A stretch of 64,000 nucleotides of DNA from the NCBI RefSeq assembly GCF_000564855.1, contig NZ_AYXG01000074.1, positions 62,001-126,000 of the forward strand, written 5' to 3'. The notes beneath the pieces are model-generated. The model had not been told where the DNA came from, did no database searches, and saw only the letters and a list, made by a program, of their open reading frames with translations. A program made the translations under genes and the position numbers. This DNA comes from Actinokineospora spheciospongiae. GTDB lineage: Bacteria > Actinomycetota > Actinomycetes > Mycobacteriales > Pseudonocardiaceae. Of the stretch, positions 1-64,000 are shown piece by piece (positions within the stretch are counted from its first letter, which is position 1; each line of letters opens with the position of its first letter).

Positions 1-2318
1 TAGAAGGTCGCGTTGCGCCACTCCACGACGAACTCGCGGTTGGGCGCGGTGCCGGTGGTCTTGGTGGCCACCCGGCTGGTGGAGTCGAGCAGCAGGTCGT
101 CCCAGAACGGGTAGATCGCCGCGTTCGGCGCACCGCCCGCCGGGAGCGCGACGTTGGAGTACGCCGTGCTCGACGCCAGGAAGTTCAGGTGGCCGTTGGT
201 GGAGGCGAACGCCTGCGTGTAGTTGTTGCCGTAGAAGAAGAAGCTGAACGGCAGCGGCACGGCGACCGCCGAGTCGTCCCCGGTCAGCGCCAGCGGGGTG
301 TCGCCCTCCACGTACGGCGCGGTGTCGAGCACGCAGTGGTTGCCGAACGAGTCGGCGCGGCTGGGCAGGGTGAACCCGACCACCTCGTCCCCGTCCACCA
401 CGACGTCCTTGGTCTGCGGGTCGGAGCAGCCGCCCGCCGACGCCGTGACGCGGTAGCCGCCCTCGGGCACGTTCGGGATGGAGTACGCCCCGGCCGCGTC
501 CGTGGTCACCGCCGGGATCGGCGTGGACAGGACCTGCACGGTCGCGCCTGTGACCGGGCCGCCCTGCGCGTCGAGCACGGTGCCGGACACGGTGTGCCGG
601 GCGACCGGGGCCAGCACGACGTCGCGGGTGACCGTCTGGTCCTCGGTGACCGTGGCGGTCCCCGAACCGCTGCCGTAGCCGAACGCGGACACCGCGACGG
701 TGTAGTCGCCCACCGGCAGGACCGAGCCGTAGGCGCCGGTCGCGTCGGTGGTCAGCGTGCGGTTGCTCGGGCCGGTGACGACCACGGTCGCGCCCGCGAC
801 CGGCGCGCTGCCCGCCGCGTCGGTGACGTGGCCCGCGAGCGTGCCCACCGGGCCGCGCGGGGAGCGGTCGACCGCGGCGAACGCGTCGAGCTTGCCCTCG
901 CCCCAGACGTTGTTGTTCGCCGCGGTGCCGCCGCAGGCGGTGTCGTTGACGTCGGTCGCGGACTCGTCGAGCAGTTCCTGCGTCCGGGTGATGTCACCGA
1001 CCAGCGACGGTGCCGCCGACCACATCAGCGCCACCGTGCCGGAGGTGTGCGGCGCCGCCATGGAGGTGCCGCTGTTCAGCTCGTAGCCGCCACCGGGCAC
1101 CGACGAGCGGATGTCGTCGCCCGGGGCGGCGATGTTCGGCTTCACGTCGCCGTTCTCCCCCGGGCCGCGGCTGGAGAACGACGCGATGGCGCCCGCGGAG
1201 TCGAACGCCCCCGAGGCGTAGGACTCGGTGTTGTCCCCGGGTGAGCCCGCGGTGTTGCACGAGGGCCCGGAGTTGCCGTTGGAGAACGACGGGAAGATGC
1301 CCGCCGCGCGCCAGGCGTTGACGGTGTCGCGGTACCACGGGTCGATCGTGGCGCCGTTGGACGAGCCCCAGGAGTTGTTGACCACCTGCGGGCGCAGGTC
1401 CGGGCGCGGGTCGGCGCCGGTCAGGTCGGTCGGGGCGAGCATCCACTCGCCGGAGGCCAGCAGCGAGGCGTCCGAGCAGCCGTTGGTCTCGCAGCCCTTC
1501 GCCGCGATCCAGCGGGCGCCGGGGGCGACGCCGACCTGGTTGCCCGCGCCGTCGTCGCCGACCATGGTGCCCATGGTGTGCGTGCCGTGGCCGTTGTTGT
1601 CGCACGGTGCCGCGCTCGGGCAGACCTCGGCCGGGTCGAACCAGTTGTGGTTGTGGTCGAAGGTGCCGCCGCCGGAGTTGCCGCGGTACTTGCCGACCAG
1701 CGCCGGGTGGTCGAACTCGACCCCGGAGTCGATGTTGCCGACCACGACGCCCTCGCCGCGTACGCCGAACTGCGACCAGACGTCGTCGGCGTTGATGGCC
1801 GCGAGGCCCCACTCCACCGAGTTCACCTCGGCCACCGCCTGGCTCGGCAGCGGCTTGGGCAGCTCGTAGGTGCGCGCGGGCAGGATCGACCTGACCTCGC
1901 CGTGCGCTGCCAGCGAGGTGGCCAGCGCCTCCGAGCCGTTGTGCACGCGCAGGGCGTTGGCGATGTGGAACGACCTGTAGTCGACCTCGGCGGCGTCCAG
2001 CTCCTTGCGGACGGAAGCCTGGCTGCGGTCGGCGGTGGCGCGCAGCGCGTCCACCACCGCCTGGCCGCGGGCGTTCCAGTCGGCGACGCGGGACGGGCCG
2101 CTCAGGTCGGCCTTGTCGGTGAAGGAAACCCAGAAGTCGGTGCTGTCCTTGGCGTCGAACGCCGCGGCGACCGTCGTGTCGATCTTGTCGTTCGGGGAGG
2201 GCGCGGCGGGCGCGGCCACCGCGGGCACGGTGAGCGCGCCGAGCAGGCCGAGCACGGCGGAGGTCAGGGTCAGGGTGGTCCGGCCTCGTGGTCTGCGCCG
2301 GTGGTGACTTGCTGACAA
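1..2318 (-). CDS. Secreted subtilisin-family (S8) serine protease, 3' end beyond left edge
   Basis: An exported endopeptidase; 772 residues are visible and the reading frame stays open to the window edge, so the C-terminus is missing. The start is read as TTG at 2318, with GGGAG 7 nt upstream. A basic N-terminus followed by a hydrophobic stretch ending around AVAAP (to about residue 38) is a Sec-type signal peptide. Residues of about 45-150 look like an inhibitory propeptide. The catalytic triad is visible as Asp197 (NIDSGVEFDHP), His244 (GHGTHTMG) and Ser419 (GTSMAAPH), with NNSWG between. From about residue 485 come two carboxypeptidase-regulatory-like Ig-fold repeats (GHVTDAAGSAPVAGATV and GTVLDAQGGPVTGATV), then a beta-rich domain from about 660. 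It is divergent from a small winged-helix regulator. Substrate unknown. Family assignment is firm. Confidence 0.93.
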   Translation of the reverse strand, partial: MSASHHRRRPRGRTTLTLTSAVLGLLGALTVPAVAAPAAPSPNDKIDTTVAAAFDAKDSTDFWVSFTDKADLSGPSRVADWNARGQAVVDALRATADRSQASVRKELDAAEVDYRSFHIANALRVHNGSEALATSLAAHGEVRSILPARTYELPKPLPSQAVAEVNSVEWGLAAINADDVWSQFGVRGEGVVVGNIDSGVEFDHPALVGKYRGNSGGGTFDHNHNWFDPAEVCPSAAPCDNNGHGTHTMGTMVGDDGAGNQVGVAPGARWIAAKGCETNGCSDASLLASGEWMLAPTDLTGADPRPDLRPQVVNNSWGSSNGATIDPWYRDTVNAWRAAGIFPSFSNGNSGPSCNTAGSPGDNTESYASGAFDSAGAIASFSSRGPGENGDVKPNIAAPGDDIRSSVPGGGYELNSGTSMAAPHTSGTVALMWSAAPSLVGDITRTQELLDESATDVNDTACGGTAANNNVWGEGKLDAFAAVDRSPRGPVGTLAGHVTDAAGSAPVAGATVVVTGPSNRTLTTDATGAYGSVLPVGDYTVAVSAFGYGSGSGTATVTEDQTVTRDVVLAPVARHTVSGTVLDAQGGPVTGATVQVLSTPIPAVTTDAAGAYSIPNVPEGGYRVTASAGGCSDPQTKDVVVDGDEVVGFTLPSRADSFGNHCVLDTAPYVEGDTPLALTGDDSAVAVPLPFSFFFYGNNYTQAFASTNGHLNFLASSTAYSNVALPAGGAPNAAIYPFWDDLLLDSTSRVATKTTGTAPNREFVVEWRNATF

Positions 2319-2581
2319 GATGGGACTCCCAACTCGCGCGGCAGGGTTCGCGCGTGACCACCGGTAGTCGAGTGCTGACTTTCCGGTTCCTCCTGACGCT
2401 GCCTGATCACGGGCGTCAAATGAAGGCGCGAATCCGGGCGGTATCGGGTCTTTTGGCGGGCCGTGACCGGTTTTTGCCCTCCCATTGCCTGGATCACACC
2501 CTTATTCCTGTAACGACGCGACCCCTATCGGTGACGTTCTTGTCAGTGGATGCCGAACTCGGCAGTGGGGGGTGGTGACCG
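2319..2581. other. Divergent intergenic region between protease and regulator
   Basis: About 260 bp of lower-GC sequence holding the promoters of both divergent genes. A TTGACG hexamer on the minus strand (around 2415-2420) could be a -35 element for the protease. On the plus strand, CTATCGGT near 2527 could be a -10 for the regulator. Neither has a convincing partner, so no promoter is called. No small gene or strong hairpin was seen. Confidence 0.4.
2324..2329 (-). promoter_or_regulatory. Ribosome binding site that selects the TTG start of the S8 protease
   Basis: On the minus strand a GGGAG motif lies 7 nt before TTG 2318. The signal peptide begins directly after this codon, and no ATG or GTG in the same frame sits closer, so the TTG is the best start. 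Confidence 0.55.
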
Positions 2582-3088
2582 GTGGAAACCGGGAACGTGC
2601 TGGAGCGCTTGGACGTTCCGTTAGTCCTCTGCGTGGGGACCAGCACCGAGCAGTTGGCCGCGATCGCCGAGGCCACCCAGGGGCGCGCGGCCGTGCTGTA
2701 CCTGCCGGACCAGCGGGCGCTGCGCACCGCCCTGGACACCACGATCGCCGAGGCGCCGCCGCTGCTGACCGCGCACCCGGTCGTGGAGTGCGGCGGCCTG
2801 CGGCTCGACCCGGGGTCGCGCTCGGCCACCTGGCACGGCGCCCCGCTGGCGCTGTCGGCCCGCGAGTTCGACCTGCTGTCCGCCCTGGCCGGGGAACCGG
2901 GTCGGGTGTGGACGTTCGCCGAACTCACCACGCACGTCTGGGGCAGGCCGTACGTGGGCGACACGCAGGCCGTCGTGTCCGCCGTCAAGCGCTTGCGCCG
3001 CCAGTTGCGCGCGGCCCCGGCCGACCTCGGCGTGGAGTCCGTGCGCGGCGTCGGGTACCGCGTCGCGGTGCCAGGTGGGTCACACTGA
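2582..3088 (+). CDS. Winged-helix (OmpR/PhoB-type) DNA-binding regulator without a normal receiver domain
   Basis: A 168-residue protein with a GTG start preceded by a G-rich tract. Residues of about 65-165 form a Trans_reg_C winged helix: the beta-strand VVECGGLRLDP, the helix LSAREFDLLSALAGEPGRV, the TFAELTTHVWG segment, the recognition helix AVVSAVKRLRRQL, and the terminal wing VRGVGYRV. The first 60 residues (LVLCVGTSTEQLAAIAEATQGRAAVLYLPD) are half the length of a receiver. They lack a recognisable phospho-acceptor Asp pattern, so this is not an ordinary two-component regulator. No kinase gene lies beside it. It is divergent from the secreted protease, which it may control (inference). 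Confidence 0.8.
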   Translation: METGNVLERLDVPLVLCVGTSTEQLAAIAEATQGRAAVLYLPDQRALRTALDTTIAEAPPLLTAHPVVECGGLRLDPGSRSATWHGAPLALSAREFDLLSALAGEPGRVWTFAELTTHVWGRPYVGDTQAVVSAVKRLRRQLRAAPADLGVESVRGVGYRVAVPGGSH

Positions 3089-3124
3089 TCGGGCACCGCG
3101 GGTGGTGATCGGGGCCGGAACCGT

Positions 3125-3130
3125 CATGCT
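3125..3130 (+). promoter_or_regulatory. Predicted -10 element of a leaderless cysG transcript
   Basis: CATGCT ends 6 nt before the ATG at 3137, which would put the transcription start at the start codon. No Shine-Dalgarno sequence is present and no clear -35 was seen. Confidence 0.4.
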
Positions 3131-3136
3131 GTCGCA

Positions 3137-4360
3137 ATGAGCGAGCAGCACTACCTTGTCGGGCTCGACCTCGCGGGCCGCCGCGTCGTCGTGGTCGGCG
3201 GCGGCATCGTCGCCCAGCGCCGCCTGCCCCGCCTCGTCGGCTCCGGCGCCCTGGTCGAGGTCGTCTCGCCCGAGGCCACCCCGTCGGTGGAGGCCATGGC
3301 CGACGCGGGCGAACTGGTCTGGCACCGGCGCGAGTACCGCCCCGGCGACCTCTCCGGCGCCTGGTACGTGCTGTGCTGCACCTCCGACACCGCGGTCAAC
3401 GTCGCCGTCGCCGAAGAGGCCGAACGGGTCCGGGTGTTCTGCGTGCGCGCGGACGCGGGCAGCGAGGGCAGCGCCGTGACCCCCGCCACCGGCGAGTACG
3501 AGGGCCTGCTGGTGGGTGTGCTCGCCGGTGGGGCGCACCAGCGCTCGGCGGCCGTGCGCGACGGCCTCCTCGACGCCCTGCGCGAGGGCCGGGTGCCCGA
3601 CGGGGCGCGGGCACCGGAGCTGCCCGGGGTGGCGCTCGTCGGCGGCGGGCCCGGCGACCCGGAGCTGATCACCGTGCGCGGCAGGCGGCTGCTCGCCCGC
3701 GCCGACGTCGTCGTCGCCGACCGCCTCGGCCCGCGCGAACTGCTCGACGAGCTGGCCCCCACGGTCGAGGTGATCGACGCCGCCAAGATCCCCTACGGCC
3801 GCGCCGCCACCCAGGACGCCATCAACGACGCCCTGATCACCCACGCCAAGGCGGGCAAGTTCGTCGTCCGGCTCAAGGGCGGCGACCCGTACCTGTTCGG
3901 CCGCGGCTTCGAGGAGCTGATCGCCTGCGCCGAGGCGGGCGTGCCGGTCACCGTCGTCCCCGGCATCACCTCGGCGTTCTCGGTGCCCGCCGCCGTCGAC
4001 GTGCCGGTCACCCACCGCGGCGTCGCGCACGAGGTCGTGGTGGTCTCCGGGCACATCGGCCCGGACGACCCCGCCTCGCTGACCGACTGGGACGCGCTGG
4101 CCCGGCTCGGCGGCACCGTTGTGATCATGATGGGCGTGGACAAGCTGGACCGGTTCGCCGCCGTGCTGATCGCGGGTGGGCGGGCGGGGGACACCCCCGT
4201 GGCGGTGGTCCAGGAGGGCACGACGCGCAACCAGCGGGTGCTCCGGTCTACTTTGGACCGGGTGGCGGCGGACGTGGTCGAGCGGGGGATTCGCCCGCCC
4301 GCGGTGACGGTCGTCGGGCCGGTGGCGGGGCTGGCGCGGGAACTGGTGGGGCGGGACTAG
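3137..4360 (+). CDS. cysG: Siroheme synthase: precorrin-2 dehydrogenase fused to uroporphyrinogen-III C-methyltransferase
   Basis: A 407-residue cytosolic fusion enzyme for siroheme synthesis; siroheme is the cofactor of sulfite and nitrite reductases. Residues of about 1-160 are the NAD-dependent precorrin-2 dehydrogenase/ferrochelatase part (VVVVGGGIVAQRRL near 18-31). Residues of about 165-405 are the SAM-dependent methyltransferase. Its motifs are VALVGGGPGDPELITVRG near 167-184, VVRLKGGDPYLFGRG near 241-255, and VPGITSAFSVPAAVDVPVTHR. The length suits the shorter actinobacterial form. The ATG has no ribosome binding site, but a -10-like hexamer ends 6 nt upstream, so the mRNA is probably leaderless. 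It is convergent with the XRE regulator downstream. Confidence 0.93.
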   Translation: MSEQHYLVGLDLAGRRVVVVGGGIVAQRRLPRLVGSGALVEVVSPEATPSVEAMADAGELVWHRREYRPGDLSGAWYVLCCTSDTAVNVAVAEEAERVRVFCVRADAGSEGSAVTPATGEYEGLLVGVLAGGAHQRSAAVRDGLLDALREGRVPDGARAPELPGVALVGGGPGDPELITVRGRRLLARADVVVADRLGPRELLDELAPTVEVIDAAKIPYGRAATQDAINDALITHAKAGKFVVRLKGGDPYLFGRGFEELIACAEAGVPVTVVPGITSAFSVPAAVDVPVTHRGVAHEVVVVSGHIGPDDPASLTDWDALARLGGTVVIMMGVDKLDRFAAVLIAGGRAGDTPVAVVQEGTTRNQRVLRSTLDRVAADVVERGIRPPAVTVVGPVAGLARELVGRD

Positions 4361-4400
4361 AGCCCGGGATCGGTTGCTGTTCCGGGGTTTTTGCGGGTGT

Positions 4401-4547
4401 GCCCGGCTGGGTGGGTGTGTTTGGCCGGGGCCCCTATGGCGATCATGTGCTCCAGTGTGACCGGGTGGGGCTGAAAAGATGCCCCACCGCCCAGGCAGGC
4501 TGTCACATGATCGCCACCCCCGGCCAAACACATCCACCCACCCGGGC
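4401..4547. repeat. Large nested inverted repeat between convergent genes
   Basis: The left arm (4401-4449) and right arm (4504-4547) are reverse complements over about 44 nt. There are a few mismatches, and the left arm carries about 5 extra bases between its GGCCGGGG and GGCGATCATGTG blocks. Inside the 54-nt loop lies a second, perfect 8-bp hairpin: GGTGGGGC at 4464-4471 and GCCCCACC at 4481-4488, with a TGAAAAGAT loop. It sits between the 3' ends of cysG and the XRE gene, so it may act as a bidirectional terminator. Its length exceeds what a terminator needs, and a dispersed repetitive element is the main alternative. Confidence 0.8.
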
Positions 4548-4561
4548 AGTTCGCTTGCCGG

Positions 4562-4664
4562 GCCGGCGGTTTTCGGGGTGGTCGGCAGGTTGTTGCTGCG
4601 CCGGTGTTGTTCGGGTGGGTGGTGGGCGGGCCGCCGGTTTGTTGGGTGGTCGGCTGGCTGCGCC
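4562..4664. repeat. Imperfect direct repeat pair next to the palindrome
   Basis: The segments at 4562-4602 and 4630-4664 share the order GCCG(G/C)CGG-TT-GGGTGGTCGGC-GG-CTGCGCC with small insertions. They lie between the nested palindrome and the 3' end of the XRE gene. The stretch 4548-4670 has no coding signal. Confidence 0.45.
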
Positions 4665-4670
4665 TGCGAG

Positions 4671-5594
4671 TTAATCCGGCCACTCCCAGCGGGCGCAGAG
4701 GATGCCCGGGCCGAAGTCGAGGGCGACCGCGTGGGCCTTGCCGTCGGCGGTGACCTCCAGCTTCTTGCGGTTGGTCACCTGGTCGTCGGCGTCGAGGGTG
4801 TGCTGCTCCAGGTAGACGGGCAGGGCACGGGGGTCGAACCGCAGCTCCAGCACGAACTCGCGGACCGGTGAGGTGAACTTGCGGCAGTACGCGTCGTCGC
4901 CGCGGGAGTACGGGGGGCCGGGGTGGTGCAGGGCGTAGTCGACGATCGTCGTCTCGCCGCGGCTCAGGGGCTGGTCGAGCATGATCTCCGCGGCCATCAA
5001 GCCCGCGGTCGGGTCGTGGGCGACCCGGCCGATGCGGCAGTTGTCGCCCGAGGTGACCTCGGGGAACGGGCGGCCGGGCAGTTCCAGGTCGTAGACCATC
5101 AGCGTGCGGTCGGCGCCGTCGCGCTCGGCGCGGAAGACCTGGCGGACCGACACCGACTTCTCGCCGCGGTCGACCGCGACCTCCATGCGGTCGTGCTGCG
5201 AGAGCTTCGTCAGCGCGGAGTCGGTGGTGAAGTCGATGCGCCGCAACAGGTGCGAGACCGGTTCGCTGTTGCCCCACAGCGCTTCCACGGTCAGCCGGGA
5301 CGACTCGCGGTTGACCCGGCCGCGCGGTCGGGGCGGGCCGAGCAGGGCGATGAGCGACCCGGTGGGCACGCCGAGGACGTCCTCGAGGTGCCCGAGCGCG
5401 GCCAGCGACTCCGCGCGCTCCGGTCGGCGCCTGCCGGACTGCCAGTAGCTCAGCGCGGTGACGCTGATGGACACCCCGCGTGCGCGCAGCCGGTACTGGA
5501 TGCGGTCGAGGCTCAACCCGCTCGCCTGGATCGCCGAGCGCAGCGCCACGGGGAACGCATCGGCGACGGGCGATTCGGACGGTTCGACCGTCAT
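4671..5594 (-). CDS. XRE-family helix-turn-helix regulator with an uncharacterised C-terminal domain
   Basis: A 307-residue protein if translation starts at ATG 5594. Residues of about 12-75 carry a helix-turn-helix (IQASGLSLDRIQYRLRARG, SVTALSYWQSGRRRPERAES). About 230 further residues have a beta-rich pattern that I do not recognise (VSVRQVFRAERDGADRTLMV, YSRGDDAYCRKF). An in-frame ATG at 5660 has a good GGGAG site, but codons between 5660 and 5594 have far lower third-position GC than the rest, so the shorter form is preferred. It is transcribed away from aspS. Ligand and targets are unknown. Confidence 0.72.
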   Translation of the reverse strand: MTVEPSESPVADAFPVALRSAIQASGLSLDRIQYRLRARGVSISVTALSYWQSGRRRPERAESLAALGHLEDVLGVPTGSLIALLGPPRPRGRVNRESSRLTVEALWGNSEPVSHLLRRIDFTTDSALTKLSQHDRMEVAVDRGEKSVSVRQVFRAERDGADRTLMVYDLELPGRPFPEVTSGDNCRIGRVAHDPTAGLMAAEIMLDQPLSRGETTIVDYALHHPGPPYSRGDDAYCRKFTSPVREFVLELRFDPRALPVYLEQHTLDADDQVTNRKKLEVTADGKAHAVALDFGPGILCARWEWPD

Positions 5595-6002
5595 CGCATG
5601 GCGGAGCCTTTCGTTCTGGTGAAGTTCACGAACCGGCTCGCGGGTGACACCGCTACCCATGTTCACTCCCGGGGTTACCGCTTACGCCCTGATAAGCACA
5701 GTACGTCCTGGTAGGCCGCATGGGTAGCGCCAGTGTTAATTCCAGGGTGACGACGTCACTGCCTCCAGTGACAAGATGACCCCAAAGACCTATGGGCTAT
5801 ACCGCCGAACGTTTCAACAAACGCGTCCGAATGGCTCAATACGAAGGTATCGCCATTCCGGGCGGGTGGGCCCCGGGTGCGGGGTTAAACCTGCTCGACG
5901 CGTGCCGGGGGCCGTTGGCTAGCCTGACCAGCACAGGCGGTGCACGGAGGTCTCCACGACCCCGCGCCGCGTCCCACCATCTGGACTAGGAGAACGCGAC
6001 CC
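5595..6002. promoter_or_regulatory. Divergent regulatory region between XRE gene and aspS, with inverted repeats
   Basis: About 400 bp of lower-GC sequence. It contains GTGAC-GAC-GTCAC (5747-5759) running into TCACTG-CCTC-CAGTGA (5756-5771), two inverted repeats sharing bases that could form alternative structures or a protein site. TAGCCT at 5920-5925 is a candidate -10 for aspS, giving a leader of about 70 nt. AGGAG at 5988-5992 is the aspS ribosome binding site. A 65-codon open frame (5792-5989) in this leader has poor codon bias and is not called. Confidence 0.5.
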
Positions 6003-7793
6003 GTGATCCGCACGCACGAGGCCGGAACCCTCCGCGCCGAGCACGCCGGGCAGAGTGTCACCCTCAGCGGTTGGGTGGCCCGCAGGCGCGATCACGGCGG
6101 CGTCATCTTCATCGACCTGCGCGACGCCTCCGGGGTGGCGCAGGTGGTCTTCCGCGAGGGCGAGATGGCCGAGCGCGCGCACCGGCTGCGCGCCGAGTTC
6201 TGCGTCCGGGTCGTCGGCGAGGTGTCGGTCCGCCCCGAGGGCAACGAGAACCCGGAGCTGCCGACCGGCGCCATCGAGGTGCTGGTCACCGAGCTGGAGG
6301 TGCTCAGCGAGTCCGCTCCGCTGCCCTTCCCGCTCGACGACCACCTCTCCGTCGGCGACGAGATCCGGCTGCGCCACCGCTACCTGGACCTGCGCCGCAG
6401 CGCCCCGGCCAACGCCATCCGGATGCGCAGCGAGGCGAACCGGATCGCCCGCACGATCCTGCACGAGGAGCGGTTCGTCGAGATCGAGACGCCGACCCTG
6501 ACCCGGTCGACGCCCGAGGGCGCCCGCGACTTCCTGGTGCCCGCCCGGCTGCGCCCCGGCTCCTGGTACGCGCTGCCGCAGTCGCCGCAGTTGTTCAAGC
6601 AGCTCCTCATGGTCGGCGGGATGGAGCGGTACTACCAGATCGCCCGCTGCTACCGCGACGAGGACTTCCGCGCCGACCGGCAGCCGGAGTTCACCCAGCT
6701 CGACATCGAGATGAGCTTCGTCGACCAGGACGACGTCATCGCCCTCGGCGAGAAGATCGCCAAGGCGCTGTGGCGGGAGCTGGCCGGGCACGAGATCGCC
6801 GGGGACATCCCGCGCATCACCTACCGCGACGCGATGGCCCGCTACGGCTCGGACAAGCCGGACCTGCGGTTCGACCTGGAGCTCACCGAGCTGACCGAGT
6901 ACTTCGCCGACACCCCGTTCCGGGTGTTCAAGGCGCCCTACGTGGGTTCGGTGGTGATGCCCGGCGGCGCCGCGCAGCCGCGCCGCCAGCTCGACGCCTG
7001 GCAGGAGTTTGCCAAGCAGCGCGGGCACAAGGGCCTGGCCTACGTGCTCGTCGGCGAGGACGGCACCCTCGGCGGCCCGGTCGCCAAGAACCTGTCCGAG
7101 GCCGAGCGCGAGGGGCTGGTCAAGGCCACCGGCGCGGCGCCCGGTGACTGCGTGTTCTTCGCCGCGGGCAACCCCGCCGACGCCCGGTCGCTGCTGGCCG
7201 CGGCCCGGCTGGAGATCGGCAAGCGCTGCGGGCTGATCGACGAGTCCGCCTGGTCGTTCGTCTGGGTCGTCGACGCCCCGCTGTTCGAGGAGGCCGCCGC
7301 CGCGCGCTCCGCCGGTGACGTCGCCGTCGGCTCGGGGCAGTGGACCGCGGTGCACCACGCGTTCACCTCGCCCACCCCGGACTGGGTCGACCGCTTCGAG
7401 GAGGACCCGGCCAACGCCCTGGCCTACGCCTACGACCTGGTCTGCAACGGCAACGAGATCGGCGGCGGGTCCATCCGAATCCACCGCAAGGACGTCCAGG
7501 AGCGGGTCTTCGCGCTCATGGGCATCAACTCCGAGCAGGCCCAGGAGAAGTTCGGCTTCCTGCTCGACGCGTTCTCCTACGGCCCGCCCCCGCACGGCGG
7601 CATCGCCTTCGGCTGGGACCGGATCGTCATGCTGCTGGCCGGGGAGACCTCGATCCGCGAGGTCATCGCCTTCCCCAAGACCGGCGGCGGCTTCGACCCG
7701 CTGACCAGCGCCCCGGCGCCGATCACCCCGGAGCAGCGCAAGGAGGCGGGGGTGGACTTCAAGCCCGCCAAGCCGGAAGCCAAACCGGAGTAG
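6003..7793 (+). CDS. aspS: Aspartate--tRNA ligase
   Basis: A class II aminoacyl-tRNA synthetase of 596 residues, the full bacterial length, charging tRNA-Asp (and tRNA-Asn too if a GatCAB pathway is present, which cannot be judged here). Start is GTG 6003 with AGGAG 10 nt upstream. Residues of about 1-130 form the OB-fold anticodon-binding domain ([20 protein letters not shown]). Class II motif 2 is [19 protein letters not shown] near residue 217, and motif 3 is [13 protein letters not shown] near 532-544. The bacterial insertion domain lies between them. The last codons carry the GGAG that precedes the next gene, so the two are probably cotranscribed. Confidence 0.97.
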
Positions 7794-7796
7794 GGC

Positions 7797-8741
7797 GTGC
7801 TGCACCTGCGGGTGGTGTGCCCGGCCGACCGCGCGGACGCCGCGGTCGGCCTGCTGCGCGCACACCCCGGGGTGACGCACCTGGTGATGTTCCCCGGGGC
7901 CGCGCTCGACCCGGAGGGCGACGTCATCGAGGCCGACCTCGCCAGGGAGGCCGCCGACGACGTGCTCTCGGGCCTGTGCGACCTCGGCGTCGACCACGAC
8001 GGCGGCGTCACGCTGGAGCAGATCGACACCGTGCTCTCCGACGCGGGCGACCGGGCCGAGCGGCGCGCGCCCGGCGAGGCCGCCGACGCGGTGGTGTGGG
8101 AGGAACTGGTCGCCCGCACCGGTGAGGAGTCCCGGCTCAACACCACGTTCCTGGCGTTCCTCACCATCGCCTGCCTGCTCGCCGCGGTCGGCGTGATCAC
8201 CGACTCGCCGGTCACCATCGTCGGCGCCATGGTCGTCGGCCCGGAGTTCGGGCCGCTGGCCGCGCTCGCCGTCGGCCTGGTCCGCCGCCGCCGGGACCTG
8301 GTCCGGCGGGCGGGCCTGGCGCTGGGCGTGGGGTTCCCGCTGGCCATCGCGGTCACCGCCGCGGGCGCCTGGCTGGGCACCCTGGCCGGGATGTTCGACG
8401 CCTCGGCCATCACCGGTGACGGGCACGAGGCCGACTTCGTCTACCAGGTCGGCCCGTGGTCGCTGGTGGTGGCCGTGCTGGCGGGCGCGGCGGGCATGCT
8501 GTCGATGACCTCGGCCAAGTCCGCGGCGCTGGTCGGGGTGTTCATCTCGGTCACCACCGTGCCCGCCGCCGGGTACATCGGGGTGGCGGCGATCCTCGGC
8601 GAGTGGGGCAAGGTGTTCGGCTCGGCCGCGCAGCTCGCCGTCAACCTGCTCGGCATCGTGCTGGCCGCGGCGCTCGTGCTGGTCCTGCGGCACGGCGTGC
8701 GCGCCCCCGGGGACTCGGGCCGACCGCTGTCGGACGGGTGA
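7797..8741 (+). CDS. DUF389 family membrane protein
   Basis: A 314-residue protein starting with GTG three bases after the aspS stop; GGAG inside the aspS end serves as its ribosome binding site. Residues of about 1-105 are soluble (LHLRVVCPADRADAAVGLL). The rest carries about six hydrophobic segments in the DUF389 pattern, including TFLAFLTIACLLAAVGVITD, SPVTIVGAMVVGPEFGPLAAL and SLVVAVLAGAAGMLSM. The conserved GAM(V)VGPEFGP motif between early helices identifies the family. Function is unknown for the family; tandem membrane transport or sensing roles have been guessed. Confidence 0.85.
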   Translation: MLHLRVVCPADRADAAVGLLRAHPGVTHLVMFPGAALDPEGDVIEADLAREAADDVLSGLCDLGVDHDGGVTLEQIDTVLSDAGDRAERRAPGEAADAVVWEELVARTGEESRLNTTFLAFLTIACLLAAVGVITDSPVTIVGAMVVGPEFGPLAALAVGLVRRRRDLVRRAGLALGVGFPLAIAVTAAGAWLGTLAGMFDASAITGDGHEADFVYQVGPWSLVVAVLAGAAGMLSMTSAKSAALVGVFISVTTVPAAGYIGVAAILGEWGKVFGSAAQLAVNLLGIVLAAALVLVLRHGVRAPGDSGRPLSDG

Positions 8742-8920
8742 GCGGCGCGGGGGAGCCGTTCGGCCTCACCCGACTGGCTCGCGGCTGAACCGGGCCTCCT
8801 GCCGTCACCTGTCGGCGGTCGTCTCGTTCTGTATCGGTTGACCTCGCTACGGTCGCAGGAAGGCATTCGTGACCATCCGCAGGGCGTCGTGGCCGGTGTC
8901 CACGGGTAGGGTCGGAGGAG
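8742..8920. other. Intergenic region upstream of APH-like kinase
   Basis: No coding signal. A short GCCG-TT-CGGC hairpin near 8756-8765 may help end the aspS-DUF389 transcript. The promoter of the next gene lies at its right end. Confidence 0.4.
8907..8912 (+). promoter_or_regulatory. Predicted -10 element of APH-like kinase gene
   Basis: TAGGGT ends 8 nt before ATG 8921, predicting a leader of at most 2 nt. A GGAGGAG string touches the ATG directly, which is too close for normal ribosome binding. Confidence 0.4.
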
Positions 8921-10150
8921 ATGAGTGTGGAGATCGCCGCCGATCCACCGGACACGGGCACCGTGGACGGGGTTGAGGCGCACGCCCCCGTCGAGCTGGG
9001 CGAGGCCGAGGTGGCCGCCACCGTGCTCGCTGCGGAGTCCGTGCTCGGCAAGCGGTTCGGGGTGCGCATCCGGCTCGCCGACCCCGAGGACCTCGGCGGC
9101 AGCAGCCGCTCGATCGTGCTCCGGGTCAAGGTCGCGTCCAGCCCGTTCTCCCTGCCCCGCACGCTGGTGGTCAAGCGCTACGTCCAGCGCACCGCCCCGC
9201 GCGACAGCTGGGTGCGCGAGGCGGTCAGCTACCAGCTCTTCACCGCGCTGGCGGCCGAGGAGCGGATGTGCCCGGAGCTGTTCGCCCACGACAGCGACAC
9301 GAACCTGCTGGTCATCGAGGACCTGGGCCGCGCGCCCACGCTCGCGGAGAAGCTGCACGGCGACGACGCCAGGGTCGCCGAGGGCGCGCTGCTGTCCTGG
9401 GCGCGCTCGCTGGGCAAGCTGCACGCCAGCACCGCGGGCCGCGAGGCCGACTTCGACGCCCTGCTGCGGCGGCTCAAGCCGCCCAAGGACAAGGACCCGC
9501 TGGCCGTCGACGGCCCGGTCGCCGTCGCCGAACTGCCCGCGCTGCTGCTCGACGGCTTCGGCGTGGCGACCCCGGCGGAGGCGCTGGACGACGCCCGCGC
9601 CACGCTCGGCCTGCTGGAGACCGGCCGCCACCGGGCGTTCAGCCCGTCGGACTCCTGCCCCGACAACAACCTGATCACCAACCGCGGCGTCCGCTTCCTG
9701 GACTTCGAGGGCGGCTGCGTGCGGAACATGATGTTCGACGCCGCCTACCTGACCGTGCCGTTCCCGTCCTGCTGGTGCGCCTACGCCCTGCCCAGGGGCA
9801 TGGCCGCGGCGATGCTCGCCGCCTGGCGGGCCGAGGTCCGGGTCATGTGGCCCGACCTCGACGACGACGAGGTCCTGCTGCCGAGGCTGTTCGACGCGCA
9901 GCTCTTCTGGGTCTGGCTGAGCACCTGGCAGTTCCTCACCGTGCCGGACGTGCAGCAGCTCGGCTCCGGCGGCTCGGTGCCGCGCCCGCACCAGACCGAC
10001 GTGCTGGTGGCCCGCTGGGCCGACCTGGCCCGCGCCGCCGACCGCATGGGCAAGCAGGCCACCGCCGAGCACGCGGTGACCGTGGTGGCGGCGCTGACCA
10101 GGCGCTACGGCCAGCGCGCGCTCCCGGTGTACCCGGCGTTCGACCACTGA
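8921..10150 (+). CDS. Aminoglycoside-phosphotransferase-like (APH/ChoK superfamily) kinase
   Basis: A 409-residue cytosolic protein of the kinase-like APH superfamily. The nucleotide-binding lobe has TLVVKRY (the Lys of strand 3) near residue 86. VIEDLGRAPTLAEKL is the hinge. The catalytic loop reads FSPSDSCPDNNLI near 245, with Ser-Asp replacing the usual His-Gly-Asp start but keeping the Asp and Asn. LDFEGGC supplies the metal-binding Asp. Members phosphorylate very varied small molecules; nothing here points to antibiotic resistance. Neighbouring aminotransferase and dehydrogenase genes each have their own promoter, so the substrate cannot be inferred from context. Confidence 0.78.
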   Translation: MSVEIAADPPDTGTVDGVEAHAPVELGEAEVAATVLAAESVLGKRFGVRIRLADPEDLGGSSRSIVLRVKVASSPFSLPRTLVVKRYVQRTAPRDSWVREAVSYQLFTALAAEERMCPELFAHDSDTNLLVIEDLGRAPTLAEKLHGDDARVAEGALLSWARSLGKLHASTAGREADFDALLRRLKPPKDKDPLAVDGPVAVAELPALLLDGFGVATPAEALDDARATLGLLETGRHRAFSPSDSCPDNNLITNRGVRFLDFEGGCVRNMMFDAAYLTVPFPSCWCAYALPRGMAAAMLAAWRAEVRVMWPDLDDDEVLLPRLFDAQLFWVWLSTWQFLTVPDVQQLGSGGSVPRPHQTDVLVARWADLARAADRMGKQATAEHAVTVVAALTRRYGQRALPVYPAFDH

Positions 10151-10173
10151 CCCCTCGGCCCGCGACCGGGTCG

Positions 10174-10179
10174 TAGAGT
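10174..10179 (+). promoter_or_regulatory. Predicted -10 element of the aminotransferase gene
   Basis: TAGAGT ends 7 nt before ATG 10187. This spacing is matched at other genes in the window and favours ATG 10187 over the upstream in-frame GTG 10178, which overlaps the hexamer. Confidence 0.45.
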
Positions 10180-10186
10180 GCCGGGC

Positions 10187-11284
10187 ATGGCTCTCGTCGA
10201 CCGCGCCCTGCTCGGACCCGGCCCCTCGAACCCGTACCCGGAGGCGACGGCCGCGCTGGCCGCGCCGCTGCTGGGGCACCTCGACCCGGAGTTCCTGCGG
10301 GTCCTGGACGAGACCTGCGCGCGGCTGCGCCGGGTGTGGGGCACCGAGAACGCGCGGACGCTGCCGCTGTCGGGCACCGGTTCCATCGGCATGGAGGCCG
10401 CGTTCGCGAACTTCGCCCGGCCGGGTGACGTCGTGGTCGTCGGGGTGAACGGCCTGTTCGGCGAGCGGATGGTCGACGTCGCGGGCCGCTACGGCGCCGA
10501 CGTCGTCCGGGTCGACCACGACTGGGGGCAGCCGGTGGACGTGCGGCGCGTCCTGGACGCGCACCCGGAGCCGTCGATGGTGGCGGCCGTGCACGCGGAG
10601 ACCTCCACCGGGGTCCGCAGCGACATCAAGGCCCTCGCGCACGCCGTGCACGCCCGTGACCAGCGCGCCCTCGTGCTCGCCGACTGCGTCACCTCACTGG
10701 CGGGCATCGAGGTCGACATCGACGCCTGGGGCGTGGACGTGGCCTACTCCGGCACCCAGAAGTGCCTCGGCGTCGCCCCCGGCCTGGCCCCGTTCACCGT
10801 CTCCGACCGCGCCTGGGACCGGCGCGTGCAGCGGCCGCCGACGTGGTACCTGGACCTGAACCTCATCGGCGCCTACGTCGACGGTTCCAGCGGCGGGCGC
10901 ACCTACCACCACACCGCCCCGGTCGCCATGATCGCCTCCCTGCACGCGGCGCTGGGCCGGGTGCTGGAGGAAGGCTTGGAGGCCGTCCACGAGCGCCACC
11001 GCGCGGCCGGGCAGCGGCTGCACGAAGGGCTCGGCGAGCTGGGCTTGGAGCTGTTCGCCGCGGAGGGTCACCGGCTGCCCGAGCTGACCACCGTGCGCGT
11101 CCCCGACGGCGTCGACTCGGCCAAGGTTCGGCAGGTCCTGCTGACCGAGTACGGCATCGAGATCGGCGCGGGCGTCGGCGCCTTCGCCAGCTCGGTGTGG
11201 CGCATCGGACTCATGGGGCACAACGCCAGGCCAGAGCGGGTGGAGCTGGTCCTCGGCGCGCTGCGCCGCGTGCTGGGGGCCTGA
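10187..11284 (+). CDS. Class V PLP-dependent aminotransferase (alanine--glyoxylate / serine--pyruvate type)
   Basis: A 365-residue enzyme of fold-type I. The N-terminal LLGPGPSNPYPEA motif, the LSGTGSIGMEAA cofactor-phosphate region, VHAETSTGVRSD, the LADCVTSLAGIEVDID motif holding the pyridine-nitrogen Asp, and the Schiff-base Lys192 in YSGTQKCLG all match the alanine-glyoxylate/serine-pyruvate aminotransferase family. It probably moves an amino group between a small amino acid and glyoxylate or pyruvate; the exact pair is not readable from sequence. ATG 10187 is chosen because a -10-like hexamer lies 7 nt before it. Confidence 0.86.
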   Translation: MALVDRALLGPGPSNPYPEATAALAAPLLGHLDPEFLRVLDETCARLRRVWGTENARTLPLSGTGSIGMEAAFANFARPGDVVVVGVNGLFGERMVDVAGRYGADVVRVDHDWGQPVDVRRVLDAHPEPSMVAAVHAETSTGVRSDIKALAHAVHARDQRALVLADCVTSLAGIEVDIDAWGVDVAYSGTQKCLGVAPGLAPFTVSDRAWDRRVQRPPTWYLDLNLIGAYVDGSSGGRTYHHTAPVAMIASLHAALGRVLEEGLEAVHERHRAAGQRLHEGLGELGLELFAAEGHRLPELTTVRVPDGVDSAKVRQVLLTEYGIEIGAGVGAFASSVWRIGLMGHNARPERVELVLGALRRVLGA

Positions 11285-11292
11285 CCCGGGCG

Positions 11293-11298
11293 TAGCGT
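11293..11298 (+). promoter_or_regulatory. Predicted -10 element of the zinc alcohol dehydrogenase gene
   Basis: TAGCGT ends 7 nt before GTG 11306. The gap of 21 bp after the aminotransferase stop leaves no room for a leader, so the transcript is predicted leaderless. Confidence 0.42.
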
Positions 11299-11305
11299 TC
11301 GGACC

Positions 11306-12355
11306 GTGCGAGCCACCTACCTGCACGGCGAGGGCGACATCCGCCTGGCCGACACCGCCGAACCGTCCGTCCGGCAGCCCACCGACGCGGTGGTCCGCGT
11401 CGTCGCCGCCTGCGTCTGCGGCTCCGACCTGTGGGGCTACCGGGGTGTCCGGGGCGCCGACGAACCCCGCCGGATCGGGCACGAGTTCGTCGGCGTCGTC
11501 GAGGAGGTCGGTGCCGACGTGCGCACCGTCCGCGCGGGCGACTTCGTCATCGCCCCGTTCGTCGTCAGCGACGGCACCTGCGCGCACTGCCGCAACGGCG
11601 TGCACACCTCCTGCGTCAACGGCGGGGCCTGGGGTTCCACCAGCCGCGCCGGGGAAGCCCTCGACGGCACCCAGGCCCAGTACGTCCGCGCCCCCTTCGC
11701 CGACGGCACCCTCGTGGCCACCCCCGGCACCCCGGACCCCGCCCTGGTCCCGAGCCTGCTGACCCTCTCCGACGTCATGGCCACCGGTCACCACGCCGCC
11801 GTCTCCGCCCGGGTCGCCCCCGGTGACGCGGTCGTGGTGGTCGGCGACGGCGCGGTCGGCCTCTCGGCGGTCCTGGCCGCCGCCCGCCTGGGCGCGGGCC
11901 GCATCATCGCGATGTCCCGCCACGCCGACCGCCAGCGTCTCGCCACCCGCTTCGGCGCCACCGACATCGTGGCGACCCGGGGTGCGGAGGGCGTGACCGA
12001 GGTCAAGGAACTGCTCGGCGGGATCGGCGCCGACGCGGTCCTGGAGTGCGTCGGCACCAAGGAGTCCATGCGGCAGGCCCTCGACTCCACCCGGCCGGGC
12101 GGTCGCGTCGGTTACGTCGGGGTGCCCGCGGGCGGCCCGGAACTGCCCGTGGGGCAGATGTTCTCCGACAACATCTCGGTGGCGGGCGGGGTGGCGCCCG
12201 TCCGGCACTACCTGGACGAACTCCTCGCGGACGTGCTCGACGGGAAGCTCGACCCCGGGCCGGTCTTCGACGCGGAGTACCCGTTGGAGCAGGTGGCCGA
12301 CGCCTACCGGGACATGGACGCGCGCAAGGTCGTCAAGCCGCTGCTGCGGCCCTGA
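11306..12355 (+). CDS. Zinc-dependent alcohol dehydrogenase (MDR superfamily)
   Basis: A 349-residue medium-chain dehydrogenase. Catalytic zinc ligands are seen in CVCGSDLWGYRG (Cys near residue 36) and RIGHEFVGVVEEVGADV (the GHE motif near 56). A structural zinc site is reduced to CAHC...C (DGTCAHCRNGVHTSCVNGG near 90-108). The nucleotide fold carries VVVVGDGAVGLSAVLAAARLGAG near 172-194, followed by an IAMSRHADRQ segment whose lack of an acidic residue at the strand-2 end and whose Arg/His suggest NADP preference. Substrate unknown. It faces the sfn genes across a strong bidirectional hairpin. Confidence 0.9.
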   Translation: MRATYLHGEGDIRLADTAEPSVRQPTDAVVRVVAACVCGSDLWGYRGVRGADEPRRIGHEFVGVVEEVGADVRTVRAGDFVIAPFVVSDGTCAHCRNGVHTSCVNGGAWGSTSRAGEALDGTQAQYVRAPFADGTLVATPGTPDPALVPSLLTLSDVMATGHHAAVSARVAPGDAVVVVGDGAVGLSAVLAAARLGAGRIIAMSRHADRQRLATRFGATDIVATRGAEGVTEVKELLGGIGADAVLECVGTKESMRQALDSTRPGGRVGYVGVPAGGPELPVGQMFSDNISVAGGVAPVRHYLDELLADVLDGKLDPGPVFDAEYPLEQVADAYRDMDARKVVKPLLRP

Positions 12356-12360
12356 GCGAC

Positions 12361-12401
12361 CCCGCCCGCCGCAGGCCCGTTCCGGGTCCGCGGCGGGCGG
12401 G
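12361..12401. terminator. Bidirectional hairpin terminator
   Basis: A perfect 12-bp stem (12361-12372 with 12390-12401) lies between the convergent dehydrogenase and sfnB genes. The 17-nt loop can add a small inner CCCG/CGGG stem. There is no T tract, as is common in high-GC actinobacteria. Confidence 0.75.
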
Positions 12402-12406
12402 AGCGG

Positions 12407-13621
12407 TCAGGAGTACCAGGTGGGCTCGGGGATCTCGTCGCGCAGGACGAACACGCCGACCTCGCGGCGCTTGTAGGCCACCGGGTCGTGCAGGGTGTGC
12501 GTGCGGACGTTGCGCCAGAACCGGTCCAGGCCCTCCGACGACGCGGTGGCGCGGGCACCGGTCACCTCGAAGACCCCGGCGGTGATCTCCAGCGCCACGT
12601 CCGTCGCGCGGGCCTTCACCGCGGCCACCCGCACCTCGTGCTCGCCGCGCTCGCGCTCGGTCACCCGGTCCGGGGCTCGGTGGATGACCAGCGCCTCCTC
12701 CGCCACCCGGTCGGCCAGTGCCTCGACCGCCCACAGCTTCGAGGTGAGGTCGCCGTAGACGTCGAGCACGTACGGCTCGTCCACCGCGCGCTCGTAGCCG
12801 CCGTGCAGCCACGAGCGGGACTTCTCGCGGGTGTAGGTGCGGGCCGTCTCCAGCGCGCCCCGGGCGATGCCGAGGTAGAAGTTGACGAACACAAGCTGGA
12901 TCGTCGGCACGTTGAGGGTGTTGTAGACGCGCGGGGTGAAGGTCTTGTCGACGTACCCCGCCGCCGACGCCCAGTCGACCCGGACGCCGTCGATGGTGAC
13001 GCCGCCCGACTCGGTCAGGCGCTGGCCGATGTTGTCCCAGTCGTCGTGGAAGGTGAGGCCGGGGATGTCGGAGGGGACGATGGCGAAGACGTGCTTGTCC
13101 GTGCCCTCCAGCACGCCTTCGAGCACGGTCAGGTCGGAGACCCGGCTGCCGGTGGAGAACGACTTGCGTCCGTTGTAGACGATCGTGTCGCCCTCGTCGG
13201 TGATGGTCACGTCGGAGTCGCGGGGGTTGACCGCGCCGCCGAAGAAAAGGCGGTTCGTCGTCGCCAGCTCCTCCACGGCGGTGATCTGCTCCGGTGTCCC
13301 CACCAGGCGCGCCGCCCAGAACCACAGGTAGTGGTAGCCCAGCAGTTGGCCGATCGAGCCGTCGGCCGCGGCGATCTCGCGGACGACCCGGTACGCGGTC
13401 GGCCACTCCTGCCCGCCGCCGCCGTGCTCGGTCGGGCCGAGCAGGGTCACCAGGCCGGAGTCCTTGAGCAGCCGGACCTCCGCGTACGGGGTCTTGCCCT
13501 CCTTGTCGCGGGTGACGGCGTCGACGGCCAGCAGCGCGGACACCTCCGCCGCGCGGGACACCCAGCCCTCGGCGGTGGTCGGGGTCTCGGTCTTCGACCA
13601 GTCGGTCTCGGTGGTGGTCAC
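12407..13621 (-). CDS. sfnB: Acyl-CoA-dehydrogenase-fold flavin monooxygenase, SfnB-like (sulfur acquisition)
   Basis: A 404-residue protein of the acyl-CoA dehydrogenase fold in the branch holding SfnB/SfnC/DszC-type, reduced-flavin-using oxidoreductases. Visible features are the N-terminal helical part (AAEVSALLAVDAVTRDKEGKTP), LGPTEHGGGG, the middle beta domain (LFFGGAVNPRDSDVTITDEG, SFSTGSRVSDLTVLEGV) and the C-terminal helices with VFEVTGARATASSEGLDRFW. It starts at GTG 13621 with GGAGGA, just 10 bp after the sfnG stop, so the two are cotranslated and cotranscribed. Pairing with SfnG supports use of sulfones as a sulfur source. SfnB versus SfnC/DszC cannot be settled by eye. Confidence 0.8.
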   Translation of the reverse strand: MTTTETDWSKTETPTTAEGWVSRAAEVSALLAVDAVTRDKEGKTPYAEVRLLKDSGLVTLLGPTEHGGGGQEWPTAYRVVREIAAADGSIGQLLGYHYLWFWAARLVGTPEQITAVEELATTNRLFFGGAVNPRDSDVTITDEGDTIVYNGRKSFSTGSRVSDLTVLEGVLEGTDKHVFAIVPSDIPGLTFHDDWDNIGQRLTESGGVTIDGVRVDWASAAGYVDKTFTPRVYNTLNVPTIQLVFVNFYLGIARGALETARTYTREKSRSWLHGGYERAVDEPYVLDVYGDLTSKLWAVEALADRVAEEALVIHRAPDRVTERERGEHEVRVAAVKARATDVALEITAGVFEVTGARATASSEGLDRFWRNVRTHTLHDPVAYKRREVGVFVLRDEIPEPTWYS

Positions 13622-13631
13622 GGTTTCCTCC

Positions 13632-14762
13632 TCAGACGGTCAGCGGTTCGGGAGTGGCCGCGCCACGGTCGGCGTCGGCTTCAAGCGCGCGGACGATCGG
13701 CAGGACGTGCTCGCCGAAGTACGCTACTTCTTCGTGGTAGTGCAGGAAACCCAGGAGCGCGAGGTTCACCCCGAGGGACCGGTAGGCGACCAGCCGCTCG
13801 GCGATCTGCTCCGGGGTGCCGATGAGCTTCGAGCGGAAGCCGTCGTTGTACTGGACGAGGTCTTCGAACGAGGAGTCCGCCCACATGCCCTTCCCGTCGC
13901 CGGTGGAGCTGCCCGCCTGCTGAACCGCGTCGCGGAACCCCTTGACCGCGTCGGGATCGGCCTTCGCCACGACCTCCCGCAGCGTCTCCCTGGCCTCGGC
14001 CTCGGTGTCGCGGGCGATGAGGAAACCGTTGAGCCCGAAACGGACCGTGCGGCCGTGCTGCTCGGCGGAGCGGTTCACCTCGGTGATCTGCTCGGTGACC
14101 CCGTCGAAGTCCTTGCCGTTGCTGAAGTACCAGTCCGAGACGCGCCCGGCCATCGCGCGGGCGGCGGTGGAGTTCCCGCCCTGGAAGATCTCGGGGTGCG
14201 GCCTCCCCTCGGCCGCGAGCGGCTTGGGCTTGAGGTCGTAACCGCGCAACCGGTAGAAGTCACCCGCGAATTGGGCCTCGTCCTCGGTCCAACTGGCCCG
14301 CAGCACCCGGATGAACTCCTCCGAGCGCCGGTAGCGCTCGTCGTGCTCCAGCCACGGCTCGCCGAGCGCGGTGAACTCCCCCTTGAACCACCCGGAGACC
14401 ACGTTCACCGCGGCCCGCCCGCCGGAGAGGTGGTCGGCGGTGGCGACCAGCTTCGCCAGCACCCCCGGGTGCCACAACCCGGGGTGCACGGCGGCGATCA
14501 CCTTCAACCGCTGCGTCGCCAGCAGCAGCGCGAGGCTGAAGCTCGTCGACTCCTGCTGGAAGGCCGCGCCGTAGCTGGCCATGTAGCGGACCTGGCTCAG
14601 CGCGTACTCGAAACCGTTGTCCTCGGCCAGGACGGCGAGTTCGCGGTTGTAGTCGTAGGACCAGTCGGTGCGCTGCTCGATGTCGCTGACGACGAGACCA
14701 CCGCTGACGTTCGGCACCCAGTAGGCGAACTTGAGCGGGTCTGGGGGAGGGGATGCGGCCAT
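13632..14762 (-). CDS. sfnG: Dimethyl sulfone monooxygenase, luciferase-like (SfnG)
   Basis: A 376-residue FMNH2-dependent two-component monooxygenase. The N-terminus PLKFAYWVPNVSGGLVVSD followed by IEQRTDW is characteristic of SfnG, which oxidises dimethyl sulfone to methanesulfinate for sulfur scavenging. Other luciferase-like motifs are VHPGLWHPGVLAKLVATAD, GRAAVNVVSGWFKGEF, PEIFQGGNSTAARAMAGRVSD and GTPEQIAERL. The start ATG 14762 is chosen because the sequence conserved in the family begins shortly after; an upstream in-frame TTG at 14798 lacks support. No good ribosome binding site precedes ATG. The NAD(P)H:FMN reductase partner is not in the window. Confidence 0.88.
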   Translation of the reverse strand: MAASPPPDPLKFAYWVPNVSGGLVVSDIEQRTDWSYDYNRELAVLAEDNGFEYALSQVRYMASYGAAFQQESTSFSLALLLATQRLKVIAAVHPGLWHPGVLAKLVATADHLSGGRAAVNVVSGWFKGEFTALGEPWLEHDERYRRSEEFIRVLRASWTEDEAQFAGDFYRLRGYDLKPKPLAAEGRPHPEIFQGGNSTAARAMAGRVSDWYFSNGKDFDGVTEQITEVNRSAEQHGRTVRFGLNGFLIARDTEAEARETLREVVAKADPDAVKGFRDAVQQAGSSTGDGKGMWADSSFEDLVQYNDGFRSKLIGTPEQIAERLVAYRSLGVNLALLGFLHYHEEVAYFGEHVLPIVRALEADADRGAATPEPLTV

Positions 14763-14897
14763 GGGCCAATCGGAGCACCGCCCCCCGTGACCAGGCAACG
14801 ACCGCGGGTTTCCGTCCAGCCGCTGGGAGAATTGTGGCGGTTCGTGGTCGGTTCTGTTGCGCGGGTTGCGCTCGCCGACGCCCTGGGCGTGGGCCGG

Positions 14898-15494
14898 TCA
14901 GGCGTTCGCGAGGACCCCGGCCCCGGCGATCACCCGAACGGCCTCCTCCGGCGCGCAGCGGCGCATCCCGGCCCGCTCGCACCGGCGCACCACCGCCGCG
15001 TGCTCGCGCCACAGCCGCAGCCCCCGGCGCAGCAGCACCGGCACCGGCTTGCGCGACTCGGCCACGTCCCTGGTGAACCGCCGCAGCGCCGTCCGCCCCG
15101 CGCTCGGGTCCAGCACGATCGCCCCGGCCAGCACCCCCGCCGCCGCGCAGCCCCCGACGATCTGATCGGCGAACAACCCCTCGGCGACGAACACCGGCGC
15201 CCCCGCCAACCCCACCCGGCGCACGCCGACCCTGCGGTCGGCGCCGAGCTCGTACACCGGGACGTCGGCGGAACCGGTCGTGGCCAGCGCGACCACCGCG
15301 GCCAGGGCGTCCGGGGCGTGCCAGGAACCGGGCAGGTCCCAGTCGGCGCGGCCCGCTGCGTCGCGCGGCAGGGCCGGGTCGTGGCCCTCGCGGTAGAAGT
15401 CGTCCAGCCGCAGCACCGGCAGCCCGAGGCGGTCGCCGAGGGTGGACTTGCCGGAACCGGAGGGGCCCGCGAGGAGGATGACGGTCGAGGTCAC
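14898..15494 (-). CDS. Uridine-kinase-like P-loop ATP-binding protein
   Basis: A 198-residue protein with a Walker A motif at the extreme N-terminus (LLAGPSGSGKSTLGDRL), then LRLDDFYREGHDPALP, the typical uridine/phosphoribulokinase-family DDFY segment, and a Walker-B-like VFVAEGLFADQI. The C-terminal half is Arg-rich (LRRFTRDVAESRKPVPVLLRRGLRLW). It starts with GTG 15494, 28 bp after the stop of the 101-residue unknown gene. It is shorter and more divergent than classical uridine kinase, so the substrate may be another nucleoside or small molecule. Confidence 0.75.
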   Translation of the reverse strand: MTSTVILLAGPSGSGKSTLGDRLGLPVLRLDDFYREGHDPALPRDAAGRADWDLPGSWHAPDALAAVVALATTGSADVPVYELGADRRVGVRRVGLAGAPVFVAEGLFADQIVGGCAAAGVLAGAIVLDPSAGRTALRRFTRDVAESRKPVPVLLRRGLRLWREHAAVVRRCERAGMRRCAPEEAVRVIAGAGVLANA

Positions 15495-15522
15495 GGGACG
15501 TCATCCTCCCACACGACACCCG

Positions 15523-15828
15523 CTATTCACCCCGCGTCTTCGGCAGGATCGTCTCGATGTAGGGCACGAACACCCTGTGGTACATCGTTCCGTCCATGAA
15601 GTCGGCCGAGGCGAGCACCCGGGTGCGGAACCGGCGCAGCTCACCCAGCCGCCCCTGCGCGGCCAGCCGCGCCCGCACCTGGATCGACTGCCTGGTCACC
15701 TCGTCGCGGGCGGCGCGGACCATCCCCGGCGGGGTGACCGCGTCCATCAGCACGGCCAGCTTGCCGATCTCCCGCTCGAAGTGCCGCAGGTCGTGCGGCA
15801 CCCGGTAGAACCTGTCCAACAAGCCCAC
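15523..15828 (-). CDS. Hypothetical protein, 101 residues, charged and helical
   Basis: Not recognised. It begins MGLLDRFYRVPHDLRHFERE and has no signal peptide or membrane segment. The composition is Arg-rich and mostly helical (VRAARDEVTRQSIQVRARLAAQGRLGEL). Codon use fits the genome (high third-position GC), and GGGGAG lies 10 nt before GTG 15828, so it looks genuinely coding. It lies 28 bp upstream of the uridine-kinase-like gene and 61 bp downstream of the 93-residue unknown gene, probably in one minus-strand unit. Confidence 0.6.
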   Translation of the reverse strand: MGLLDRFYRVPHDLRHFEREIGKLAVLMDAVTPPGMVRAARDEVTRQSIQVRARLAAQGRLGELRRFRTRVLASADFMDGTMYHRVFVPYIETILPKTRGE

Positions 15829-15889
15829 GCGTTCTCAACTCCCCGACAGCGCGCTCCGCCCCGTGGGGTCGCGGTCCCGGTGGCGGCCG

Positions 15890-16171
15890 TTACCCGGGTA
15901 GCGTCGCACGCTGTGCGCCACTGGCCCGCGCTGGATCGTCATCCGTCCCACCCCTGGCGACGGCGCTGTCGAGTTCGGCGATCGCCAGGGTGGCGAGGTC
16001 GACGAGTTGGCGCAGGTTGTCCCGGCCGAGGGTCAGGACGTACTCGCTGCTCTGCCCGAAGTGGAGCGTGGCGTTGTCGTTGAGCGCGCAGGCCTCGAAG
16101 CGCATGGGCACGGTGTGGGTCATCTCGACCCACGTTTCGACCGACACGCCTGGTTGGGTATAGAGCGCCAT
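15890..16171 (-). CDS. Hypothetical protein, 93 residues, divergent from XRE/DUF397 pair
   Basis: Not recognised by name. The start ATG 16171 has GGAGG 8 nt upstream. Visible pattern: MALYTQPGVSVETWVEMTH, then FEACALNDNATLHFGQSSEYVLTLGRDNLRQLVDLATLAI, an alternating beta/helix layout ending in an acidic, disordered tail. No signal peptide or membrane segment. The FEACALNDNATLHFG core looks like a small beta-sheet domain with sequential hydrophobic strands. It shares a symmetric promoter/operator with the XRE regulator on the other strand, so co-regulation is likely, and it could be a third member of that system. Confidence 0.65.
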   Translation of the reverse strand: MALYTQPGVSVETWVEMTHTVPMRFEACALNDNATLHFGQSSEYVLTLGRDNLRQLVDLATLAIAELDSAVARGGTDDDPARASGAQRATLPG

Positions 16172-16203
16172 GGTTCTCGCCTCCACCGGCTAGGGTTCTC
16201 AGC

Positions 16204-16262
16204 GGGCTTGGAAGCCCGACTGTCTCCCGGATAAGTTAGGGCGACAGTCGGGCTTGAAACAA
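16204..16262. promoter_or_regulatory. Symmetric divergent promoter with 13-bp perfect inverted repeat (probable XRE operator)
   Basis: AAGCCCGACTGTC (16212-16224) is repeated inverted at 16243-16255, with an 18-nt spacer. A further GGGCTT at 16204-16209 forms a tight palindrome with the first arm. Candidate plus-strand promoter: TTGGAA (16208-16213), 18 nt, TAAGTT (16232-16237). Candidate minus-strand promoter: TTGTTT (16262-16257), 18 nt, TAACTT (16238-16233). The arms overlap both -35/spacer regions, so a dimer bound here could repress both genes. Confidence 0.65.
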
Positions 16263-16293
16263 GTCGTCTGATCGGGTGAACAGGGAGTTCGAC

Positions 16294-17160
16294 ATGGGGC
16301 AGGCCCGTCCGACCTTCGAGCGCAGGCAGCTCGGCCTCACCCTGCGCAGACTGCGCGACTCGGCGGGTGTCACCCAGCAGGCGGCGGCGGACGCGGTGGG
16401 CAAGGTCCGGTCGCGGATCGTGCAGTTGGAAGACGGCACCGCGACCGCCAGCGAGGAGGACCTGACCACGCTGCTCGACTGCTACGGCGTGGCCGGGGAC
16501 GAGCGCGAGACCGTGCTCGACCTCGGCGCCCAGGCCCGCAAGCGCAGGCAGCGGCGGGTGCACATCGACCAGTTGCCCGACGCCTACCAGCGCTTCGCCG
16601 ATCTCGAAGCCAGTGCGTCCGAGATCAACTGCTTCGAGACCGGCATCATCCCAGGCCTCTTGCAGTCTCCCGGCTATGTGCAAGCTGTCATCGCTGAGTG
16701 CGACGGCATCTGGTGGCAGCACGCGGATTCGCAGGGCCCCGAGCGGCTCGCCTACCGGATGGACCGGCAGGCGCGACTGCTGCGAGCCGAAGATCGACGG
16801 ATCATGCGGTTCGTCATCACCGAGGACGCGCTCCGGGCGAGCATGGGAAGCGTCGAGGTCATGCGGGAGCAGTTGCACCACCTGCTCAACCTGCTCGACA
16901 AGCTCCCGGACCTGAACGTTCGCGTGCTGACCAACGACGCGTTCGGGAACCCCGCGCGAGGGTACGGCTTGTGTGTTTTCGGTTTCGGTGAGCGCGGAAC
17001 GCCGGTCGGGTACTCCGCGCCGGTCTTGGGGCCGTCGATGTACTACGACGGCGAAGCCGAGGTCGAGAGTATGCTGCGTGCGTTCTACCGCGTGTGGGAA
17101 CATGCGTTGAGCCGCAAGGATTCCCGGCGGCTCGTGCAGCGTATCGTCAAGGAGTTGTGA
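16294..17160 (+). CDS. XRE-family regulator, Scr1-like with C-terminal DUF5753 domain
   Basis: A 288-residue protein. ATG 16294 is chosen because GGGAG lies 6 nt upstream. Residues of about 10-70 are the helix-turn-helix (LGLTLRRLRDSAGVTQQAAADAVG, KVRSRIVQLEDGTATASEEDL). The remaining about 210 residues match the actinomycete DUF5753 pattern: FADLEASASEINCFETGIIPGLLQSPGYVQAV, then RQARLLRAEDRRIMRFVITEDALRA and LPDLNVRVLTND, and the terminal VWEHALSRKDSRRLVQRI. Such genes are nearly always followed by DUF397, as here 2 bp downstream. Some pairs are described as antitoxin-like systems; the biochemical role is unsettled. Confidence 0.88.
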   Translation: MGQARPTFERRQLGLTLRRLRDSAGVTQQAAADAVGKVRSRIVQLEDGTATASEEDLTTLLDCYGVAGDERETVLDLGAQARKRRQRRVHIDQLPDAYQRFADLEASASEINCFETGIIPGLLQSPGYVQAVIAECDGIWWQHADSQGPERLAYRMDRQARLLRAEDRRIMRFVITEDALRASMGSVEVMREQLHHLLNLLDKLPDLNVRVLTNDAFGNPARGYGLCVFGFGERGTPVGYSAPVLGPSMYYDGEAEVESMLRAFYRVWEHALSRKDSRRLVQRIVKEL

Positions 17161-17162
17161 TC

Positions 17163-17369
17163 ATGACCCTCGTGCGGGACACCGGCTGGTTCAAGAGCGC
17201 CCGCAGCGGGGGAGCCAACGAAAACTGCGTCGAGGTGCGGATCACCGCGTCCGCGACCGGCGTGCGGGACACCAAGAACCGGACCGGCGGCGTGCTGAGC
17301 CTGCGCAGCGCCGCGTGGGGAACCTTCGTGACCGGCGCCAAAGACGGCCGGTTCGACCTGTCCCTGTGA
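17163..17369 (+). CDS. DUF397 domain protein
   Basis: A 68-residue protein starting at ATG 17163, two bases after the XRE stop, so translationally coupled. It shows the DUF397 pattern: W(F)KSARSGGANENCVEVRI, then VRDTKNRTGGVLSLRSAAWGTFVTGAKDGRFDL. Small DUF397 proteins accompany XRE/DUF5753 regulators across actinomycetes and have been proposed as toxin-like or partner proteins. There is no direct activity in the sequence. Confidence 0.9.
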   Translation: MTLVRDTGWFKSARSGGANENCVEVRITASATGVRDTKNRTGGVLSLRSAAWGTFVTGAKDGRFDLSL

Positions 17370-17374
17370 ACGGG

Positions 17375-17380
17375 TAGCGT
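17375..17380 (+). promoter_or_regulatory. Predicted -10 element of rarA
   Basis: TAGCGT ends 7 nt before GTG 17388, within the 18 bp between DUF397 and rarA. TTCGAC 17 nt upstream is a weak -35 candidate. A leaderless rarA mRNA is predicted. Confidence 0.42.
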
Positions 17381-17387
17381 CGCCCGG

Positions 17388-18749
17388 GTGGAACAGGAGT
17401 TCGACCTCGACCTCTTCGGCACGACCTCCGGCCCGCCCGCGCAGCCGCCGGGGCCGCGCCGGGTGAGCCCGTCCGCGCCGCTGGCCGTGCGGATGCGCCC
17501 GGCCACCCTCGACGAGGTGCTGGGCCAGGACCACCTGCTCGGCCCCGGCGCCCCGCTGCGGCGGCTGGTGGAGGGCGCCGCGCCCGCCTCGATCCTGCTC
17601 TACGGGCCGCCCGGCACCGGCAAGACCACCCTGGCCACCCTGGTGTCCTCGGCGATCGGCAGGCGGTTCGTGGCGCTGTCGGCGCTCTCGGCCGGGGTCA
17701 AGGAGGTGCGCGGGGTCATCGACGACGCCCGCAGGCGCCTGACCCACTCCGGCGAGTCCACCGTGCTGTTCATCGACGAGGTGCACCGCTTCTCCCGCAC
17801 CCAGCAGGACGCGCTGCTCGGCGCGGTCGAGGACCGGATCGTGCTGCTGGTCGCGGCCACCACCGAGAACCCGTTCTTCTCCGTGGTCTCCCCGCTGCTG
17901 TCGCGCTCGATCGTGCTGCAACTGCACCCGCTCGGCGACGAGGACGTCCGCGCGCTGGTGCGCCGGGCGGTCGCCGACGAGCGCGGCCTCGCGGGCGCGG
18001 TGACGCTGGAGGCCGAGGCCGAGGACCACGTCGTCCGGCTCGCGGGCGGCGACGCCCGGCGCGCGCTCACCGCGCTGGAGGCCGCCGCCGACTCCGCCAC
18101 CGCCACCCGCGGCGGCGTGATCGACCTCGCCACCGTCGAGGCCACGCTGGACAAGGCCGCCGTGCGCTACGACCGCTCGGGCGACCAGCACTATGACGTG
18201 ATGAGCGCGTTCATCAAGTCCATCCGCGGTTCCGACGTCGACGCCGCGCTGCACTACCTGGCCAGGATGGTCGAGGCGGGGGAGGACCCCAGGTTCATCG
18301 CCCGGCGGCTGATCGTGCACGCCACCGAGGACGTCGGCATGGCCGACCCGACCGCGCTGCCCGCCGCGGTGGCCGCCGCCCAGGCCGTGCAGCTCATCGG
18401 CATGCCCGAGGGCAGGCTGGCGCTGGCCCAGGTCACCGTGCACCTGGCCACCGCGCCCAAGTCCAACGCGGTGATCACCGCCATCGACAGCGCGCTCGCC
18501 GACGTCCGCGCGGGCGCCGCGGGCACGGTGCCGCCGCACCTGCGCGACGGGCACTACGCGGGCGCGAAGGAACTGGGCAACGCCACCGGCTACCGCTACC
18601 CGCACGACGCCCCCGAGGGCGTGCTGCGCCAGCAGTACCCGCCGGACGCGTTGCGCGGCCGCGACTACTACAACCCCACGCAACGCGGCGCCGAGCGCCC
18701 GCTGGCCGACCGGGTGCCGAAACTGCGCAGGGTCGTGCGCGGCGACTGA
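17388..18749 (+). CDS. rarA: Replication-associated recombination protein A (MgsA/RarA AAA+ ATPase)
   Basis: A 453-residue AAA+ clamp-loader-like ATPase acting at stalled replication forks. N-terminal [17 protein letters not shown]-type sequence (here [17 protein letters not shown]) begins near residue 35. Walker A is GPPGTGKTT near 74-82, Walker B is [10 protein letters not shown] near 126-135, sensor 1 is [10 protein letters not shown], and the arginine finger region is LLSRS. The C-terminal tetramerisation part includes [24 protein letters not shown] and [23 protein letters not shown]. Full length. Confidence 0.95.
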
Positions 18750-18855
18750 TCGACTTCTCGGCCCTGTGGACAACTGTTCGCGCAGATCGCCGGTGCGGTG
18801 GAGACTGTGCTCGCAGCGGCGCAGGTCCGGGCAGGCCGGGCCGGACCGGGCGCGG

Positions 18856-18861
18856 TAGCCT
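18856..18861 (+). promoter_or_regulatory. Candidate -10 element upstream of DUF948 gene
   Basis: TAGCCT, identical to the hexamer proposed for aspS, lies 60 nt before GTG 18922 and implies a leader of about 54 nt. The rest of 18750-18921 is GC-rich non-coding sequence. Confidence 0.3.
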
Positions 18862-18921
18862 GACGCCGATCACCCGCCCCCCGACCGCACCCGGGGAGCG
18901 ACGGCCTAGGAGGAGAGTCTC

Positions 18922-19338
18922 GTGACAGCAGGGCAGATCGCCGCGCTGATCGCCGCGGGCGCGTTCGTCCTGCTCGTGGTGCTGCTGGGCGTCGTGCTGT
19001 TCAAGCTCGGCCGCACCCTCGATGAGACGACCATCGCGATCCGCAAGGCACACCAGAACAGCGACCCGCTGTTCGCGGGTGCCAACACCACGCTGACGCA
19101 CGTCAACACCCAGCTCGAGCGGGTCGACGGCATCACCTCCAACGCGCAGGCCGTCACCGGCAACGTGTCGGCGCTGACCTCGGTCTTCACCGCCACCCTG
19201 GGCGGCCCGCTGGTCAAGGCCGCCGCGCTGTCCTACGGGGTGAGCAAGGCCGTCCGCGCCCGCCGCAAGGCCAAGGGCGCGCTGGAGGGCAAGCACGCGG
19301 GCCCGGGCCTGCGCCGCGGGCGGGGGGCGAAGAAGTGA
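18922..19338 (+). CDS. DUF948 family membrane-anchored protein
   Basis: A 138-residue protein with GTG start behind a strong AGGAGGAG site. Residues of about 6-28 form a single transmembrane helix (IAALIAAGAFVLLVVLLGVVL). It is followed by a helical amphipathic stretch (TLDETTIAIRKAHQNSDPLF, THVNTQLERVDGITSNAQAV) and a basic C-terminus. The family (YtxG-like) has no firm function. The stop overlaps the start of the next small gene by 4 bp, and alaS follows, a widespread actinobacterial order. Confidence 0.88.
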   Translation: MTAGQIAALIAAGAFVLLVVLLGVVLFKLGRTLDETTIAIRKAHQNSDPLFAGANTTLTHVNTQLERVDGITSNAQAVTGNVSALTSVFTATLGGPLVKAAALSYGVSKAVRARRKAKGALEGKHAGPGLRRGRGAKK

Positions 19339-19670
19339 AGCGCCTGTTCTGGCTCGGCGTCGGCGTCGCCACCGGCGTGGCCCTGTCCCGCAAGGCCCGC
19401 GACACCGCGCACGCGGTCACCCCGGCCGGGATCGCGGGCAACGTCGGCGACGCCGTGCGCGAACTCGCCGGTGCCATCGGCGCCTTCGGCGCGGACGTCC
19501 GCGCGGGCATGTCCGAGCGCGAGGGGCAGCTGACCGACGAGGTCGAGCGCCGCTCCGGGGTCACCCCCGGGGCGCGGCACGCCCTGACCGGCGCCACCGC
19601 CCCGCAGCGCAGGCCGCGCCGGGCGGAGCCGCGCGCCACCGACGCGCGAGCGCGCCGGGCGGACGGCTGA
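19335..19670 (+). CDS. Small hypothetical protein between DUF948 and alaS (DUF6167-like)
   Basis: A 111-residue protein starting with GTG in a GTGA overlap with the DUF948 stop. The N-terminus MKRLFWLGVGVATGVALSRK is a short hydrophobic anchor, followed by a helical segment (GNVGDAVRELAGAIGAFGADVRAGMSERE), then a basic disordered tail. Similar proteins sit at this place in other actinobacteria; the DUF6167 label is from memory of that context. Function unknown. Confidence 0.72.
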   Translation: MKRLFWLGVGVATGVALSRKARDTAHAVTPAGIAGNVGDAVRELAGAIGAFGADVRAGMSEREGQLTDEVERRSGVTPGARHALTGATAPQRRPRRAEPRATDARARRADG

Positions 19671-19731
19671 GCACACGCTCGGCCTCCGCCGTTCGCGCCC
19701 GCCGAACCCGCTCGACCCCTGAGGACCGACA

Positions 19732-22397
<2,666 letters not shown>

Positions 22398-22401
<4 letters not shown>

Positions 22402-22892
22402 ACCCCTCACCGCACCGGCCCGGGGCCGACGACCCGGGGCGTGGCCGCAGGCTCGCCGTGGACGTCGGCTCCGTCCGGGTCGGGGTGGCGCTGAGCGACC
22501 CCGCGCCGATCCTGGCCAGCCCGCTGATCACGCTGGCGCGGGACGAGAAGACCAGGGCCGACCTGGCCGCGCTGGCCGGTCTCGTCACCGAGCACGAGGT
22601 GGTCGAGGTCGTCGTCGGCCTGCCCATGACCCTGGCCGCGCGGCACGGCGCCGCGGCCGAGTCGGCGGTCGCCTACGCCACCGACCTGGCCGCCCGGATC
22701 ACCCCGGTCCCGGTCCGGCTGGCCGACGAGCGGTTGACGACGGTCACCGCTTCGCGGATGCTCAGCCGGCGCGGTGTCCGGGGGAAGAAGCAGCGCGCCG
22801 TGGTCGACCAGGCCGCGGCGGTGGAGATCCTCCAGGCCTGGCTCGACGCCAGGGCCGCTGCGCTCGCACGATCTGCGGAGGCGGACTCATGA
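22398..22892 (+). CDS. ruvX: Putative pre-16S rRNA nuclease (RuvX/YqgF)
   Basis: A 164-residue RNase H-fold protein. The first active-site strand is [19 protein letters not shown] near residues 16-33, a middle motif is [15 protein letters not shown], and [15 protein letters not shown] carries the conserved DER. The end has [15 protein letters not shown], with the final catalytic Asp. It is needed for 16S rRNA 5' maturation in other bacteria. It is joined to alaS and mltG by 4-bp overlaps on both sides, the usual alaS-ruvX-mltG-aroE order. Confidence 0.95.
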
Positions 22893-24103
22893 CCGACGAC
22901 CTCGGCCTGTTCGAGGAGGAGCCGGAGCGCCGCGAGCGCCCGCGCAAGCCCAGGACCGGCGCCACGGCGCGCCCGGCCAAGCCCGACCGCAGGCGGCTCA
23001 AGCTGATCGTCGTCGGGCTGGTCGTCCTGCTCATCCTGGGCGGCGGGGCCTGGTACGGCTACCGGTTCATCAGCGACATCGGCGGCTACGACGACTTCGC
23101 GGGCGCCGGGGAGACCGACGTCGTGGTCGAGGTCGAGGGCGGTGACTCCACCGCCAACATCGCCACCAGGCTCAAGGACACCGGGGTGGTGGCCAGCTCC
23201 AAGGCGTTCCTCTCCGCCGCCGCGACCGACGCCCGGGTCCGCTCGGTGCAGCCGGGCTACTACGTGATGCGCACCAAGATCTCCGGCGCGGACGCGGTCG
23301 CCCGCATCGTCGACCCGGCCTCCAGGGTGGGCAACCTGCAGATCCGCGCGGGCACGCAGCTCGACGACATCGTCAACGGCGAGACCACCACCCCCGGCGT
23401 GCTGTCGCTCATCGCCAAGGCCTCGTGCGCCAAGCTCAACGGCCAGGACGTCTGCGTGTCGGTCGAGGACCTGCGCCAGGTCGCGCAGACGGCGGACCTG
23501 GCCGCGCTGGGCGTGCCCGACTGGGCGGCCGTGGACGCCGCCAGGGCCGAGCCCAAGCACCGGCTCGAAGGCCTGGTCATGCCGGACGTCTACGAGGTCA
23601 AGCCGGGCACCTCCGCCGAGGAGGTGTGGAAGAAGCTGCTGGCCGACTCCGTCGCCAGGCTGCAGAGCATCGGGATGCCCGGCCTGGCCGACAGCACCGG
23701 CTTCACCCCGTACCAGGTCCTGGTCATGGCGTCGCTGGTGCAGCGCGAGGCCATCAAGCCCGACTTCGCCAAGGTCTCGCGGGTCACCTACAACCGCCTC
23801 GCCCTGCCGATGAACCTGCAGTACGACTCGACGGTGAACTACGTCCTGGACCGCCCGGACATCCGCACCCGGTCCGAGGACCGCGCCAAGGCCGGGCCGT
23901 ACAACACCTACGCGAGCCCCGGTCTGCCCCCGACGCCCATCGCCGCGGTCAGCCGCGAGGCGCTGGAGGCCGCGGCCAAGCCCGCCGAGGGCAGTTGGCT
24001 GTACTTCGTGCGCTGCCAGAAGGACGGCACCTCCTGCTTCGCCGACACGCTGCCCGAGCACAATGCGAACATCAAGCTGGCCGATGAGAACGACGCCTAC
24101 TGA
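22889..24103 (+). CDS. mltG: Endolytic murein transglycosylase
   Basis: A 404-residue membrane-anchored lytic transglycosylase that cuts nascent peptidoglycan and so sets glycan chain length. A charged cytosolic N-terminus (to about residue 33) precedes one transmembrane helix ([20 protein letters not shown], about 35-54). A LysM-like region lies near 75-150. The YceG domain holds the catalytic Glu287 in [14 protein letters not shown], with [15 protein letters not shown] and [14 protein letters not shown] downstream. ATGA overlap with ruvX. The 3' end overlaps aroE by 20 bp. Confidence 0.95.
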
Positions 24104-24944
24104 GCGGCGCGCGGCGGTCCTCGGCTCCCCGGTCGCCCACTCGCTGTCGCCGGTGCTGCACGGTGCCGCCTACGCCGCGCTGGGCCTGGACTGGACCTAC
24201 GAGCGGATCGAGTGCGACGAAGCCGGGCTGCCGGGCCTGGTCGCCTCGCTCGGCCCGGAGTGGGCGGGTCTGTCGGTCACCATGCCCGGCAAGCGCGCCG
24301 CCCTGCGGGTGGCCGACACCGCCTCCGACCGGGCCGTCGCGGTCGGCGCGGCCAACACCCTCGTGCACCGCCCCGACGGCTCGTGGCACGCCGACTGCAC
24401 CGACGTCGACGGCGTCGCGGGTGCCCTGCTGGTGGCCGCCGCCTACCAGCCGAGGGCGGGTGACCCGGCCCTGGTCCTGGGCGCGGGCGGCACCGCCTGC
24501 GCGGCCCTGGCGGCCTTCGCCGCGCTGGGCCTGTCGTCGGCCACCCTGGTCGTGCGGGACCGCACCCGCGCCGCCGACGCCGAGGACTGCGCCGACCGCC
24601 TCAGCCTCCCGGTGACCGTCCTGGAGTGGGACACCGCCGACTTCCGCGCCTTGGCCGCGAACTGCGCGGTGCTGGTCACCACCGCCCCCGCCCAGGCCGT
24701 CGAGCCCATCGCCGCGGACCTCGCGGGGGCCCGCCACCTGCTGGACGTCATCTACCACCCCTGGCCCACCCCGCTGGCCGCCGCCGCGGCCGAGTCCGGC
24801 GCCCACCTCGCCACCGGCCTGGACATGCTGCTGCACCAGGCTTTCGGCCAGGTCGAGCTCTTCACCGCCCAGGCGGCCCCCCGGGTCGCCATGCGCGACG
24901 CCCTCCGGGACGCCGTCGCCGACCCGGTGCCGCTGCCCCTGTAG
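24084..24944 (+). CDS. aroE: Shikimate dehydrogenase
   Basis: A 286-residue NADP-dependent enzyme reducing 3-dehydroshikimate to shikimate. ATG 24084 is chosen because it begins just before AAVLGSPVAHSLSPVLHGAAY, the substrate-binding motif. LSVTMPGKRAAL carries the catalytic Lys, and GAANTLVHR and CTDVDG supply further active-site residues. The nucleotide fold has LVLGAGGTACAALAAFAALG. It overlaps the end of mltG. The remaining window-located shikimate genes form a second block 1.4 kb downstream, separated by a strong hairpin. Confidence 0.94.
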   Translation: MRTTPTERRAAVLGSPVAHSLSPVLHGAAYAALGLDWTYERIECDEAGLPGLVASLGPEWAGLSVTMPGKRAALRVADTASDRAVAVGAANTLVHRPDGSWHADCTDVDGVAGALLVAAAYQPRAGDPALVLGAGGTACAALAAFAALGLSSATLVVRDRTRAADAEDCADRLSLPVTVLEWDTADFRALAANCAVLVTTAPAQAVEPIAADLAGARHLLDVIYHPWPTPLAAAAAESGAHLATGLDMLLHQAFGQVELFTAQAAPRVAMRDALRDAVADPVPLPL

Positions 24945-24945
24945 A

Positions 24946-24980
24946 CCCGCGGATTCCTTGCACTGCACGGAATCCGCGGG
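24946..24980 (+). terminator. Hairpin terminator after aroE
   Basis: A perfect 12-bp stem: CCCGCGGATTCC (24946-24957) with its complement at 24969-24980 and an 11-nt loop, starting 2 bp after the aroE stop. No T tract. Confidence 0.82.
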
Positions 24981-25013
24981 CTGTCAAACGTCCATCCCCA
25001 CGCCATCGTGGCA

Positions 25014-25042
25014 ATGACAAGGCTCCGCCGGGTTCGTACGGT
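25014..25042 (+). promoter_or_regulatory. Predicted promoter of the prepilin peptidase gene
   Basis: -35 ATGACA (25014-25019), 17-nt spacer, -10 TACGGT (25037-25042), ending 6 nt before ATG 25049. This is one of the few leaderless candidates here with a good -35. Confidence 0.55.
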
Positions 25043-25048
25043 GGAGTC

Positions 25049-25792
25049 ATGACCAAGACATCGTTCCCCATGTCGTTCCCCGCGGCATTTCCCGCCGCCG
25101 CAAGGGTTTCCGCCCAGGTCCTCGCCGTCGCCTGCCTGGTCTTGCTCTGCGCGGCCTGGCTCTCCCCGTTCCTGGTCCTCGCCCTGGCGACGGGTTCCCT
25201 GGCCGGGGCGCTCTCCCGCAACCTCCTGGCCAAGGTCCCGCACGGCACCAGAGCCGGACCGGGGCAGTGCGAGCTCCCCACGGCTCTCCTGTGGACAGTC
25301 GTCGCCCTCCTCTGGCAGCACGCCCACCTGCCGACGGCGTGGTTGACCGTGGTCCTCCCGCTCACCTGGGTGGCCGTGCCCCTGGCGGTGGTCGACCTCC
25401 ACCACCGCCGCCTGCCCAGGGCCCTCACCGTTCCCACCGCGGCCTTGGCGTTACCGCTGCTGGCCGGGCCCGCGCTCGCCACGGGTTGGGCGCTTCTGCT
25501 CCACGCGGTCTTGGGCGCGGCCGTCCTCGGTGCGCTCCACAGCCTCATCCACCACGCGAACCCCGCGGCGTTGGGCAGAGGAGACGTCTTCCTCTCCGCC
25601 CCACTGGGTGCCGTGCAGGGTGCCCTCGGCTTGCCCGCGCTGATCGCGGCGACCTTCCTGGCCGCGGTCACCACGCTCGCCCTCCACGTGGTGACCCGCC
25701 GCGCTCCCCGCTACCGCACCGGTGTCCCGCACGCGCCCGGGATGCTGTTGGGCACGACGACGGTCGCCCTGGTGACCCTCGCCGGTGTGTGA
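25049..25792 (+). CDS. A24 family prepilin peptidase
   Basis: A 247-residue polytopic membrane aspartic protease of the type IV prepilin peptidase class. The two catalytic aspartates are visible: Asp116 in VVDLHHRRLP and Asp179 in the GRGDVFLS form of the GxGD motif. About six or seven hydrophobic segments cover most of the length. The N-terminal zinc/methylase domain of full PilD is absent, as in actinobacterial forms. It would process pilin-like or pseudopilin signal peptides, but no pilin gene is in the window. The aroE-peptidase-aroC order is often seen in this group. Confidence 0.88.
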   Translation: MTKTSFPMSFPAAFPAAARVSAQVLAVACLVLLCAAWLSPFLVLALATGSLAGALSRNLLAKVPHGTRAGPGQCELPTALLWTVVALLWQHAHLPTAWLTVVLPLTWVAVPLAVVDLHHRRLPRALTVPTAALALPLLAGPALATGWALLLHAVLGAAVLGALHSLIHHANPAALGRGDVFLSAPLGAVQGALGLPALIAATFLAAVTTLALHVVTRRAPRYRTGVPHAPGMLLGTTTVALVTLAGV

Positions 25793-25820
25793 TCCGCGCC
25801 CGCCGACACGGGCGCCGGGA

Positions 25821-26192
25821 TCAGCCCGCCGTGTAGTAGTAGTTGTCCGCCACGACCCGCCCGGTGCCGTCCAACGACAGCCGGAACACGTGGAACAGCG
25901 ACGGGTGCCGCTCGATCCAGGTCACCGCGGTCTCGTAGAGGCTGCTGGTCCCGACCCAGTGCGCGGTGACGACCTCCTTGGGCACGTCGAACCGGCGGGC
26001 GGTCGGGAAGGTGAACGTCCGGGCCGTCCTGTCGATCGTGATCTGTCCCATCGCGATCAGGTCCTGCGGGGTGGTCGTCACCACGCCCCGCACCGCCGCG
26101 GATGCGGTCGGGGAAGCCGAGGCGGGAGTGGTGAACGCGGCCACGCCGGTCAGGGTCAGAACGGCGGCCAGAGCCGGGATGAGCTTCCGCAT
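25821..26192 (-). CDS. Small secreted hypothetical protein
   Basis: A 123-residue protein with ATG 26192 behind AGGAG (7-nt spacing). The signal peptide is MRKLIPALAAVLTLTGVAAF followed by TTPASAS, with probable cleavage after ASA near residue 27. The mature part of about 95 residues is beta-rich and aromatic (TIDRTARTFTFPTARRFDVP, HWVGTSSLYETAVTWIERHP, RVVADNYYYTAG). No cysteines and no known domain recognised. It is convergent with the prepilin peptidase and divergent from aroC. Confidence 0.75.
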   Translation of the reverse strand: MRKLIPALAAVLTLTGVAAFTTPASASPTASAAVRGVVTTTPQDLIAMGQITIDRTARTFTFPTARRFDVPKEVVTAHWVGTSSLYETAVTWIERHPSLFHVFRLSLDGTGRVVADNYYYTAG

Positions 26193-26225
26193 TCGGCACT
26201 CCTGGTTTGTTTGTACCTTTTGTCC

Positions 26226-26231
26226 ATTTTA
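26226..26231 (-). promoter_or_regulatory. Candidate -10 element of the small secreted protein gene
   Basis: TAAAAT on the minus strand (26231-26226) is a near-consensus -10 in a locally AT-rich patch, giving a leader of about 27 nt that contains the AGGAG site. No convincing -35. Confidence 0.4.
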
Positions 26232-26302
26232 TCAGGTGAGGAGGTGACCGGCGGAGCGTCCAGCCTGCCCGAGGCTGTGCGGGCGGCGCGGGGTTGACAT
26301 GA

Positions 26303-26308
26303 CAGGAT
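26303..26308 (+). promoter_or_regulatory. Predicted -10 element of aroC
   Basis: CAGGAT ends 6 nt before GTG 26315, placing the transcription start on the start codon. A TTGACA just upstream (26294-26299) is too close to serve as its -35. Confidence 0.38.
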
Positions 26309-26314
26309 TGCCGC

Positions 26315-29674
<3,360 letters not shown>

Positions 29675-29798
29675 CCTGAGTCGGACAGCACCTGAACTGC
29701 GAAAATGGTCCTGGTGGGCCCGGGTGGAGGCGCTGTTCGAGGCTCCCGCGCCCCGTGCCGCAGGGCGGTGGAGGGGCGGTGGGGCGTTCGCCGGTGCC

Positions 29799-29804
29799 TA
29801 GACT
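29799..29804 (+). promoter_or_regulatory. Candidate -10 element of the lipoprotein gene
   Basis: TAGACT, in the context GCCTAGACTGG that recurs almost exactly upstream of def, lies 52 nt before ATG 29856. GGAGG at about 29840 is the ribosome binding site. Confidence 0.35.
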
Positions 29805-29855
29805 GGGCCGGACGCCGACCCCGACGGCGTCCCGGCACGGAGGTCCCCACCGCAC

Positions 29856-31364
29856 ATGCCCAGCAGGTTTCGGCGCGTTCGCCATGCCCTCGTGTCCCTG
29901 GTCGTGGTGGTCGTCGCGGCGGGCTGCTCGGCGGACGCGGAGGGCGTGACCGAGCGGGGGCCGCAGCGGACCACCGCCGCCCCCGTCCCGGCCGCGCGGG
30001 CGGAGGTCGAGCCGGTGCGGTTGGGGACCGACCGGGAGCGGGCCGGCCCGCAGGTGGTGGCGGCGGGCGGTGGGGACGCGGTCTACAACTACGCGCCGAC
30101 GCTGATGGCCGAGGGCGGTCGGTACCGGATGTGGTGGTGCAGCCAGCTCGGCACCGCCGCCCCACCCGGTGACGACGTCCTGCTGGCCGAGTCGGAGAGG
30201 CCGTGGGGCCCGTACAGCGGTCCGGACGGCAGCCCGGGCACCGCGGTGTTCTCCGGCAGCTCCACCGGCTTCGACGGCATGCACACCTGCGACCCGTCGG
30301 TGATCAAGGTCGGGGGAACCTACTACCTGTACTACACCGGTGCGGCGGGCCACCACGCCAACGGCAACGCCATCGGCCTGGCCACCAGCCCCGACGGCCG
30401 GGTGTGGACCAGGGCCAACGGGGGCGCCCCCATCGTCACCGCCTCCCACGACGTCCTCCGGGACAACGTCTACGGCACCGGCCAACCCGCCGCCACCCAC
30501 GTCAACGGCTGGTTCTACCTGATGTTCACCGACACCACCGGCCGCGGCGCGGGCTGGAACGGGGCGGGCCAGTTCGTCCTCCGCGCCCGCGACCCCGCCT
30601 TCGGCACCGACGTGGAACTCCTCGGCGAGGACGGCTTCCACCGCACCATGGGCACCGCCGACCGCAGCCGTTCCGTCGTCGACGCGTTCAGCGCCGACCT
30701 GATGTGGGTGCCCGCCCTGGGCGCGTTCGCCATCGCGCACGAAACCGCCGACGGCACCAGCCTGACGTTCTGGGACCGCGAGTTCCGCCGCAAGCCCTAC
30801 ACCTCGGTCGTCATCCCCGGCCCGTGGAAGGAGGGCCCCGGCCTCATCCGCACCCCGGAGGGCCACGCCCTGCCGTCCCTGGACGACCCCTGCGACCGCG
30901 TCCCGGTCGACCTGGTCCGCGCCACGGTTGACGCGGCGGCCCCCACGGCCCTCAAGTACTTCGGCGCCGACCTCACCGGCACCACAGCCTGCGCCGACGC
31001 CGCCCGCGCCCTCAGGGCACTGGAGGGTTTCGCCGTGCCCTCCCCGGAACGCACCATCGACGTGGTCCTGCACGGCAAACTCATCCGGGTCGAACGGCGC
31101 TCGGTGGCCGAACGCCTGTCGGTGAAGGTCCTCGACCACCGCGTCCCCGCCCTGGACGCGGTCCCGGTGGCAGCCCGCCTCAGCACCGCGGCCGCCGGAA
31201 TCCAAACCGGCCCCGCCCAGGCGGGCCTCCTCCTGGACGACAAGCGCCTGTGGGCGCTCTCGGACCCGAAGCTGGCCACCCTCAACTCCTCCAAGCTGGC
31301 CAAGGTCACCCCCCGGGAGTGGGCCGCCCACCAACGCGGCCCCGACCTGATCGCCCGCCGCTGA
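29856..31364 (+). CDS. Predicted lipoprotein with beta-propeller (GH43/GH68-like) glycosidase fold
   Basis: A 502-residue secreted protein. The signal peptide ends in the lipobox VVAAGC with Cys24, so it is membrane-anchored by lipidation. Residues of about 55-330 have the five-bladed propeller pattern: YNYAPTLMAEGGRYRMWWCS, MHTCDPSVIKVGGTYYLYYTG and GLATSPDGRVWTRAN, then VNGWFYLMFTDTTG and LMWVPALGAFAIAHE. The CDPSV motif could hold a catalytic Asp. From about 340 a C-terminal region (ATVDAAAPTALKYFGADLTG, RTIDVVLHGKLIRVERRSV) is not recognised. Substrate, perhaps a glycan, is unknown. Confidence 0.72.
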   Translation: MPSRFRRVRHALVSLVVVVVAAGCSADAEGVTERGPQRTTAAPVPAARAEVEPVRLGTDRERAGPQVVAAGGGDAVYNYAPTLMAEGGRYRMWWCSQLGTAAPPGDDVLLAESERPWGPYSGPDGSPGTAVFSGSSTGFDGMHTCDPSVIKVGGTYYLYYTGAAGHHANGNAIGLATSPDGRVWTRANGGAPIVTASHDVLRDNVYGTGQPAATHVNGWFYLMFTDTTGRGAGWNGAGQFVLRARDPAFGTDVELLGEDGFHRTMGTADRSRSVVDAFSADLMWVPALGAFAIAHETADGTSLTFWDREFRRKPYTSVVIPGPWKEGPGLIRTPEGHALPSLDDPCDRVPVDLVRATVDAAAPTALKYFGADLTGTTACADAARALRALEGFAVPSPERTIDVVLHGKLIRVERRSVAERLSVKVLDHRVPALDAVPVAARLSTAAAGIQTGPAQAGLLLDDKRLWALSDPKLATLNSSKLAKVTPREWAAHQRGPDLIARR

Positions 31365-31368
31365 CCCC

Positions 31369-31411
31369 CGCCCCGGCGGCGCGCGGACGCCCTAGCCGCG
31401 CGGCCGGGGCG
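31369..31411. terminator. Bidirectional hairpin overlapping the end of the B-4DMT gene
   Basis: A 9-bp outer stem (CGCCCCGGC at 31369-31377 with 31403-31411), a GG bulge, then a 7-bp inner stem (31380-31386 with 31396-31402). It sits between convergent genes and includes the stop codon of the minus-strand gene. Confidence 0.68.
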
Positions 31412-31844
31412 ACGGTTTCGCCCGCACGGGCTCGTCCTCGTCCTCACGCGGCCGGTCCGGGTCCAAGCGCGGGCCGACCACCAGACCCAACCCGGCCGGA
31501 AGCAGCACCAGCAGCGCGCTGAACGCCGCACCCCCGGTCAGCGCCCCGCCCAGCGCACTGACCCCGGTCTGATCGACGAAGATCCCCCGCCCGATCACCT
31601 GCAGCACCGCCGACCCCACACCCGCGACCAGCGCGGCGACCACCCAGGCCGTCCCCCGCTCCGGCACCTGCCGCCACCCGTCGACGGCAGCCCACACGGC
31701 GGCAACGCCCACCAGGACCCCGAGCGAGACCGCCTCCACCACCGACTGGCCGGTCGGGTTCCCCGCCTTCACCGCGGCCACGACCACAGCCACGACGGCA
31801 TGGACAACGGCCAGCACGGCCCCGCGCACCACCCACAGACGCAT
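31392..31844 (-). CDS. Small four-helix membrane protein (B-4DMT-like)
   Basis: A 150-residue integral membrane protein with four hydrophobic segments (about residues 5-27, 36-55, 66-86 and 97-123). The first is VVRGAVLAVVHAVVAVVVAA and the last FSALLVLLPAGLGLVVG. It ends in a charged cytosolic tail, DPDRPREDEDEPVRAK. It resembles the short actinobacterial proteins annotated as B-4DMT transporters; no substrate is known. Divergent from the M24 peptidase gene, convergent with the lipoprotein gene. Confidence 0.72.
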   Translation of the reverse strand: MRLWVVRGAVLAVVHAVVAVVVAAVKAGNPTGQSVVEAVSLGVLVGVAAVWAAVDGWRQVPERGTAWVVAALVAGVGSAVLQVIGRGIFVDQTGVSALGGALTGGAAFSALLVLLPAGLGLVVGPRLDPDRPREDEDEPVRAKPSPRPRG

Positions 31845-31968
31845 TCCCGCAGCGTAAGCCCGTCGCCGCGGCGGGTGCCAGCGCGCCCGCCCCGCCCACC
31901 TCGCCTCCGCCCGCCCCCGCGCCGCCGCCCCGGCGGCAGAGCGCGCCGCCGCACCGGCCTGCTCGTCC

Positions 31969-31974
31969 TAAGCT
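31969..31974 (+). promoter_or_regulatory. Predicted -10 element of the M24 peptidase gene
   Basis: TAAGCT ends 6 nt before ATG 31981; no ribosome binding site precedes the ATG. Confidence 0.42.
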
Positions 31975-31980
31975 CTCCCC

Positions 31981-33048
31981 ATGGCTGTGCACGCGCGGCG
32001 GCGGGACGCCCTCCGGAAGGAACTCAGTGACCGTGGCCTGGACGGGCTGCTGGTCACCGACCTGCTCAACATCCGGTACCTGACCGGTTTCACCGGCTCC
32101 AACGCCGCCCTCCTGGTCACCCATTCGGAGGAGACGACCCTCTTCTGCACCGATGGCCGCTACACCGAGCAGTCCGCGTCCCAGGTGCCCGACCTCGCCA
32201 AGGTGATCGACCGCGCCAGCGCCCTCGCCCTGGCCGACAAGGCTTCCGGTGCCGTCGGTTTCGAGAGCCAGCACGTGACCGTCGACGGCCACGACGCCCT
32301 CGCAGGCGCCACGCGGGCCACGTTGACCAGGGCGCCGAACCTGGTCGAGGGGTTGCGGCTGGTCAAGGACGAGACCGAGGTGGACGCGCTGCGCCGGGCC
32401 TGCGCCGCCGCCGACAACGCCCTCGCCGACCTCGTCGAGGCGGGTGGTCTCGTCGGGCGCTCCGAGAAGGAGGTGGCGCGAGACCTGGAGAACCGGATGC
32501 GCGACCACGGCGCGGAGGGGCCGTCCTTCGAGTCGATCGTGGCCACCGGGGTGCACTCCGCGATCCCACACCACCGGCCGACCGACGCCGTCCTCGCCGC
32601 CGGGGACTTCCTCAAGCTCGACTTCGGGGCGCTCGTCGACGGCTACCACTCCGACATGACCCGCACCCTGGTGCTCACCCGGGCCGCCGACTGGCAGCGC
32701 GACCTGTTCGACCTCGTCGCCCGGTCGCAGGCGGCCGGGGTCGCCGCGCTCGCTCCGGGGGTGCCCACCCGCGACGTCGACCGGGCGTCCCGGGGTGTGA
32801 TCGAGGACGCCGGGCGCGGGGAGGAGTTCCCGCACGGCCTCGGGCACGGGGTGGGGTTGCAGGTCCATGAGGCGCCGAGCCTGGCCAAGACCTCGGTGGG
32901 TACACTTTCCGCCGGAATGGCGGTCACCGTCGAACCGGGTGTGTACGTGTCCGGCAAGGGCGGGGTCCGCATCGAGGACACGCTCGTCGTGCGGGACGCC
33001 GGTCCCGAACTCCTCACGCTGACCACCAAGCAGCTCATGGTCGTCTAG
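31981..33048 (+). CDS. pepQ: M24 family Xaa-Pro aminopeptidase / proline dipeptidase
   Basis: A 355-residue dinuclear-metal peptidase cleaving peptides next to proline. The N-terminal creatinase-like domain covers residues 1-125 ([20 protein letters not shown]). The catalytic pita-bread domain shows the five metal ligands: Asp in [17 protein letters not shown] (two Asp), His in [17 protein letters not shown], Glu in VTVEPGVYV, and Glu in RIEDTLVV. It is upstream of efp, which encodes the factor that relieves ribosome stalling on polyproline, a widespread gene order. Confidence 0.9.
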
Positions 33049-33092
33049 ACAGCGACCATCAACGCGCGCGGATAACAGGAGATCGGAAGCAA

Positions 33093-33656
33093 GTGGCCTC
33101 GACCAACGACCTGAAGAACGGCCTGGTGCTCAACATCGAGGGCCAGCTCTGGACCGTCACCGAGTTCCAGCACGTCAAGCCCGGCAAGGGGCCCGCGTTC
33201 GTCCGGACCAAGCTCAAGCACGTCATGACCGGCAAGGTCGTCGACAAGACCTTCAACGCCGGGGTCAAGGTCGACACGGCCACCGTGGACCGCCGGGAGA
33301 TGACCTACCTCTACAACGACAGTTCCGAGTTCGTCTTCATGGACGGCGACACCTTCGAACAGATCTCCATCGCCGCCGAGGTCGTCGCCGAGCAGGCGCG
33401 GTTCCTGCTGGAGAACGGGACCGCGGTGGTGTCCTCGCACGAGGGCGTGCCGCTGTTCATCGAGCTGCCCACCTCGGTCGAGCTGGTCATCGAACACACC
33501 GACCCCGGCTTGCAGGGCGACCGCTCCACCGGCGGCACCAAGCCCGCCAAGCTGGAGACCGGCGCGGAGATCCAGGTGCCGCTGTTCGTCACCACCGGCG
33601 AGAAGGTCAAGGTCGACACCCGCGACGGGCGCTACCTCGGCCGCGTCAGCAGCTGA
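33093..33656 (+). CDS. efp: Translation elongation factor P
   Basis: A 187-residue tRNA-shaped factor that helps ribosomes form Pro-Pro bonds. Domain 1 is KOW-like with the loop [15 protein letters not shown], whose Lys (or neighbouring residue) is the tip that enters the peptidyl-transferase centre. Two OB domains follow ([39 protein letters not shown]). Ends with the conserved [12 protein letters not shown]. Starts at GTG; nusB begins 1 bp after its stop. Confidence 0.97.
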
Positions 33657-33657
33657 C

Positions 33658-34077
33658 GTGGGTGCTCGCAGCAAGGCCCGCAAGCGCGCCGTCGACCTGC
33701 TCTTCGAGGCCGCGGTGCGCAAGGCCGACCCGGTCACGATCATGGCCGACCGGGTCGGCTCCCCGGACGTGCCGCCGGTCAACGACTACACCGTCACCCT
33801 GGTCGAGGGCGTGACCGCGCACCAGGCGCGGATCGACGAACTGCTCACCGAGCACGCCGAGGGCTGGTCGCTGGCCCGGATGCCCGCCGTCGACCTCGCG
33901 GTGCTGCGGCTGGGCCTCTACGAACTGCTCTGGGCCACCGACGTGCCCGACGCGGTGGCCATCGACGAGGCCGTGCAGTTGGCGAAGTCGCTGTCGACCG
34001 ACGACTCGCCCCGGTTCGTCAACGGGGTGCTCGGTCGGATCGCGGGCATCGCCGACCGGCTCCGCGCCACCCTGTAG
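33658..34077 (+). CDS. nusB: Transcription antitermination factor NusB
   Basis: A 139-residue all-helical RNA-binding protein of the rRNA antitermination complex, partner of NusE (ribosomal protein S10). Typical pattern: ARKRAVDLLFEAAVRK, then LARMPAVDLAVLRLGLYELLW, VAIDEAVQLAKSLSTDDSPRFVNGVLGRIA. GTG 33658 lies immediately after efp with no independent ribosome binding site other than efp 3' sequence, suggesting coupling. Confidence 0.95.
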   Translation: MGARSKARKRAVDLLFEAAVRKADPVTIMADRVGSPDVPPVNDYTVTLVEGVTAHQARIDELLTEHAEGWSLARMPAVDLAVLRLGLYELLWATDVPDAVAIDEAVQLAKSLSTDDSPRFVNGVLGRIAGIADRLRATL

Positions 34078-34096
34078 GTCCCCGCCGAACGGCGAA

Positions 34097-34137
34097 GACG
34101 CCCCACGCGCAGCATCCCCGTCTGCGCGTGCGGCGTC
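34097..34137. terminator. Bidirectional hairpin between nusB and bldD
   Basis: A 9-bp perfect stem CACGCGCAG/CTGCGCGTG (34104-34112 with 34122-34130), extended by GACGCC/GGCGTC across one mismatch on each side. It is centred between convergent genes. Confidence 0.8.
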
Positions 34138-34149
34138 CCGCCGTCGACC

Positions 34150-34638
34150 CTAGTCCTCTTTCGAGGGACGTGCCTCGGGAGGAAGCACCCCCCAGTCGAT
34201 GAGCTGCTCGGTCAGCTCGCCGGGGGTCATGTCGTAGATGATCGCCAGCGACCGCAGGTCCTCGGTGCGGATGGACAGCACCTTGCCGTTGTAGTCGCCG
34301 CGCTGGCTCTGGATGGTCGCCGCGTAGCGGGCCAGCGGGCCCACCTTCTCCGCGGGGAGCTGTTGCAGCCGCTCCAGGTTGATCACGATCTTGGTGGCGG
34401 GTTCGGCACCGGAGGGCACCCGGCCCTCTGGCAGCAGTTCCACCACGGGCACGCCGTAGAAGTCGGCCAGCTCGGCCAGCTTCTGCACGGTCACCGCCCG
34501 GTCGCCGCGCTCGTAGGAGCCGACCACGACTGCCTTCCAGCGGCCGCCCGACTTCTGCTCGACGCCGTGCAACGACAGCCCCTGCTGCTGGCGGATGGCA
34601 CGGAGCTTGGCTCCCAGCGCCTTGGCGTAGTCGCCCAT
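34150..34638 (-). CDS. bldD: Developmental master regulator BldD (c-di-GMP responsive)
   Basis: A 162-residue DNA-binding repressor of sporulation/development genes in actinomycetes. Residues 1-70 are an XRE-type helix-turn-helix (GAKLRAIRQQQGLSLHGVEQ, VVGSYERGDRAVTVQKLAEL). The C-terminal domain carries the c-di-GMP signature RGD-x8-RxxD intact: Arg113-Gly-Asp115 and Arg124-Thr-Glu-Asp127. ATG 34638 is chosen, with GGAG 9 nt upstream; ATG 34653 is an in-frame alternative. The position between nusB and pyrR is conserved across the phylum. Confidence 0.95.
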   Translation of the reverse strand: MGDYAKALGAKLRAIRQQQGLSLHGVEQKSGGRWKAVVVGSYERGDRAVTVQKLAELADFYGVPVVELLPEGRVPSGAEPATKIVINLERLQQLPAEKVGPLARYAATIQSQRGDYNGKVLSIRTEDLRSLAIIYDMTPGELTEQLIDWGVLPPEARPSKED

Positions 34639-34711
34639 ACGGCGGTTCTCCATTTCCTTCGCCCCGTCGGCGCTATCGACCGACGCGGGGATCTTCACCT
34701 CAACACGCAGA

Positions 34712-34743
34712 GTAATGGTTACCCAGAGTTGCCAGCAGGTCAA
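34712..34743 (-). promoter_or_regulatory. Tentative bldD promoter with interrupted palindrome
   Basis: Minus strand TTGACC (34743-34738), 16-nt spacer, TAACCA (34721-34716). The -10 overlaps GTAA-TGG-TTAC (34712-34722), a small inverted repeat that could be an autoregulatory site. The rest of 34639-34825 shows no gene. Confidence 0.3.
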
Positions 34744-34858
34744 GCCAATCCGGCGACCGGGCGTCGTCCAGCCCACACGGACCACCCCTTCGAACCCCTG
34801 CCGAAGCCTGATACGGTCGCCACGACCCCTGGTCAGGGGATCGACCGACATCCTTTAA

Positions 34859-34892
34859 GGACCCGTCCGGTGAGGCGGGGAAGGAGTCCACC
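34859..34892 (+). promoter_or_regulatory. PyrR-type RNA-binding stem-loop overlapping the pyrR ribosome binding site
   Basis: TCCGGTGAGGC at 34866-34876 matches the PyrR target UCCNGNGAGGY. It is placed in a CCCG/CGGG stem-loop (34862-34879), and GGAC (34859-34862) can pair with GTCC (34886-34889) just after the AAGGAG Shine-Dalgarno (34881-34886). Bound PyrR could therefore hide the ribosome binding site, as described for mycobacterial pyr control. A separate CCCCTG-GT-CAGGGG hairpin lies at 34826-34839. No attenuator terminator follows. Confidence 0.72.
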
Positions 34893-35486
34893 GTGCCGCC
34901 GCGAGACCGTGGCGCGCCGGAACCGGCCGGGCAGCGCGAGCTGCTGACGGCGGGCGACGTCGCGCGCACCATCGCCCGAATGGCCCATCAGGTCATCGAG
35001 AAGACGTCGCTCGGTGCTTCCGGCGCACCGCCGGTCGTGCTGCTGGGCATCCCCACCAGGGGCGCCCCGCTGGCCGCCAGGCTCGCCGCCCGGATCGCCG
35101 AGTTCTCCGGTGTGACCGTGCCCACCGGCACCCTCGACATCACCCTCTACCGCGACGACCTGCGCAGGCGCCCGACCCGCCCGCTGGGCGAGACCGCGCT
35201 GCCGCAGGGCGGGATCGACAAGGCCCTGGTCGTGCTGGTCGACGACGTGCTGTTCTCCGGGCGGACCATCCGCGCGGCGCTCGACGCGCTGCGCGACGCC
35301 GGTGGTCGCCCGCGGGCGGTGCAGCTCGCCGTGCTGGTCGACCGGGGGCACCGCGAGCTGCCGATCCGCGCGGACTACGTGGGCAAGAACGTGCCCACCG
35401 CGCGCGCCGAGGAGGTGCACGTCCTGCTGACCGAGACCGACGACCGCGACGGCGTGCTGCTGTACCGGGAGGGGGAGTCCGGGTGA
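34893..35486 (+). CDS. pyrR: Bifunctional pyr operon regulator / uracil phosphoribosyltransferase
   Basis: A 197-residue protein of the PRTase fold. The PRPP-binding loop [21 protein letters not shown] is near residue 111-131. [18 protein letters not shown] and [10 protein letters not shown] are other conserved segments. It binds the operon leader RNA with UMP bound and also has uracil phosphoribosyltransferase activity in studied members. GTG 34893 follows AAGGAG; the apparent target site overlaps this signal. First gene of the seven-gene pyr operon; overlaps pyrB by 4 bp. Confidence 0.96.
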
Positions 35487-36433
35487 AGCACCTGCTGGGC
35501 ACCGACGGCCTCGACCGCGACACCGCGCTGGCCGTGCTCGACACCTCCGACGGCCTCAAGCGGACCCTGCTGGGTCGCGAGGTGCGCAAGCTGCCGACGC
35601 TGCGCGGCCGCACGGTGATCACCATGTTCTACGAGAACTCCACCCGCACCCGGGTCTCCTTCGAGATCGCCGGGAAGTGGATGAGCGCCGATGTGGTGAA
35701 CGTCTCCGCGGGCGGGTCCTCGGTCGGCAAGGGCGAGTCGCTGCGCGACACCGCGCTGACCCTGGCCGCCGCGGGCGCCGACTGCGTGATCGTGCGGCAC
35801 CCGGCCTCCGGTGCCGCGCACCGGCTGGCGGGCTGGCTGGCCGAGGCCGGGACCAGCGTGGTGAACGCGGGCGACGGCACCCACGAGCACCCCACCCAGG
35901 CCCTGCTCGACGCCGCGACCCTGCGGGACCGGCTCGGCGACGTCGAGGGCAGGCGGATCGGCGTGGTCGGCGACGTGCTGCACAGCCGGGTCGCCCGCTC
36001 CAACGTGCACCTGCTCACGACGCTGGGCGCCGAGGTCGTGCTGGTCGCGCCGCCGACCCTGCTGCCGACCGGCGTCGCCGACTGGTCGGTGGGCGACGCC
36101 GGGTCGCTGGTGGTCAGCCACGAGCTGGACCCGGAGCTGCCGACGCTGGACGCGGTGATGGTGCTGCGGGTGCAGGCCGAGCGGATGCACGGCGGCTTCT
36201 TCCCGTCGGCGCGCGAGTACGCGATCGCCTACGGGCTCAGCGAGAACCGGTTGCGGCTGCTGCCGGAGCACGCGCCGGTGCTGCACCCGGGGCCGATGCT
36301 GCGCGGCATGGAGATCTCGGCCGCGGTGGCGGACTCCCCGCGCGCGGCCATCACCCAGCAGGTGACCAACGGCGTGCACGTCCGGATGGCCGTGCTCTAC
36401 CACCTGCTCGCCGGAGAAGAGGACGGGTCATGA
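35483..36433 (+). CDS. pyrB: Aspartate carbamoyltransferase catalytic subunit
   Basis: A 316-residue enzyme condensing carbamoyl phosphate with aspartate, the first committed pyrimidine step. The carbamoyl-phosphate loop is [15 protein letters not shown] near residue 51-65. [11 protein letters not shown] contributes the neighbouring-subunit residues. [33 protein letters not shown] and HPGPMLRG are also conserved. No pyrI is present. Overlaps its neighbours by 4 bp on both sides. Confidence 0.97.
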
Positions 36434-37725
36434 CCACGCTGCTCATCCGCGGCGCCACGCCGTACGGCGAGGGCGGCCCGGTCGACGTCCTGGTGCGCGA
36501 CGGCGTGATCCGGGAGATCGCCGACCGGGTCGACGCCGACGCCGGGACCGAGGTGCTGGACGCGGGCGGGCTGGTCGCCCTGCCCGGGTTCGTCGACCTG
36601 CACACGCACCTGCGCGAACCCGGCCGCGAGGACACCGAGACCATCGAGACCGGCTCCCGGGCCGCCGCGCTGGGCGGGTACACCGCCGTGTTCGCCATGG
36701 CCAACACCGACCCGGTGGCCGACAACGCCGTGGTGGTCGAGCACGTGTGGCGCCGCGGCCGGGAGGTCGGGCTGGTCGACGTGCACCCGGTCGGCGCGGT
36801 CACCGTCGGGCTCAAGGGGGAGCGGCTGGCCGAGCTGGGCACGATGGCCCGGTCCGCGGCGGGCGTGCGGATCTTCTCCGACGACGGCCTGTGCGTGGCC
36901 GACCCGCTGATCATGCGCCGGGCGCTGGAGTACACGAAGGCCCTCGACGCGGTCATCGCCCAGCACGCCGAGGAGCCGAGGCTGACCGTCGGCGCGCAGG
37001 CGCACGAGGGCGAGCAGGCCGCGCGGCTGGGCCTGGCGGGCTGGCCCGCGGTGGCCGAGGAGTCGATCGTGGCCCGCGACTGCCTGCTGGCCCGGCACGT
37101 CGGCGCCCGGCTGCACGTCTGCCACGTCTCCACCGAGGGCACCGCCGAGGTGCTGCGCTGGGCCAAGGGGCGGGGCACCCGGGTCTCCGCCGAGGTCACC
37201 CCGCACCACCTGCTGCTCGACGACTCGCGGCTGAGCACCTACGACCCGGTGAACAAGGTCAACCCGCCGCTGCGCACCGCGACCGACGCCGCCGCGCTGC
37301 GCGCCGCCCTCGCCGACGGCACGGTGGACTGCGTGGCCACCGACCACGCCCCGCACGCGAGCCAGGACAAGGACTGCGAGTGGTCCGCCGCCCGGCCCGG
37401 GATGCTCGGGTTGCAGACCGCGCTGCCGATCGTGGTGCAGACCATGGTCAACCCCGGGCTGCTGGACTGGCGCGGGGTCGCGCGGGTGATGAGCGAGCGC
37501 CCCGCCGAGATCGCCGGGCTGCCCGACCAGGGCAGGCCGATCGCCGTGGGCGAGCCCGCGACGCTGACCCTGGTCGACCCGGCGGGCCGCTGGACCGTGC
37601 GCGGCGCGGACCTGGCCAGCGTCGCCGCCAACACCCCCTACGAGGGCATGGAGCTGCCCGGCGCGGTGGTCGCCACCGTGCTGCGCGGTGCCCTCACCGC
37701 CCGGGACGGGAAGGCCGCGAAGTGA
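36430..37725 (+). CDS. pyrC: Dihydroorotase (class I)
   Basis: A 431-residue zinc amidohydrolase cyclising carbamoyl-aspartate to dihydroorotate. [17 protein letters not shown] holds the HxH metal ligands and substrate Arg near residues 59-75. [45 protein letters not shown]-type [12 protein letters not shown] and the catalytic Asp in [13 protein letters not shown] complete the site. Class I length. Starts in an ATGA overlap with pyrB. Confidence 0.97.
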
Positions 37726-38244
37726 ACCGCCTCGGCCTGACCCTGCTGTTCCTGGCCGTGTTCGCGCTGCTGGTCGCCCTGATGTGGTGGGGCTACCGCA
37801 ACCGGCGCAAGCGCCAGGCCGACCTGCCCGCCTTCCCGGCTGTCCCCGAGGGGCTGCTGGAACAGGTTCGCGGGGGCAAGACCGAACCACTGCTGCCGCC
37901 GAGCACCGGCGTCTACGCCAGCACGGTGACCGACCGGAGCTGGCAGGACCGGGTGGCCGTCGGCGACGTCGGCTTCCGCGCCGACGCCACCGCCCACCTG
38001 CTGCCCGGCGGCCTGCTGTTCGACCGCACCGGCGCCACCCCGGTCTGGATACCGGCGGAGTCGGTGCGCGCCGCGCGCACCGAGGCCGGGATCGCCGGGA
38101 AGGTGATGGGCGGCGGCGGCCTGCTGGTGGTCCGCTGGGCGGTCGGCGGGCACGAGTTCGACACCGGCTTCCGAGCCGACGACAAGGACGACTACGACAC
38201 GTGGGTGCCGGCCATCGGCGCGCTGAACCCGGAGGTGGCAAACG

Positions 38245-38252
<8 letters not shown>
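37722..38252 (+). CDS. PH-like-domain membrane protein in the pyr operon
   Basis: A 176-residue protein. Residues of about 4-24 are one transmembrane helix ([22 protein letters not shown]), followed by a basic stretch (RNRRKRQ). The rest is a compact beta-rich PH-like domain ([58 protein letters not shown]). A gene of this type lies between pyrC and carA across actinobacteria, including mycobacteria. Its link to pyrimidine synthesis is unknown. Overlaps pyrC by 4 bp and carA by 8 bp. Confidence 0.88.
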
Positions 38253-42697
<4,445 letters not shown>

Positions 42698-42701
<4 letters not shown>

Positions 42702-43534
42702 GCGGGCAGCACTTCGGCGCCCGGCTGACCGGGGCCACGGCCGCGCGGGGTCCGCTGTGCGCGGGCATCGACCCGCACCCCGGGCTGCTCGACGCCTGGG
42801 GCCTGCCGCGCGACGCCGCCGGGCTGGAGCGGTTCGCCCTGACCTGCGTGGAGGCGCTGGCCGGGGTGGTGGCGGTGCTCAAGCCGCAGTCGGCGTTCTT
42901 CGAGGCGTACGGCTCCAGGGGCGTGGCGGTGCTGGAGCGGGTGATCGCCGAGTCGCGGGCGGCGGGCGCGCTGGTGCTGCTCGACGTCAAGCGCGGCGAC
43001 ATCGGCTCCACCATGGCCGCCTACGCCCAGGCCTACCTCGCCGACGGCTCGCCGCTGGCGGCCGACGCGGTCACGCTGTCGCCGTTCCTGGGCTTCGGCT
43101 CGCTCGACCCGGCGCTGGACCTGGCCGCGCGGACCGGTCGGGGCGTGTTCGTGTTGGCGCGGACCTCCAACAGCGAGGGCGCGTCGGTGCAGCGCGCGGT
43201 GGACGGCGGCGGGCGCACGGTCGCGCAGGCCGTCGTCGACGCCGCCGCCGCCCGCAACGCCGGGGCCGCCCCGCTCGGCTCGGTCGGCCTGGTCGTGGGC
43301 GCGACCGTGGGCAACAGCGGTCTGGACCTCTCCGCGCTCAACGGCCCGGTCCTGGCCCCCGGCCTGGGGGCCCAGGGTGCGGGCCCGGCCGACCTGCGGG
43401 CCGTCTTCGGCGCCGCGCTGCCGCACGTGCTGCCCGCCAGCTCGCGCGACATCCTCCGGCACGGGCCCGACGTCCCGGCCCTGCGCGACGCCGCCCTGCG
43501 CGTCCGCGACTCCCTGGTGGCCGCCGCGGGCTGA
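42698..43534 (+). CDS. pyrF: Orotidine 5'-phosphate decarboxylase, type 2
   Basis: A 278-residue TIM-barrel enzyme that decarboxylates OMP to [21 protein letters not shown] is near the start. The catalytic [21 protein letters not shown] motif (Lys and Asp) is near 88-108. [12 protein letters not shown] and [10 protein letters not shown] follow. The sequence is of the longer type found in actinobacteria. GTG 42698 overlaps carB by 4 bp. Last pyr gene here; pyrD and pyrE are elsewhere. Confidence 0.95.
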
Positions 43535-43589
43535 TCCCAGGCGCGATTTCGCGACGTTCGCGGGAAGTTCCACGTGCCGTGTCCGAGTT

Positions 43590-43623
43590 GCCCCGGAAGG
43601 TCCCTTCTCGGACCTCCCGGGGC
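43590..43623 (+). terminator. Hairpin terminator downstream of the pyr operon
   Basis: GCCCCGG (43590-43596) and AGGTCC (43598-43603) pair with GGACCT (43610-43615) and CCGGGGC (43617-43623), with one A/C mismatch and a 6-nt loop. It lies 56 bp after the pyrF stop. Confidence 0.72.
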
Positions 43624-43774
43624 TTCCGCACGCCCACGCAGCGTTGTCGCAGGTCGGAGGGGTTGGGCTGACCGGGTGTGCCCGGGGGCCTGCGGAAAGT
43701 GGCGCCCGCGACACTTTCGCCCCCCGCAGTCGCCCGAGCGCGCTCCGTCACCGCCGCAACCGGCTCCGGCGCGC

Positions 43775-43780
43775 TATGAT
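43775..43780 (+). promoter_or_regulatory. Candidate -10 element of mihF
   Basis: TATGAT matches the -10 consensus at 5 of 6 positions and lies about 155 nt before GTG 43936. No matching -35 is seen. The long leader carries the GTTGATCAAC palindrome. Confidence 0.42.
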
Positions 43781-43935
43781 CGTCGCAGGTCACAGCCTCG
43801 ACGTCACTGTTCGTTGATCAACTTCTGGGCTCCGGTCACGGTCCGCACAGGGCGACCCGCGTTGTCCTCGCAGGCCAGGGGTCGGTAACGTCGCGGCACC
43901 GATCCGGAAGAAATCCCACCCCCACGGAGGAAATC

Positions 43936-44253
43936 GTGGCCCTTCCCCAGCTGACCGAGGAGCAGCGGGCCGCAGCGCTGGAGAAGGCGGCTGCCGCCCG
44001 TCGTGCGCGAGCCGAACTCAAGGAGCGTCTGAAGCGAGGTGGCACCACCCTCAAGGAGGTGCTGACTCAGTCCGACAACGACGAGGTCCTGGGCAAGATG
44101 AAGGTCACCGCACTGCTGGAGGCCCTGCCGGGCGTCGGCAAGGTGCGGGCCCAGCAGATCATCGAGCGCCTCGAGATCGCGCCGAGCCGTCGTCTTCGCG
44201 GCCTCGGTGACCGCCAGCGCAAGGCCTTGCTGGCCGAGTTCAGCGGCGAGTGA
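43936..44253 (+). CDS. mihF: Integration host factor, actinobacterial type
   Basis: A 105-residue basic nucleoid-associated protein. N-terminal helices are Lys/Arg/Ala-rich (EEQRAAALEKAAAARRARAELKERLKRG). A central segment TTLKEVLTQSDNDEVLGKMKV follows. The C-terminal helix-two-turn-helix ALLEALPGVGKVRAQQIIERLEIAPSRRLRGLG binds DNA. GTG 43936 has GGAGG upstream. It is unrelated to proteobacterial IHF. The conserved order mihF-gmk-rpoZ-coaBC-metK is kept. Confidence 0.95.
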   Translation: MALPQLTEEQRAAALEKAAAARRARAELKERLKRGGTTLKEVLTQSDNDEVLGKMKVTALLEALPGVGKVRAQQIIERLEIAPSRRLRGLGDRQRKALLAEFSGE

Positions 44254-44874
44254 GTGAGCCGCTCAACAGGCTCTGAGCCGAGGCCGGGCAACACCCGGCC
44301 TCGGCTCACTGTTGTGTCCGGGCCCTCGGGCGTGGGCAAGTCGAGCGTGGTCGCCGTGCTGCGCGCGCTGCACCCCGGGGTCTACTTCAGCGTCTCGGTG
44401 ACGACGCGGGAGCCCCGGCCCGGCGAGGTGGACGGCAAGCACTACCACTTCATCGACAAGGCCGAGTTCGACCGGCTCGCCGCGGCCGGTGAGCTGCTGG
44501 AGCACGCCGAGTACGCGGGCAACCACTACGGCACCCCGCGCGCCGCGGTCGAGGCCGCTTTGGCGGCGGGGCGGCCCGCGGTGCTGGAGATCGAGCTGCA
44601 GGGCGCCCGCCAGGTGCGGGTGGCCATGCCGGAGGCCCAGCTCGTCATGCTGGTGCCCCCGTCCTGGGAGACCCTGGTCACCCGGCTGGTCGGACGCGGA
44701 ACCGAGGACGAGGCGCTGATCGCCAAGCGGCTGGCCGTCGCCAAGGACGAGCTGGCCGCCGAATCCGAGTTCGACGCGGTCGTGGTGAACAGCGACGTGG
44801 AGGTCGCGGCCCGCGAGTTGCTAACCTGGGTACTCACAGACTCAACCCAACTAGGTGCGGAGCGTTGCGAGTGA
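44254..44874 (+). CDS. gmk: Guanylate kinase
   Basis: A 206-residue enzyme phosphorylating GMP/dGMP with ATP. GTG 44254 directly abuts the mihF stop. Walker A is [17 protein letters not shown] near residue 20-36. The GMP-binding domain has [35 protein letters not shown] and [12 protein letters not shown]. The lid has LIGRGTE-like [19 protein letters not shown]. The first about 18 codons ([18 protein letters not shown]) are non-conserved and coincide with a strong hairpin. rpoZ overlaps its end. Confidence 0.95.
44274..44308 (+). terminator. 15-bp perfect hairpin inside the gmk 5' coding region
   Basis: The stem 44274-44288 pairs perfectly with 44294-44308 (TGAGCCGAGGCCGGG and complement) around the loop CAACA. 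CTGTTGTG follows. The structure is of terminator strength, 21 bp after the mihF stop, yet within codons 7-19 of gmk. It may end or attenuate mihF transcripts and reduce gmk-rpoZ expression. Confidence 0.75.
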
Positions 44875-45158
44875 TCACCCCTACAGAGCTGGGCCCCCTG
44901 GGCGAGCCGTCGACCGTTCTCGAGGGCATCACCAACCCCCCGATCGACGACCTGCTCGAGAAGGTCAGCTCGAAGTACGCGCTGGTGATCTACGCCGCCA
45001 AGCGCGCCCGCCAGATCAACGACTACTACGCCCAGCTCGGCGAGGGCCTGCTGGAGTACGTCGGCCCGCTGGTGGAGCCGGGTCCTCGGGAGAAGCCGCT
45101 GTCCATCGCCCTGCGCGAGATCCACGCGGGCCTGCTCGAGCACACCGAGGGCGAGTGA
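44871..45158 (+). CDS. rpoZ: DNA-directed RNA polymerase omega subunit
   Basis: A 95-residue subunit that stabilises RNA polymerase through the beta-prime subunit. GTG 44871 is chosen: GGAG lies 8 nt upstream and it overlaps the gmk TGA. An earlier in-frame TTG (44865) is too near the site. Conserved pattern: [33 protein letters not shown] and the C-terminal [21 protein letters not shown]. Overlaps coaBC by 4 bp. Confidence 0.95.
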
Positions 45159-46414
45159 CCCACCGGCCCCGTGTCGTCCTTGGCGTCGGCGGCGGTATCG
45201 CCGCGTACAAGGCGTGCGAGGTCCTGCGCGGGCTGACCGAGAGTGGGCACGACGTGCGCGTCGTGCCCACCGAGGCGGCCCTGCGCTTCGTCGGCGCGGC
45301 GACGTTCGAGGCGCTGTCCGGCAACAGGGTGCACACCGGCGTGTTCGCCGACGTGCCCGAGGTGCCGCACGTGCGGTTGGGCCAGGAGGCCGACCTGGTG
45401 CTGGTCGTGCCGACCACGGCCGACCTGCTGGCCAAGGCGGCGCACGGCCTCGCCGACGACCTGCTCACCAACACCCTGCTCACCGCGCGCTGCCCGGTGC
45501 TGCTGGTGCCCGCGATGCACACCGAGATGTGGGAGCACGCGGCCACCCGGGCCAACGTGGCCACGCTGCGCTCGCGCGGCACGGTCGTCGTCGAGCCCGC
45601 CAGCGGTCGGCTCACCGGCAAGGACACCGGCAAGGGCAGGCTGCCCGCCCCGGCCGAGATCGTCGACCTGGCCCGGCTGCTGCTGGCCCGCCCGGACGCG
45701 CTGCCGCGCGACCTCGAGGGCCTGCACGTGGTCGTCTCCGCGGGCGGCACGCGCGAACCGCTGGACCCGGTGCGCTGGCTGGGCAACCGGTCCTCGGGCA
45801 AGCAGGGCTACGCGCTGGCCCGCACCGCCGCCCAGCGCGGCGCCCGGGTCACCCTGGTCTCCGCGCACACCCAGGCGCTGCCGGAACCCGCGGGCGTCGA
45901 GGTCGTGCACGTGGGCACCGCCGCGCAGTTGCGCGAGGCGGTGCACCTGGCCGCCGAGAGCGCCGACGTGGTGGTGATGGCCGCCGCGGTGGCCGATTTC
46001 CGCCCGGTCGACCGGGCCGACTTCAAAATCAAGAAATCCGACCGCGACCCCGACCCGATCGCCCTGACCCGCAACCCCGACGTGCTCGCCGAACTGGTCG
46101 AGACCCGGCGCGGGGTGGCGGGTTCACGACAGGTGATCGTCGGTTTCGCCGCGGAGACCGGCAGCGGCGGCCCGGACGGCGCCGACGTGCTGGACCTCGC
46201 CCGCGCCAAGTTGGCCCGCAAGGGGTGCGACCTGTTGGTGGTCAACGCGGTCGGCGAGGGCAAGGCGTTCGAGACCGAGGACAACGCGGGCTGGCTCTTG
46301 GGTGCCGACGGCACGGAAAGTCCGATAGAACTGGGGTCGAAGGCGAAGCTGGCGACCGAAGTGTGGGACGCGGTCGGTCATTTGCGCCTGCGTTGCGGGG
46401 ATGCGCCAGGCTGA
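45155..46414 (+). CDS. coaBC: Bifunctional phosphopantothenoylcysteine decarboxylase / phosphopantothenate--cysteine ligase
   Basis: A 419-residue enzyme with two activities in coenzyme A synthesis. CoaC part (about 1-185): [20 protein letters not shown], then [17 protein letters not shown] with the active-site His region, and [13 protein letters not shown], the actinobacterial form of the PAMN motif. CoaB part (about 190-405): [62 protein letters not shown] 45155 overlaps the rpoZ stop. Confidence 0.96.
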
Positions 46415-46461
46415 GCCACAACAAACCTGACGGAACAATCGGAACTGAGTGGGGATATCGC

Positions 46462-47667
46462 GTGAGTGAGAACAACGGCCTGCGGCTGTTCACCTCGGAA
46501 TCGGTCACTGAAGGCCACCCGGACAAGATCTGCGACGCGATCAGCGACTCCATCCTCGACGCCCTGCTGACCGAGGACCCCCGCTCCCGGGTCGCCGTGG
46601 AGACCCTCGTGACCACCGGCCAGGTGCACGTCGCGGGTGAGGTCACCACCTCGGCGTACGTCGACATCCCCGCCATCGTCCGGGGCAAGATCCTGGAGAT
46701 CGGCTACGACTCCTCGGCCAAGGGCTTCGACGGCAACTCCTGCGGCGTCAACATCGCCATCGGCGCGCAGTCCCCGGACATCGCCCAGGGCGTCGACACC
46801 GCGCACGAGACCCGCGTCGAGAACGCCTCGGACGAGATCGACAAGCAGGGCGCGGGCGACCAGGGCCTGATGTTCGGCTACGCCTGCACCGACACCCCGG
46901 AGCTGATGCCGCTGCCGATCGCGCTGGCGCACCGGCTGTCGCGGCGGCTGACCAAGGTCCGCAAGGACGGCGTGCTGCCGTACCTGCGCCCGGACGGCAA
47001 GACCCAGGTCACCATCGAGTACGACGGCGACCGGGCGATCCGCCTGGACACCGTCGTGGTGTCCTCCCAGCACGCCGAGGGCGTGGACCTGGAGAAGCTG
47101 CTCGGCGTCGACGTGCGCGAGCAGGTCGTGCTGCCCGAGATCGCCGACCTGGAGCTGGACACCTCGAACGTGCGGCTGCTGGTCAACCCGACCGGCCGCT
47201 TCGTCATCGGCGGTCCGATGGGTGACGCGGGCCTGACCGGCCGCAAGATCATCGTCGACACCTACGGCGGCATGGCCCGCCACGGCGGCGGCGCGTTCTC
47301 CGGCAAGGACCCGTCGAAGGTCGACCGCTCGGCCGCCTACGCGATGCGCTGGGTCGCCAAGAACACCGTCGCCGCCGGTCTCGCCGACCGCGTCGAGGTG
47401 CAGATCGCGTACGCGATCGGCAAGGCCGCCCCGGTGGGCCTGTTCGTGGAGACCTTCGGCACCGAGAAGGTGGACCCGGCGAAGATCCGCTCGGCCATCG
47501 GCGAGGTGTTCGACCTGCGCCCGGCCGCGATCATCCGCGACCTGGACCTGCTGCGCCCGATCTACGCCCCGACCGCCGCGTACGGCCACTTCGGCCGCAC
47601 CGACCTCGACCTCCCCTGGGAGAACACCGATCGCGCCGAGCAGCTCAAGAAGCTCGCCGCGGGCTGA
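46462..47667 (+). CDS. metK: S-adenosylmethionine synthase
   Basis: A 401-residue enzyme making SAM from methionine and [23 protein letters not shown] holds the catalytic His. [69 protein letters not shown] and [12 protein letters not shown] are the classic motifs. GTG 46462 has GGGGA 6 nt upstream. The 47-bp gap after coaBC is AT-richer and too short for a riboswitch. Confidence 0.98.
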
Positions 47668-47679
47668 TCCAGCGCGTTC

Positions 47680-47720
47680 GCCACGGGCCGCCACCGGGTA
47701 CTCCGGTGGCGGCCCGTGGC
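47680..47720 (+). terminator. 18-bp perfect hairpin terminator after metK
   Basis: The arms 47680-47697 and 47703-47720 are exact reverse complements around a GTACT loop, starting 12 bp after the metK stop. This is the strongest hairpin in the window. Confidence 0.92.
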
Positions 47721-47776
47721 ACGTCCGGTGCGGGTGCCGTCCGGTGCCATCCGCGGGCGAGGAGGAGGATTGCGCC

Positions 47777-48244
47777 ATGGGTGAGCCGAGCACCGCGGCC
47801 GGACCGGTCCGGTTCCGCCGCCCCGACCCGCTTCGCTGGCTGTGGTACGCCGTGGGCGGCACGCTGCCCGCGCGCAACCGGCCGTGGGTGCTGTGGGACC
47901 TGACCTGCCGCACCTGGGTGCTGCGCCACTTCGCCAGGGTCCTGGTGCTGTTCCTGCCGTTCTGGCTGCTGCTGCTGGTCCCCGGCCCGTCCTCGCTGCG
48001 CTTCTCCATGGTCGCGCTGGCCTACGTCACCGGGCTGTACTTCTCGCTGTCGTTCCTGGAGGACGCGTGCGAGCGGCGGCTGGTCAAGCACGGTTTCCCG
48101 CCCGGCCTCAACCGCCGCATCCGCGAGGAATCCGCCCGCCGCGACCGCGCGGAGATCGCCGAGCTGTACGTCGCCTACTACCTCGACGCAGACCCGGCGG
48201 CCGACCCGGAACGCAGGCCCCGGCACGACCCCCGAGCCGACTGA
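47777..48244 (+). CDS. DUF5313 family membrane protein
   Basis: A 155-residue protein starting at ATG 47777, with GGAGGA 7 nt upstream. The motif RFRRPDPLRWLWYAVGGTLP followed by WVLWDLTCRTWVLRHFARV is typical of the family. Two adjacent transmembrane helices (about residues 54-72 and 78-96) make a hairpin in the membrane. A long charged cytosolic tail follows (NRRIREESARRDRAEIAELY). Function unknown. Confidence 0.82.
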   Translation: MGEPSTAAGPVRFRRPDPLRWLWYAVGGTLPARNRPWVLWDLTCRTWVLRHFARVLVLFLPFWLLLLVPGPSSLRFSMVALAYVTGLYFSLSFLEDACERRLVKHGFPPGLNRRIREESARRDRAEIAELYVAYYLDADPAADPERRPRHDPRAD

Positions 48245-48261
48245 CCGTCGGTCGGGTCTGG

Positions 48262-48267
48262 TAGACC
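48262..48267 (+). promoter_or_regulatory. Predicted -10 element of priA
   Basis: TAGACC ends 8 nt before ATG 48276 in the short gap after the DUF5313 gene. CTGACC upstream is a weak -35 with short spacing. Confidence 0.35.
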
Positions 48268-48275
48268 AACCGGTC

Positions 48276-50321
48276 ATGGCCACCTCCGACGCGAGCGCGA
48301 ACGCGTTGTTCGAGGTGCCCGCGGAACCCCCCGCGCCTGCGGCGAAACCGGTCAAGGGCGTCCAGTCGCCCGCCGCCGAGCTGCCCGTGGCGCGGGTCTG
48401 CGTGGACGTGCCGCTGGCCCACCTCGACCGCCCCTACGAGTACCTGGTGCCCGCCAAGTCCGCCGCCGACGCGGTGCCCGGTGCCCGGGTGCGGGTCCGC
48501 TTCGCGGGCAAACCGGTCGACGGGTACCTGCTGGAGCGGGTGGCCGAGGCCGAGCACCAGGGCAAGCTCCAGTTCCTGGAGCGGGTGGTGTCGCCGGAAC
48601 CGGTGCTCGCCCCCGAGGTGGCGCGGCTGTGCCGGGCCGTGGCCGACCGCTACAGCGGCACCCTGACCGACGTGCTGCGCTTCGCCGTCCCGCCCCGGCA
48701 CGCCAGGGTCGAGGCCGAGGAGCCGCCAGAGCCGTCGCCGGTCCCGGCCCGCCCGGCGGCCACCGCCTGGGGCGAGTACCGCCGCGGCCCGGCGTTCCTC
48801 GACGCGGTGCACGCGGGCAAGCAGGCGCACGCGGTCTGGCAGGCGCTGCCGGGGGAGGACTGGCCCGCCCGGCTCGCCGAGGTCGCCGCCACCGCCGCCG
48901 CGGCGGGCCGGGGCGCGGTCGTCGTCGTGCCCGACCACCGGGACGTGGCCCGGGTGCACGCGGCGTGCGTGGCGCTGGTGGGGGAGGCCGCGGCGGTCGC
49001 GCTGTCGGCCGACCTGGGGCCCGCCAAGCGGTACCGCGCCTGGCTGGCCGTGCGCCGCGGCAGCGCCAGGATCGTGGTCGGCACCCGGGCCGCGGCGTAC
49101 GCGCCGGTGGCCGACCCCGGGGTGCTGGTGGTGTGGGACGACGGCGACGACCAGCACGCCGACCAGCGCGCCCCCTACCCGCACGGGCGCGACGTGCTGA
49201 TCACCCGGGCCCGGCTGTGCGGGGCCGGGGTGCTGGTGGCCGGGTTCGCCCGCACCGCCGAGGCGCAGTTGCTCCTCGACTCCGGCTGGGCCGCCGAGGT
49301 CGCCGCCACCCGCGCCAGGGTCCGCGCCGCCGCGCCCAGGGTCACCGCGCTGGGCGAGCACGACAGCCAGCTCGCCCGCGACCCCGCCGCCCGCACCGCG
49401 CGCATCCCCACGGTCGCCTTCGACGCGGTCCGCGCCTCGCTGCAGGCCGGGTACCCGGTCCTGGTCCAGGTCCCGCGCCGGGGCTACGTGCCCGCGCTGA
49501 CCTGCCAGGACTGCCGCGCCCCGGCCCGCTGCCGCCGCTGCGCGGGCCCCCTGCACGTCCCCGACACCGGCCCCCCGGCCTGCCGCTGGTGCGCGGCCAC
49601 GGAAGCCAACTACCGCTGCACCGCGTGCGCCTCCCGGCGGCTGCGCGCGGTCGTGGTCGGCGCGAAGCGCACGGCGGAGGAGCTGGGCCGCGCGTTCTCC
49701 GGCTTCCCGGTCCGCACCTCCGGCGCCCGCGACGTCCTGTCCACTGTGGATGACCGCCCGGCGCTGGTGGTGGCCACCCCCGGCGCGGAACCCCTGTCCC
49801 CCAAGGGCTACGGCGCCGCCCTGCTGCTCGACGGCTGGGCGATGCTCAACCGCGCCGACCTGCGGGCGGCCGAGGAGGCGCTGCGGCGGTGGATGACCGC
49901 CGCCGCCCTGGTCCGCCCGGCCACCGACGGCGGTCGGGTGGTGGTGCTGGCCGACTCGTCCATCGCCCCGGTGCAGGCCTTGGTCCGCTGGGACCCGGCC
50001 TGGCACGCGGGCGTGGAACTGGCCGCCCGCACCGAACTCGGCTTCCCCCCCGCCGTCCGCATGGCCTCGGTCGACGGAGCCCCCGACGCCGTCGCCCGCC
50101 TCCTGGGCGAACTGGCCCTCCCCCCCACCGGCGAAGTCCTCGGCCCGGTCCCCCTCGGCGACCCGGACTCACCCACCCCCCGCGAACGGGCCCTGGTCCG
50201 GGTCTCCCGCGCCGAGGGCAAAGCCCTGGCCGACGCGCTGACCACGGCGCAGAGCCTGCGCGCCACCCGCAAGGACCCCGACCCGCTGCGCGTCCAGCTC
50301 GACCCGCTCGACCTCATCTAG
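48276..50321 (+). CDS. priA: Primosomal protein N' (PriA), helicase-defective actinobacterial form
   Basis: A 681-residue replication-restart protein. The 3'-DNA-binding domain is near residues 40-130 (VARVCVDVPLAHLDRPYEYLVP). The helicase core is degenerate: no GxTGSGKT Walker A is found where expected (about 170-200), and the DEEH box reads VVWDDGDD near 286. The zinc-binding module is intact, with eight cysteines in four CxxC pairs (CQDC, CRRC, CRWC, CTAC; about 409-452). ATPase activity is therefore unlikely, a known trait of actinobacterial PriA. It is followed by def and fmt as in most bacteria. Confidence 0.93.
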   Translation: MATSDASANALFEVPAEPPAPAAKPVKGVQSPAAELPVARVCVDVPLAHLDRPYEYLVPAKSAADAVPGARVRVRFAGKPVDGYLLERVAEAEHQGKLQFLERVVSPEPVLAPEVARLCRAVADRYSGTLTDVLRFAVPPRHARVEAEEPPEPSPVPARPAATAWGEYRRGPAFLDAVHAGKQAHAVWQALPGEDWPARLAEVAATAAAAGRGAVVVVPDHRDVARVHAACVALVGEAAAVALSADLGPAKRYRAWLAVRRGSARIVVGTRAAAYAPVADPGVLVVWDDGDDQHADQRAPYPHGRDVLITRARLCGAGVLVAGFARTAEAQLLLDSGWAAEVAATRARVRAAAPRVTALGEHDSQLARDPAARTARIPTVAFDAVRASLQAGYPVLVQVPRRGYVPALTCQDCRAPARCRRCAGPLHVPDTGPPACRWCAATEANYRCTACASRRLRAVVVGAKRTAEELGRAFSGFPVRTSGARDVLSTVDDRPALVVATPGAEPLSPKGYGAALLLDGWAMLNRADLRAAEEALRRWMTAAALVRPATDGGRVVVLADSSIAPVQALVRWDPAWHAGVELAARTELGFPPAVRMASVDGAPDAVARLLGELALPPTGEVLGPVPLGDPDSPTPRERALVRVSRAEGKALADALTTAQSLRATRKDPDPLRVQLDPLDLI

Positions 50322-50369
50322 CGCCCGCGCGGGCGCGGCTCCGGAGCCGCCCCGGGGGCGGCATAGACT
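50321..50369 (+). terminator. Cluster of three palindromes after priA, with candidate def promoter
   Basis: GCGCCCGCGCGGGCGC (50321-50336), GGCTCCGGAGCC (50337-50348) and GCCGCC-CCGGG-GGCGGC (50346-50362) follow each other without gap from the last base of the priA stop. TAGACT (50364-50369), 37 nt before def, is a candidate -10. Confidence 0.6.
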
Positions 50370-50406
50370 GGACCGACCGCCCGCGAGCAGTGAGTGAGGG
50401 AGTCCC

Positions 50407-50952
50407 GTGACCGTCCAGCAGATCCGGTACTTCGGTGACCCGGTGCTGCGCACCCCGGCCGCCGAGGTGGTCGACTTCGACCGCGAGCTGCACAACCTCG
50501 TCCGCGACCTGTGGGACACCATGGAGCGGCAGGGCGGCGCCGGACTGGCCGCGCCGCAGTTGGGTGTGGGGCTGCGGGTGTTCACCTACCACTGCGGCGA
50601 GGCCGAGGGCCACATGGTGAACCCGGTCTGGACGGCGCTGGACGACGAGGAGCAGGACGGCCAAGAGGGCTGCCTGTCCATCCCCGGCCTGTACTGGGAC
50701 TGCGTCCGGAAGAAGAACGTGGTCGCCCGCGGCTGGAACATGCACGGCGAGCCGGTGGAGGTGCGGGGCAGCGACCTGCTGGCGCGCTGCATCCAGCACG
50801 AGACCGACCACCTCGACGGCGTGCTGTTCCTCGACCGCCTCGACGAGACCACCCGCAAGCAGGCGATGAAGGAGATCCGCCGGGCCGACTGGTTCGACGG
50901 CGCGGTCCCCACCCTCAAGCAGAGCCCGCACCCGCTGTTCGGGGCGCGCTGA
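50407..50952 (+). CDS. def: Peptide deformylase
   Basis: A 181-residue metalloenzyme removing the formyl group from new proteins. Motif 1 is [13 protein letters not shown], motif 2 is [13 protein letters not shown] (Cys ligand), motif 3 is [16 protein letters not shown] (two His ligands and catalytic Glu). The [17 protein letters not shown] start is typical. GTG 50407. The stop overlaps fmt by one base; Fmt adds the formyl group that this enzyme removes. Confidence 0.97.
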
Positions 50953-51881
50953 TGCGGCTGGTGTTCGCGGGCACCCCCGAGGTGGCGCTGCCGTCGCTGC
51001 GCGCCCTCATCGGGTCCGACCGGCACGAGGTCGCCGCCGTGGTGACCCGCCCGGACGCGCCGTCGGGCCGCGGCCGCACCCTGCACCGCTCCCCGGTCGG
51101 CGCGCTGGCCGACGAGCACGGCATCGAGGTGCTGACCCCGGCGAAGGCGTCCGACCCGGTGTTCCAGGCGCGGCTGCGCGAGATCGCGCCCGACGCCTGC
51201 CCGGTGGTGGCCTACGGCGCGCTGCTGCCGCAGTCGGCGCTGGACATCCCGGTGCACGGTTGGATCAACCTGCACTTCTCGGTGCTGCCCGCCTGGCGCG
51301 GCGCGGCCCCGGTGCAGGCGACCGTGCGCTCCGGCGACGAGTTCGCCGGGGCCAGCACCTTCCGCATCGTCAAGGCGCTCGACGCGGGTCCGGTGTTCGG
51401 CGTGCTGACCGACCCGGTCCGCCCCGACGACACCGCGGGCGTGCTGCTCGACCGGCTCGCCGAGTCCGGCGCCGGGCTGCTGCTGGCCACCCTGGACGGC
51501 ATCGAGGACGGCTCGCTGACCGCGGTGGAGCAGCCCGCGGACGGCGTCAGCCATGCTCCCAAGATCACCGTCGAGGACGCGAAGGTCGACTTCGCGCTGC
51601 CCGGCATGGCCGTCGACCGGCTGGTCCGCTCGGTCACCCCGGAACCGGGGGCCTGGGCGGAGTTCCGCGGCGAGCGGATCAAACTCGGTCCGGTCACCCG
51701 CGACGCGGTGGAGGCCGAACTCAAGCCCGGCGAACTCCTCGTCGAGCGCAAGCGCGTCCTCGTCGGCACGGCCACCTGGCCGGTGCGGCTCGGCGAGGTC
51801 CAGGCACAGGGCAAGAAGCGGATGCGGGCCACCGACTGGGCCCGCGGCACCCGTATCGAGGCAGGAGAACGGCTGACGTGA
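50952..51881 (+). CDS. fmt: Methionyl-tRNA formyltransferase
   Basis: A 309-residue enzyme transferring a formyl group from 10-formyl-THF to initiator Met-t[22 protein letters not shown] at the N-terminus, then [20 protein letters not shown] with the catalytic Asn-His pair near residue 108-110. [16 protein letters not shown] leads to the C-terminal tRNA-binding OB domain. The usual SLLP is SVLP here. TGATG overlap with def and GTGA overlap with rsmB. Confidence 0.96.
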
Positions 51882-53347
51882 CGCAGCCCGGCAAACGTCC
51901 ATACCGCCCCAAGTCCGGGGCCCCGGCGAAGGGCGGCCCCGCGCGGCCCGCGCGCCCCCGCGGCGCGCACCCCCCGCGCAAACCGGACGGCCCCGCGCGC
52001 CCGCCCGCCGAGGACGCGGCCCGCCGCGCCGCGCTGGACGTGCTGCGCGCGGTCCGCGCCGACGACGCCTACGCGAACCTGGTGCTGCCCAAGCTGCTGC
52101 GCGACCGCCGCATCTCCGGCCGCGACGCCGGGCTGGCCACCGAGCTGGCCTACGGCGCCTGCCGGGCCCGCGGCCTGCTCGACGAGATCATCGGCGAGTG
52201 CAGCGCCCGCCCGCTGTCCGAAGTGGAGCCGGAACTGCTCGACGCGCTGCGGCTGGGCGCCTACCAGTTGCTGCGCACCCGCATCCCGGCGCACGCCGCC
52301 GTGACCTCCACTGTGGACCTGGTGCGCGCCGACCTGGGTTCGCGGGTCACCGGCTTCGCCAACGCCGTGCTGCGCAAGATCTCCGAGCGCGACGAGAACG
52401 CCTGGCTGGCCGCGCTGGCCCCCGACCCGGTCACCGACCCGGTGGGCAACCTCGCCGCGCGCACCGCGCACCCGCGCTGGATCGCCCGCGCGTTCGCCGA
52501 CGCCCTGGGCAGCACCGGCGACGAACTCGGCGACGCGCTGCGCGCCGACGACACCCGCCCGCTGGTGCACCTGGTGGCCCGGCCGGGCGAGGTCAGCGCT
52601 GAGGAACTGGCCGCGATGACCGGCGGCGACCCCGGCCCGTACTCCCCGTACGCGGTGCACCTCGACCCGGGCTCGGGCGACCCCGGCGCCCTGGAACCGG
52701 TGCGGGAAAAGCTCGCCGCGGTGCAGGACGAGGGCAGCCAGCTCTGCGCCCTGGCCCTGACCAGGGCCCCGCTGGAGGGCCCCGACCTGGCCTGGCTGGA
52801 CCTGTGCGCGGGTCCCGGCGGCAAGGCGGCGCTGCTCGGCGCGCTGGCGGCCATCAACGGCGGCACCCTCGACGCGGTCGAGCAGGCACCGCACCGGGCG
52901 CGGCTGGTCGAGCAGAGCACCGGCGGCCTCCCGGTCACCGTCCACGTCGCCGACGGCCGCGACCCCGGCCTGGCGGCGGGCGGTTTCGACCGGGTGCTGG
53001 TCGACGCGCCGTGCACCGGGCTGGGCGCGCTGCGCAGGCGCCCGGAGGCCCGCTGGCGCAGGCAGCCCTCCGACGTCGGCGACCTGACCAAGCTCCAGCG
53101 CGAACTGCTCACCAGCGCCCTCGACCTGGTCCGGCCGGGCGGGGTGGTGGCCTACGTCGTGTGCTCACCGCACTTGTCGGAGACCGAGGGCGTGGTGTCT
53201 GCGGTGGCCCGCAAGACCGGGGCCACCGTCCTCGACGCGCGCGGCGCCTTCCCGGACGTCCCCGGGCTGGGGGAGGGGCCGTACGCGCAGCTCTGGCCGC
53301 ACCGCCACGGCACCGACGCCATGTTCTGCGCCCTGCTGCGCCGCTAG
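51878..53347 (+). CDS. rsmB: 16S rRNA (cytosine-967-C5)-methyltransferase
   Basis: A 489-residue SAM-dependent RNA methyltransferase. Residues of about 1-45 are a basic, Pro-rich disordered extension. About 50-180 is a NusB-like RNA-binding domain ([26 protein letters not shown]). The Rossmann domain starts with [13 protein letters not shown] and [18 protein letters not shown]. The two catalytic cysteines lie in [16 protein letters not shown] and [18 protein letters not shown] 51878 overlaps the fmt stop, with AGGAG upstream. Confidence 0.94.
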
Positions 53348-53848
53348 ATGCCGACCCTGGGCCTGGTCGCCTCCGCCTGCGGCGGCGCCGAGAAGCGGCT
53401 GCTGCCGGAGGTGGCCGAACCCGCGGTGCGCCGCGGGTGGCGGCTGGCGGTCACGTTCACCCCCACCCTCGGGCGGTGGATGGACGCGACCGGGGCGGGC
53501 GCGCGGCTGGCCGCGCTGACCGACCTGCCGGTCCGGCACGAGCCGAGGCTGCCGACCGAACCCAAGCCGTACCCGATGCCGGACGCGTTCCTGTTCGTGC
53601 CCGCCTCGGCCAACTCGGTGGTCAAGCTGGCGCTGGGGATCGCCGACAACCAGGCGCTCACCGCGCTCAACGAGGCCATCGGCACCCCGGGCGTGCCGGT
53701 GGTCGTCGCCCCGCAGGCCGCCGCGGCGCCCCGGGCGCACCCGCTGTGGGAGACCCACCTGGCGGTGCTGCGCTCGGCCGGGGTGCGGCTGGTCGACCCG
53801 GTCGAGGGCCCGTGGACCACCCTGCTGGACCTGCTCGACGCCGGGTGA
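53348..53848 (+). CDS. HFCD-family flavoprotein
   Basis: A 166-residue protein of the flavin-containing decarboxylase-like fold (related to CoaC/EpiD). It begins LGLVASACGGAEKRLLPEVA. The hallmark FMN-binding segment PASANSVVKLALGIADNQAL is near residue 83-102, and PVVVAPQAAAAPRAHPLWETHL replaces the PAMN motif. The substrate is unknown; CoaC itself is encoded as coaBC here, so this one does another job. Its ATG follows the rsmB stop directly, so it is coupled to that operon. Confidence 0.83.
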   Translation: MPTLGLVASACGGAEKRLLPEVAEPAVRRGWRLAVTFTPTLGRWMDATGAGARLAALTDLPVRHEPRLPTEPKPYPMPDAFLFVPASANSVVKLALGIADNQALTALNEAIGTPGVPVVVAPQAAAAPRAHPLWETHLAVLRSAGVRLVDPVEGPWTTLLDLLDAG

Positions 53849-53870
53849 TCGGTGGGACCCGCCCAACCCC

Positions 53871-53876
53871 TACCGT
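53871..53876 (+). promoter_or_regulatory. Predicted -10 element of the asparaginase gene
   Basis: TACCGT ends 7 nt before ATG 53884, with no ribosome binding site between. Confidence 0.42.
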
Positions 53877-53883
53877 GGGGGCC

Positions 53884-54858
53884 ATGAGCCGCATCGTCGT
53901 CCTCGGCATGGGCGGGACCATCGCCATGTCCCCCAGCGCGTCCGGCGGCGTGGTGCCCGCCCTGGACGCCTCGGCGCTGATCGCCGCCGTGCCGGAACTG
54001 GCCGCGCACGACATCACCGCCCGCACGCTGCGGTCGCTGCCGAGCCCGTCGGTCGGGTTCGACGACCTGGCCGCGCTGGCCGAGGCGGTGCGCGCCGAGG
54101 TCGACGGCGGCGCCGACGGCGTGGTCGTCACGCACGGCACCGACACCCTGGAGGAGTCGGCGTTCCTCCTCGACGCCACCCTGGACCCGGGGGTGCCGGT
54201 CGTGGTCACCGGCGCCATGCGCCACCCCACCGCCCCCGGCGCGGACGGCCCGGCGAACCTGCTGGCCGCCGTCACCGTCGCCGCGAGCCCCGAGGCGCGC
54301 GGCCTCGGGGTGCTGGTCGTGCTGTCCGACGAGGTGCACGGCGCCCGCTTCGTCCGCAAGACGCACACCAGCAGCACCGCCGCGTTCGCCTCACCGGGCG
54401 TCGGCCCCTACGGCATCCTCGTCGAGGGCGAGCCCCGGCTGCGCCGCGTCGACCCGGTGTCCCCGCGGCTGCCGGTGCCCGCGACCGCCACCCCGCCGCG
54501 GGTCGGCCTGGTCACGGTCTCCCTCGGCGACGACGGCGAACTGCTCCGGCACGCCGCCCCCGCCCTGGACGGGGTGGTGCTGGCCGGGCTCGGGGCGGGC
54601 CACGTGCCCGAGGTGATGGTGCCCGCGGTGGCCGAGACCGCCGCCAGGGTCCCGGTCGTGCTCACCTCCCGCACCGGCGGCGGCTCGGTGCTGCGGACCA
54701 CCTACGGCTACCCCGGTTCCGAACGCGACCTGCTGGCCCGCGGCCTGGTCCACGGCGGTTTCCTCGACCCGGCCAAGGCCCGCGTCCTGCTGCACCTGCT
54801 GCTGGCCGACGGCGCCGACCGCGCCCGGGTGGAGGCCGCCTTCGCCGCCTACCGGTAA
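53884..54858 (+). CDS. ansA: L-asparaginase (type I/II bacterial fold)
   Basis: A 324-residue amidohydrolase converting asparagine to aspartate and ammonia. The first catalytic Thr is in VVLGMGGTIAMS near residue 12. The second is in GVVVTHGTDTLEESAFLLD (Thr-Asp pair) near 84-86. VVTGAMRHPTAPGADGPANLL and VVLSDEVHGARFVRKTHTS follow. No signal peptide, so it is cytosolic. It has its own apparent leaderless promoter and precedes the P450 gene by 128 bp. The ansA symbol is by family only. Confidence 0.88.
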   Translation: MSRIVVLGMGGTIAMSPSASGGVVPALDASALIAAVPELAAHDITARTLRSLPSPSVGFDDLAALAEAVRAEVDGGADGVVVTHGTDTLEESAFLLDATLDPGVPVVVTGAMRHPTAPGADGPANLLAAVTVAASPEARGLGVLVVLSDEVHGARFVRKTHTSSTAAFASPGVGPYGILVEGEPRLRRVDPVSPRLPVPATATPPRVGLVTVSLGDDGELLRHAAPALDGVVLAGLGAGHVPEVMVPAVAETAARVPVVLTSRTGGGSVLRTTYGYPGSERDLLARGLVHGGFLDPAKARVLLHLLLADGADRARVEAAFAAYR

Positions 54859-54912
54859 CCGGGCAGCCGGGGGAGCGGGGGCACCCGTTCGGCCGCGTCA
54901 CTCGTTCGTCGG

Positions 54913-54942
54913 ATGACCCCGCATGTGATAGCTCGCTATCGT
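54913..54942 (+). promoter_or_regulatory. Promoter of the P450 gene with TetR-type operator
   Basis: Candidate -35 ATGACC (54913-54918), 18-nt spacer, -10 TATCGT (54937-54942). The inverted repeat GATAGC-TC-GCTATC (54927-54940) covers the -10 and is a plausible site for the TetR protein encoded just downstream. Confidence 0.55.
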
Positions 54943-54986
54943 TTGCGCCGGGGGCAACTCCCCAACCGCTCATTCGGGAGGTCGGA

Positions 54987-56186
54987 GTGACACAGGCACC
55001 AGAGCTGCCGCTGCACATGCGGCGGACGGGCTTCCAGCTCGGCGACGAGCTGACCGGGCTGCGCGAGGGCGAGGGCATCCGCAAGGTCGACACCTTCCTG
55101 GGCCTGTCGGCCTGGCTGGTCACCCGCCAGGCCGACGTGCGCCGGGTCATGGGCGACCCGGCGACGTTCTCCAACGACCTCAACGCCCGGGGCCTGTCCC
55201 CGCTGGGGTTGGACCTCGGCGAGGAGGAGCTGAAGGTCATGCGGGCGGGCAACCTGCTCGGCTTCGACCCGCCGGACCACACCCGGCTGCGCAAGATCCT
55301 CGCGGGCGAGTTCACCGTGCGGCGGATGCGCAGGCTCGAACCCCGCGTCGCCGACATCGTCCGCGACCACCTCGACGCCATGGAGCGCAAGGGCGCCCCG
55401 GCCGACCTGGTGGCCGACTTCGCGCTGCCGATCCCGTCGCTGGTGATCTGCGAACTGCTCGGCGTGCCGTACTCCGAGCGCGAGGACTTCCAGGCGCGCA
55501 CCGGCAAGCTGCTCGACGTCAGCCTCCCGGCGCAGGAGCGGATCGTCGAGTCGCGGCGGATGCGCGAGTTCATGAAGGGGCTCATCGCCAGGGCCCGCAC
55601 CGAACCCGGCGACGACCTGATCGGGATGCTCCTGCGCGAACACGGCGACGACCTGGGGACCGAGGAACTCGCGGGCCTGTGCAACCTGCTGCTCATCGCG
55701 GGCCACGAGACCACCGCGAACATGCTCGGCCTGGGCACCCTGGCGCTGCTGCGGCACCCGGAGCAGTTGGCCCTGCTGCGCGCCGAGCCGGAGCGCTTCG
55801 ACAACGCCATCGAGGAACTGCTGCGCTACCTGAGCATCGTGCACGCCAGCACGATGAAGTACGTCACCGAGGACACCGAGATCGCGGGCCAGGCCGTCTC
55901 GGCGGGTGACCTGGTGATGTGCTCGCTGCCCGCCGCCAACCGCGACAACGCCGTGGTCTCGGACCCGGAGTCGCTCGACGTGACCCGCGCGGACACCACG
56001 CACGTGGCCTTCGGCTACGGCATCCACCACTGCCTGGGCGCCCCGCTCGCGCGGATGGAGATGCGCACGGCGTTCCCCGCCCTGATCGAGCGGTTCCCGA
56101 ACCTGCGCCTGGCCCCGGGGGTGGACCCGGCGTTCCGCTCCTTCAGCGTCGTCTACGGCGTTCTCGCCCTCCCGGTCGAGTGGTGA
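54987..56186 (+). CDS. Cytochrome P450
   Basis: A 399-residue soluble class I monooxygenase. The oxygen-activating I-helix reads LLIAGHETTANML (Ala238-Gly-His-Glu-Thr-Thr243). ExxR is in EELLRYL. The heme loop is FGYGIHHCLGAPLARMEM with the thiolate Cys349. GGEFTVRRMRRLEP-type sequence (AGEFTVRRMRRLEPR) near residue 105 is the C-helix. GTG 54987 follows GGAGG. It resembles actinobacterial CYP105/107-type enzymes. No ferredoxin gene accompanies it, so the electron donor and substrate are unknown. Confidence 0.93.
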   Translation: MTQAPELPLHMRRTGFQLGDELTGLREGEGIRKVDTFLGLSAWLVTRQADVRRVMGDPATFSNDLNARGLSPLGLDLGEEELKVMRAGNLLGFDPPDHTRLRKILAGEFTVRRMRRLEPRVADIVRDHLDAMERKGAPADLVADFALPIPSLVICELLGVPYSEREDFQARTGKLLDVSLPAQERIVESRRMREFMKGLIARARTEPGDDLIGMLLREHGDDLGTEELAGLCNLLLIAGHETTANMLGLGTLALLRHPEQLALLRAEPERFDNAIEELLRYLSIVHASTMKYVTEDTEIAGQAVSAGDLVMCSLPAANRDNAVVSDPESLDVTRADTTHVAFGYGIHHCLGAPLARMEMRTAFPALIERFPNLRLAPGVDPAFRSFSVVYGVLALPVEW

Positions 56187-56188
56187 GC

Positions 56189-56194
56189 TAGCTT
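56189..56194 (+). promoter_or_regulatory. Predicted -10 element of the tetR gene
   Basis: TAGCTT ends 7 nt before GTG 56202 in the 15-bp gap after the P450 stop, so the regulator may have its own leaderless transcript besides read-through. Confidence 0.42.
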
Positions 56195-56201
56195 TCCCGG
56201 G

Positions 56202-59072
<2,871 letters not shown>

Positions 59073-59076
<4 letters not shown>

Positions 59077-59956
59077 CCACGCCCACCCAGAAGGCGGCCA
59101 TCCTCGTCGAGGCCCTGCCGTGGCTGCGGCGGCTGCACGGCGCGCTGGTCGTGGTCAAGTACGGCGGCAACGCCATGGTCGACGAGGACCTCAAGCGCGC
59201 CTTCGCCGAGGACGTGGTGTTCCTGCGGCTCGCGGGCCTGCGCCCGGTCGTGGTGCACGGCGGCGGACCGCAGATCAGCGCCATGCTCAAGCGGCTCGGC
59301 ATCCCCGGCGAGTTCAGGGGCGGCCTGCGGGTCACCACCCCGGAGACCATGGACGTGGTCCGCATGGTGCTCGTCGGGCAGGTCAGCCGGGAACTGGTCG
59401 GGCTGATCAACCAGCACGGCCCGCACGCGGTCGGCATCTCCGGGGAGGACGCGCGGCTGTTCACCGCCGAGCGGCGCACCACCACCGTCGACGGCGAGGT
59501 CGTCGACCTGGGCCAGGTCGGCGACGTGGTCGCGGTCAACCCGGACGCGGTGCTCGACATCGTCCGCGCGGGCCGCATCCCGGTCGTGTCCACTGTGGCC
59601 CCCGACGCCGACGGCGTGCCGCACAACGTCAACGCCGACACCGCCGCCGCCGCGCTGGCCGTGGCGCTGGGGGCGCAGAAGCTGGTGGTCCTCACCGACG
59701 TCGAGGGCCTCTACGCCGACTGGCCCGACCGGTCCTCGCTGCTGCACGAGGTGCGCGCGGGGGAACTGGCGGAACTGCTGCCGCGCCTGGAGAGCGGCAT
59801 GGTCCCCAAGATGGAGGCCTGCCTGCGGGCGGTCACCGCCGGGGTGCCCCGGGCGCACGTGATCGACGGCAGGCTGGCACATTCGCTCCTGCTGGAAGTG
59901 TTCACCGAGACAGGCGTCGGCACCATGGTGCTGCCGGACCGGGAAGGGGTGCAAGC

Positions 59957-59960
<4 letters not shown>
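59073..59960 (+). CDS. argB: Acetylglutamate kinase
   Basis: A 295-residue amino-acid kinase-fold enzyme phosphorylating N-acetylglutamate. [10 protein letters not shown] near residue 26-35, [14 protein letters not shown] near 62-75, [32 protein letters not shown] and [15 protein letters not shown] match the family. The N-terminal extension with an extra helix is of the arginine-sensitive type ([18 protein letters not shown]), so feedback inhibition is expected. ATGA overlaps at both ends. Confidence 0.97.
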
Positions 59961-62581
<2,621 letters not shown>

Positions 62582-62589
<8 letters not shown>

Positions 62590-63775
62590 CAGGGTGGTGC
62601 TGGCCTACTCCGGCGGGCTCGACACGTCGGTGGCCATCGGCTGGATCGCCGAGGAGACCGGCGCCGAGGTCGTGGCGGTGGCCGTGGACGTCGGCCAGGG
62701 CGGCGAGGACCTCGACACGATCCGCAAGCGCGCGATCGACTGCGGCGCGGTGGAGGCGGTCGTCGCCGACGCCCGCGACGAGTTCGCCACCGAGTACTGC
62801 CTGCCCGCCCTGCAGGCCAACGCGCTCTACATGGACCGCTACCCGCTGGTGTCGGCCATCTCCCGGCCGGTGATCGTCAAGCACCTGGTCGAGGCGGCCA
62901 AGTACCACGGCGCGACCACCGTCAGCCACGGCTGCACCGGCAAGGGCAACGACCAGGTCCGCTTCGAGGTCGGCATCGGCGCCCTCGCCCCCGACCTCAA
63001 GTGCGTCGCCCCGGTCCGCGACTTCGCCTGGACCAGGGAGAAGGCCATCTCCTGGGCCAACGACCGCAACCTGCCCATCGACGTGTCGAAGAAGTCCCCG
63101 TACTCCATCGACCAGAACGTCTGGGGCCGCGCGGTCGAGACCGGCTTCCTCGAGGACATCTGGAACGCCCCGATCGAGGACGTCTACGACTACACCGCGA
63201 ACCCGGCCGAGCCGCGCGACGCCGACGAGGTGGTCATCACCTTCGACAAGGGCGTCCCGGTCGCCATCGACGGCGAGACCGTCACCGTGCTGCAGGCCAT
63301 CCAGGAGCTCAACCGCCGCGCGGGCGCCCAGGGCGTCGGCCGCCTCGACATCGTCGAGGACCGGCTGGTCGGCATCAAGAGCCGCGAGGTCTACGAGGCC
63401 CCCGGCGCGCTCGCGCTGATCACCGCGCACCAGGAGCTGGAGAACGTCACCGTCGAGCGCGACCTGGCCCGCTTCAAGCGGACCGTCGAGCAGCGCTGGG
63501 GCGAGCTGGTCTACGACGGCCTCTGGTTCTCCCCGCTCAAGGACGCCCTCGACACGTTCATCGCCGAGACCCAGCAGTACGTCTCCGGCGACATCCGGAT
63601 GACCCTGCACGGCGGTCGCGCCGTGGTCTCCGGTCGCCGCTCCGACGTGTCCCTGTACGACTTCAACCTGGCCACCTACGACGAGGGCGACGAGTTCGAC
63701 CAGTCGCTGGCCAAGGGCTTCATCCAGCTCTGGGGCCTCCCCAGCAAGATCGCGGCCCGCCGCGCGCAGCGTTAA
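62582..63775 (+). CDS. argG: Argininosuccinate synthase
   Basis: A 397-residue ATP-dependent ligase joining citrulline and aspartate. The PP-loop motif is [17 protein letters not shown] at residues 5-21. [34 protein letters not shown] and [18 protein letters not shown] are conserved. ATG 62582 with AAGGAGAG upstream inside argR. A strong hairpin follows before argH. Confidence 0.97.

Positions 63776-64000
<225 letters not shown>

Follow-up and report, generated by a model that had tools for sequence, protein, structure and literature searches.

The window, a 64-kb stretch of Actinokineospora spheciospongiae DNA, contains two convergent genes separated by a long nested palindrome. The features of this locus are:

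3137–4360, + strand: upstream convergent neighbour gene with NAD_binding_7 and TP_methylase domains (Pfam)
4382–4397, + strand: left flanking box (CCGG..TTT), less conserved and outside the sharply bounded palindrome
4400–4548, + strand: whole palindromic element, 149 nt, delimited by arm pairing, RNA fold and the covariance models R1 and R2
4400–4430, + strand: left outer arm, a covarying stem
4431–4436, + strand: asymmetric bulge CCCCTA, 6 nt unpaired, after GGGG; similar letters recur across genera
4437–4449, + strand: inner stem, 5' side (TGGCGATCATGTG), 13 nt, 100% complementary to 4504–4516
4464–4488, + strand: perfect apical 8-bp hairpin GGTGGGGC-TGAAAAGAT-GCCCCACC, with TGAAAAGAT as the loop
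4504–4516, + strand: inner stem, 3' side
4518–4548, + strand: right outer arm
4553–4586, + strand: right flanking box (GCCGGGCCGGCGGTTTTCGGGGTGGTCGGC)
4627–4668, + strand: the right box region again, in diverged form (79% against 4559–4600); comparable with the 66-bp tandem units described below
4671–5549 or 4671–5666, − strand: downstream convergent neighbour gene, with an orthologue in each of the 16 Actinokineospora genomes

The first-pass annotation had described a nested palindrome of about 147 bp between convergent genes and had likened it to a non-autonomous repetitive element or a structured RNA. The palindrome is real, its limits being one base wider on each side, and the two neighbours do converge on it. 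The near-perfect pairing of the arms was confirmed (outer arms of 31 nt each, 94% complementary; inner arms of 13 nt without a mismatch), as were the perfect hairpin in the loop and the GATCATGTG/CACATGATC edges, which are seen at the inner ends of the 13-nt arms. The RNA fold of 4381–4570 reached −131.3 kcal/mol compared with −90.7 ± 4.9 kcal/mol in 200 shuffles (z −8.2), none of which was as good. The reverse complement of the palindrome folds nearly as well as the + strand; the bulge is present on the 5' side alone, so that the palindrome has a direction. The Rfam search of 3900–5100 (E up to 1) gave no match, and neither did the searches of plasmid sequences and viral contigs for the repeat or the Pfam search with the neighbour 4671–5549 (E 0.001). 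A terminator-like hairpin with a T-run is located at 4363–4386, directly behind the + strand gene and upstream of the palindrome; it is one of seven small terminator-like sites in 4300–4720, compared with 0.5 in shuffles. The palindrome probably acts on its two neighbour genes in a passive way, perhaps by hindering read-through from one into the other.

The own assembly (G000) consists of 262 contigs and holds at least 40 copies of the element (40 forward places were scored); 12 of these are internal, and the other 28 stop no more than 5 bases from a contig end. Since 28 of 40 copies are found at contig ends, the repeat itself breaks the assembly; it is a likely main cause of the fragmentation of this draft and accounts for its many breaks at intergenic sites. 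Pattern searches in the same genome counted 29 cores (at most two mismatches), 291 arms (at most three mismatches) and 93 arms with GGGGCCCCT. Controls with reversed patterns gave 0 in two of the pattern scans and at most one per strand, in a few genomes, in the third. An exact scan for the GATCATG core in one genome per species (84,980 species, a set from which the own genome is possibly absent) yielded 67 stretches, all from Actinokineospora bangkokensis or A. pegani. Among the 16 Actinokineospora genomes, this core occurs in three (G000, G002 and G007; 29, 120 and 18 copies), and from one congener to another the pattern is counted between 0 and 120 times.

The wider family was covered by a looser pattern and by covariance models. 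The pattern GGGTGGNNNNNNTTN{3,6}GGGGCCCCT was present in 12 of the 16 Actinokineospora genomes (up to 93 times) and in none of 374 other family genomes. Model R1, built from 37 copies, matched 38 of 297 family genomes, among them 15 of the 16 Actinokineospora genomes, and seven of 46 genera overall; ten candidates were scored per family genome and the copy numbers there are thus lower bounds. The distribution of model and pattern matches means that the architecture is common across the genus and that the subfamilies differ by species. Model R2 was built solely from 16 hairpins of other genera (L194 and L205 were dropped before the alignment was made). It nevertheless found the window palindrome as its one match in the 64-kb window (4407–4541, + strand, E 1e-8), with no match on the minus strand, and R1 recognised it on the same strand as a single hairpin (4400–4547, E 1.7e-32). 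Among 298 genomes of the order, R2 matched eight, which are six Actinokineospora genomes, G022 and one complete genome of a further genus, and none outside the family; one hairpin in the complete genome lies near a diverged DUF222-like frame. The repetitive element suspected from the sequence is therefore supported by the search of the own and related genomes that had been proposed with it: many copies were found, mostly in intergenic 3' regions, and the element is neither single-copy nor lacking in conservation. A single copy with Actinokineospora-like arms in another genus (L194 in G214) suggests transfer between genera.

The structure is conserved more strictly than the letters that form it. 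In the 37-row alignment, 96.3% of the cells fall in standard pairs compared with 85.7% in shuffles, and 18 of 43 pairs show two-sided changes. The covariation score of 0.289 was reached by none of 500 shuffles, which scored 0.102, and slid versions gave no more than 0.049; copy L030 had been dropped before the structure alignment behind R1 was made. Between species, even the inner GATCATG stem is swapped for other paired sequence, and the outer arms vary more than the core; the letters that recur resemble GGGGCCCCT on the 5' side and TAGC on the 3' side. Deviations in the two long stems on the + strand are more often C.A than G.U: about 93 versus 13 cells in 91 copies, as read from the alignment after the badly matching copies L118_4292, L137_6827 and L030 had been dropped, and 32 versus 18 cells in 37 diverse copies. 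This excess leans towards the minus strand as the folded one, the counts not being independent events.

The copies are found mostly in convergent or 3'-flanking gaps, that is, beside gene 3' ends. In the 67 loci from two congeners, in which genes were called by a codon-usage script, an element is present in 38 of 82 gaps between convergent genes, 21 of 260 between codirectional genes and 1 of 70 between divergent ones, and the excess in convergent gaps is pronounced (Fisher p 1e-11 vs divergent, 1e-13 vs codirectional); L013 and L058 are one place that was counted twice in one gene-context tally. This location, the strong covariation, the recurrence of the apical loop and bulge, and a C.A excess of the kind that wobble pairs in a folded minus strand would give would all suit a structured 3'-end RNA motif, selected as a terminator, an mRNA stabiliser or an insulator between convergent genes and spread by duplication and gene conversion, its mobility being incidental. 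We nevertheless consider such a motif unlikely. The window site is without the element in all 15 congeners, though the right-hand neighbour gene is present in all 16 genomes, and the GATCATG form is confined to three of them. No T-tract directly follows the long stem on either strand, as it would in an intrinsic terminator, and no Rfam family was matched. Terminator-like left flanks accompany 8.6% of 93 copies versus 3.0% in shuffles, figures that also left the idea of terminator targeting by the left flanking box weak. Moreover, pairs of the hairpins enclose a nuclease gene in other genera (see below). As between a mobile DNA, an RNA or an element that is both, the distribution leans towards a mobile DNA.

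The flanks point in the same direction. Where two elements are at least 95.5% alike (354 pairs, mean 97.6%), their flanks 0–25 nt out are 71% (left) and 79% (right) alike, compared with a shuffled background of 58%, and by 50–100 nt they are near this background. No base-level empty site could be aligned across congeners, the intergenic DNA being too diverged between species. Two orthologous sites with both neighbours shared hold an element in two species each, each with the subfamily of its own species. These two sites also fit old inheritance with homogenisation, in which a vertically inherited repeat family is kept alike within species by gene conversion and has no present mobility; REP13E12 loci are described as gene-conversion hotspots in M. 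tuberculosis in the part of PMC13061034 that deals with them. However, by a rough estimate independent insertions that draw on one common class of sites would give about two shared ones, and both the empty window site in the other species and the range of counts among congeners speak against the purely vertical explanation, which we regard as quite improbable.

Movement by a RAYT (Y1) transposase, as in REP/REPIN-type palindromic repeats, is the least probable explanation and in our opinion very improbable. The element resembles these repeats in being palindromic, extragenic and present in about 20–120 copies by strict patterns, in its convergent bias and facing pairs, and in a GTAG that many A. 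bangkokensis copies carry in their right flank. REP sequences, too, are dispersed palindromes with a preference for convergent and unidirectional gaps, and the element described here is likewise extragenic and found in such gaps; however, REP sequences are described as 20–40 bp long, with GTAG/CGTC tags and a Y1 enzyme, and the phyla given for REP/RAYT in the section concerned do not include Actinobacteria (PMC3733652, in part). Here the element measures 149 nt, GTAG has no fixed place at the hairpin foot, and Y1_Tnp (PF01797) had no match in the drafts G000, G002 and G007. The only Y1 transposases in the 16 genomes of the genus are G014:C1:3353181–3353546 and G006:C1:4831705–4832067, and neither genome has the GATCATG core. 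A RAYT as the mover was rejected since it is contradicted by the missing RAYT.

ERIC sequences are about 127 bp long. MITEs and ERIC-like repeats are non-autonomous, multi-copy, long imperfect palindromes in intergenic DNA (PMC2229807, in the part concerned), and the window element is likewise non-autonomous, multi-copy, inverted-repeat DNA; it differs in that neither a DDE transposase parent nor a clear target-site duplication was identified and in that its outer arms vary more than its core. It behaves like a MITE or a REP element, yet it belongs neither to REP/RAYT nor to the classical MITEs. The mode of replacement recalls IS1272, in which one palindrome takes the place of another, leaving sharp ends and no duplication, according to the relevant part of PMC5678879; this fits the flank boundaries found here, although IS1272 encodes its own transposase.

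The hairpins of other genera connect the repeat with a nuclease family. Applied to 13 genomes from six other genera, R1 gave up to 26 matches per genome, several of them as inverted pairs 1.4–2.0 kb apart. Seven inverted pairs form terminal inverted repeats of about 130–385 bp, 90–96% alike, each enclosing an open frame of the DUF222-HNH type, and the four enclosed proteins that were scanned by Pfam all contained DUF222 (E 2e-36 to 4e-31) and HNH. No clear target-site duplication was seen at the ends of the seven elements. At another locus (L222), two hairpin matches point in the same direction, unlike the seven inverted pairs. Of the 55 hairpins listed for four genomes from three other genera, 42 lie at most 800 bp from a DUF222 gene (0.48 expected), and all 42 face the gene. 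By genome, these are 19 of 19 in G022, 12 of 14 in G189, 4 of 4 in G034 and 7 of the 18 listed in G069, where 18 of 22 matches were listed and used. Most gaps between hairpin and gene fall into narrow classes (14 of 19 at 235–275 bp in G022, 8 of 12 at 181–192 bp in G189), the upstream gaps being constant. The lists of the other nine of the 13 genomes, which were read and not scripted, held no hairpin near a DUF222 gene. DUF222-HNH genes are multi-copy in several of the searched genomes. A similar arrangement is seen in the A. bangkokensis and A. pegani loci, where, of 16 pairs of neighbouring elements, 14 are turned towards each other like the DUF222 pairs. Part of the cross-genus likeness of the hairpins could be convergence, the groups sharing architecture but little sequence.

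We take DUF222-HNH and mycobacterial 13E12 to be one family (PMC10589994), likened here by description. The 13E12/DUF222-HNH family is known as repetitive (PMC10589994, in part), and REP13E12 figures in the passages concerned as a repeat or conversion hotspot without a defined function and with no mention of hairpin ends (PMC10589994; PMC13061034). The likeness is that hairpins found by a model built from Actinokineospora face DUF222 + HNH genes; the difference is that the own genome has the hairpins without the gene. DUF222 had no match in the drafts of the GATCATG subfamily (G000, G002 and G007). The genus has three DUF222 copies in two of 16 genomes, with no convincing hairpin beside any of them (best E 0.24), and no DUF222 remnants were detected in the Actinokineospora element loci at E 0.1. 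The window site carries a single hairpin and no facing pair around a DUF222-HNH gene. No autonomous parent with matching ends was found in the own genome, candidate parents being seen in other genera alone. The predicted DUF222-HNH structure (mean pLDDT 76, pTM 0.40) had no PDB match at E 0.001; there were weak matches to HNH enzymes, ParB and unrelated proteins, and among solved relatives only the HNH part of IscB appeared (E 0.013–0.06).

Taken together, the palindrome is probably one non-autonomous member of a mobile repeat family that is dispersed, forms hairpins, is recognised by its structure and is related to the ends of DUF222-HNH elements. What the mobilising enzyme would recognise is the palindrome's own structure, in extruded or single-stranded DNA or, less likely, in RNA. 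New copies would enter beside gene ends, often at sites already holding older copies, and an incoming copy may replace the old core and leave the old arms as decaying flanks, comparable to the stem-loop-replacing transposition of IS1272. The engine that spreads the repeat would most likely be a DUF222-HNH nuclease, a little-understood protein that would cut DNA and let repair copy the element. Because neither a DUF222 gene in the own genome nor a target-site duplication was found, this enzymatic step is one that we infer; in such a genome the copies would be stranded relics, or else owe their movement to an enzyme that the draft lacks or that belongs to another family. We propose more tentatively, as a realistic possibility short of an even chance, that DUF222-HNH genes supply the coding part of a class of bacterial mobile elements in its own right, whose long-hairpin ends are conserved in structure and hardly in sequence, which the HNH nuclease moves by DNA (or RNA) structure with no need for a transposase of a known class, and of whose gene-less derivatives, including that in the window, Actinokineospora is full. 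Searches of the open-licence PMC literature yielded no description of hairpin ends on DUF222 elements or of this repeat. The recurrent facing hairpin pair gives the DUF222-HNH family defined ends and a testable reason for its repetition. If the proposal is true, a nuclease-linked, structure-recognised palindrome joins the small set of ways in which repeats spread in bacteria.

A candidate autonomous copy in A. bangkokensis was rejected: the 1.7-kb pair in L137 encloses DddA-like/Imm1 genes and no transposase, and its second palindrome is truncated. The genes between the two element copies (L137 5684–6824) code for a DddA-like toxin, a DNA deaminase, and for an Imm1 immunity protein. To the right of the core, 66-bp units (arm and flanking box) occur in tandem, with up to about seven units decaying outward. 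Such arrays of 66–68-bp units (right arm and right box) are:

L020, 1625–2010
L050, 1137–1588
L031, 36–272
L042, 33–278
L043, 36–280

The arrays were possibly left by repeated insertion or by replication slippage at the hairpin. A nested-insertion model for them is unproven, as the unit numbers differ between left and right (one left and about six right in L020). Beyond the right box, the right flanks of L021–L028 in the own genome carry a further repeated G-rich sequence (CTGCGCCGGTGGGGTTCG-like).

Follow-up and report, generated by a model that had tools for sequence, protein, structure and literature searches.

The locus considered here raises the question of what is controlled from the short region between a gene for a small acidic protein and a divergent XRE–DUF397 gene pair, and by which protein. 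XRE–DUF397 pairs have been amplified extensively in actinomycetes; in Streptomyces they influence both development and antibiotic production, and to our knowledge few operators have been described for them. The locus lies in a stretch of 64,000 nucleotides from Actinokineospora spheciospongiae, called the window below, and comprises three genes:

15890..16171, minus strand: gene for a small acidic protein of 93 aa (pI near 4.5) that founds the family described here; conserved domain at about residues 1-70, start codon conserved
16294..17160, plus strand: WhiJ-like regulator gene, XRE helix-turn-helix and DUF5753 (Pfam HTH_31 7e-13, DUF5753 1e-38)
17163..17369, plus strand: gene for a small DUF397 (BldB-like) protein (Pfam DUF397 8e-19)

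The ATG of DUF397 at 17163 is located 3 bp past the XRE stop codon on the same strand. We favour ATG 16294 as the XRE start, with the alignment to relatives beginning at the counterpart of residue 7; GTG 16276 was rejected because it is out of frame in some relatives. The initial annotation had proposed that XRE/DUF397 has the 93-residue gene as its fixed divergent partner, and the comparison of relatives bears this out: an XRE/DUF5753 gene is divergent from the small gene within 460 bp at 47 of 55 places (counting L126, where XRE is in pieces), and DUF397 follows XRE in 46 of the 47 divergent loci. Most of the remaining places consist of short matches or of loci with a lost or broken XRE. At L021, L127 and L131 the small gene adjoins DUF397 and XRE is missing; these are probably decayed loci. 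A 101-aa ORF at 15523-15828 was considered as a fourth member and dismissed, as it is absent from the relatives' loci. The source genome, with 48 DUF5753 matches, holds two further, distant members of the small-gene family (L142 on G000:C86 and L141 on G000:C43), also divergent from DUF5753 genes; neither has a clear paired repeat, and the one on C86 is without DUF397.

Pfam gave no match for the 93-residue protein, and NCBIfam and PADLOC nothing significant; it belongs to a family of proteins of about 8 kDa with pI 4.1-5.4, in which L3, L36, G39, R50, L53 and A63 are invariant. Relatives were found with the single sequence in 44 of 297 genomes of Pseudonocardiaceae and with a profile in 39 of 200, covering 17 of 46 genera, while among 395 genomes sampled across the class the source genome alone matched, a search in which few candidates were scored per genome and rare distant members could be missed. 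Among the genomes sampled, the family was thus detected only in Pseudonocardiaceae, and no homologues were found on plasmids or phages. The structure model, good for about residues 20-70 only, predicts three strands and a long helix, and gave no significant match against PDB and viral structures. A relationship to DUF397 was rejected at 0.1% probability in the profile comparison; the modelled likeness of the two proteins appears limited to the strand-strand-strand-helix order.

In the intergenic region, AAGCCCGACTGTC at 16212-16224 returns as its exact reverse complement at 16243-16255 after a gap of 18 bp, precisely as first described, and the inverted repeat reaches 17 bp without gaps if one mismatch is admitted. 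The repeat is beyond chance at this locus, since 0 of 40 intergenic shuffles reached its score, the intergenic strand folds with z = -5.0, and AAGCCCGACNGTC occurs in 2 copies in the whole 7.5-Mb genome, both of them here. The window also holds 13-bp perfect short-gap repeats in three other clusters (44274, 47680 and 63790). Both strands carry the hexamer pairs noted earlier, TTGGAA/TAAGTT on the plus and TTGTTT/TAACTT on the minus strand, each with an 18-nt spacer; they are weak, and a strict sigma-70 scan returned no promoter. A terminator scan found none. Inspection by eye for a BldD site yielded a half-site only, and that candidate was dropped. The elements of the control region, as read in the light of the relatives, are as follows:

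16191..16196, plus strand: TAGGGT, a plus-strand TANNNT, best conserved candidate -10 of the XRE-DUF397 operon (23/29 loci)
16212..16224, plus strand: left arm of the inverted repeat, AAGCCCGACTGTC
16214..16228, no strand assigned: putative left operator O_L, near-palindrome GCCCGACTGTCTCCC, centre 16221; the same site is a full palindrome in relatives, e.g. GTCCGACTGTCGGAC
16232..16237, plus strand: TAAGTT, plus -10 of the initial annotation, possibly an alternative XRE promoter (17/29 loci)
16233..16238, minus strand: TAACTT, candidate -10 of the small gene's promoter (28/29 loci)
16239..16253, no strand assigned: putative right operator O_R, near-palindrome GGGCGACAGTCGGGC, centre 16246, lying within the spacer that separates -10 and -35 in the small gene's promoter
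16243..16255, minus strand: right arm, exact reverse complement of the left arm
16268..16279, minus strand: box CTGATCGGGTGA (TCACCCGATCAG on the minus strand), possible activator site (31/43 loci)

Comparison of 43 distinct intergenic regions of relatives showed that about 29 of them have the same kind of repeat at the same place, with compensating changes. The arms are individually fully palindromic in several relatives (GTCCGACTGTCGGAC in L030, GTCCGATATCGGA in L123), which suggests that the repeat consists of two copies of one near-palindromic operator. The inverted repeat thus seems better read as two operators with the core CGACNGTCG, 25 bp apart and flanking a -10 box; in relatives the operator centres are mostly 23-29 bp apart. 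Agreement between the outer half-sites of the two operators is 80% within a locus and 64% between loci, a difference reached in 0 of 10,000 permutations. The repeat proposed by the initial annotation is hence real, but the single dimer placed on it probably gives way to two dimer sites, or to one in some classes: one class of relatives has a single operator site, and L011, L020, L023, L027 and L125 show no clear paired repeat.

The mirror symmetry proposed for the promoters is borne out only in part. A minus-strand TANNNT between the operators is kept in 28 of 29 loci (5.6 expected) and is found in the segment upstream of the left operator in only 2 of 29. On the plus strand, the -10 in the gap is present in 17 of 29 loci (6.0 expected), whereas a TANNNT upstream of the left operator is present in 23 (7.4 expected). 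An element that the initial annotation did not contain is the CTGATCGGGTGA box, which 31 of 43 loci have 27-31 bp upstream of the minus -10 (0.11 expected); at the present locus it falls at about -42 to -53 of the start predicted for the small gene. Among loci with a good match it is between 34 and 78 bp away from the XRE start, and because of this variation we discarded it as an XRE leader element; with its nearly fixed distance to the minus -10, it appears to belong to the promoter geometry of the small gene. In the source genome, box and -10 occur at the same spacing only twice, both at DUF5753 loci. The motif YCACYCGAY was seen within 350 bp upstream of several of 30 DUF5753 genes of that genome (L032-L061), mostly pointing away from XRE, and could possibly represent a wider regulatory box of the DUF5753 regulator family.

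The type of operator tracks XRE and not the small gene. Residue 25 of the helix-turn-helix is Q in 25/25 loci with CGAC- or TGAC-type operators and R in 6/6 CGAT-type loci. This match partly reflects shared ancestry: the CGAT and TGAC types each form one clade in the XRE tree, which they do not in the small-protein tree, and only three operator types are known, so that the correlation alone is weak. The case for matching between XRE and operator therefore rests on natural swaps, that is, near-identical locus pairs that differ in XRE and operator. Among L175-L185 (genomes G097, G150, G188, G038, G079 and G046), the XRE gene and the intergenic operators have been exchanged between close species; in these pairs, from two genera, the small proteins are 97-100% and the DNA beyond DUF397 91-97% identical, while the XREs share 48-49% identity and the operators differ. 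In G097 and G150, which belong to one genus, the small proteins are 100% and the XREs 48% identical and the operator types are different, with DNA that is 97.6% identical over the small gene as far as its start and 97.4% identical over 5.9 kb from within DUF397 onward. G188/G038, of the same genus, and G079/G046, of another, show the same pattern, and L026/L030, compared in small protein, XRE and operator, may add a third genus (small proteins 94%, XREs 63% identical, operators different).

One breakpoint of these swaps is located a few bases ahead of the start codon of the small gene, the other in the 5' region of DUF397, so that the operator travels with XRE and the N-terminal portion of DUF397. 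Roughly the first 20 DUF397 residues move along with XRE while the rest remains with the flank, a hint that the N-terminus of DUF397 is contacted by XRE. That XRE is exchanged between species along with the operators it seems to read, while the flanking genes stay, indicates that regulator and repeat are matched as lock and key. In phage immunity modules, too, repressor and operators exchange together and neighbouring genes are kept, and the present locus resembles them in this respect; it is, however, not a phage locus as far as seen, and the similarity is evolutionary only. More tentatively, and with the balance of our judgement against it, we suggest that XRE and operators behave as alleles that can be exchanged at a locus that itself stays fixed, with selection maintaining their diversity. 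If true, the same small effector and DUF397 core would be governed by incompatible switches in related strains, much as in phage heteroimmunity.

Taken as a whole, we consider it likely that this is a dedicated three-gene locus in which XRE would bind the operators and shut off the small gene and itself, DUF397 would modulate this, and the small protein would be the output. XRE/DUF5753 dimers are predicted to occupy one or two near-palindromic operators between the divergent units. O_R would sit within the core of the small gene's promoter, with the -10 on one side and the upstream box on the other, and O_L close to the start predicted for that gene, so that binding is expected to shut off the small gene; as both operators are in or just behind the putative XRE promoter, autorepression is expected as well. 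DUF397, made from the XRE strand, may modulate XRE in the way thought for BldB paralogues with WhiJ paralogues, and the small gene, whose acidic product would be what is regulated, may be activated by another factor that recognises the CTGATCGGGTGA box. This reading is favoured by the divergent XRE at 47/55 places, the half-site agreement, residue 25, the swaps, the locus-unique operator and the WhiJ9 precedent, and it is opposed by the five relatives that have no clear paired repeat and by the activation of its partner by WhiJ9, so that the sign of control could be the opposite.

A WhiJ/BldB locus with a third gene is an already known type. The closest precedent is iosA-whiJ9-bldB9 of Streptomyces venezuelae (PMC10294661), which likewise has WhiJ-type XRE and DUF397 genes and, adjoining XRE on the other side, an unrelated small gene. 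There, WhiJ9 binds the iosA-whiJ9 intergenic region and XRE autorepression is seen, both with putative counterparts here. The two loci differ in that the WhiJ9 site consists of three direct repeats CGXXCTCAAC (PMC10294661) in place of near-palindromes, in that iosA is activated whereas the small gene here is probably repressed, and in that IosA (15 kDa, basic, pI 10.3) is set apart by size and charge from the acidic family of about 8 kDa described here. The whiJ/bldB/abaA paralogue clusters of Streptomyces similarly combine a WhiJ-type XRE, a BldB-type DUF397 and a third gene; AbaA, however, carries a HATPase_c domain (PMC10294661), for which neither the 93-residue protein nor its relatives gave a match. 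XRE-DUF397 pairs such as Scr1/Scr2 share the two-gene core with both Pfam domains, and a term search of two papers on them found no divergent partner or operator (PMC6262351, PMC10364602).

The precedent bears most directly on the possibility that XRE activates the small gene and represses only itself, with the operators serving both functions. WhiJ9 is needed for iosA activation and is mildly self-repressing (PMC10294661), and the small gene's promoter has no conserved -35 evident by eye, as is typical of activated promoters. Nevertheless, both operators occupy repressor positions, O_R with its centre in the spacer some 8 bp upstream of the -10 and O_L close to the predicted start, while the WhiJ9 site is located 113 bp upstream of the iosA start (PMC10294661) and the CTGATCGGGTGA box would be better placed for an activator; we therefore regard activation by XRE as unlikely, if a serious contender. 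A toxin-antitoxin function of XRE, DUF397 and the small protein, in line with the comparative-genomic prediction of XRE-DUF397 as a type II system (PMC2701414), is quite improbable given that tests of one such pair, Scr1/Scr2, showed no toxin-antitoxin behaviour under the conditions employed (PMC6262351) and that the small protein has no match on plasmids or phages.

We give slightly less credit still to binding of the repeat by a protein other than the neighbouring XRE, a thought prompted by the 48 DUF5753 matches in the genome. Against it stands support, if indirect, for the neighbouring XRE: in two genera the operator type changes together with XRE while the flanks do not, and the operator sequence is confined to the locus in the genome. 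Least probable of all is a role of the repeat mainly at the RNA level, as a hairpin that serves as attenuator or processing site in one transcript. The strand does fold well (z -5.0), but each arm is its own palindrome in several relatives, so that the arm pair is also a direct repeat; moreover, the class with a single site, the arms flanking a conserved -10, which marks a DNA signal, and the negative terminator scan speak against it. Repression by XRE of both units remains our preferred reading.

The literature searched, whose partial coverage makes silence weak evidence, yielded no account of the partner family, of a double operator made of palindromes, of the upstream box at its fixed distance or of the natural exchange of XRE with operators. 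The swap pairs allow direct tests of specificity, of the sign of control and of the role of DUF397, and the small acidic family without a Pfam match provides a candidate output of the XRE-DUF397 system.

Two minor observations concern the setting of the locus. DUF397 is followed by an AAA ATPase gene resembling rarA (17388-18749), and the same gene follows it in several same-genus relatives, which suggests a stable chromosomal place. The locus is also carried by a record titled Candidatus Melainabacteria (L096), a title that looks wrong, as the matching genome G011 falls in Pseudonocardiaceae.
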